Below are positions 1-36,491 of a stretch of DNA of 36,491 bases, in pieces (position 1 is the first letter of the stretch; the number at the start of each line of letters is the position of its first letter). The notes under the pieces were generated by a model. The model was given only the letters and a program-made list of their open reading frames with translations, was not told the origin of the DNA and did not search any database. The stretch lies in contig JAGAWD010000250.1 of the NCBI GenBank assembly GCA_017941585.1, positions 1 to 36,491 of the forward strand, in the 5' to 3' direction. This DNA is from Olsenella sp. (lineage in GTDB: Bacteria; Actinomycetota; Coriobacteriia; Coriobacteriales; Atopobiaceae). Position numbers and translations under genes: made by a program.

Positions 1-25
1 GAGAGATGCTAGAATGAATTGGCAT

Positions 26-101
26 GGCCCCGTAGCTCAGGGGATAGAGCACAGGTTTCCTAAACCTGGTGTCGTTGGTTCGAATCCAATCGGGGTCACC
101 A
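26..101 (+). tRNA. tRNA-Arg (anticodon CCT)
   Basis: A full cloverleaf can be folded. The 7-bp acceptor stem pairs 26-32 with 91-97, with one G-U pair. The anticodon stem is 52-56 with 64-68, and the seven-base loop TTCCTAA places CCT at 59-61. The T loop is TTCGAATC and the CCA end is encoded (99-101). It reads the rare arginine codon AGG. It is closed by a strong terminator nine bases downstream; its promoter may lie before the window. Confidence 0.97.
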
Positions 102-109
102 GAAAGTCC

Positions 110-146
110 GCAGGCCAGAGGCATCGCGCCTCTGGCCTGCTTTCTT
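110..146 (+). terminator. Rho-independent terminator of tRNA-Arg(CCT)
   Basis: A perfect 13-bp stem (110-122 with 128-140) has a 5-base loop and is followed by TTTCTT. It lies directly after the tRNA and separates it from the signalling cluster. Confidence 0.92.
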
Positions 147-434
147 ACGCTTACTACTTCTATATGTGCACGTCATCCTTCTTCAAGCCTCCTCGCCGGG
201 CCTCTCGCGAGTGGCATCGCAGTTTAAGGCGACCGACCGATTCCCAAGGTGAGAAGAGTGGGGTCCCTCGACAATGTGCTAGCATTTGATGGAAGACAAA
301 CGGGTGCCTGCAAGCCCGTGCGACGGCGTGTCGGCGGACTGCCTTGGCCCCACGGGCTGGCTCGGTATACGGGCGGGCTCGCCCCATGGGGTGGCTGTGT
401 CAGGCATCGCGCTTTCATAGGGAAAGACGTGCTC
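147..434 (+). other. Gene-free leader before the receiver-EAL gene
   Basis: No convincing gene is seen in these 288 bases. The EAL reading frame stays open upstream to 249, but translation there gives Arg/Gly-rich sequence unlike a domain. The stretch 298-391 is rich in short self-complementary segments: ACGGG at 300-304 with CCCGT at 315-319; GGGCG at 371-375 with CGCCC at 380-384; and CCCCATGGGG at 382-391, which competes with the previous pair. It may be a structured 5' leader. I could not match it to a known cyclic di-GMP riboswitch class. Confidence 0.4.
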
Positions 435-2105
435 ATGATGCATAGTGGGTCAATTGATCTTGCAAACGTGAAGCGAACGATTCTCGTTGTCGAGGACAAC
501 GAGATTAATCGAGAGATGCTCTGTGCCTTTCTCGAGGACGACTTCAACATTCTGCAGGCGGAGAACGGTCTTGTCGGCCTCGAGCAGCTCGAGAAAAACT
601 ACGAGGATCTGTCTCTGATTCTGCTCGACGTGTATATGCCGGAGTGCGACGGGTTCGAGTTCCTGCGGCGGAAGCGGCAGGACGAGCGCTACGATGCCGT
701 TCCTGTCATTGTTACGACGGCAAGTGACTCCCTTGACGACGAGATCAAATGCCTCAAGCTGGGTGCGAACGACTTCGTCGTGAAGCCGTACAACGTCGAG
801 ATTATGATGAACCGCATCAACAACACGATCCATCTCCGTGAGTCGGCATCCATCGTCAATCAGCTCACCTGGGACAATGTGACTGACCTCTACAGCACGG
901 AGTTCTTCTATAGGCACGTCGAGGACATGTTCCGAGCCTTTCCAAAGGCTGACTTCGACATGGTCTGCTGCGACATCGAAAAGTTTAAGTCGCTCAACGA
1001 CCGCTATGGCAAGGCGGCCTGTGACCAGCTGCTCTGCGACCTTGCCGAACGGCTCACGAACAGGCTTCCGGGATTTATTGCCGGCGGGAGGATGGGCAGC
1101 GACACGTTCTCTTTCCTTATCGAGCACCAGCAGCTCGATTGGATCCATGTGCTTGACTCTATCACCGAGGGATTGTTCGCTACGAGCGTGAGCATCAAGT
1201 ATGGCATAGTCGCCAAAGTCAATCACAAGTTGGCTGTCTCGCTTACGTGCGCCCGCGGTTTTATCGCCTTGGAGAAGATCAAGGGCACCATTGGCACTGG
1301 AGTCGCTTGGTACAACGACGAGCTGCGCGAGCAACAGCTCCGACAGCAGATGATTGTCGAGAGCATGGACGTTGCCTTGAAGGAACGCCAGTTCGAGGTC
1401 TACTACCAGCCCAAACACGGCCTCGCCGCGGATGCGACGTGCGGCGCAGAGGCTCTTGCGCGATGGACGCACCCAACCCTTGGCTTTATCTCCCCCGGAG
1501 AGTTCATCCCTCTCTTCGAGAGAAACGGCCTCGTTACGAAGCTTGATCTTTTCATCTACGAGGAGGCCTGTCGCGAAATCAGCCGCTGCAGGGATCTTGG
1601 CCTGCCTATAGTCCCCATATCCGTAAATGCCTCTCGACTCGACTTTGACGTTCCCAATCTCGCGGAGCAAATTGCCGAGATAGCCGACAGATACGAGGTC
1701 GACCACTCGCTGATTCACATCGAACTGACGGAGACCATCTACTCGGACGGGCCGGAGACGGTGGCGCGGGTTCTGAACGATCTGCGGTCACGGGGCTTTG
1801 GCATTGAGCTCGACGACTTCGGCTCTGGCTACTCGTCCCTCTCTTCCCTCAATATCCTCCCTATCGACGTCATGAAGCTCGACATGAGCATGATTCGCCA
1901 GGCGTCCGAGCTCAATGACTTCCGTATCGTAGAGTCGACAATCATGCTCGCTCAGTCGCTGGGATTCAAGACCGTAGTCGAGGGCGTAGAGACGTCCGAG
2001 GAGGTCAGGAGGCTCAGCGAAATTGGCTGTGACCTGATTCAGGGATACTATTTCTCGAAGCCGCTCAAGCGGGAGGATTTCGAGAAGTACCTGATGATGG
2101 GGTAA
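435..2105 (+). CDS. Response regulator with degenerate GGDEF and intact EAL domain (c-di-GMP phosphodiesterase)
   Basis: A 556-residue protein. Residues 12-130 form a CheY-like receiver (ILVVEDNEIN, phosphoacceptor Asp65 in LLDVYMPE). A GGDEF-like domain follows, but the signature reads GRMGSDTF instead of GGDEF, so it is probably inactive as a cyclase. The C-terminal EAL domain keeps the hallmark residues: EALARW (Glu339), NASRLDF, HIELTET, LDDFGSGYSS, VMKLD, VVEGVET and IQGYYFSKP. The expected activity is hydrolysis of cyclic di-GMP to pGpG under phosphorylation control. I chose ATG 435 because the receiver begins just after it; ATG 438 is equally possible, with GGGAAAGACG upstream. It is followed by an Hpt gene and a transporter-kinase gene on the same strand, its likely phosphodonors. 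No active diguanylate cyclase is visible in the window. Confidence 0.92.
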   Translation: MMHSGSIDLANVKRTILVVEDNEINREMLCAFLEDDFNILQAENGLVGLEQLEKNYEDLSLILLDVYMPECDGFEFLRRKRQDERYDAVPVIVTTASDSLDDEIKCLKLGANDFVVKPYNVEIMMNRINNTIHLRESASIVNQLTWDNVTDLYSTEFFYRHVEDMFRAFPKADFDMVCCDIEKFKSLNDRYGKAACDQLLCDLAERLTNRLPGFIAGGRMGSDTFSFLIEHQQLDWIHVLDSITEGLFATSVSIKYGIVAKVNHKLAVSLTCARGFIALEKIKGTIGTGVAWYNDELREQQLRQQMIVESMDVALKERQFEVYYQPKHGLAADATCGAEALARWTHPTLGFISPGEFIPLFERNGLVTKLDLFIYEEACREISRCRDLGLPIVPISVNASRLDFDVPNLAEQIAEIADRYEVDHSLIHIELTETIYSDGPETVARVLNDLRSRGFGIELDDFGSGYSSLSSLNILPIDVMKLDMSMIRQASELNDFRIVESTIMLAQSLGFKTVVEGVETSEEVRRLSEIGCDLIQGYYFSKPLKREDFEKYLMMG

Positions 2106-2192
2106 CACCCTTGGGAGGCGGACGTTATGGGGCCGTCGCGAGAACCGCCGAGGGTACCGCAAAGACCCCGTGGGAACCGATAGGAGGAAGCC

Positions 2193-2564
2193 ATGACCCT
2201 GAGAGAGCTCTACGACCAGATTGGCGGAAGCTACGACGAGGCCTTATCACGGTTGCGGGCGGAAAAACTCATAGGCAAGTTCGTTGTCAGGTTCTTGGAC
2301 GACCACTCGTGCCAGGATCTCTTTGATGCGTGGTCGCGTGGTGACGAGGCAGCCGCGTTCGAGGCGGCACATGCCGCGAAGGGGGTCTGCGCGAACCTGT
2401 CCCTCACGTCGCTTGCTATGCCTGCGAGCGCGATAACCGAGGCTCTTAGGCCAGGCAACGAGTCTCTGAGGGTGACGACTGACGTCGACTCCCTCATCGA
2501 GGAACTTCGTGCGGCATACGAGCGGGCGGTAGAGCGCATCTCCTCCTACGCGGAGTCCCTCTAG
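2193..2564 (+). CDS. Stand-alone histidine phosphotransfer (Hpt) protein
   Basis: A 123-residue soluble protein, the usual size for a single Hpt four-helix bundle. The signature HAAKG is present, giving His60 as the phosphorylated residue, followed by the typical hydrophobic segment VCANLSLTSLA. Hpt proteins shuttle phosphate between the receiver of a hybrid kinase and the receiver of a response regulator. The next gene encodes a hybrid kinase ending in a receiver and the previous gene starts with one, so this protein is the obvious link. The start at 2193 is supported by a strong Shine-Dalgarno (AGGAGG). The gap to the EAL gene is 87 bases and to the kinase gene 22 bases, which suggests co-transcription. 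Specificity for these two partners is inferred from position only. Confidence 0.9.
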   Translation: MTLRELYDQIGGSYDEALSRLRAEKLIGKFVVRFLDDHSCQDLFDAWSRGDEAAAFEAAHAAKGVCANLSLTSLAMPASAITEALRPGNESLRVTTDVDSLIEELRAAYERAVERISSYAESL

Positions 2565-2586
2565 CAACGAGAGAAGGGCGGCTCAC

Positions 2587-5514
2587 ATGGAACGCGGCGA
2601 ATCAAAGGGTTTCCGTGGCGGAGGACTGACACGTTATCTCTCGCCCATTAACGTATGGGCGCTCTCTTTCGGCTGCATCGTGGGGTGGGGCGCCTTCGTT
2701 ATGCCTGGGTCGCAACTTCTCCCACTTGCGGGGCCTGTTGGCACCATCGCGGCGATTTGTATCGGCGCCGTTGCCATGTCGGTCATCGCAGTCAACATCC
2801 AGTGCATGGCCAACGAGTACCCGGACTCGGGGGGAGCCTTCACCTACACCAAGCACATCTTCGGATACGATCACGCCTTCCTGTGCTCATGGTCCCTCGT
2901 GCTGGCATACATCTCCATCATCTGGGCGAACGCGACCGCTTTCATCCTCATCAGCCGATACCTGCTCGGACCGGTGTTTCAGACGGGATTTCACTATGAG
3001 GTTGCGGGATACGACGTGTACCTCGGAGAAATAGCCGTCACTCTCTCCGTCCTGGTGCTGTTTGGCTTTTTGAGTACGAAGCGAAAGCGCGTGGTGAAGT
3101 CTTTGAACACCGTGCTCGCCTTTCTGCTCCTCTTGGGAACGGCTGCATGTTTCGTTGCCGTGCTGGCAAAAGACGGCGGCAACCCGACGAGCTTCACTCC
3201 TCCCTTTGCGCCAAGAGGGGATGCTGCCACGGGAATCATCAGCATCGTTGTCCTCGCACCCTGGGCGTTCATAGGCTTCGAGTCGGTCTCGCACGCCGTG
3301 AGCGAGATGGAGTTTCCGCACCAGAAGCTTCTACCCATACTCATCGTCGCGATTTTGTCGGGGGCGATGGTGTATATCTTCACCACCCTCATCTCGGTGC
3401 TGGGTACTCCCGAGAGCTATGGCAGTTGGGCGGCATACGTGTCGAACCTTGGAAACCTTGACGGCCTTGACGGCCTGCCTACCTTTCACGCCGTGAGTTC
3501 GGCATTGGGTCAACCTGGCCTCTGCCTGCTCGGTATGGTGGTGCTGGCCGCGCTTGCAACCAGCCTCATTGGTCTCTATCGAGCGGCAAGTAGACTCATA
3601 TACCACATTGCCATAGACGGCCTCCTGCCCGAGTGGTTCGGAAGGGTCGACGACGATGGCGTCCCGCAGAATGCCATCGTCTTCATCATACTTATCTCGT
3701 TCGTCGCGCCATTCGTGGGTCGTGCTGCCATCGGGTGGATCGTGGACGTGACGACCGTCAGCGCCTCGATAGCGTATTCATACGTCTCGGCGTGCAGCCT
3801 TCGCGTTGCCCAGAGGGAGAACATGCGCGTCATCAAGGCAACGAGTATTGCCGGTATAGTGCTTTCCGCCGCCTTCTTCATCTATCCCCTCGTTCCGAAC
3901 TTCTGGTCGGTCAGCGCGCTGGCGCCCGAGTCATACCTCATTCTTGCGGCATGGAGCATCCTCGGCCTCGGCTTCTTCCGCATCATCTTTCAACGCGACA
4001 CAAGGGGGCGGTTTGGCAAGTCAACGATTGTGTGGATGGCGATGCTTTCCCTCATCTTCTTCGCTTCGACGATGTGGGTCCGTCAGGTCACGCGCACCAC
4101 GACCGAAAATACCGTTTCCGAGGTGGATTCGTTCTACCAGTCGGAGTACGAGAGCCACGGGATAAAACTTTCCAACAGGGACCTTCGTAAGGAGGAGCGA
4201 TTCCTCGAGCGGGAGACGGAGGGTATTCGATCGTCCCTTCTCAGTAGCAGCTTAGTGCAGGTTGCACTTATCGTCTTCAGTCTTGCGATTATGTTCAGCA
4301 TCTACTCCCTCATGCGGAAGAGGGAGAAGGAGACAGACACAAAGCGATTGGCCGCAGAGGAGACGAGCAAGGCCAAGACGGTATTTCTCTCCAACATGTC
4401 GCATGACATAAGAACACCCATGAACGCGATCATCGGGTACACGAACATCGCCAAGAGGGAGGGCCTGAGCCTCGAGGAGGTTCGCGGCTACCTCGATAAG
4501 ATAGACTCCTCCAGCAAGCACCTGCTCGCCCTTATCAACGACGTCCTCGAGATGAGCCGTATCGAGAGTGGAAAGATAGATCTCGACCCCGTAGAATGTG
4601 ACCTTCGAAAGACGATGAACGAGGTGCGCGACATGTTCGCCACTCAGATGCAGGAGAAGGGGATAACGTTTTCCGTCGACACCTCCGGCGTGAGGAACGG
4701 GCAGGTTTTGTGCGACGTTAACCGGCTCAACCGCGTTCTCCTCAATCTGATCAGCAACGCGTACAAGTTCACGCCCGAGGGCGGAAGGGTTAGTGTCACC
4801 CTCGCGCAGGTCGAGGCCGCTATGGACGGACAGGGTCGCTATGAGCTGCGCGTCAAGGACACGGGTATTGGCATGAGCCCGGAGTTTGCGGAAAGGGTCT
4901 TCGAGGCCTTCGAGCGCGAGCGGAACACCACCGTGAGCGGCATCCAGGGCACCGGCCTGGGCATGGCCATCACCAAGAGTATCGTCGACCTCATGGGAGG
5001 CACGATCGACATAGTCACGGCCCCGGGGGAAGGGACCGAGTTCATCATTGGCCTCGATCTTGAGCTGGCACACGCCGGAGAGGAGCCTGACGTTCGCAAA
5101 GCCGAGGACGAGCAGGCCGGCGAGGTTGACTTCTCCACCAAGCGCATACTCCTCGTGGAGGACAACGAGATCAACCGCGACATAGCGACTCTGATTCTTG
5201 AGGACGTGGGATTCAACCTCGAATCTGCAGAGAATGGAAAGGTTGCTGTGGAGAAGGTGAGGGCCTCACAGCCTGGCTACTACGACGCCATCCTCATGGA
5301 CGTGCAGATGCCCGTCATGAACGGCTACGAGGCCACGAGGGCCATTCGTGCGCTGGATGACCCAGATCTCGCCCATATACCCATTCTGGCCGTCACGGCG
5401 AATGCCTTCTCCGAGGACGTGCAGAACGCGCGGGAGGCGGGCATGGACGGGCATCTCTCGAAGCCGCTTGACGTGCCGAAGGTTCTGCAGGCACTGGGCG
5501 AGTTGCTCGCCTAG
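2587..5514 (+). CDS. APC-family transporter fused to hybrid histidine kinase and receiver
   Basis: A 975-residue fusion. Residues ~15-470 are a multi-span APC-superfamily amino acid permease (GWGAFVMPGSQL near the N-terminus; AFIGFESVSHAVSE in the middle). Two extra membrane spans (~479-499 and ~553-575) flank a charged extracytoplasmic loop of about 50 residues. Then come a HisKA domain with phosphoaccepting His606 (NMSHDIRTPMNAIIGYT), an HATPase domain (N box LNLISNAYKF; G boxes DTGIGM and GTGLGM), and a C-terminal receiver with Asp905 (LMDVQMPVMNGYE). The design resembles the CbrA type of transporter-linked kinase, but with a different transporter family. It probably senses an amino acid or its flux and passes phosphate His-Asp-His-Asp through the adjacent Hpt to the receiver-EAL protein. 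The substrate and whether transport is retained cannot be told from sequence. Confidence 0.9.
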   Translation: MERGESKGFRGGGLTRYLSPINVWALSFGCIVGWGAFVMPGSQLLPLAGPVGTIAAICIGAVAMSVIAVNIQCMANEYPDSGGAFTYTKHIFGYDHAFLCSWSLVLAYISIIWANATAFILISRYLLGPVFQTGFHYEVAGYDVYLGEIAVTLSVLVLFGFLSTKRKRVVKSLNTVLAFLLLLGTAACFVAVLAKDGGNPTSFTPPFAPRGDAATGIISIVVLAPWAFIGFESVSHAVSEMEFPHQKLLPILIVAILSGAMVYIFTTLISVLGTPESYGSWAAYVSNLGNLDGLDGLPTFHAVSSALGQPGLCLLGMVVLAALATSLIGLYRAASRLIYHIAIDGLLPEWFGRVDDDGVPQNAIVFIILISFVAPFVGRAAIGWIVDVTTVSASIAYSYVSACSLRVAQRENMRVIKATSIAGIVLSAAFFIYPLVPNFWSVSALAPESYLILAAWSILGLGFFRIIFQRDTRGRFGKSTIVWMAMLSLIFFASTMWVRQVTRTTTENTVSEVDSFYQSEYESHGIKLSNRDLRKEERFLERETEGIRSSLLSSSLVQVALIVFSLAIMFSIYSLMRKREKETDTKRLAAEETSKAKTVFLSNMSHDIRTPMNAIIGYTNIAKREGLSLEEVRGYLDKIDSSSKHLLALINDVLEMSRIESGKIDLDPVECDLRKTMNEVRDMFATQMQEKGITFSVDTSGVRNGQVLCDVNRLNRVLLNLISNAYKFTPEGGRVSVTLAQVEAAMDGQGRYELRVKDTGIGMSPEFAERVFEAFERERNTTVSGIQGTGLGMAITKSIVDLMGGTIDIVTAPGEGTEFIIGLDLELAHAGEEPDVRKAEDEQAGEVDFSTKRILLVEDNEINRDIATLILEDVGFNLESAENGKVAVEKVRASQPGYYDAILMDVQMPVMNGYEATRAIRALDDPDLAHIPILAVTANAFSEDVQNAREAGMDGHLSKPLDVPKVLQALGELLA

Positions 5515-5544
5515 TGGCGACAGGCATTTTCGAGCCTCGTGACG

Positions 5545-5580
5545 ACAGGCCAAGGACATCTCGCCCCTTGGCCTGTTCTC
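5545..5580. terminator. Hairpin between convergent genes, probable terminator
   Basis: A perfect 11-bp stem (5545-5555 with 5566-5576) has a 10-base loop. It sits between the end of the transporter-kinase gene and the convergent end of the adenine deaminase gene. The following TTCTC makes it a modest plus-strand terminator; it may serve both directions. Confidence 0.6.
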
Positions 5581-5631
5581 AGCATGTTTGCGCGCATGCG
5601 CAAATTGGTATGCATTCCCCACGTTTGGGCG

Positions 5632-7560
5632 CTACTCCACCACGAGCGGTTCCATCTCGAAGGTCTCACAGTTGACGTAGCCACGGTTGGTGAGGCGCAG
5701 CACTGGGATGCACGCAAGCGACATGAGCCCCATCGTCATGAACGGTGAGGGCATCGTGCAGCCCATCTGCCGCCAAGCGTCCTCGGCGCGGGCGACCTCG
5801 GAGGCGACGTCGTGCGCGTGACCGCGGCTCATGAGACCGCACACGGGAAGCTCGACGAGGGCAAGCACCTTGCCGTCCGCCACGGAGACCTCTCCGCCGC
5901 CGCACTTCACAAGCGTGCGCGCGGCAAGCGCCATGTCCTCGTCGTTGTCCCCGATGACGAGGAGATTGTGGGCATCGTGGCTCACGGTCTGAGCGTGTGC
6001 GCCGTGAATGCCGAAGCCTGTGACAAACCCAAAGCTGTGCACGCCGTCGGTTCCGTGGTGGCGGTCGAACACGCACGCCTTGAGGATGTCGCGCTCGTGG
6101 CTCGCGCGCAGCTGGCCATCGACAACCGGCACGTGTACGAGAAGGTCACGCGTGATGGTTTCACCACCGGAGATGCCGATGGCGCGCACGCACGCCTCTC
6201 CGTTTGGCAGGGTCTGCGCCTCGCACGCACCAGGCAACTCAGACGTGCCCGTTCCTGTCTGCGAGTCGAGCGCGAGCGCTGCAGCGCAGGTCATACCGTT
6301 GGGGATGGCGACACCGAGCGCGGAATTGGCAACCGCGGGTATCTCGAAGGTCTCCGCCGTGGGCACGAACCCGAGGTTCATGGTGTCGGTCATCCAGTCA
6401 GGCCAGTCGTAGGGGGCGGGGTCGAAGGTCGACCTGCCGTCTTCGGCCACGATCTCTCCGTCGATGAGGACCATCTTCGCACGGAAGTCCCTGAGGTTCT
6501 CGAATAGGACGATATCCGCGCACTGCCCAGGCGTCGCCGATCCCATCTCGCGCCCGAGTCCGAAGTACTGTGCGCAGTTGATGGTGCACATCTGCAGTGC
6601 CACGACCGGGTCGAGCCCAAGCTCCACGGCCTTCTGCAGCACGCGGTTCATGTGCCCCTCCTCGACGAGGGTATTGGGATGACAGTCGTCGGTGCACAGG
6701 AGGCAATGGCTCGTGTCGATGCCGCTTGCGGCGAGTTGCTCGAGGTAGCCGGGCAGACTCAGCCACGCCGAGCCGTAGCGCAGCTGCACGTAGGCGCCCA
6801 TGCGCAACTCGGTCTCGACGTCCTTCCACGTGTCGCACTCGTGGTCGGACGTGACGCCGGCGGCGATGTAGGCCGAGAGCTGCTTGGAGTGGTTACCGAG
6901 CGGAAGGTGCCCTGTCACCACTCGGTCGGCCTTGAGGGTCTCGCTGATCTCTCCGAGCAGGTTCTCGTCCGCTGCGAAGACGCCCGGGAAGTTCATCATC
7001 TCGCCCAGGCCGACGACGTCGTCCCATCGCATGGCCTCGGCGATGTCCGCCGCGCCGATGCTGGCGCCGGCATCCTCCACGTCATGTACGGCAGGCACGC
7101 AGGAAGGCGGCGTCATCATGGCCTTGAGCGGGGAGTCCTTGTCGTCGAACATGCAGCGCGCACCGGCAAGGCCGCGAACGTTGGCGACCTCGTGCGGGTC
7201 GGCGAATATGGCGGTGGTGCCGTGCGGAACGACCGCCCTCGCGTACTCGGAGACGCCGACCATCGCACTCTCCACGTGGATGTGGCTGTCCATGAGGCCA
7301 GGTGCGGCGAAGAGTCCGCGGGCGTCGATCACGAGGGTGTCGGGTCCGATGCAGTGCTCGGCCGTGTGGTGCCTGATGCCGAGAAACGCCACGCGCCCGC
7401 AGCTGATTGCGATGTCGGTGTCGGGGAGAACCTCTCGGGTGGCGACGCTCACGAAGTTTGCGTGGCGAATCACAACGTCAGCGGGCTGCTGGCCCTGCGC
7501 GACGCGTACGAGGGTGTCGTTGCACTCCCACAGGGGCATCTTGCAGAAGGTGTTGATCAT
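5632..7560 (-). CDS. ade: Adenine deaminase
   Basis: A 642-residue member of the adenine deaminase branch of the amidohydrolase superfamily. It converts adenine to hypoxanthine and ammonia in purine salvage. Supporting motifs are the metal-binding HIHVESAM after GLFAAPGLMDS, then FADPHEVANV, GLGEMMNFPGV, SDHECDT and CTDDCHPNTL. The C-terminal part has HDAHNLLVIGDNDEDMALA, typical of this family. It is cytoplasmic, with no signal peptide. The start at 7560 is backed by AAGGGAGAGCC just upstream; a second ATG seven codons in lacks a ribosome site. It appears monocistronic, separated from the upstream kinase operon by a strong hairpin. No purine riboswitch is evident in the short leader. Confidence 0.93.
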   Translation of the reverse strand: MINTFCKMPLWECNDTLVRVAQGQQPADVVIRHANFVSVATREVLPDTDIAISCGRVAFLGIRHHTAEHCIGPDTLVIDARGLFAAPGLMDSHIHVESAMVGVSEYARAVVPHGTTAIFADPHEVANVRGLAGARCMFDDKDSPLKAMMTPPSCVPAVHDVEDAGASIGAADIAEAMRWDDVVGLGEMMNFPGVFAADENLLGEISETLKADRVVTGHLPLGNHSKQLSAYIAAGVTSDHECDTWKDVETELRMGAYVQLRYGSAWLSLPGYLEQLAASGIDTSHCLLCTDDCHPNTLVEEGHMNRVLQKAVELGLDPVVALQMCTINCAQYFGLGREMGSATPGQCADIVLFENLRDFRAKMVLIDGEIVAEDGRSTFDPAPYDWPDWMTDTMNLGFVPTAETFEIPAVANSALGVAIPNGMTCAAALALDSQTGTGTSELPGACEAQTLPNGEACVRAIGISGGETITRDLLVHVPVVDGQLRASHERDILKACVFDRHHGTDGVHSFGFVTGFGIHGAHAQTVSHDAHNLLVIGDNDEDMALAARTLVKCGGGEVSVADGKVLALVELPVCGLMSRGHAHDVASEVARAEDAWRQMGCTMPSPFMTMGLMSLACIPVLRLTNRGYVNCETFEMEPLVVE

Positions 7561-7640
7561 GGCTCTCCCTTGTCATGGCGGACGCGTTGCGGCCCGCAAG
7601 AGATTTCTTCGTAAAAGATGGTAGCGCATGAAGGGCCTCG

Positions 7641-7684
7641 AAAGGAGAGCGGGGCAACCGCATGCGGTTGCCCCGCTCCTTCGT
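7641..7684 (-). terminator. Terminator-like hairpin after the PASTA kinase gene
   Basis: A perfect 14-bp GC-rich stem (7647-7660 with 7665-7678) has a CATG loop. On the minus strand it is followed by CTTTCG, a weak T tract. It sits about 85 bases after the PASTA kinase stop codon and most likely ends the cell-wall operon before the adenine deaminase gene. Confidence 0.75.
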
Positions 7685-7760
7685 TGTGTTGCGACCGCCG
7701 TTGCCGTTGCCGTCGGCGGCTCCTATGTCTACGGTGGATCCGCCGTAGCCGGCGTGGCGA

Positions 7761-9779
7761 CTAGTCGCTCGCGTTGCCGCTGGAGCTGCCGCCAGTGCCG
7801 CCGGTGCTGCCGGTGCTGCCGGTACCGCCGCCGGTACTGCCACCACTACCGTTGGTTGTGCTCGGTGTGGTCGAGGGGTCGGGTCCGGCGGAAACCACGA
7901 TCGTCACGGTGGCACCCTTATCCGCGGTGCCGGTGAGCGACTGGCTCATTACGACGCCGTAGTTTACGGTAGAGCTGTAGTCGTAGGTAACGTTCACGCC
8001 GAATCCGCTGTATCGCAGTTCGGAGGTGGCGCTGCTCTCGCTCTCACCGACGACGGAGGGAACGCTCACCTGTGCCGATCCGCTCGAGACGGTGATCGTG
8101 ACGGTGGCGCCCTTCTCTGCCTTGCCGGTGGGAGACTGGCTGATGACGACTCCCTTGTCCACCGAGTCGCTCTCGGAGTAGCTGACCTTCACGGCAAAGC
8201 CGGCAGCCTCGAGCGTGCTGCGTGCATCGTCTTCGCCATGGCCCTCGACGCCGGGTATGTCGACGTTCTCGGCACCCTTGGAGAGCTGATAGGTAATCGT
8301 GTCTCCCGCCTTGGCGGTCGCGCCTGCACGCGGGGACTGCTTGGCGATGGTCCCGTTGGCCACCTCGCTGTCATATACCGAGTCGCCAGCCTGTGCCACA
8401 AGCCCGGCCTTGGTGAGAGCACTTTGTGCCTCACTGGGCGTCATGCCCTTCAAATCGGGCACCGTGACGGTAGCTGCGGGCTGGGGACCCTTCGAGACCA
8501 CGAGGTTGATCTGGGTACCCTTGGAGACGGAGCGGTTGGGGTCGGGGTCCTGGTCGGCAACGAGTCCCTTGGCCACCGTGGAGGAGTATTCCTCCTTGAC
8601 CGAGCCCCGCTGGAAGAAGCCGGACTTGTCAATTTCGGCCAGAGCCTGCTCCTGTGTGAGGTTGAGCAGGTTGGGGACGGCCTTGGTAGCGCTGTTTCCG
8701 AGCATCGAGTAGGCTGCGACGGCAATCACGGCAATCGCGATGATTCCGATGATGGCGGTCGCGACGAGACGACGCTTGCGCTTTCGAGCCTTCTCCTCAG
8801 CTTCCTCCTGGGCCTCCTCGGTTGCGGTCTGCGGGCGAATCCTGCCCGTCGACTCGACGCGAGGCATGTTCTGGGTCGTAGTGATTGGAGTGATTGGGGT
8901 AGTGACCGGAGCGGGGGCGACCGGCGTGTTCAGCATTGCCGTGGCACTACTTACGGCGGCGAGACGGCCGGAGAGATAGTCGCGCAGCACGTGATAGAGC
9001 TCGTCGGCCGTCTGGAAGCGATCGGCGGGATCCTTCTGCATGCACTTGAGGATGATGGACTCGAGTGACGCGTCCACCGCCGGGTTCACCTGGCTGGGCG
9101 GCACGGGCTGCTCGTTTACCTGCTTGAGCGCGACGGAGATGGCGTCGTCGCCGTCGAAGGGAACTTTTCCGGTGGCGGCCTCGTACATCACGATGCCGAG
9201 GGAGTAGATGTCGGTGGTGGGGCCAAGCTCCTTGCCCTGGGTCTGCTCGGGAGAGACGTAGTGAGCTGTGCCCAGGACCGAGTTGTCCTGCGTGAGGTGG
9301 CTGTTCTTGGCGCGCGCGATGCCAAAGTCCATCACCTTGATGTTGCCGTCGGGCTGCACCATGATGTTCTGCGGCTTGATGTCGCGGTGGATGATGTCGT
9401 GGCGGTGTGCCACGGAGAGTGCCTGCGCGATCTGAGAGCCAATCTGCGCGACCTTCTTGCCGTCGAGGGCCCCATGCTTGCGGATGCCGCTCTTGAGGTC
9501 GGTTCCACGCAGGAACTCCATTGCGATGTAGTAGGTGTCGCCGTCCTTGCCCCAGTCGTACACGCTCACGATGTAGGGGCTCTGCAGCGCAGCCGCCGCC
9601 TGGGCCTCCTGCTTGAAGCGCGCCGCGAACGACGGGTCCGCCGCGTACTGCGGCAGCATCGTCTTAATCGCCACCGTGCGCCCGAGCACCTCGTCGAGCC
9701 CACGGTAGACGATGGCCATGCCACCGGTGCCTATCTTGTCCTGTACCGTGTAGCGGCCACCTAGAACTCTGTCTGACAT
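7761..9779 (-). CDS. pknB: PASTA-domain Ser/Thr protein kinase (PknB type)
   Basis: A 672-residue membrane kinase. The cytoplasmic N-terminal domain has the glycine loop GTGGMAIVY, VAIK lysine, HRDIKPQN catalytic loop and DFG. A linker of Pro/Thr and then Glu/Lys residues leads to one membrane span (LVATAIIGIIAIAVIAVAAY). Outside are four PASTA repeats, each ending in a pattern like KGTQINLVVSKG. They are followed by a Ser/Thr/Gly tail of about 40 residues. PknB-type kinases sense muropeptides or lipid II and phosphorylate FHA proteins and cell-wall enzymes. I chose ATG 9779 because GGGAGAGACG precedes it; an in-frame ATG (9791) and GTG (9821) upstream are possible. It is the last gene of the operon, separated from the SEDS-PBP gene by three tandem hairpins. 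Confidence 0.93.
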   Translation of the reverse strand: MSDRVLGGRYTVQDKIGTGGMAIVYRGLDEVLGRTVAIKTMLPQYAADPSFAARFKQEAQAAAALQSPYIVSVYDWGKDGDTYYIAMEFLRGTDLKSGIRKHGALDGKKVAQIGSQIAQALSVAHRHDIIHRDIKPQNIMVQPDGNIKVMDFGIARAKNSHLTQDNSVLGTAHYVSPEQTQGKELGPTTDIYSLGIVMYEAATGKVPFDGDDAISVALKQVNEQPVPPSQVNPAVDASLESIILKCMQKDPADRFQTADELYHVLRDYLSGRLAAVSSATAMLNTPVAPAPVTTPITPITTTQNMPRVESTGRIRPQTATEEAQEEAEEKARKRKRRLVATAIIGIIAIAVIAVAAYSMLGNSATKAVPNLLNLTQEQALAEIDKSGFFQRGSVKEEYSSTVAKGLVADQDPDPNRSVSKGTQINLVVSKGPQPAATVTVPDLKGMTPSEAQSALTKAGLVAQAGDSVYDSEVANGTIAKQSPRAGATAKAGDTITYQLSKGAENVDIPGVEGHGEDDARSTLEAAGFAVKVSYSESDSVDKGVVISQSPTGKAEKGATVTITVSSGSAQVSVPSVVGESESSATSELRYSGFGVNVTYDYSSTVNYGVVMSQSLTGTADKGATVTIVVSAGPDPSTTPSTTNGSGGSTGGGTGSTGSTGGTGGSSSGNASD

Positions 9780-9846
9780 CGTCTCTCCCATCTCAATCGC
9801 GGTCTCCCGCGAGTCGTTCACGTTCAGCGCTCGGCTTACCGAGCAT

Positions 9847-9908
9847 GCCCGGCGCGAACCGGGCGCGTCCGGCGCGAGGCCGGACGGTCGGCGGGCGAGA
9901 AGCCCGCC
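9847..9908. repeat. Three tandem hairpins between SEDS-PBP and pknB
   Basis: Three adjacent perfect hairpins: 9847-9852 with 9859-9864 (6 bp), 9867-9873 with 9879-9885 (7 bp), and 9890-9896 with 9902-9908 (7 bp). The stem sequences differ but loop lengths are 5-6. On the plus strand the loops contain GCGA, GCGA and GAGA, GNRA-like; on the minus strand (the sense of the operon) the first contains TTCG. There is no T tract, so termination is unlikely; mRNA stabilisation, processing or protein binding are possible. Confidence 0.8.
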
Positions 9909-9914
9909 CTTCCC

Positions 9915-12779
9915 CTATGAGGCTGCGCCCATCGCCTGTACGTTGAGGCACGACGCGAGCACCTTGCCGGCGACGATCGACGCCTCGCCGGAGCCCTCTC
10001 CCTCGAGGCAGATGGAGATGGCAAGTGTGGGCTGGTCGTAGGGAGCGAATCCCACGAAGAGCGAATTGGATGACGTCTCGCTCACCTCGGCCGTGCCCGT
10101 CTTTCCGGCAACCTTCACACCAGAGACGCGCGCCGGGGTGCCCGTGCCCTCCTCGACGACGGCGAGCATGGCCTCCTTCACGCTTGCGGCCGTGGCCGAG
10201 GAGACGGCCTGGCCGAGCGCCTTGGGCTTGGTCGTTGCGGTCGTGGCGCCCTCGGGGGAGAGGACGTGCCCCACGACGTAGGGGTTCATTGCAATGCCGC
10301 CGTTTGCGATGGCGCCGACCATGACGGCGTTCTGCATCGCCGTGGTCTGGGGTCCGGCGGGTGAGGCGTGCTGGCCCACAGGCTGCCCGCAGGCCGCCCA
10401 GGCCGTCTCCCACTCGGTCATCTCCTCGGGCTTGGGCATGAGCGACGGCTGGCAGGAAAAGTCCTGGCCGATGTTGGAGCCATAGCCAAAGGCACGGGCG
10501 TAGCTCACGAGGGCATTTGCCCCCACTTCGGTGCCAAGTGCGCCGAAGACGGTGTTGGCAGATTCGGCGAGCGCATCTCTCAGAGTGAGGGAGGGCCATG
10601 CCTCCTCGTTGATGTTGGTCACCGGCGCTCCGCCAATCTCGATCGTGGCAGGTGCTGGGTAGGTGGACTCGAGAGTGGCCTTGCCAGTGTCGAGTGCCGA
10701 GGAGAGAGAGACCACCTTGAAGGTCGAGCCTGGCGTGTAGAGGGTCTGGGTCGTACGGTCGACCAGGTTGCCCGTGCTGCCGGAGAGCGATGAGCCGATG
10801 TCCTCGTAATCGAAGGTTGGGTTCGACGCCTTGGCGAGTACCGCGCCGGTCGTTGGGTCGAGCACGACTATTGCTCCGGTGTAGTTCGCGAGAACCTCCT
10901 CGACCGCGCGCTGCATCTGGGCGTTCAGGGTGAGCACGACGCTCGAGCCCGGGGTCTCGACGCCGGCAAGCGCGTTGAGTGCGCTCAGCCAGCTTGAATA
11001 GTCGGCATGCCCGGTGAGCGTCTCATTGAGCGTTGCCTCGATTCCCGTGGCGCCGAAGCGCGTCGAGAGGTAGCCCACGGTATGCGTGGCGACGTTTCCG
11101 AGCGGGTATGTCCTGACGTACGTACCATCCTCGGCCTGCACGCTCTCGGCGAGGGTCGCACCGTCTGAGGTGATGATGGCTCCACGCTGGACCTTTGCGG
11201 ACTTTGCGATGGTGTGGTTGTTGTTGGGCATCGACTGATAATAGCCAGCGCGAACGACCTGGATATAGGTGAGATTGGCAATGAGCAGCGCGAAGGCGAT
11301 CGTGAAGAGCGTCACCAACGCGACGAGGCGCTTGCCGAGTGCCACGCGCCCGAGCACGCCCGACTCAGCGGTCACCATGCCAAAGCGCCCCCGTGCGTGG
11401 GCGCCGTGCACGACGGCCTGCCGCCTGCCGCCGCCCTCCGCGGGGGAGTAGGTTGTGGTCTGCTCCGCCGGAGCGCTCATCTCCATCTGAGTATCGTGGC
11501 CCGTACCCTCGTCGCCCGTCTTGAGGAGAAGGCCGACGATGACGAAGCTGGCGAGAAGCGAGCTTCCGCCCTGGCTCATGAATGGCAGGGTGACGCCCGT
11601 GAGGGGCAGGAAGCGCGTTGTTCCTCCCACGATGAGGAACGCCTGGAAAGCAATGGCGACGGTGAGACCGACGGCCGTGAACGCAGCGACGTCAGACTTC
11701 GCGCGGGCTGCCGTCACGAGGCCTCGGACCACAAAGAGCATATAGCAGATGAGCACAGCCGCTCCACCGAGGAGACCCATCTCCTCTCCGATGGCAGAGA
11801 AGATGAAATCCGACTCGACGACGGGGATGAGCGTGGGCAGCCCCTTGCCGATACCCGTGCCGATGAGACTGCCGTCGGCGAGCGAGTAGAGAGACTGCAC
11901 GATCTGGAGGCCCTTGTTGGAGGGATCCGAGAACGGATCGAGCCAGATTTGAATGCGCACCTGCACGTGCGAGAAGAGTGCATAGCAGACGAGACCGCCG
12001 ATGGCGAGAAGCGCCACCGAGAAGATCACGTAGCTTACGCGACCGGTGCAGACGTAGATCATCACCACGAAGAAGGTGAAGAAGAGCAGGGCCGAGCCGA
12101 GGTCGCGCTCGAATATGACGAGTAGGAGCGAGATGCCCCACATCACGAGCAGCGGCGCCAGCATTCGCGGCCGCGGCAGGGCAAGCGGTCCGATCCTGCG
12201 AGTGGAGGCGGAAAGCATCTCGCGGTTCTCGGCAAGGTAGGCGGCCAGGAACAGGACGATTAGGATCTTCGCAATCTCGCCCGGCTGGAAGGAGAAGGGG
12301 CCAAAGGTGAGCCACAGCTTGGAACCGCCGCGCTCGGTGCCAATGAGCATGGGCAGGAGCAGCAGCACCACGCCTGCGATGCCCATGGTGAACTTGTACT
12401 CGGCTAGCCTGTCGATTGACGGCACGAACACGAGGGTGCAGATCATTGCGGCAACCGACACGAAGAGCCATGCGACCTGCCCGACGGCGAGGTCGGGTGC
12501 GAGGCGCGTTACGAACGCGATCCCTATACCCGATAGGAGAAAGACAATGGGCAGGATCGCAGGATCTGCTCCCGGCGCAAACTTACGCGTGGCTATGTGA
12601 GCCACGGCGAACGAGGCCGTGAGGCCTATGGGAACCGCGAGCGTAGAGAAACTCAAGGGGACTGCCATGTTCGCGAGGTACATCGCGTAGAGCGCGAAGA
12701 CCGGAATCGCGGCGGCGATGGTGAGCGCGAGCTCGGTGTTCCTTCGGGTGTTGGCCTGATGGGTTGCCATGCTACTCAC
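9915..12779 (-). CDS. SEDS glycosyltransferase (RodA/FtsW) fused to class B penicillin-binding protein
   Basis: A 954-residue fusion of two normally separate partners. Residues 1-~430 are a polytopic SEDS peptidoglycan polymerase, with [11 protein letters not shown] and the catalytic-type aspartate Asp226 in [10 protein letters not shown]. After a Thr/Gly/Arg linker, a single span ([22 protein letters not shown]) anchors a penicillin-binding protein. Its transpeptidase motifs are STFK (Ser685, Lys688), SAN (Ser740) and KTGT (Lys893). It should polymerise lipid II and crosslink the product at one site. In most actinobacteria rodA and pbpA are adjacent separate genes in this position, so a fusion explains the missing second gene. 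GTG 12779 overlaps the phosphatase stop by eight bases and has GAGG six bases upstream; ATG 12770 is an alternative. Both catalytic halves look intact. Confidence 0.94.
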
Positions 12780-14061
12780 CCGCTCCCTCGTTCGCTTCCG
12801 GCGCGGGCGTGCTGGCTGCCGGCGAGGCAGGGCTCGTAGGCGAGGTCGCGGTGCCCGCGGTTGAGCGGTCGGCCGTGACCGCTGCCGCGGTCTTGTCGGT
12901 GTTGATCTGGTCGCGGTAGCTCTCCACGGTCTTGCGGGCCTCCTCCTCGCTTGCGGCGGAGAGGCCGCCCTTCAGGCTCTCCTGCGTTGTTACGGGCAGG
13001 TCGGAGAGGGAGACGGAGGTGGTCTCCTCGAGATGCGAGAGGGGAATGCCGAAGAAGTCCTCGTTGATTCCTTGGTAGATACCCACGGTACCGTTGTTGT
13101 TGCCGAGGTACCAGGAGCTGTTCACGAATATGGCGGCAGAAACTGCGCCGATGGCGATGATGACGAGCGCGAGGATGAATGCGGAGAAGAGCTTGCGCTG
13201 GCGCATCTGGCGGTGCTCCTCCATCAGGCCGTCATCGATGACGTCGACCACGACGACCGTCACGTTGTCGTGCCCGCCTCCCTCTAGCGCGGCCGCAACG
13301 AGATTGTCCGCCGCGGCATTCGCGGTTGCGGACGAGACGGCGACGGCTTCGATCTCGGAATCCTCCACCATCGAAGAGAGGCCGTCGGAGCAGATGATCA
13401 CACGGTCGCCTGCGCTCACCTCGAGGGTGAAGTGGTCTGCGTACATGTCGGGGTCCGACCCGAGAGCGCGCGTGATGATGGAACGAGACGGGTGCACGCG
13501 CGCCTCGTCTGCCGTAATCTCACCGGCGTCCACCAGTTCCTCCACGTAGGAGTGGTCGTGCGTAAGGCGCACGAGCGTGCCCTCGTGGAGGAGGTAGATG
13601 CGCGAGTCGCCCACGTGGGCAATTGCCATCTTGTTTTTCTCGATGTGTATACACGAGGCAGTGCAGCCCATGCCAGGCTTGCCCTTGCCCGTACGAGCAC
13701 CCTCTATCACCTCGGCGTTCGCAGCCTCGACGGCTGCGCCGAGGAGGACGTCGTCGGCGTGCAGCGGCGCGCGGGAGCCGATCGTGGAGACGGCAATCGA
13801 GCTTGCTACCTCTCCCGCGGCGTGCCCGCCCATGCCATCGCATACGGCAAAGACCGGTGGCTGTACTAAAAACGAGTCCTCGTTGTGCGTGCGAACGAGA
13901 CCGATGTCGGTACGGGCACCCCAAGCAAGCGTCTCGTTAGTTCCGCTCTTGGCATCGGTACCGGCACGGTTCTCGACGGGCATAGTATCGTGGCCAGGGC
14001 TGTTGACAGGCTCGTCTTTGCGCTTGCGGTCGGCATTCCTATGTAGCGGAAGCGCATTCAT
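12772..14061 (-). CDS. pstP: PP2C-family Ser/Thr protein phosphatase (PstP type)
   Basis: A 429-residue membrane phosphatase. The catalytic domain (about residues 45-285) has the metal-binding motifs [29 protein letters not shown], the [10 protein letters not shown] segment and [11 protein letters not shown] single span ([22 protein letters not shown]) follows, then an extracytoplasmic region ending in a Thr/Pro/Ala-rich tail. It is expected to dephosphorylate the two kinases of the operon and their substrates. The start ATG overlaps the stop of the FHA gene as ATGA (14058-14061), which fixes the start despite a ~45-residue N-terminal extension before the catalytic core. The stop overlaps the start of the SEDS-PBP gene, so translation of the series is probably coupled. 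Confidence 0.94.
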
Positions 14062-14471
14062 TGGCGACTCACTCGCATGACGGCGTCGCCAATCTGCACC
14101 TCGTCGCCGTCACGCAGGGTAACGGGCTGGGATATGCCGTGCCCATTGACGAGGGTGCCGTTGGTCGACTGCAGGTCCTCCAGAACGAGTGCCGGCCCCT
14201 GGAGGGTGAAGCGTGCGTGTGAGGCAGAGACAAACGGCTCGTCGATTACGATGTCAGACGATGGCGAGCGACCCACCACGACGGGACCGAGCATGTCGAC
14301 GTGCAGGCCGCGAAGCTCTCGCGAGCCCTTTTCGACGTCAACCGACCAGATCGCCGCGTCCTTGCGTTGTCCGCGCACGAGACCAACTCCTGTTCGCATG
14401 ACTGCGAACAGGAAGGCATAGAGCATGACGACGAGGGCGATGCGACCCGCAAAGAGAACTAGGTCGATCAT
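14058..14471 (-). CDS. fhaB: Membrane-anchored FHA-domain protein (FhaB/FipA-like)
   Basis: A 137-residue protein. An N-terminal membrane span (LVLFAGRIALVVMLYAFLFAV) is followed by a short linker and an FHA domain with the conserved phosphothreonine-binding pattern: GRSPSSDIVI, SASHARF and STNGTLVNG. FHA domains bind phosphothreonine peptides made by Ser/Thr kinases; in mycobacteria the equivalent protein connects kinase signalling to cell division. Both ends overlap neighbours by four bases (ATGA at 14468-14471 and 14058-14061), so it is firmly placed in the operon between the FhaA-like gene and the phosphatase gene. The exact client protein here is unknown. Confidence 0.93.
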   Translation of the reverse strand: MIDLVLFAGRIALVVMLYAFLFAVMRTGVGLVRGQRKDAAIWSVDVEKGSRELRGLHVDMLGPVVVGRSPSSDIVIDEPFVSASHARFTLQGPALVLEDLQSTNGTLVNGHGISQPVTLRDGDEVQIGDAVMRVSRQ

Positions 14472-15724
14472 GCGTTCCTCCTGAACTCGAGGTTCATGAG
14501 GCCAACGGTGATCAGGTCGCCGTCACGCAGCACGCACGAGTCGACATCAATGTTGTTCACCATGGTTCCGTTGGTCGAGCCGAGGTCGGTAATCGTCCAA
14601 TTGCGTCCGTCGAAGGTTAGCTCGGCATGATGACGACTCACGTTCGGGTCGCGCAGGATTATGCCGTGAGGCGTGCGCTCGCGACCGATGACTGTGCTGG
14701 GGGCATTGCCAGTGTAGGTACGGCCGGTCTGGTGGTCTATCAAAAGGCAGGTAGGCACGTCGATGGGCTGACCCTGGGCAACTGGGGTTGCGTGACGAGG
14801 GTTCACAAGAGGAACGTTCCTGCGCTGCGTGGCAGGGACGTTGTATGCGCTGGGCGCGGGGATGGAGACGGGCGCCGGCGTCGGAGCAGGCGTCGGAGCC
14901 ATCATAATTGAGTCCTCGTAGCCTGTGGGAGGCTGGTATTGGGAGGCGCCCGCGGAGCGATAGTCGTTGCCGAAGTCGGGCTGCGCGATCTCACCGGCGA
15001 GGGCGTCGTCGACGACCTCCTGGGGAATGACGCCGAGGCCGGCCGAGTTATCGGCGGGAACGCCGGAGATGTCGGGTGCGAACTCGCTCGCGCCTTCGCC
15101 TGCCGTGGGTGTCACATCGGCTACGGGAATCGGCGCGGGTGCCGCGCTTACGGGTGTGGCGGGTTCCGGTTGGTTCACTATGGGCATCTTCCTGACACCC
15201 TGCGCCTGATGACGCGAGGATACGGGACGAATGTGGCGAACCCTCTCGTCCTCGCGTGGGTCCTTGTTCTCTTGGCCAACGCCCGCAGCAGCCCCGCCGA
15301 GGCCGGCGGAACCCGCGAGAAAGCGCTCCTCTTCGGCACGCAGCTGCTCAAGCGTCTGAGCATCCACGTTCTCTGCGAAGACGGCGAACTTACCGCTCTT
15401 GAGGGAGGGGTCTACCATGAAGCGTGCGAGTGGCTGCCCCACGAACACATACCCTCTGCTCTGGGCCTGCGCCTCAGCAAAGGCGACAATCTCGTTCGTG
15501 AGTTGGTCGTATAGCGGTCGCATGGCGGAGTCGTCTGCGGGTGCCACAAGGATAGTGAAGAGAGCCGGAGCCGTATCGATCCCGTCAATCTCATATGTCT
15601 CGGACTCCATCTCGCGAACGGTGCGCTTCGCGAGCTTCTTGAAGGATATGGGTTCGGTGTAACCCTGAGGCGCCGCGCCAAACGCGTCGCTCACACGGCT
15701 CTCAAAGGTCTTAAGCAGGTTCAT
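14468..15724 (-). CDS. fhaA: FhaA-like protein: DUF3662 plus C-terminal FHA domain
   Basis: A 418-residue cytoplasmic protein. The first ~125 residues match the FhaA N-terminal domain (DUF3662: MNLLKTFESRV, then YVFVGQPLARFMVDPSLKSG). A long low-complexity linker rich in Pro, Ala and Gln follows. The last ~90 residues are an FHA domain (IGRERTPHGIIL, VSRHHAELTF, GSTNGTMVNN). In mycobacteria FhaA binds phosphorylated MviN (MurJ) and restrains peptidoglycan synthesis. I chose ATG 15724 because the family begins with this sequence and GAGGACACCT lies just before it; the frame is open 28 codons further but that part is not FhaA-like. The start overlaps the end of the upstream kinase gene by 14 bases. 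Confidence 0.9.
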   Translation of the reverse strand: MNLLKTFESRVSDAFGAAPQGYTEPISFKKLAKRTVREMESETYEIDGIDTAPALFTILVAPADDSAMRPLYDQLTNEIVAFAEAQAQSRGYVFVGQPLARFMVDPSLKSGKFAVFAENVDAQTLEQLRAEEERFLAGSAGLGGAAAGVGQENKDPREDERVRHIRPVSSRHQAQGVRKMPIVNQPEPATPVSAAPAPIPVADVTPTAGEGASEFAPDISGVPADNSAGLGVIPQEVVDDALAGEIAQPDFGNDYRSAGASQYQPPTGYEDSIMMAPTPAPTPAPVSIPAPSAYNVPATQRRNVPLVNPRHATPVAQGQPIDVPTCLLIDHQTGRTYTGNAPSTVIGRERTPHGIILRDPNVSRHHAELTFDGRNWTITDLGSTNGTMVNNIDVDSCVLRDGDLITVGLMNLEFRRNA

Positions 15725-17687
15725 AGGTGTCCTCAACTTCCCACTCTTCATGTTGCGGACCTCTAATTGAGGTCGTAATGCACAGAAGCACACATAAGAG
15801 TAGCGCAACTACAACAGACTCCCAGCTTGGAGCAACCCATATACCGCCATTTTCCACTCTCAGCCCTACAAGTTGAAAGCCAATCAGGACGATTGCGCAG
15901 GTAACTTGTGATGCAATTCCCGCTGCCGTTCCCTCTCGCCAGCGACAGATCGCCGATCCCACCGCTGCTGCCACGACGCAGCCGAGCCCGAGTGCGAGCA
16001 CGGAGGGCCGGGCGAGAGTGGCGGCGAGAAGGGATGCCGTGGTGCCCGCATCAAAGGTGCACGCGCGCGCACATATATAGAGGGTAGAAAGCGCCCATGC
16101 CGCGGCAGAAGTTGCTGCGGCATGGGCAGGGCCATAGGTGTATGCTGCGCCTGCAGACGCCCCGACAGGACTCCCGAGGGCCGATGCAAGCAGGAGGGTG
16201 GGAGTAGAGAGACGCTCGCGAATGCCGATCTTCAGCCACCAGACAAGCCAGATGACGCCTGTGACTGCCGGTAGAAGGAAGCTCGCGGCACTTGCGCCGG
16301 TCTCCGCCCCTCCCGCAGTGCTTCCCGTTGCCATCGCAAACGCGAGTGATACCACCACGAGTGCAGAACCCGAGGGAGGCCAAAGAGCGGCCAGACCCGC
16401 ACAGAGCGTTGAGGCCAAAAGTGTCGGAGCGAGGCCAGCGGCGCGCGCAGCCCCCTCAACGCCCGCGCCAATGTCTGTTCCGGCGGTTTCCATTCCGCCG
16501 CCCGCCCCCGCAATGCCAAGCGCCGCGAGCACGCACGGGGCAAGCGTGAGCATCATGCAGAACGTGACTACTGCCGCGCTACCTCGCTCGATGGCGCCCG
16601 GCAACCACGGATAACGGTAGGAGAGGGGGAGGTCGCCGGGGTCCCACTCATCCTCCCCCTCGTCATCCGCTACGTCCTGAGACATGAGCCCGCGAATTGA
16701 CGCGGCACCCGCTTCGGCGTTGCCAAGTCCGAAGGAAACCTCGTTCGCAAAGGCCTCGATCGAGGGGATGCGCATGGCCGGGTTGGGGTCAAGAGCCTGC
16801 ATGATGGCCTCCTCGGCCATGCCCGCAAGCGCCGGGTCGATCTTCGAAAGCTTTGGCTTGGGTCCGCGCTCTATCTTGACGAGAGACTCCTCTGCCGTCG
16901 GAGCGACAAAGGGACTGCTGCCCGTGAGCGCCTGCCACACGACGACCGCCAGCGAGAACACATCGCAGCGCTCGTCGACCATGTCTCCCCTTATCTGCTC
17001 AGGCGGCATAAACCCAACGGTTCCGCCGCGCGCGCCGCCGTAGCCGGAGGCCGAGGCGAGCGAGGCCATGCCAAAGTCACAGAGCTTTACGGTCCCGGCA
17101 TGGTTGATCATGATGTTCGAGGGTTTGATGTCGAGATGCAGCACGCCGTTCTCATGGGCGAACTGAAGCGCCTTCGCGACGGACTGCACGAGGTAGCTGC
17201 ACTCGTCTGGGGTGAGCGTGCCGCCCTCCACTCGCGAGAGCAGCTCGGCGAGGGTGAGTCCGTCTACGTATTCCATAACGAGATAGGCACTCGTTTGATC
17301 GACTTCGAAGTCGAACATGGTGACGATGTTGGGATGCGCGAGCATGCTCGACGTTCGAGCTTCCGCGAGAGCCTCATCCATCGTGGAAGTCATCGTCTGG
17401 GGGCGGCCGTCCGCCGCTACTGATACTATCGGCATGCGCTTTATTGCCACTCGGCGCTGAAGTCGCGTGTCCCAGCAGGTGAGTACGGTGCCAAAGCCAC
17501 CCGTGACGTTTGCAGACATGACGCGGTAGCGGCCCAGCAGCAGCGTGTCTGCCGGCCGCGAAACACCGTTCGTGCCCTGGCCATATCCCAGCCGGGACGA
17601 GGTGCCTTCGACGGGATACGCCTGTCCGGGTTCGGATGCGCTCTGCCGAGCACCGTTGCGATAGCTATGCTGATCGGACTGTCTCAC
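15711..17687 (-). CDS. Ser/Thr protein kinase with multi-span membrane domain, non-RD type
   Basis: A 658-residue protein. After ~50 polar N-terminal residues comes a kinase domain (about 52-325): glycine loop TGGFGTV, VAIKRM lysine, catalytic loop HLDIKPSN, DFG and a MPPEQ variant of APE. The usual HRD arginine is leucine, so activation may not depend on activation-loop phosphorylation. From about residue 375 the chain is hydrophobic, with many Ala/Gly-rich spans, an unusual C-terminus compared with the single span of PknA/PknB and no visible sensor domain. It is the first gene of the cell-wall operon, filling the place of the second kinase found in related clusters. The start is GTG 17687, with AGGGGCAAGTC upstream; no ATG precedes the kinase core. 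Confidence 0.88.
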   Translation of the reverse strand: MRQSDQHSYRNGARQSASEPGQAYPVEGTSSRLGYGQGTNGVSRPADTLLLGRYRVMSANVTGGFGTVLTCWDTRLQRRVAIKRMPIVSVAADGRPQTMTSTMDEALAEARTSSMLAHPNIVTMFDFEVDQTSAYLVMEYVDGLTLAELLSRVEGGTLTPDECSYLVQSVAKALQFAHENGVLHLDIKPSNIMINHAGTVKLCDFGMASLASASGYGGARGGTVGFMPPEQIRGDMVDERCDVFSLAVVVWQALTGSSPFVAPTAEESLVKIERGPKPKLSKIDPALAGMAEEAIMQALDPNPAMRIPSIEAFANEVSFGLGNAEAGAASIRGLMSQDVADDEGEDEWDPGDLPLSYRYPWLPGAIERGSAAVVTFCMMLTLAPCVLAALGIAGAGGGMETAGTDIGAGVEGAARAAGLAPTLLASTLCAGLAALWPPSGSALVVVSLAFAMATGSTAGGAETGASAASFLLPAVTGVIWLVWWLKIGIRERLSTPTLLLASALGSPVGASAGAAYTYGPAHAAATSAAAWALSTLYICARACTFDAGTTASLLAATLARPSVLALGLGCVVAAAVGSAICRWREGTAAGIASQVTCAIVLIGFQLVGLRVENGGIWVAPSWESVVVALLLCVLLCITTSIRGPQHEEWEVEDTYEPA

Positions 17688-17776
17688 GACTTGCCCCTGA
17701 CGTATTTCGGTTACCTGCGTTTCATCTGCGTTATTACGCGTGGGGCGCCACCATGCGTTGGTAGGTGCGCGCTACC

Positions 17777-17805
17777 ATTCTACAGCGCAGCGCGCCGTGG
17801 GTCAC
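17777..17805 (-). promoter_or_regulatory. Candidate promoter of the cell-wall operon
   Basis: On the minus strand a -10-like TAGAAT (17777-17782) is preceded after 17 bases by GTGACC, a weak -35. It would give a leader of about 80 bases before GTG 17687. The rest of 17688-17937 shows no gene. Assignment is by eye only. Confidence 0.3.
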
Positions 17806-17897
17806 GTTGCGTGTCCCTCTCAACATACGGAGCTACGATTCCCCGTAATGATTCACGTGTGCATGGAATGGTTTTGCGAAGTAGGGTAACTTGATGG

Positions 17898-17927
17898 TTG
17901 CGAAGCGCGTGCGGTTAGTAGTAACAT
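17898..17927 (+). promoter_or_regulatory. Candidate promoter of tRNA-Leu
   Basis: TTGCGA (17898-17903) and TAACAT (17922-17927) are separated by 18 bases. Transcription would start a few bases before the tRNA at 17938, which is the usual geometry. Confidence 0.4.
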
Positions 17928-17937
17928 TTCATCTCAC

Positions 17938-18024
17938 GCGGGCGTGGCGGAATTGGCAGACGCGTACGGTTCAGGTCCGTATGAGAGCAATCTCATGAAG
18001 GTTCAAGTCCTTTCGCCCGCACCA
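17938..18024 (+). tRNA. tRNA-Leu (anticodon CAG)
   Basis: The acceptor stem GCGGGCG (17938-17944) pairs with CGCCCGC (18014-18020). The anticodon stem is 17965-17969 with 17977-17981, and the loop TTCAGGT places CAG at 17972-17974. A long variable arm (GAGAGCAATCTC region) marks a class II tRNA, as expected for leucine. CCA is encoded. A strong terminator follows. Confidence 0.97.
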
Positions 18025-18036
18025 TGAATGAGAGAG

Positions 18037-18069
18037 GGCGCCCCTGGTTACGACCGGGGGCGCCTTTTT
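18037..18069 (+). terminator. Rho-independent terminator of tRNA-Leu(CAG)
   Basis: A 12-bp stem (18037-18048 with 18053-18064, one G-T pair) has a TACG loop and is followed by five T residues. Confidence 0.93.
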
Positions 18070-18147
18070 GCCCTTCTGTCTCTCGGACGTTCCTGGCGAA
18101 TCGGCCTGACGGCACAATCGAACGCGGCCCGGGGCCGACGCGTGACC

Positions 18148-18369
18148 CTAGTGGTTGTCCTCCTCGAAGTCAGACCAGCCGCTCTCGTCGTCGCTGTCGA
18201 AAAGGTCCCAGTCGCCTTCCTGCTTCTCGTGCTCTTTGAATTTCTGCTTTGTCCTGCGCTCGAGCACGATTGCGATTATGAGGAAGAAGATGATTCCGCC
18301 CACGACAAGGGCGAGCACTCCCTCCCTTGTGCCGAAGAGCCAACCGAAGAAGTTTGAAATAGCATCCAT
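18148..18369 (-). CDS. Small single-span membrane protein with acidic tail
   Basis: A 73-residue protein, not assigned to a family. An amphipathic start (MDAISNFFGWLFGT) leads into one strong membrane span (GVLALVVGGIIFFLIIAIVL), then a basic stretch (ERRTKQKFKEHEKQ), then a tail of Asp/Glu/Ser/Trp (DSDDESGWSDFEEDNH). The positive segment after the span suggests the C-terminus faces the cytoplasm. ATG 18369 has AAAGGG at good spacing; longer upstream extensions of the frame run antisense through serS and are not protein-like. It is transcribed divergently from serS across a 126-base gap that contains a perfect palindrome. It could be a membrane adaptor or scaffold; no function is assigned. 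Confidence 0.75.
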   Translation of the reverse strand: MDAISNFFGWLFGTREGVLALVVGGIIFFLIIAIVLERRTKQKFKEHEKQEGDWDLFDSDDESGWSDFEEDNH

Positions 18370-18421
18370 GCGATGCCCTTTCTGTTTGCGTTGAGGTATT
18401 GGCAAAAGCCGTTGCACGGCA

Positions 18422-18435
18422 CAAGTATATACTTG
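18422..18435. promoter_or_regulatory. 14-bp perfect palindrome upstream of serS
   Basis: CAAGTATATACTTG is a perfect palindrome that includes a -10-like TATACT. It lies between the divergent small membrane protein gene and serS, where an operator or promoter would be expected. A 7-bp hairpin (18448-18454 with 18460-18466) follows in the serS leader. No T-box fits in this short leader. Confidence 0.4.
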
Positions 18436-18495
18436 ATGGGCTACGCGGCGGCGCCTTGCGCGCCGCAGTTCGATACCGAAAAAAGGGGAAGCAAG

Positions 18496-19782
18496 ATGCT
18501 CGACATCAAGTTCGTACGCGAGAATCCCGACGTCGTCGACAAGGCATGCGAGTCTCGTCAGAACGCTCACTGGGACCGCGAGAGGTTCTTCGAGCTCGAC
18601 GAGGAGCGTCGCTCCGTCATCGCCGAGGTCGAGAAGCTGCAGGCAGACCGCAATACCATCTCGAAGCAGATCGGCCAGCTCATGCGCGAGGGCAAGAGGG
18701 ACGAGGCCGAGGCCGCCAAGGCCCAGGTCACGGCAAACAAGGAGCGCATCGCAAGCCTGGGCGAGAAGCGCAGCGCCGTCGAGAAGCAACTGTTCGACCT
18801 GGTCGCGGCCATCCCCAACATCCCGCACGAGTCGGTGCCCTACGGCAAGGACGATTCCGACAACCCCGAGGTCCGCTCCTGGGGCGAGCCCACGCAGTTC
18901 GACTTTGAGCCCAAGGCTCACTGGGACCTCGGTCCCTCGACCGGCATGATCGACTTCGACCGCGGCGTCAAGCTCGCCGGCAGCCGTTTCTACCTACTTG
19001 GTGGCAATGGCGCCCTCATGGAGCGCGCGCTTATCAACTTCTTCATCGATCAGCACGTCAAGGCCGGCTTTAAGGAGTGGTGGCCGCCCGTCATCACCAA
19101 CTACGACTCGCTCTTTGGCACGGGCCAGCTGCCCAAGTTCGACGAGGACCTCTTCCACGTCTCTGGCGGCATGTACCTCATTCCCACGGCCGAGGTCATG
19201 CTCACCAACATCCACCGCGACGAGACGCTCGACGCATCCCAGCTTCCGCTGCTCTACACCGCGTTCACGCCGTGCTTCCGCGAGGAGGCTGGCTCGGCCG
19301 GCCGCGACACGCGTGGCATCATTCGCGTGCACGAGTTCGACAAGGTCGAGATGGTCAAGTTCGCCAAGCCCGAGGATTCGATGAACCAGCTCGAGTCCAT
19401 GGTGGAGGAGGCCGAGGCCTGCCTCAAGCTGCTGGGGCTCCCGTACCACGTGGTCACCCTCTGCACCGGTGACATTGGCTTCTCGGCTACCAAGTGTTAC
19501 GACATCGAGGTTTGGCTTCCCAGCTACAACGCCTACAAGGAGATCTCCTCCTGCTCCAACTGCTGGGACTTCCAGGCCCGTCGCGCGAACATCAAGTACA
19601 AGGACCCCGCGGAGTTCAAGGGAACGCGCTACGTGCACACGCTCAACGGGAGTGGTCTTGCAGTCGGACGCACGATGGCCGCCATCATGGAGAACTACCA
19701 GAATGCCGACGGCTCCATCACCGTGCCCGAGGCGCTTCGTCCCTATATGCGTGGGCTGGAGGTCATCAGGCCAGAGGCGTAG
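18496..19782 (+). CDS. serS: Seryl-tRNA synthetase
   Basis: A 428-residue class II aminoacyl-tRNA synthetase, normal family length. It charges tRNA-Ser with serine in the cytoplasm. The N-terminal region (residues ~30-105) is the long helical tRNA-binding arm, rich in Glu/Lys/Arg heptads. Motif 2 appears as FTPCFREEAGSAGRDTRG followed by VHEFDKVEM, and motif 3 as GLAVGRTMAAIMENYQ. ISSCSNCWDFQARR is the usual serine-site region. ATG 18496 follows AGGGG at seven bases; the frame is open further upstream but not SerRS-like. A terminator sits about 115 bases after the stop, and serS looks monocistronic. The minus-strand tRNA-Ser(GCT) about 1.1 kb away is one of its substrates. Confidence 0.97.
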   Translation: MLDIKFVRENPDVVDKACESRQNAHWDRERFFELDEERRSVIAEVEKLQADRNTISKQIGQLMREGKRDEAEAAKAQVTANKERIASLGEKRSAVEKQLFDLVAAIPNIPHESVPYGKDDSDNPEVRSWGEPTQFDFEPKAHWDLGPSTGMIDFDRGVKLAGSRFYLLGGNGALMERALINFFIDQHVKAGFKEWWPPVITNYDSLFGTGQLPKFDEDLFHVSGGMYLIPTAEVMLTNIHRDETLDASQLPLLYTAFTPCFREEAGSAGRDTRGIIRVHEFDKVEMVKFAKPEDSMNQLESMVEEAEACLKLLGLPYHVVTLCTGDIGFSATKCYDIEVWLPSYNAYKEISSCSNCWDFQARRANIKYKDPAEFKGTRYVHTLNGSGLAVGRTMAAIMENYQNADGSITVPEALRPYMRGLEVIRPEA

Positions 19783-19895
19783 CCGCATGCGTCTTTGGCG
19801 AACGCGCGGGCTTCCATGAGGCACCGCGCAAGGATCGCCCTGTGTGCGAACCTTGCCGTGCAGAGCCAGGGCGTCTTGTAAAATGCTTCCTAAAG

Positions 19896-19929
19896 AGTGG
19901 GCCCCGCCGTAGTACGGAGCCCACTTTCT
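19896..19929 (+). terminator. Terminator downstream of serS
   Basis: The outer stem AGTGGGC (19896-19902) pairs with GCCCACT (19919-19925), with an inner CCGT/ACGG stem, followed by TTTCT. Confidence 0.85.
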
Positions 19930-19941
19930 ATTAAAGAAATA

Positions 19942-19957
19942 TAGAACACATGTTCTA
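19942..19957. promoter_or_regulatory. LexA/DinR-type SOS box
   Basis: TAGAACACATGTTCTA has arms TAGAACA and TGTTCTA around a CA centre. The core GAAC-ACAT-GTTC fits the Gram-positive LexA consensus GAACRNRYGTTC at every position. It lies 52 bases before the start codon of the next gene and just upstream of a TATAAA (19976-19981) that may be its -10, so LexA bound here would block that promoter. Confidence 0.7.
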
Positions 19958-20008
19958 GTTTTGCCGCTGGGAGGGTATAAAAATGTCATGACAAGCGAAG
20001 GGGGAGAC

Positions 20009-20374
20009 ATGGTTCGTGACTGTGATCAAATGAGAGTCCTGCGGCATGAATCCGAGGGTGGCGAGGCTCGAATTATCGAGTTTGTGCAAGAGGATGATGT
20101 GGCAAAGGTGAGAGAGGTCGTGCGCGGTTCCCTGGCGGCGGCAATCTACGGCACGAGCCCTCATGCTCATGAGGTGCGCATAAAGGCCAGTGAACTTAGG
20201 GTGTTTTCAAATCTAATGAACGAAGCGGATGGCCTCGGCGCGATGCGCTTGTTTTTTGGCGACGGCAACCGGGTGTTGCTCGATTTGCAGGACTGGCTGG
20301 GTGCTCATGGGATTGCCTTCGAATACTCTTCTCCGAGTGGTTGGGGAGCGAGTTTTAGGGGTTTTCCAGGGTAG
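20009..20374 (+). CDS. Unknown 121-residue protein, probably SOS-regulated
   Basis: I do not recognise this protein. It is small, soluble and mildly acidic, starting MVRDCDQMRVLRHESEGG. It has a central stretch with alternating charge and hydrophobics (ARIIEFVQEDDVAKVREVV) and a Gly/Ser/aromatic C-terminus. No membrane span or signal peptide is seen. I chose ATG 20009 because AAGGGGGAGAC directly precedes it; ATG 19988 and TTG 19961 are possible longer starts. The gene is isolated between the serS terminator and the minus-strand tRNA-Arg terminator, and a near-perfect LexA box lies in its promoter region. By context it may be a DNA-damage-inducible function such as a division inhibitor, nuclease regulator or repair accessory; none of these is shown by sequence. 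Confidence 0.65.
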   Translation: MVRDCDQMRVLRHESEGGEARIIEFVQEDDVAKVREVVRGSLAAAIYGTSPHAHEVRIKASELRVFSNLMNEADGLGAMRLFFGDGNRVLLDLQDWLGAHGIAFEYSSPSGWGASFRGFPG

Positions 20375-20433
20375 ATTCTTCTTGTACCAAATCCTAGGTG
20401 TCGGAGCACGGGCAATGGTATGCGGCGTTGAAC

Positions 20434-20466
20434 AAAAAAGAAGAGCCTCTTTCGAGACTCCTCTTT
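20434..20466 (-). terminator. Terminator of tRNA-Arg(ACG)
   Basis: On the minus strand an imperfect hairpin with outer AAGAG/CTCTT and inner CTC/GAG pairing is followed by TTTTTT (plus-strand A residues 20434-20439). Confidence 0.8.
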
Positions 20467-20474
20467 AATTTCAA

Positions 20475-20551
20475 TGGTGCGGCGTACAGGATTCGAACCT
20501 GTGACGTTCTGATTCGTAGTCAGACCCTCTATCCAGCTGAGGTAACGCCGC
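20475..20551 (-). tRNA. tRNA-Arg (anticodon ACG)
   Basis: On the minus strand the acceptor stem is GCGGCGT/ACGCCGC (20545-20551 with 20479-20485). The anticodon stem TCTGA/TCAGA encloses CTACGAA with anticodon ACG, which would be read as ICG after deamination. The T loop is TTCGAATC and CCA is encoded (20475-20477). Confidence 0.97.
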
Positions 20552-20563
20552 GTTGCAGTAATT

Positions 20564-20592
20564 AAAATGCCACTCTTGAAAAGGGGAGTCAA
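20564..20592 (-). promoter_or_regulatory. Promoter of tRNA-Arg(ACG)
   Basis: On the minus strand TTGACT (20587-20592) and CATTTT (20564-20569) are spaced by 17 bases. The expected start site is a few bases before the tRNA 5' end at 20551. Confidence 0.55.
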
Positions 20593-20763
20593 GCGAGAAA
20601 TGAAAAAATTTGCGCAAGCAAGATCTACCCGTCTTTTAACTGGCGTTTTATGGCAAGAAATGAGGAAGAATAGTGGTGTTGCCTTGAGGCGAGTGGGTAT
20701 TTGAGTGGTTGGGAAAGGTTGTCTTGCGAGTTGGTGCATCGCGAGCGCTGTCGGTTTTTCTAG

Positions 20764-20792
20764 AAAAAAGGGGCAACCCCACGGTTGCCCCT
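20764..20792 (-). terminator. Terminator of tRNA-Ser(GCT)
   Basis: A 9-bp perfect stem (20770-20778 with 20783-20791) has a four-base loop and is followed on the minus strand by six T residues. The stretch 20593-20763 between this and the tRNA-Arg promoter is AT-rich and shows no gene. Confidence 0.92.
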
Positions 20793-20858
20793 ACTATCCT
20801 AACGCCGTAACCGTGCAGCTACCCCAGACTTTGGGTGCCAGGTTCGTACGTAATCGTC

Positions 20859-20949
20859 TGGCGGAGAGCTGGGGATTCGAACCCCAGATAGTCTTTGGGA
20901 CTATACTCGCTTAGCAGGCGAGCACCTTCGGCCTCTCGGTCAGCTCTCC
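20859..20949 (-). tRNA. tRNA-Ser (anticodon GCT)
   Basis: The acceptor GGAGAGC pairs with GCTCTCC. The anticodon stem CTCGC/GCGAG encloses CTGCTAA with anticodon GCT. A long variable arm (TAGTC/GACTA region) marks a class II tRNA. The T loop is TTCGAATC. Discriminator G and CCA are encoded (20859-20862). Confidence 0.97.
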
Positions 20950-20965
20950 AAATGTGTGCTTAGGC

Positions 20966-20995
20966 ATGATACCTCACAAAGCCCAATTCTCACAA
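20966..20995 (-). promoter_or_regulatory. Promoter of tRNA-Ser(GCT)
   Basis: On the minus strand TTGTGA (20990-20995) and TATCAT (20966-20971) are 18 bases apart. The -10 lies about 17 bases before the tRNA 5' end, giving a very short leader. Confidence 0.55.
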
Positions 20996-20997
20996 CA

Positions 20998-21963
20998 TTA
21001 TCTTGAGAAAGAAAAAAATTCATCTACCGTTACGTCGTTCCGATGGTCGCGTATCGCTTGCCACGAGAAGCGACGTGCGAACTCGGCCGCATTGATTGCT
21101 TCTCCGCGTCCTGCGAGATCCAATGCCTGCGCCATTCTGCCGATGATATCCTCGGGGCGGATTCCCACCTCTTGCAGCTCGCCAAGGTTCATGTCCCGGT
21201 CGCGCTTGGCGAGGCGTCTGCCGTCACTGGCGACCAGAAGCGGGACGTGCCCGTAGTGGGGTGGATCAAATCCAAGCAGGCGCGCGAGGTAAATCTGTCG
21301 TGCCGATGACGAGAGGAGGTCGCGCCCACGAACGACCTGATTGACTCCCATGAGGCAGTCATCCACCGCCACTGCGAGTTGGTAGGCAATCACGCCATCG
21401 CTTCTTCGTACGAGGAAGTCGCCGCAATCCTGGGCGAGAACCTCACGCCGCCGCCCGTAGCCGAGGTCATCGAAGCAAATCATGCCCGAGGGATCGTCTG
21501 CCTCGGGCACGCGTAGCCGCGCTGCGGGCTGGCGTGAAAGACTTTTCTCCGCAATCTCCCTGCTCGTAAGGTTGCGACAGGTGCCGCCATATACGTAGGT
21601 TCCGTCCGAGGCATGCGGCGCGGACGCTGCGTGAAGCTCGGAGCGGGTGCAGAAGCACGGATAGACGAGTCCGCGTTCGGCGAGTTTCTCGAGAGCATCG
21701 TTGTACGCATCGATTCGTTCGCTCTGATAGTAGGGGCCTTCGTCCCAGTCAAGGCCGAGCCACTTAAGGTCTTCGATCACCAGACGGGCCCTCTCTGCAT
21801 TCTTTGCGCGTGGGTCGAGGTCTTCGATGCGCAGGACCATTCGTCCGCCTGCGCTTCGCGATGACGCCCACGCAATAAGCGCAGCGAAGGCATTGCCGAG
21901 ATGCATGCGACCAGAGGGGGAAGGGGCGAACCGCCCGACGATTTGTTCTCTGTTCATAGCCAT
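20998..21963 (-). CDS. gluQ: Glutamyl-Q tRNA(Asp) synthetase
   Basis: A 321-residue GluRS paralogue without the anticodon-binding domain. The enzyme attaches glutamate to queuosine at the wobble base of tRNA-Asp. The class I nucleotide-binding motif reads PSGRMHLGN and the second motif RRLAKRDRD. The zinc site typical of the family is present as CFC followed by YVYGGTC. The length fits GluQ rather than discriminating GluRS (about 470-500). ATG 21963 and ATG 21957 (two codons later) are both possible and neither has a good ribosome site. A queuosine-precursor-type transporter gene (QueT) lies about 8 kb away, which agrees with queuosine use by this organism. The stop is only a few bases from the tRNA-Ser promoter, and no terminator is seen. 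Confidence 0.93.
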   Translation of the reverse strand: MAMNREQIVGRFAPSPSGRMHLGNAFAALIAWASSRSAGGRMVLRIEDLDPRAKNAERARLVIEDLKWLGLDWDEGPYYQSERIDAYNDALEKLAERGLVYPCFCTRSELHAASAPHASDGTYVYGGTCRNLTSREIAEKSLSRQPAARLRVPEADDPSGMICFDDLGYGRRREVLAQDCGDFLVRRSDGVIAYQLAVAVDDCLMGVNQVVRGRDLLSSSARQIYLARLLGFDPPHYGHVPLLVASDGRRLAKRDRDMNLGELQEVGIRPEDIIGRMAQALDLAGRGEAINAAEFARRFSWQAIRDHRNDVTVDEFFSFSR

Positions 21964-22321
21964 GAACTACATGGTAGCCCTTCATATGGAACAGCGTTTC
22001 CCGGCTTCATGCGGTGGATTAGGGCCATGGCTGCGATCGGTGCAATGCGCGCGCGACCTCTGCGCCATGTCTAAAAGCCGCCTTCATTCGCCTAAAAAAA
22101 TGATTGTACTCAGCAGATACAAAGTATTGGATAATCACAAAATATAATGCAGATAAATACAGAATACGATACACCTGACCTTTGGAAACAAAAAATCGAC
22201 CGTTTAGAGAATCCAATAAAATCGCAACACAATTTGCTGTGGAGGAGTATAGTTTTAGGTTCGTTAGGAGAGGCGGCTCCGGCCGCTTTGCACTTTTGCG
22301 AACCAATCTGGAGGAGAGAAC
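21964..22321 (+). other. AT-rich gene-free region upstream of carbamate kinase
   Basis: No credible gene is seen in 358 bases. Composition shifts to A/T-rich between 22080 and 22260, unlike the flanks. A good -10 hexamer TATAAT lies at 22143-22148, without an obvious -35, so an activator-dependent promoter is possible. A leader of about 170 bases would follow. An open frame from 22147 runs into arcC out of frame and is not protein-like. Confidence 0.5.
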
Positions 22322-23281
22322 ATGTCTTACGACAAGCCCAACCGCGTCGTCATCGCGCTCGGCGGCAACGCACTCGGCGACACCCCCGAGGAGCAGATCG
22401 CTCGCGTCCGCGCCGCTGCCCCCACGCTGCTCAAGGTCATCGAGCAGGGCAACGAGATCATCATCACCCACGGTAACGGCCCGCAGGTCGGCATGATCCA
22501 GAAGGCCTTCACCTTCGCCAACCAGACCGACTCCAAGATCCCGACCATGGACCTGCCCGAGTGCGGCGCCATGTCCCAGGGCTATATCGGCTACCACCTG
22601 CAGCAGGCCATCGGCGCCGCCATGCACAAGGAGTACAAGCGCTGGCACGTCGCCTCCGTCGTCACCCAGATCGAGGTTGACCCCGAGGATCCTGCGTTCG
22701 AGAACCCCACCAAGCCCATCGGCGCGTTCCTCACCAAGGAGCAGGCTGACGCCGAGAAGGCCGCCCATCCCGAGATGCAGTTCGTCGAGGACTCCGGCCG
22801 CGGCTACCGTCGCGTCGTCGCCTCGCCGCAGCCCAAGAAGATCGTCGAGTACGAGAGCATCCTGAACCTCCTCGACAACGAGTTCATCGTCATCGCCTGT
22901 GGCGGCGGCGGCATCCCCGTCGTCCGCGACTACTCCGACAAGGGCACCTACAAGGGCGTCGCGGCTGTCATCGACAAGGACATGGGCGGCGAGCTTCTCG
23001 CCGAGGACTGCCACGCCGACACCCTCGTCCTGCTCACCGCGGTCGACCACGTTGCCATCAACTTCGGCAAGCCCGACCAGCAGGACCTCGTCGACGTCAC
23101 CGTCGAGGAGGCCAAGAAGTACGTCGCCGAGGGCCAGTTCGGCAAGGGTTCCATGGAGCCCAAGGTTATGGCCGGCATCAAGTTTGCCGAGTCTCGTCCG
23201 GGCCGCAGCTGCATCATCGGCTCCCTCGAGAAGGCTGCCGAGGCCATGGCCGGCCTCTCTGGCACCCGCATTCACGCGTAG
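22322..23281 (+). CDS. arcC: Carbamate kinase
   Basis: A 319-residue enzyme that makes ATP and carbamate from carbamoyl phosphate and ADP, the last step of the arginine deiminase or agmatine/allantoin-type fermentations. The amino acid kinase fold is shown by VIALGGNALG near the N-terminus, ITHGNGPQVG, the inserted subdomain (residues ~120-170), ACGGGGIPVV, VIDKDMGGELLA and MEPKVMAGIKFA. It is cytoplasmic and of normal length. The start has a strong site (GGAGGAGAGAAC). Codon usage is heavily C-ending, suggesting high expression. It stands alone: arcA and arcB are not in the window, so the source of carbamoyl phosphate is unknown. A terminator follows directly. Confidence 0.96.
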   Translation: MSYDKPNRVVIALGGNALGDTPEEQIARVRAAAPTLLKVIEQGNEIIITHGNGPQVGMIQKAFTFANQTDSKIPTMDLPECGAMSQGYIGYHLQQAIGAAMHKEYKRWHVASVVTQIEVDPEDPAFENPTKPIGAFLTKEQADAEKAAHPEMQFVEDSGRGYRRVVASPQPKKIVEYESILNLLDNEFIVIACGGGGIPVVRDYSDKGTYKGVAAVIDKDMGGELLAEDCHADTLVLLTAVDHVAINFGKPDQQDLVDVTVEEAKKYVAEGQFGKGSMEPKVMAGIKFAESRPGRSCIIGSLEKAAEAMAGLSGTRIHA

Positions 23282-23341
23282 GACGCTCTCGTCTGGGGCA
23301 GTCATCGCACGTAAGCGATTGCCAGCTTAGATGTAACAAGG

Positions 23342-23376
23342 GCCCGCGGTGGCGTCTGCCATCGCGGGCTCTTCTC
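23342..23376 (+). terminator. Terminator downstream of arcC
   Basis: A 12-bp stem (23342-23353 with 23358-23369, one G-T pair) has a TCTG loop and is followed by TCTTCTC. Confidence 0.88.
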
Positions 23377-23809
23377 ATGTTGCTCAATCGGGTGCTTGTC
23401 TTATCAAGACGTTCGTGCCTCGCGATTGTCCTCTGCTCGCCAATCCCCGAACGGGACCGGTGGGGGTCCAACTTCTGTCTGTACGTCTTACGTGTGCACT
23501 CGTTGCGCTGAGGCCCGGTTGGCGAGGACGTGTTCGGGGCCAATCTGCGCTGGTTCGTTGGCATTCGCGCCCGATCTACGCTGCCAAGGGCAGCGCCGCC
23601 CTTTTGAGGTCCTCTCTGTCAGAATCAATCTTCAGTGCAGATGCTGCTTTCACTTGGACGAAATATGGGTAAAACTGAATACCCGGTGGCACCGACCGCG
23701 TTGGGCGTGCTGGACGCCGCCCGTAGTTGTGGCGTGGGCTTCTCCCGCACCATCGGCCATAAGTTGTCGTACGTCTAGGGAACGGCGTCGTGCAAAGGAA
23801 GGATGCATC
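23377..23809 (+). other. Gene-poor region before the 219-residue gene
   Basis: The frame of the downstream gene is open back to 23396, but translation of that part is rich in Cys, Arg and Ser with no domain character. The only protein-like element is a short frame ending at 23778, listed separately. No repeats or terminators are seen after the arcC terminator. Confidence 0.5.
23665..23778 (+). CDS. Possible 37-residue small protein
   Basis: A short frame beginning MGKTEYPVAPTALGVLDAA and ending GHKLSYV. It is in a frame different from the 219-residue gene whose GTG start lies 31 bases after its stop. About three quarters of its codons end in G or C, as in the true genes of the window, and the composition is protein-like. 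An in-frame ATG at 23641 could add eight residues. The ribosome site is weak (GGACGAAAT). It could be a small protein, a leader peptide of the next gene, or the remnant of a longer gene; I cannot tell which. Confidence 0.3.
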   Translation: MGKTEYPVAPTALGVLDAARSCGVGFSRTIGHKLSYV

Positions 23810-24469
23810 GTGTTTAAGGCAGAACGACAGATGGATCCAGGGTTCGTGCTCGGAAGCCCCGAGCTCGTCTGCCGCTGGAGACTTGCCAACCGCACGCTTC
23901 CGTTGGAGAACCGTCACCTTCGCGCGCTTGGGAATCGCATGCTCTCGAGCGGCTCCGTCTCGACCGAGCTCGTCGCCTGGGCAAAGCAGCACATCGAATG
24001 GACCCTCGCGGATGGCTCGGCCGCTCATCCCAATGGCGTTCTCATGATCGTAGTCGACGAGGCGGGTAGGGCGGCAATGTCGGTCGGGCCATACGAGGGG
24101 CTTGCCGACACGCGCATGCCCGCGCTTCTCGCCCGTGTCGACCTGGCCGAGCGCGAGGCGGACGAAACCGGGGTCGCTCCGGAATCACTGTGGGTAGACA
24201 CTGACGAGGGGCTCCTCTGGGGACTGAACGAGTCGTGCTGTCCGTCGGGAGCCTCCTCCTTAATTGAAGATCTCGCGCGTACCGTTGGAATCCGGGTCAC
24301 GCGCCAACCAAACCTTCTTGAGGAGGTTCGCTGCGGACTCGTCACCTATCGCGAGGCGTTTATCGTCTCTGATGAGTTTGGCGTCGTCGTGCCTGCAGGC
24401 GGTGTTGGCAATATGGGCCGGCGCTTCGCCGAGGGCTATGCCAGGCTTCTCTCCAAGGCGAGGGCGTAG
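23810..24469 (+). CDS. Unrecognised 219-residue protein, possibly a degenerate class IV aminotransferase
   Basis: No firm family assignment. The start is GTG 23810, with AAGGAAGGA six bases upstream; ATG 23831 is a later alternative. The layout loosely follows class IV PLP aminotransferases: an N-terminal HLRALGNRML segment, MPALLARVDLAEREADE followed by ESLWVDTDEGLLWG, then LARTVGIRVTRQPNLLEEV and AFIVSDEFGVVVPAGGVG near the end. At the position where such enzymes have the PLP-binding lysine (usually KTLN or similar before the NLLA segment) this protein reads ADTRMPALLA, with no lysine. It is also shorter than active members (about 270-300). I therefore suggest a fold-related, non-catalytic protein, with low certainty. 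No membrane span or signal peptide is seen. It is flanked by arcC and nifJ, with no clear operon. Confidence 0.7.
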   Translation: MFKAERQMDPGFVLGSPELVCRWRLANRTLPLENRHLRALGNRMLSSGSVSTELVAWAKQHIEWTLADGSAAHPNGVLMIVVDEAGRAAMSVGPYEGLADTRMPALLARVDLAEREADETGVAPESLWVDTDEGLLWGLNESCCPSGASSLIEDLARTVGIRVTRQPNLLEEVRCGLVTYREAFIVSDEFGVVVPAGGVGNMGRRFAEGYARLLSKARA

Positions 24470-24769
24470 GCTCGAGGCAATCGTGCATGCTTGGCCAGGT
24501 GGTGCCGAGCGACCGCGACGAAGACCGTGCACGACATCATCGCACCATGCGTGAGCACGGTGTTCATGTAGCAATTGAAGAGTGTTGTAATCCCTACTAA
24601 AAATAAGGTATTTTCACCTGCCGTTTTCTCGTCACAATGCCGTGCTTTTGAGAGATAATTCTGGATGTGTGTGACATGCGTGCGTGGCCGTCTGCGTTGC
24701 GGGCGCGTGTGACAAGCCTATACAGCGGACGCAGCGATTGCGCCCGATGGCAATGCGTAAGGAGAGGAT
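24470..24769 (+). other. Region upstream of nifJ with candidate promoter
   Basis: No gene is seen in 300 bases. A plausible promoter is TTGAAG (24575-24580) with TAAAAA (24598-24603), spacer 17, inside a locally AT-rich patch. It would give a leader of about 160 bases to the nifJ start. No terminator of the preceding gene was found. Confidence 0.4.
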
Positions 24770-28303
<3,534 letters not shown>

Positions 28304-28420
28304 GCGAGATTGACCGCGGTCGCGGGGCATTCTGCCTCGCGACCTGTGGAGAGCTGCTGAGTCGGCGTGACATCTCGCGCAACCGCGTGTGGTTCGCGTG
28401 ATTGCGCAAAGCTCATGAGA

Positions 28421-28455
28421 GGGACCCCGCCCGAGTGCGGGGTCCCTTGCTTTCG
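28421..28455 (+). terminator. Terminator downstream of nifJ
   Basis: A perfect 10-bp stem (28421-28430 with 28437-28446) has a six-base loop and is followed by TTGCTTTC. Confidence 0.88.
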
Positions 28456-28844
28456 AAAGGATTGCGCGTTTTTCGAAACTTCTCGCAGTCCTGCCTAGTG
28501 GGGCACCCGTCGCTAAACCCCGCCGAGAGACTCCTTGCCGCCCGCCCCGGAGCGCAAAATGCCGCCGAGTGAATTTTTTCGGCGCAAAACACGTCCGCGT
28601 GTACGCACAGAGTTGTTTTGCGCTGAAAAAAGTGTACACGCGAGCCACCTTTGCGCTGGTGGCTCCGCGAGGACAAGTCAACTCTGGCAGAGCAAACCAT
28701 AGTAAGGAATTTCTTCCGGTCGAGGCATGCGACAAGGGCTCTGTGCGTTGTTCACAAGCGCGAGACGCCATCTGCAAGTGCCGCCACGGCTCGTGCCACC
28801 GCGCCATGGGTGCGCCCGGTGCGATCGGGTGAACCCGAACTGCT
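28456..28844. other. Gene-free region with dense inverted repeats
   Basis: About 390 bases between the nifJ terminator and the convergent YitT gene. Open frames here (for example 28569-28832) translate to Cys/Arg/Ala-rich text without domain character. The stretch 28550-28670 holds overlapping inverted repeats, listed separately. A weak hairpin at 28825-28838 lies just beyond the YitT stop, without a T tract. Confidence 0.6.
28574..28665. repeat. Overlapping inverted repeats
   Basis: Arm A (28574-28591) and arm A' (28614-28631) are 18-base inverted repeats matching at 17 positions. Each has a run of six T or A on its outer side, the opposite arrangement to a terminator. Arm B (28596-28604) lies in the loop of A and is perfectly complementary to B' (28634-28642), outside A', so the two stems interleave. 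GTGTACAC (28632-28639) is itself a palindrome. A further 8-bp hairpin pairs 28642-28649 with 28658-28665. GCGCAAA or its complement recurs several times in 28550-28657. Confidence 0.75.
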
Positions 28845-29762
28845 CTATACTCCGCGGAAGCCCCTGCCCACGATCTCGGAGCTGCTTACGATGGTGATGA
28901 AGGCACCAGGGTCGTTGTCACGGAGAAACACGCGCAGCTGCTTGGCCTCGCTGCGCGAGAGCACGCTCACGAGCACCTGCTCTCGCCGGCCCGAGAACCC
29001 GCCGCGCTCCTCTCGGATGGTGGCCGTGCGGTGCAGCTCCTTCACCAGAAACGCGAGGACGCGCTCGGGATCCTCGCTGATCACGGTGCACACCTTGCGT
29101 TGGTTAACGCTCTCGATAACGGTGTCCACCACGAACGACTTGCCGATGAGGCCCAGCACGCAGTAGAGCCCGGTGCGCGGCCCGAAGAGCACGAACGCGG
29201 AAGCGACAACCGAGGCGTCCACCACGAGCAGCGCTTTGCCAATTTCGAGGGGGCTGTACTTTCTCAGGATCATCGCGAGAATGTCGGTTCCGCCCGTCGA
29301 TGCGCCGATGTTGAACACGAGCGCGCTTCCGATGGCGGGCAGAAGCACGGCAAAGGCCAGTTCGAGTAGGGTGTCGTTGGTGAGCGGCTGTGCAAGCGGT
29401 ATCAGCCATTCGAATACCATCGTGTAGCCCGAAAGCGCGAGTGACGAATAGACTGTCCAACCCATCGTCTTCTTGTCGAGAAAGACGAGCCCAAGTACAA
29501 CGAGCAGGCCGTTGATGATCCACATGAACGTACTGACGGGATAGGTGGGGAAAAGCGAGGAGAGCACGATGGAGACTCCCGAGGTGCCGCCCATCGCAAA
29601 GTGGTTGGGAGACTTGAACACGACAATCCCTAGCGCGCTGAGCATGAGTCCTGCGTTCAGCACGAGAAAGAATCGTGTGCGAGTGGGCTTCTCCCGGCGG
29701 CGCGAGATTTGCTCTGCCTCCTCAATCTCCTGTTCGGAGAGTTGTTCCTGCAGGGTCTGCAT
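28845..29762 (-). CDS. YitT-family membrane protein (DUF161/DUF2179)
   Basis: A 305-residue integral membrane protein of the YitT family, whose biochemical role is not established. After a polar N-terminus (LSEQEIEEAEQISRRR) come about five to six membrane spans. They include the family features GIVVFKSPNHFAMGGTSGVS and NIGASTGGTDILAMILRKY. The last ~75 residues form the soluble DUF2179 domain (RKVCTVISEDPERVLAFLVKELHRTAT, with FSGRREQVLVSVLSRSEA), thought to be a ligand-binding region. ATG 29762 has AGGAG five bases upstream. It is divergent from the QueT operon and convergent with nifJ, and stands alone. Confidence 0.9.
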   Translation of the reverse strand: MQTLQEQLSEQEIEEAEQISRRREKPTRTRFFLVLNAGLMLSALGIVVFKSPNHFAMGGTSGVSIVLSSLFPTYPVSTFMWIINGLLVVLGLVFLDKKTMGWTVYSSLALSGYTMVFEWLIPLAQPLTNDTLLELAFAVLLPAIGSALVFNIGASTGGTDILAMILRKYSPLEIGKALLVVDASVVASAFVLFGPRTGLYCVLGLIGKSFVVDTVIESVNQRKVCTVISEDPERVLAFLVKELHRTATIREERGGFSGRREQVLVSVLSRSEAKQLRVFLRDNDPGAFITIVSSSEIVGRGFRGV

Positions 29763-29934
29763 TACGCTCCTATTCCGCGTTGGGTGATGGTTGCCGCGCG
29801 CTGGACGTCAGCATGCGCGGACGGCGACTTGACGCAATTCTCCGCATTCAGAGGCTGCTTCGAATGAATAAAGAAGTCAATAGACTTTCGCGGACTCTTC
29901 CTTATACGTCCACAAATGGCCGCAACGGGGTAGA

Positions 29935-30015
29935 ATGGCAACGTTGATGGTTGTCGCGGCTAATCCTGCCAGGGGTCTGTCGCTCGTGCTACCTGGCGGC
30001 GTCTGGAGGTCTTTA
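29935..30015 (+). promoter_or_regulatory. Hairpin-containing leader of the QueT gene
   Basis: GCCAGG (29968-29973) pairs with CCTGGC (29992-29997) around an 18-base loop, ending a few bases before the ribosome site GGAGG. A preQ1-responsive leader would be a natural expectation for this transporter family, but I could not match the sequence to a known preQ1 class. Confidence 0.3.
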
Positions 30016-30648
30016 GTGAGTACCGCACGTAACCAATCCTCGACCGACTCTATCCTGGGCGCGCGTCGTACGGCGCGCATCGCCATGATTGCGGCGCTCT
30101 ATGCGTCGCTCACGCTCGTTGCGATGCTCTTTCTCGGAGGCCTTGCCTGGGGTCCCGTGCAGTTTCGCATCTCCGAGGCGATCTGCGTGCTCGCCTTGCT
30201 TACGTTCGACGCCGTTCCGGGTCTTACGCTTGGCTGCATCATTGCCAACGTTGCCAACATCGCGCTTTCTGGCGTGGGCACCATCGGCATGCTCGACGTT
30301 GTCTTCGGATCGCTTGCAACGTTCCTTGGCGCGCTCTTCTCTTGGCGCTTTCGCGATAGGCCGGCCGTTGCCGTGCTCGGGCCCGTGCTGGCAAATGCGC
30401 TGATTGTTCCGGCATACCTTCCGCTCATGCTCCAGGGCATGGGTTTCTACACCATCCCCTTCACATCCATCTCGCTTGACGGGGCATACCTGCCTATGTA
30501 CCTCTTTGGTTTCGTGGCAACGGGCATCGGCGAGGCAGTCGTCCTCTATGCGCTTGGGCTTCCGCTCTACCACGCGCTTGCCAGGACATCCCTCGCCGAA
30601 CGGATCGCCTCTGACACCGAGGCACAGACCGAGAGCGAAAGGGATTAG
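30016..30648 (+). CDS. queT: QueT-family transporter (queuosine precursor uptake)
   Basis: A 210-residue membrane protein of the QueT family, an ECF-type S component thought to import queuosine precursors. A basic N-terminus (ARRTARIAMIAALYASLT) leads to about six spans. Family-typical stretches are WGPVQFRISEAICVLALLTFDAVPGLTLGC and ANVANIALSG. I chose GTG 30016 because GGAGG lies six bases upstream; an in-frame ATG at 29935 would add 27 poorly conserved-looking residues across the leader hairpin. The gluQ gene elsewhere in the window also concerns queuosine. The next gene, a glycosyltransferase, starts five bases after the stop, so the two are probably co-transcribed although functionally unlike. 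Energising ECF subunits are not in the window. Confidence 0.85.
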   Translation: MSTARNQSSTDSILGARRTARIAMIAALYASLTLVAMLFLGGLAWGPVQFRISEAICVLALLTFDAVPGLTLGCIIANVANIALSGVGTIGMLDVVFGSLATFLGALFSWRFRDRPAVAVLGPVLANALIVPAYLPLMLQGMGFYTIPFTSISLDGAYLPMYLFGFVATGIGEAVVLYALGLPLYHALARTSLAERIASDTEAQTESERD

Positions 30649-30653
30649 AAGAA

Positions 30654-31880
30654 TTGAACCCCGTAATCGTCATCCCCTCATATTGGGCCAAGACCGACGA
30701 GCCTACGCAGATCGGCGAGATAGGCGTCTACGATCATGTGACGCCGATCACCAAGCCGGTTCCGGAGCTCGAGACCTGCCTTGGATCGCTGGAGAAGGTT
30801 CGCGGGGTGCTTCGTGTCATCGTTCTTCTGGTGGCGCCATCTGACTGCGAGGAATCGGCGCGCTCTCGTGTCAACGGCATCTGTCGCATGCACACGAGCC
30901 TCAATCCTATCGTGGTGGGTTCTCGTGAGGCGTCGCTTATTCGTGAGGTGGTCGAGGAGGCTGCGCCGCGCATGGACGGCGAGTCGATCGCGCTTCGCGG
31001 GTATGGAGCAATCCGCAACATGGGCCTTGCGGTGGCCTCGATTCTCGGTCACGACGTCGTAGTCTTTCTCGATGACGACGAGGTGGCGATTGACGAGGAC
31101 TTTCTCATCAATGCGGCCTATGGCCTCGGCTCGGTCACGCGCCAGGGTCTTCCCATCGCCTGCAAGAGTGGCGTCTACCTCAACGGTCGTGGTTCGCCCT
31201 ACGCCAATACCGAAAAGCCCGCATGGTCGGAGCGGTACTGGTCGAAACGCATCGAATTCAACCAGTGGATGCATCGTGCGCTTTCGGGCACACGCGTCTC
31301 TCGCTCCAACATCCTGTGTGGCGGCTGCTTCGTCGTCGCGGCAGATGCGTTTTCGAGGGTGCCGTTCGATCCCACCATCAGCAGGGGTGAGGATCTCGAC
31401 TACCTATTCAACCTTCGTATGAATGGGTTTGACGTCTGGTTTGACAACGCGTGGCGCGTGAATCACATGCCCCCCGAGGTTCCGAGCCGCGCGGAGCGCT
31501 TCCTGCAGAACGTGTACCGCTGGAGCTATGAGATCGAGAAGATCAAGGCAGCTAACGCTCGCGTTGGGTTGCGCAAGATATCCGCAGAGTCGCTCAGGCC
31601 CTACCCTGCATGCTGGCTCACCGACGAGGCGCACCGCCGCATCTCGCTCACGGCGCTCCGTCGCGCCATTGCCGGCCCGGAGCGCTCCACGTACCTGAGG
31701 ATCTTCCTGTTCGAGCATCGTCGTGCCCGCGTGTGGGCGAGCTCGGTTGCGTCGACCTACTTCTCCTTCCTCACCCACTGGCCGCGCGTCATTTCGACCC
31801 TGTGGGACAACAAGCTTCTGGCCAAGCGCCTGCTCTCCATGGCAACTCCCGGGCCAGTCAATAGGGGGGAGCGTGCGTGA
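30654..31880 (+). CDS. Glycosyltransferase, family 2-like (GT-A fold)
   Basis: A 408-residue protein. The N-terminus VIVIPSYW and the motif VVFLDDDEVAID (DDD, the metal/nucleotide-sugar site) are characteristic of GT-A glycosyltransferases. ISRGEDLDYLFNLRMNGFDVWFDNAWRVNHM resembles the acceptor-side ED motif. No membrane span is visible, so it should act at the cytoplasmic face. The sugar and acceptor are unknown. The start is TTG 30654, five bases after the QueT stop, with AGAAGAA nearby; no ATG occurs before the conserved N-terminus. The stop overlaps the GTG of the following kinase gene by four bases (GTGA), so translation is coupled. This ties a sugar transferase to a LytS-like sensor and suggests a cell-envelope role. 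Confidence 0.82.
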   Translation: MNPVIVIPSYWAKTDEPTQIGEIGVYDHVTPITKPVPELETCLGSLEKVRGVLRVIVLLVAPSDCEESARSRVNGICRMHTSLNPIVVGSREASLIREVVEEAAPRMDGESIALRGYGAIRNMGLAVASILGHDVVVFLDDDEVAIDEDFLINAAYGLGSVTRQGLPIACKSGVYLNGRGSPYANTEKPAWSERYWSKRIEFNQWMHRALSGTRVSRSNILCGGCFVVAADAFSRVPFDPTISRGEDLDYLFNLRMNGFDVWFDNAWRVNHMPPEVPSRAERFLQNVYRWSYEIEKIKAANARVGLRKISAESLRPYPACWLTDEAHRRISLTALRRAIAGPERSTYLRIFLFEHRRARVWASSVASTYFSFLTHWPRVISTLWDNKLLAKRLLSMATPGPVNRGERA

Positions 31881-33238
31881 GGCGCTGGATATACACTCAC
31901 TTTGGATCTACCATTCACGTCATCCTCGCCCTTGCGACCGTTCTGCTCTTGGCCGTGCTCTCGTGGGGTCTCATATCGAGTAACTTGCTCGCGGCGGTGT
32001 TTGCCGGCGCTGGGCTAGCGATAGACATCGTGCTTGCTGGATCCAGCCTGCTCATTCCAGACGATCTTCGCTCCCAGGCAACGGAGCGCACTCTGCGCGT
32101 AGCCTCTGGCACCCTCTCCCACATGGCTGGCGGTCTCACGCCCGAGAACTGCGTTGCCGTGTGCCAGCTCCTCCTACCCGAGACCACGGCCTCTGCCATA
32201 GCCATGACGAATGAGACCGCGACCCTCGCCTACGTTGGAGCGGACGTCATGAGTGCCCACACGGGCGAGCCGAACTCGGCGCCCACCATGGAGGTCGTCG
32301 CGAGCGGTCGCATGCAGACCTTCAACTCGCTCGACAAGGACGAGCCCGCGGGTGGTGCCGTTGCGGGGGAGTGGGACGGCTCGGCTGACGCGGGGGAGGC
32401 GGAGCGGCACTACCCTATCGGCATTATTGTCCCTTTGATGGTGTCTGACCATACCGTGGGTACGATAAAGTTCTACTATCGCTTTGGCCGCGAGGTCGAT
32501 CGAACCCAACTCACCATCGCTCGAGGATTTGCGGAGCTCGTATCCACTCAGCTCTCGGCCTACGAGCTTGACCGTCAGGCGGAGCTTACTGCGCGCGCTG
32601 AGGTAAAGGCGCTGCAGGCGCAGATCAATCCCCACTTCCTCTTCAACACCCTCAACACAATCGCGGCACTTACCCGCACGGATCCGACTCGCGCACGAGA
32701 CGTTCTGCGTGAGTTTTCCTCGTTCTATCGCCGTACACTCGAGAGCAGCAGTCAGACGCTCATTCCCCTTTCCGAGGAGCTTGAGCAGACGCGACGCTAC
32801 CTTACCATCGAGCGTGCGCGCTTCGGGGAGGATCGCATCGTCGAGACCGAGTCGCTCGAGGCGGGCTGCGAAAGGGTGATGGTTCCCGGCTTCATCGTAC
32901 AGCCGATCGTCGAGAACGCCGTCCGCCACGCCATGCGAGACGAGGGTCCGCTTCGCATCGACATCCAGGCCGTTTTTGACGGCGATGACGTAATGCTCGC
33001 CGTGGTCGACGACGGCAATGGAATGGACGAGTCGGTGGCTGAGCGCCTGCTCGAGGGGTCCTCGCAGAATTCGTCTGGCTCTGACAGGGGCACAGGGATT
33101 GCCTTGCGCAACGTGGCCGAGCGCATCGAGCGGTTCTACGGCAGGGGTTCCGGCGTCGAGATAATGAGCAAGGTGGGCGAGGGAACGAGCGTGACGCTGC
33201 GTCTCGTGGGCGCCACTCTGCAGGTGCGTCATCCCTGA
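31877..33238 (+). CDS. LytS-like sensor histidine kinase
   Basis: A 453-residue kinase of the LytS/YehU class. Two N-terminal spans (VILALATVLLLAVLSWGLI and LLAAVFAGAGLAIDIVLAG) replace the larger 5TM sensor of classical LytS. Residues ~70-225 look like a GAF-type domain (IGIIVPLMVSDHTVGTIKFYY). The His_kinase domain contains QINPHFLFNTLNTIAAL, with His253 as the phosphorylated residue, and the ATPase domain has VQPIVENAVRHAM, DDGNGM and GTGIALRNVAERI. The start is GTG 31877, with GGGGGAG seven bases upstream, overlapping the glycosyltransferase stop. A LytTR response regulator gene follows after about 160 bases and is its likely partner. Confidence 0.92.
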   Translation: MRRWIYTHFGSTIHVILALATVLLLAVLSWGLISSNLLAAVFAGAGLAIDIVLAGSSLLIPDDLRSQATERTLRVASGTLSHMAGGLTPENCVAVCQLLLPETTASAIAMTNETATLAYVGADVMSAHTGEPNSAPTMEVVASGRMQTFNSLDKDEPAGGAVAGEWDGSADAGEAERHYPIGIIVPLMVSDHTVGTIKFYYRFGREVDRTQLTIARGFAELVSTQLSAYELDRQAELTARAEVKALQAQINPHFLFNTLNTIAALTRTDPTRARDVLREFSSFYRRTLESSSQTLIPLSEELEQTRRYLTIERARFGEDRIVETESLEAGCERVMVPGFIVQPIVENAVRHAMRDEGPLRIDIQAVFDGDDVMLAVVDDGNGMDESVAERLLEGSSQNSSGSDRGTGIALRNVAERIERFYGRGSGVEIMSKVGEGTSVTLRLVGATLQVRHP

Positions 33239-33301
33239 AGCTGAAGCGCACAAGGAACGACGTTCGAAAACCCGCATGGGGCAAGTTTTCTTCGCCGTGC
33301 G

Positions 33302-33331
33302 TTAGACGGTTGAGCCCACTAAAGGTAAGAT
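33302..33331 (+). promoter_or_regulatory. Candidate promoter of the LytTR regulator gene
   Basis: TTAGAC (33302-33307) and TAAGAT (33326-33331) are 18 bases apart. Related segments GACGTTCGA (33259-33267), GACGGTTGA (33305-33313) and GACGTTGGA (33336-33344) surround it and loosely resemble LytTR recognition sites. A small GGACA/TGTCC hairpin (33342-33355) follows. Confidence 0.3.
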
Positions 33332-33397
33332 AGCTGACGTTGGACATTTTTGTCCGTTTGATATCTTCGCCCGGTTTGGGCTTCAGAAGGTTAGGTG

Positions 33398-34135
33398 ATG
33401 TACTTGAACGCTCTCATCGTCGACGACGAGGCTCCGGCACGCTCCGAGCTCAGGTTCCTACTCGAAGAGACGGGGCGCGTGGAGAAGATCTCCGAGGCGT
33501 CCAATGCTCGCGAGGCTGTTGAGGCCCTCGTGAGGAGCAAGGAGGGCACAGACGCCCGTACTGACGTAATCTTCCTGGACATTTCAATGCCTAAGACCTC
33601 TGGCATGCAGTTGGCTGAGGCGCTCCACAAGCTCAAGAACCCACCTGCTGTCGTCTTTGTGACGGCGTACAGCGAGTATGCCCTCGACGCATTTAATGTC
33701 GATGCGGTTGACTACCTCATGAAGCCCGTCGAGACCGATCGGCTCAAGCATGCTCTTGACAAGGTCGAGGGGCGTCTTAGCCCCAGCAACCCTCGCAACA
33801 ACACCGAGCGCATCCCGGTGGAAAAGGGTGGTCGCAAGGTCTTCGTGTCCGTCGACCTGATTCGCTACATCGAGGCGAAGGACGACTACTCCTGCATCTA
33901 TACCGACCAGGATAGGTTCCTCTCCACTATCTCGCTTGCCAAGCTCGAGCAGAAACTTACGCCGCACGGGTTCTTCCGCGTGCATCGTGGCTACATCGTC
34001 AACCTCGAGCACGTCGAGGACGTCGAGGTAATCTCGAGCGGCATCCTGCAGCTCGGTCTCAAGGGCGTGGAGGACAAGAAGATCCCCGTTTCGCGCCGCC
34101 GCGTCGTCTCCCTCAAGCGGGCCCTCGGAATCTAG
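33398..34135 (+). CDS. LytTR-family response regulator
   Basis: A 245-residue regulator. The N-terminal receiver has the acidic pair in LIVDDEAPAR, Asp61 as phosphoacceptor (VIFLDISMPK), a conserved Thr/Ala (FVTAYSEYALDAF) and Lys in YLMKPVE. The C-terminal LytTR DNA-binding domain shows DLIRYIEAKDDYSCIYT, then FFRVHRGYIVNLEHV and KKIPVSRRRV. Members usually act on cell envelope, competence or secretion genes. ATG 33398 has AGAAGG seven bases upstream; the preceding GTG (33395) could add one residue. It follows the LytS-like kinase gene with a gap of about 160 bases containing its own candidate promoter, so it may be transcribed both with the kinase gene and separately. Confidence 0.94.
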   Translation: MYLNALIVDDEAPARSELRFLLEETGRVEKISEASNAREAVEALVRSKEGTDARTDVIFLDISMPKTSGMQLAEALHKLKNPPAVVFVTAYSEYALDAFNVDAVDYLMKPVETDRLKHALDKVEGRLSPSNPRNNTERIPVEKGGRKVFVSVDLIRYIEAKDDYSCIYTDQDRFLSTISLAKLEQKLTPHGFFRVHRGYIVNLEHVEDVEVISSGILQLGLKGVEDKKIPVSRRRVVSLKRALGI

Positions 34136-34196
34136 GCACAGCTGACCCGACACCTTCTGACGCCCTCTGATCCCGCGTTCCCAGATCTGGAGTCCC

Positions 34197-34658
34197 ATGC
34201 GCTACGACATCATCTCCGACACCCACGGTTACCTCTCGCCTGAGCTTTTGCGGGCGCTCGAGGGGGCCGACATCATCGTGCACGCGGGCGACATCTGCTC
34301 CGAGTCTGACTATTACAAGCTGTGCGACATTGCCATGGTGCACGCCTGCTCGGGCAACAACGACTACGCATACTCGTACGGGCCCTTCGTCTCGAGGCTC
34401 ACGCGCTTCTATTCGGAGGGCCACCGCTGGGAAATCTGCCACTATCGCGAAAGGCTTGACCTCGAGACGTGTGAAATCGCCATCTGCGGACACACTCACA
34501 AGCCGTTTGTCGAGCGCGATCGGCGCACGGGCGTCCTCGTCATGAACCCTGGCAGCCCCACCTTTCCGCGCTCTGTCGGTCCCACGATTGGACGCATCGA
34601 GATTGTCGACGATAGGGTTGAGACCGCGCGCATCATTCGTTTGGATGAGGGAGACTAG
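34197..34658 (+). CDS. YfcE/MJ0936-type metallophosphoesterase
   Basis: A 153-residue calcineurin-like phosphoesterase. Metal ligands can be read off: Asp8 and His10 (SDTHG), Asp32 (VHAGD), Asn54 (CSGNND, usually GNCD), GHTH (His99, His101) and the family-typical MNPGSPTFPR. The ligand histidine usually found in a sequence like THGH is not obvious; ICHYRERL occupies that place, so His82 may serve or one metal site may be altered. Relatives hydrolyse phosphodiesters in vitro, with uncertain natural substrates. ATG 34197 has TGGAG five bases upstream. It follows the LytTR gene by about 60 bases and may share its transcript. The following 146 bases to trxA show nothing recognisable. Confidence 0.88.
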   Translation: MRYDIISDTHGYLSPELLRALEGADIIVHAGDICSESDYYKLCDIAMVHACSGNNDYAYSYGPFVSRLTRFYSEGHRWEICHYRERLDLETCEIAICGHTHKPFVERDRRTGVLVMNPGSPTFPRSVGPTIGRIEIVDDRVETARIIRLDEGD

Positions 34659-34804
34659 GGGCTGAAGGCTGGCGACGGCAAAGAGGACCCTGGTAGATCT
34701 AAGCCAAGGAATCTCGGTTCAATTCGTCGTATCATCCCGCCCGCAGCATTGTCGTGTGACGGACGGATGCTTGTGTCACCAGTGCTTGTCTTGCTGACTA
34801 TTTG

Positions 34805-35122
34805 CTAAATGTGAGCCTCGATGCCGGCAACCAGATCGGCCTTGGGCATGTTGCCAACCATCGTGTGCACAAGCTTGCCGTCTTTGAATAGCATAATCGT
34901 CGGTATGGAGACGATCTTGAATCTCTGCGCAAGCTCGCTTTCTTCGTCAACGTTGCACTTGTAGAGGACGACCTTCTCGGACAGCTCCTCGGCGACCTGC
35001 TCAATCACGGGACCCAGTGCACGGCAGGGTCCACACCACGATGCCCAGAAATCAACAATAACCGCCCTCTCGCTCTCGGCAACAACGGTGTCGAAGTTCT
35101 CTGTGGTGATTGCGTCTGCCAT
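34805..35122 (-). CDS. trxA: Thioredoxin
   Basis: A 105-residue thioredoxin of standard length. The active site is WCGPC (Cys30 and Cys33) within DFWASWCGPCRALGPVIEQ, with the conserved cis-proline loop IVSIPTIMLFKDG. It reduces protein disulfides in the cytoplasm using electrons from thioredoxin reductase, which is not in the window. I chose ATG 35122 because AAAGGAGACGTG precedes it; the longer frame to 35179 runs through a leader hairpin. It is divergent from the following unknown gene. No clear terminator was found downstream. Confidence 0.96.
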   Translation of the reverse strand: MADAITTENFDTVVAESERAVIVDFWASWCGPCRALGPVIEQVAEELSEKVVLYKCNVDEESELAQRFKIVSIPTIMLFKDGKLVHTMVGNMPKADLVAGIEAHI

Positions 35123-35141
35123 CACGTCTCCTTTGCGCGAT

Positions 35142-35168
35142 GGAGCATGCCTCGTTGTGGCATGCTCC
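35142..35168 (-). promoter_or_regulatory. Perfect hairpin in the trxA leader
   Basis: GGAGCATGCC (35142-35151) pairs perfectly with GGCATGCTCC (35159-35168) around seven bases, starting about 20 bases upstream of the trxA ATG. It has no T tract. A -10-like TATAAG upstream on the minus strand would place it inside the 5' leader, where it could stabilise mRNA, modulate translation or bind a protein. Confidence 0.5.
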
Positions 35169-35253
35169 AGTTTGCCCATTTAAGTCCTTATACCCATATG
35201 TGCCCGATTGTCGCGCTAGAATCAACTACGAAAACATGAGGCGAGGAGCGAGA

Positions 35254-35934
35254 ATGGCACAAGATTCCCTACCACAGACGTCGGCATCACCCTTGCCGAC
35301 GGGCCGCCGGCATCAGGCGCCGGTGTCGCCCGCACAGGGGGCGCCCGCGCGCACGCAGGCTTTCGTGGAGAAGAGCAGGGCGGAGCTCGAGGCCCTGGCG
35401 CAAGAGGGGCTCGTCATGGCTGGAAACTCATTCTCCTCGGTGCTCTTCCTCAAGTGCGAACGCTCCTCGGTCGACGCCTCGTCCGCCGACGATGCGACCT
35501 CCTTCCCCGACAGCGCCGACGTCGGTGCTCCCGCACCCCTCCCGCTTTCCGGGGAGGACGGCCGCGCCCTCCGCGCGTCACTCGTCGCCCTTGGCTATGC
35601 CCCCGAGGATTGGGTCGCGCTCTCCACACTCACCGACGATGGCTCGCCGCTCTACCCCATGCAGCTTCGTCGCGCGATCTGCGCGCTTGACCCTCAGACG
35701 GTGGTGGCGTGCGACGCCCCGTCGGCGCAGCTCCTTCGCGAGACCTATGCGGAAGAGCTTCCCGACCTGCAGGACCTTAGTCAGGCCATGCTGGACGAAG
35801 GCGTTGTCGCGCAGGTGCTCGGCATGCGCCTCATGAACCTCGGCGACTTTGCGGCCGCCCTGCCTGACCCGCACCAGAAGCAGGTCATGTGGGCACGTCT
35901 CAAGAAGCTTCGTCCGCTCGGCGAGCCCTACTAG
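35254..35934 (+). CDS. Unknown protein with faint uracil-DNA-glycosylase-like pattern
   Basis: A 226-residue soluble protein. The first ~35 residues are low-complexity (Pro, Ala, Ser, Gln). The rest has SGEDGRALRASLVALGYAPE, WVALSTLTDDGSPLYPMQLR and RRAICALDPQTVVACDAPSAQLL. This order resembles the uracil-DNA glycosylase superfamily pattern of a Gly-rich segment, a TN-containing segment and REI..L.P..VV.LG..A, but the catalytic motifs are not recognisable, so any relation is uncertain and activity unlikely. ATG 35254 has GAGGAG just upstream. A TAGAAT (35216-35221) may be its -10, overlapping the divergent trxA promoter region. It is separated from pgi by the tandem repeats. Confidence 0.75.
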   Translation: MAQDSLPQTSASPLPTGRRHQAPVSPAQGAPARTQAFVEKSRAELEALAQEGLVMAGNSFSSVLFLKCERSSVDASSADDATSFPDSADVGAPAPLPLSGEDGRALRASLVALGYAPEDWVALSTLTDDGSPLYPMQLRRAICALDPQTVVACDAPSAQLLRETYAEELPDLQDLSQAMLDEGVVAQVLGMRLMNLGDFAAALPDPHQKQVMWARLKKLRPLGEPY

Positions 35935-35975
35935 CCTGGCGTGCCCGGCTGGACCCCACATTCTTGTTAGTCGGC

Positions 35976-36195
35976 GTGCACTCCCGACCGTACACTCGGT
36001 GGGGTTTCACGCCGAGTGTACACCCCCGACCGTACACTCGGTGGGGTTTCGCGCCGAGTGCGCACCCCCGACCGTACACTCGGTGGGGTTTCGCGCCGAG
36101 TGCGCACCCCCGACCGTACACTCGGTGGCATTTCCAACCGAGTGCGCACCCCCGACCGTACACTCGGTGAGGTTTCTCGCCGAGTGCGCACTCCC
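35976..36195. repeat. Five tandem copies of a 42-bp palindromic repeat
   Basis: Units start at 35976 (40 bp), 36016, 36058, 36100 and 36142 (42 bp each), plus a partial at 36184-36195. Each contains CCGACCGTACACTCGGTG and ends with a CCGAGTG-type complement. In the first unit GTACACTCGG pairs with CCGAGTGTAC over 10 bp; in later units 6-7 bp remain. In unit 4 both sides change so that ACTCGGT pairs with ACCGAGT. There are no unique spacers, so it is not CRISPR. Open frames across it encode 14-residue repeats in several frames on both strands, as expected from a 42-bp period. Confidence 0.92.
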
Positions 36196-36291
36196 TGCGC
36201 CGCGGGGCCGATCGGGGCCGTGCGTTCGGCTGCGATTGGCGCCCGGAGGCCACGGCGCGCGCCCGTACGCGTTAAGATAAGAGGCACAGTC

Positions 36292-36343
36292 TGGCGCCGC
36301 GGCGGGCCGCGGCGCCACAACAAACCCGCCGGACCAGTCCGGC
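36292..36343 (+). promoter_or_regulatory. Two structured elements in the pgi leader
   Basis: A perfect 11-bp GC hairpin (36292-36302 with 36307-36317, loop CGGG) is followed by the near-palindrome GCCGGAC-CA-GTCCGGC (36328-36343). A -10-like TAAGAT lies at 36273-36278, so both would be in the leader RNA. Neither has a T tract. The rest of 36196-36291 shows no gene. Confidence 0.5.
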
Positions 36344-36362
36344 TCAAGCAGAGGAGCAAAGC

Positions 36363-36491
36363 ATGGCAGACGTTCCCGCACCCATCGACGCGACCCAGAC
36401 CCCTGAGTGGCGCGCCCTGCAAGAGCACTTCGACCGCATTCAGAGCTCGGGCGTGGGCCTGAAGTCCTGGTTTGCGAATGACCCCCAGCGC
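36363..36491 (+). CDS. pgi: Glucose-6-phosphate isomerase, N-terminal fragment (cut by window end)
   Basis: Only the first 43 residues are present. TPEWRALQEHFDRIQ followed by KSWFANDPQR matches the usual N-terminus of glucose-6-phosphate isomerase (TPAW.AL..H...I, then LRDLFA.DP.R). That enzyme interconverts glucose-6-phosphate and fructose-6-phosphate in glycolysis. ATG 36363 has GAGGAG seven bases upstream. The catalytic part lies beyond the window, so identity rests on this N-terminal pattern alone. Confidence 0.75.
   Translation, partial: MADVPAPIDATQTPEWRALQEHFDRIQSSGVGLKSWFANDPQR

Follow-up and report, generated by a model that had tools for sequence, protein, structure and literature searches.

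The window analysed here is the whole stretch of 36,491 nucleotides. Near its start, at positions 435-5514, open reading frames and Pfam matches placed a three-gene unit on the + strand, consisting of a REC-degenerate GGDEF-EAL protein, a stand-alone Hpt, and an APC permease joined through a two-TM hairpin to HisKA, HATPase and REC domains. The original prediction of three adjacent same-strand genes carrying kinase, Hpt and EAL modules was borne out at these positions, as were its four key residues, His606, Asp905, His60 and Asp65, each of which was invariant in our 11-locus alignments. None of the three proteins reached the cut-off of any NCBIfam model. The features are as follows.

26..101, + strand: tRNA-Arg (CCT), found with ARAGORN; upstream boundary of the operon
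110-140, 3' of the tRNA-Arg: terminator-like hairpin (terminator scan)
435..2105, + strand: gene 1, 556 aa, running from the ATG at 435 to a stop that ends at 2105; predicted c-di-GMP phosphodiesterase with REC, degenerate GGDEF and EAL domains (Pfam, alignment, residue table)
480..818, + strand: REC of gene 1, aa 16-128, phospho-acceptor Asp65 with codon 627-629 (Pfam)
870..1139, + strand: degenerate GGDEF, aa 146-235, motif RMGSDTF without the cyclase signature (Pfam, 49.5 bits)
1365..2063, + strand: EAL, aa 311-543, with all tabulated catalytic residues (Pfam, 211 bits)
2193..2564, + strand: gene 2, Hpt, 123 aa, phospho-acceptor His60 with codon 2370-2372, motif HAAKGVCANL (Pfam, alignment, AlphaFold2, fold matches)
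2587..5514, + strand: gene 3, APC permease-two-TM hairpin-HisKA-HATPase-REC hybrid kinase, 975 aa (Pfam, alignment)
2626..4026, + strand: 12-TM APC (SLC7-like) domain, predicted amino-acid-binding receptor; AA_permease_2 match at aa 18-438 (AlphaFold2, Foldseek, residue comparison)
4027..4371, + strand: LINK, comprising TM13, an extracytoplasmic helical hairpin and TM14 leading into HisKA (AlphaFold2 helices 480-524 and 530-594)
4375..4572, + strand: HisKA, aa 597-662, invariant His606 with codon 4402-4404 (Pfam)
4714..5064, + strand: HATPase_c, aa 710-826 (Pfam)
5146..5496, + strand: C-terminal REC of the kinase, aa 854-970, invariant Asp905 with codon 5299-5301 (Pfam)
5545..5576, no strand assigned: terminator-like hairpin separating the operon from a convergent adenine deaminase gene (sequence reading)

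The genes are separated by 87 nt (gene 1 to Hpt) and 22 nt (Hpt to kinase), and these gaps, together with the flanking hairpins at 110-140 and 5545-5576, suggest a single transcription unit. An AGGAGG resembling a ribosome-binding site precedes the Hpt gene, and some relatives show an overlap of a few bases between their EAL and Hpt genes. The 330-nt leader of the operon gave no match to a riboswitch or other known RNA in Rfam (E up to 5). Within 250-434, an element that is promoter-like by eye, TGCTAGCATTTGATG, was observed with a leader of ~140 nt on its 3' side; the element also occurs 5' of the operon in the sister-genome locus L039 (about 3880-3895), where the tRNA-Arg and its hairpin are again found upstream. 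The operon contig, from a coriobacterium of gut/rumen type, belongs to a fragmented metagenome-assembled genome (MAG) of 2.98 Mb in 501 contigs (86% complete, 6% contamination), and the nearest named relatives of the window are Atopobiaceae and Coriobacteriales MAGs. A second genome of the same genus, G130 (two contigs, 98% complete), also has the operon downstream of this tRNA-Arg, with 68-76% identity, so contamination of the MAG is no concern for the operon. Elsewhere in the window, a 954-aa ORF (9918-12779, - strand) inside a Ser/Thr kinase-PP2C-FHA cluster combines an FtsW/RodA-type domain with a penicillin-binding transpeptidase and its PBP dimerisation domain; these two activities are usually encoded by two genes.

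Asp65, Thr95 and Lys117 of the gene 1 REC were present in all 24 aligned proteins. The conserved EAL residues are E339, N398, E430, D460, D461, K481, E516, E519 and Q536, and the complete set of tabulated EAL catalytic and metal residues was found in 23 of the 24. The best solved relatives include the known phosphodiesterases DosP, MucR and RocR. A further locus, L130, has a divergent pair of Hpt and EAL and was set aside on account of the more distant Hpt and of catalytic residues missing from the EAL. The gene 1 product had been described as a receiver-EAL protein; the REC, Asp65 and the intact EAL residues were all found, and what that domain list overlooked is the degenerate GGDEF. When gene 1 was assessed as an active diguanylate cyclase, the motif was absent (RMGSDTF), and an intact GG(D/E)EF signature occurred at this position in 0/24 aligned proteins. 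Degeneracy is also a feature of regulatory GGDEF domains and is seen here in all members, which would fit an output other than hydrolysis, with the phosphorylated REC or the degenerate GGDEF serving as a c-di-GMP/GTP sensor or the protein as a contact adaptor. We consider this improbable in view of the EAL catalytic residues, the phosphodiesterases among the solved relatives, and fusion paralogues, described below, that add an intact GGDEF cyclase motif. The preferred reading of gene 1 is thus a c-di-GMP phosphodiesterase.

The Pfam score of the Hpt was marginal (25.5 bits, cut-off 24.6; E 1.6e-5). The AlphaFold2 model (pLDDT 97.6, pTM 0.89) is a helical bundle with the histidine in an HxxKG context. 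The top Foldseek matches of this model were Hpt proteins, including ArcB-Hpt and HptB, none with an E-value below 0.001, and a profile search with the Hpt placed HptB on top (7c1i, E 2e-4). The predicted structure confirmed the marginal Pfam call.

The AlphaFold2 model of the kinase (pLDDT 86.6) showed an APC fold in which TM1 and TM6 are broken, followed by two extra long helices (480-524 and 530-594) that are predicted to exit and re-enter the membrane and to continue into HisKA. This LINK segment is kept together with the APC domain in relatives. By Pfam and AlphaFold2, the stretch that follows TM14 is too short for a STAC domain, and no Pfam domain was found between APC and HisKA. The best structural matches of the APC domain in Foldseek were y+LAT1, GkApcT and AdiC, and its best sequence matches were cationic amino-acid transporters. 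The motifs that bind the amino-acid backbone were invariant in 44/44 relatives, both in TM1, where GWG corresponds to GTG of GkApcT, and in TM6 (PWA..GFE), where W226, A227 and E232 match GkApcT F231, A232 and D237. The position of the TM5 lysine (GkApcT Lys191, BasC Lys154) was hydrophobic or small in every one of the 44, and that of GkApcT TM3 Glu115 was V, T, A or S. Alanine at the TM5 lysine of GkApcT or BasC, or at Glu115 of GkApcT, abolished or crippled transport. These replacements lead us to read the domain as a receptor and not as a working transporter. The evidence from these positions is suggestive and not proof, since the TM5 charge is missing from AdiC too and GkApcT is a distant protein to align with.

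The original prediction called this domain an APC-type transporter; the APC fold stood, and the substituted TM5 and TM3 positions argue against a working transporter. Were the permease nevertheless to work, the kinase would respond to flux or to the state of transport, a view discussed for CbrA, and not simply to the occupancy of a transporter that no longer works. In favour are a complete APC domain with 12 TM and conserved breaks in TM1 and TM6, the ability of AdiC to operate without a positive TM5 residue (PMC6472337), and the transport and kinase activities that CbrA combines (PMC7096432). Set against this are the positions replaced in all 44 relatives, the lysine retained in that part of TM5 by two stand-alone APC proteins from the genus, and the transporter-fused kinase KsAmt5, which binds its ligand and does not transport efficiently. 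We regard a working transporter as unlikely. The APC domain is probably a ligand-binding receptor that has lost transport, as predicted from its residues, and its ligand is probably an amino acid.

We next consider how widely the trio is conserved. A survey of the class covered 298 genomes; the searches used one genome per species, and MAG assemblies may miss genes. A full-length APC kinase was found in 10 other genomes of the class, and in 10/10 the EAL-Hpt-APC kinase order and strand were kept. The prediction had staked itself on the three genes being neighbours in relatives, and they adjoin in these ten and in distant phyla; the system extends beyond actinobacteria, into Clostridia and Erysipelotrichaceae. 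Conservation of the order in independent genomes rules out a chance arrangement. An APC-LINK profile scan of 84,980 named species genomes returned at least 578 relatives. The best 80 of these were nearly all APC-LINK-HisKA-HATPase-REC proteins, gut-derived by appearance or from genera typical of the rumen. Among the same 80, Hpt and EAL genes (or EAL parts at contig ends or frameshifts) adjoin the kinase in 11 contigs, assigned to Atopobiaceae, Coriobacteriales, Clostridia, Oscillospiraceae and Erysipelotrichaceae from rumen or gut, and most of the 80 have no Hpt or EAL alongside. The pairing is therefore a property of two subclades of the APC tree, in which the operon-bearing entries lie. A second hybrid kinase, without an EAL, is often the neighbour of the APC kinase in gut bacteria such as Lachnospiraceae and Selenomonadaceae (L065, L080, L084, L087, L089, L102, L108 and others), suggesting other outputs for the same receptor.

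Two operon types were distinguished. Type A, that of the window, has three genes and was seen in Coriobacteriia only; type B adds a second hybrid kinase and an extra receiver on the APC kinase and occurs in Clostridia, Erysipelotrichaceae and Coriobacteriia. The A/B split was fully supported in the EAL tree as well, whose branching resembles that of the APC tree. Pairwise distances of EAL, Hpt and APC were correlated over 19 loci (r 0.88-0.89; 0/5000 permutations as high) and also inside types A and B (0.57-0.86). The matching trees and correlated distances indicate that the trio moves and evolves as a set. Coriobacterial type B sequences are nested among clostridial ones, pointing to transfer of the unit as a whole, with the qualification that some of these records are MAGs in which binning errors are possible. 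The operon may have had one origin or two; the APC tree needs two changes. If the neighbourhood were an accident, the permease kinase would act elsewhere and the phosphodiesterase would be unrelated to it. That most of the best 80 of at least 578 APC-kinase relatives are without such neighbours is in keeping with this view, which is nonetheless disfavoured and very unlikely, given that the 22 members sampled from the two operon subclades retain the trio, that trees and distances agree, and that independent gene fusions join the same modules.

These fusions constitute the strongest new evidence and are independent of synteny. The paralogues that carry them are given in the first two lines below, and a related neighbourhood in the third.

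L050 4724-9088, L052 7225-11595 and L053 2227-6594: APC-LINK-GGDEF-REC-GGDEF*-EAL proteins of 1455-1457 aa (GGDEF*, degenerate GGDEF)
L051 1019-3292 and L085 2126-4405: APC-LINK-GGDEF proteins of 758-760 aa
L120 6144-10922 and L135 6148-10898: APC kinase beside REC-GGDEF and Hpt in Butyrivibrio sp. MB2005 and WCD3002 (neighbouring genes, not a fusion)

In the fusion paralogues the first GGDEF is intact (RTGGDEF or RVGGDEF) and the EAL is complete, and they fall at two places on the APC tree. In Butyrivibrio MB2005 and WCD3002 an intact REC-GGDEF (RMGGDEF) precedes the APC kinase and the Hpt gene is divergent, and in Oscillibacter MAGs a divergent REC-GGDEF gene lies before the APC kinase. Taken together, the EAL operons, the GGDEF neighbours and the fusions put the same sensor next to c-di-GMP-making as well as c-di-GMP-breaking enzymes, and in Butyrivibrio the sensor may be wired to c-di-GMP synthesis.

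No Hpt besides that of the operon was detected in the window genome or in G130; in G118, a genome of the same genus without the operon, we detected no Hpt and no receiver in a kinase-sized frame. G130 has nine receivers, of which one is in the APC kinase, two are in one further hybrid kinase, five are in ordinary regulators and one is in the REC-GGDEF-EAL protein. Three of the five ordinary regulators were checked and are DNA-binding, and two were judged by size and neighbouring kinases; on this inventory, no receiver output other than the REC-GGDEF-EAL protein lacks a DNA-binding domain. Matches to GGDEF and EAL number 25 and 9 in the window genome, and PilZ proteins and c-di-GMP-I riboswitches were detected in none of the three genomes of the genus.

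Each operon-bearing genome contains exactly one further hybrid kinase in a count that covers the HisKA DHp type, an extracytoplasmic sensor-HK-REC-REC protein without its own Hpt and with a solute-binding-protein-like gene downstream. It is located as follows.

L145 440-2977 (contig C265 of the window genome): second hybrid kinase, HK-REC-REC
L142 1430-4012 (G130): second hybrid kinase, HK-REC-REC

This kinase may feed the Hpt of the operon. We tentatively hold it quite possible that the Hpt is a hub common to both kinases and that the phosphodiesterase integrates two signals: no other Hpt is present in either genome, type B operons put a second hybrid kinase beside the trio, and free HptA serves RocA1, RocA2 and RocR3 (PMC12051241), while the second kinase is not adjacent to the operon in the window genome. 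Such a hub is compatible with, and does not exclude, the main explanation.

That main explanation, which we consider likely, is that a kinase with a transporter-derived receptor feeds a His-Asp-His-Asp relay of four steps that ends at a c-di-GMP phosphodiesterase. The domains, the invariant acceptor and catalytic residues, the conserved operon, the correlated evolution, the single Hpt and the APC fusions all point to it. A small amino-acid-like ligand would bind in the APC domain where TM1 and TM6 are broken, and a conformational change would pass through TM13, the hairpin and TM14 to the HisKA dimer, altering autophosphorylation at His606. Phosphate would then flow from His606 to Asp905, to His60 of the Hpt and to Asp65 of REC-GGDEF*-EAL, where phosphorylation would switch c-di-GMP hydrolysis by the EAL domain up or down. 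In the original relay interpretation, adjacency and wiring gained support from gene order, single-Hpt genomes and fusions of permease and c-di-GMP enzyme; the domain list of the output needed a degenerate GGDEF added, the permease domain looks more like a receptor than a working transporter, and CbrA is a kinase of the SLC5-STAC type.

On a broader scale, APC-LINK could be a large undescribed class of bacterial nutrient receptors, derived from amino-acid permeases that have lost transport, that interchangeably drives kinases, cyclases and phosphodiesterases and so sets c-di-GMP in gut and rumen bacteria; our confidence in this is evenly divided. The scan alone gave at least 578 sequence-detectable relatives, whereas transporter-derived receptors have been called rare. 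If amino acids are what is read, the system would provide a direct route from nutrient signal to c-di-GMP in gut and rumen bacteria and a ready case in which to study the conversion of a transporter into a receptor. The recurrence of the trio, or of fusions of its parts, across gut bacteria suggests a little-noticed tie of nutrient signal to lifestyle control, and the Butyrivibrio isolates with the cyclase-wired version make the idea testable.

Several known systems resemble this one in part. RocS1/RocS2 and RocS4-HptA-RocR3 of Pseudomonas, ArrS-ArrR of Aeromonas, VieA and PvrR likewise combine hybrid kinase, Hpt and REC-EAL in c-di-GMP breakdown (PMC12051241, PMC11841396), and two-hybrid assays linked a hybrid kinase, a free Hpt and a REC-EAL in RocS4-HptA-RocR3 (PMC12051241). 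The Roc-type features found here are a HisKA-HATPase-receiver kinase with its acceptors, an Hpt, and a REC with a catalytically complete EAL, with the extra degenerate GGDEF between them, which RocR and ArrR lack. RocS1 and ArrS have periplasmic binding-protein-type sensors and an Hpt inside the kinase, whereas here the sensor is a permease and the Hpt is free; the Roc network further includes regulators that are transcription factors. Since phosphorylation has an inhibitory effect on the phosphodiesterase in ArrS-ArrR (PMC11841396), the sign of control cannot be assumed here.

CbrA and CrbS share with the window kinase a LeuT-fold transporter domain fused to a histidine kinase. CbrA had been cited as a precedent for transporter-linked kinases; the precedent exists and is of another type. 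CbrA/CrbS have an SLC5 domain of 13 TM plus STAC and act on the transcription factors CbrB/CrbR, whereas the window kinase joins a 12-TM APC (SLC7-like) domain to a two-TM hairpin and has a c-di-GMP enzyme as its output. It falls outside the CbrA/CrbS family, as its domain is AA_permease_2/APC instead of SLC5 and has no room for STAC after it. It shows the fold, the broken TM1/TM6 and the G-x-G of APC (SLC7-like) proteins; the residues required for transport in CAT/LAT members (TM5 Lys, TM3 Glu) occur at the aligned positions in 0/44 relatives. SLC5-STAC-GGDEF fusions are also known (PMC5715377, PMC13022988). Excerpts on KsAmt5 describe a transporter fold turned ligand receptor, fused to a kinase and poor in transport (PMC5764959, PMC8534201); its ammonium transporter fold is an unrelated membrane domain, and these excerpts mention no Hpt/EAL operon. 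In LysP-CadC, an APC-family permease takes part in amino-acid-dependent signalling, as proposed here (PMC12764776), but LysP is a separate protein that contacts a transcription regulator, without a kinase or c-di-GMP enzyme. Transporter-derived receptors in bacteria have been described as rare (PMC13022988), and one survey states that sequence comparison had brought to light no wider occurrence, under a strict definition that sets aside STAC-linked cases such as CbrA (PMC11109136). In the open-access literature we found no description of APC-kinase or APC-GGDEF fusions or of an EAL-Hpt-APC kinase operon. The plan of the relay is thus known from the Roc-type systems; what is new is its undescribed APC-type (SLC7-like) receptor module.
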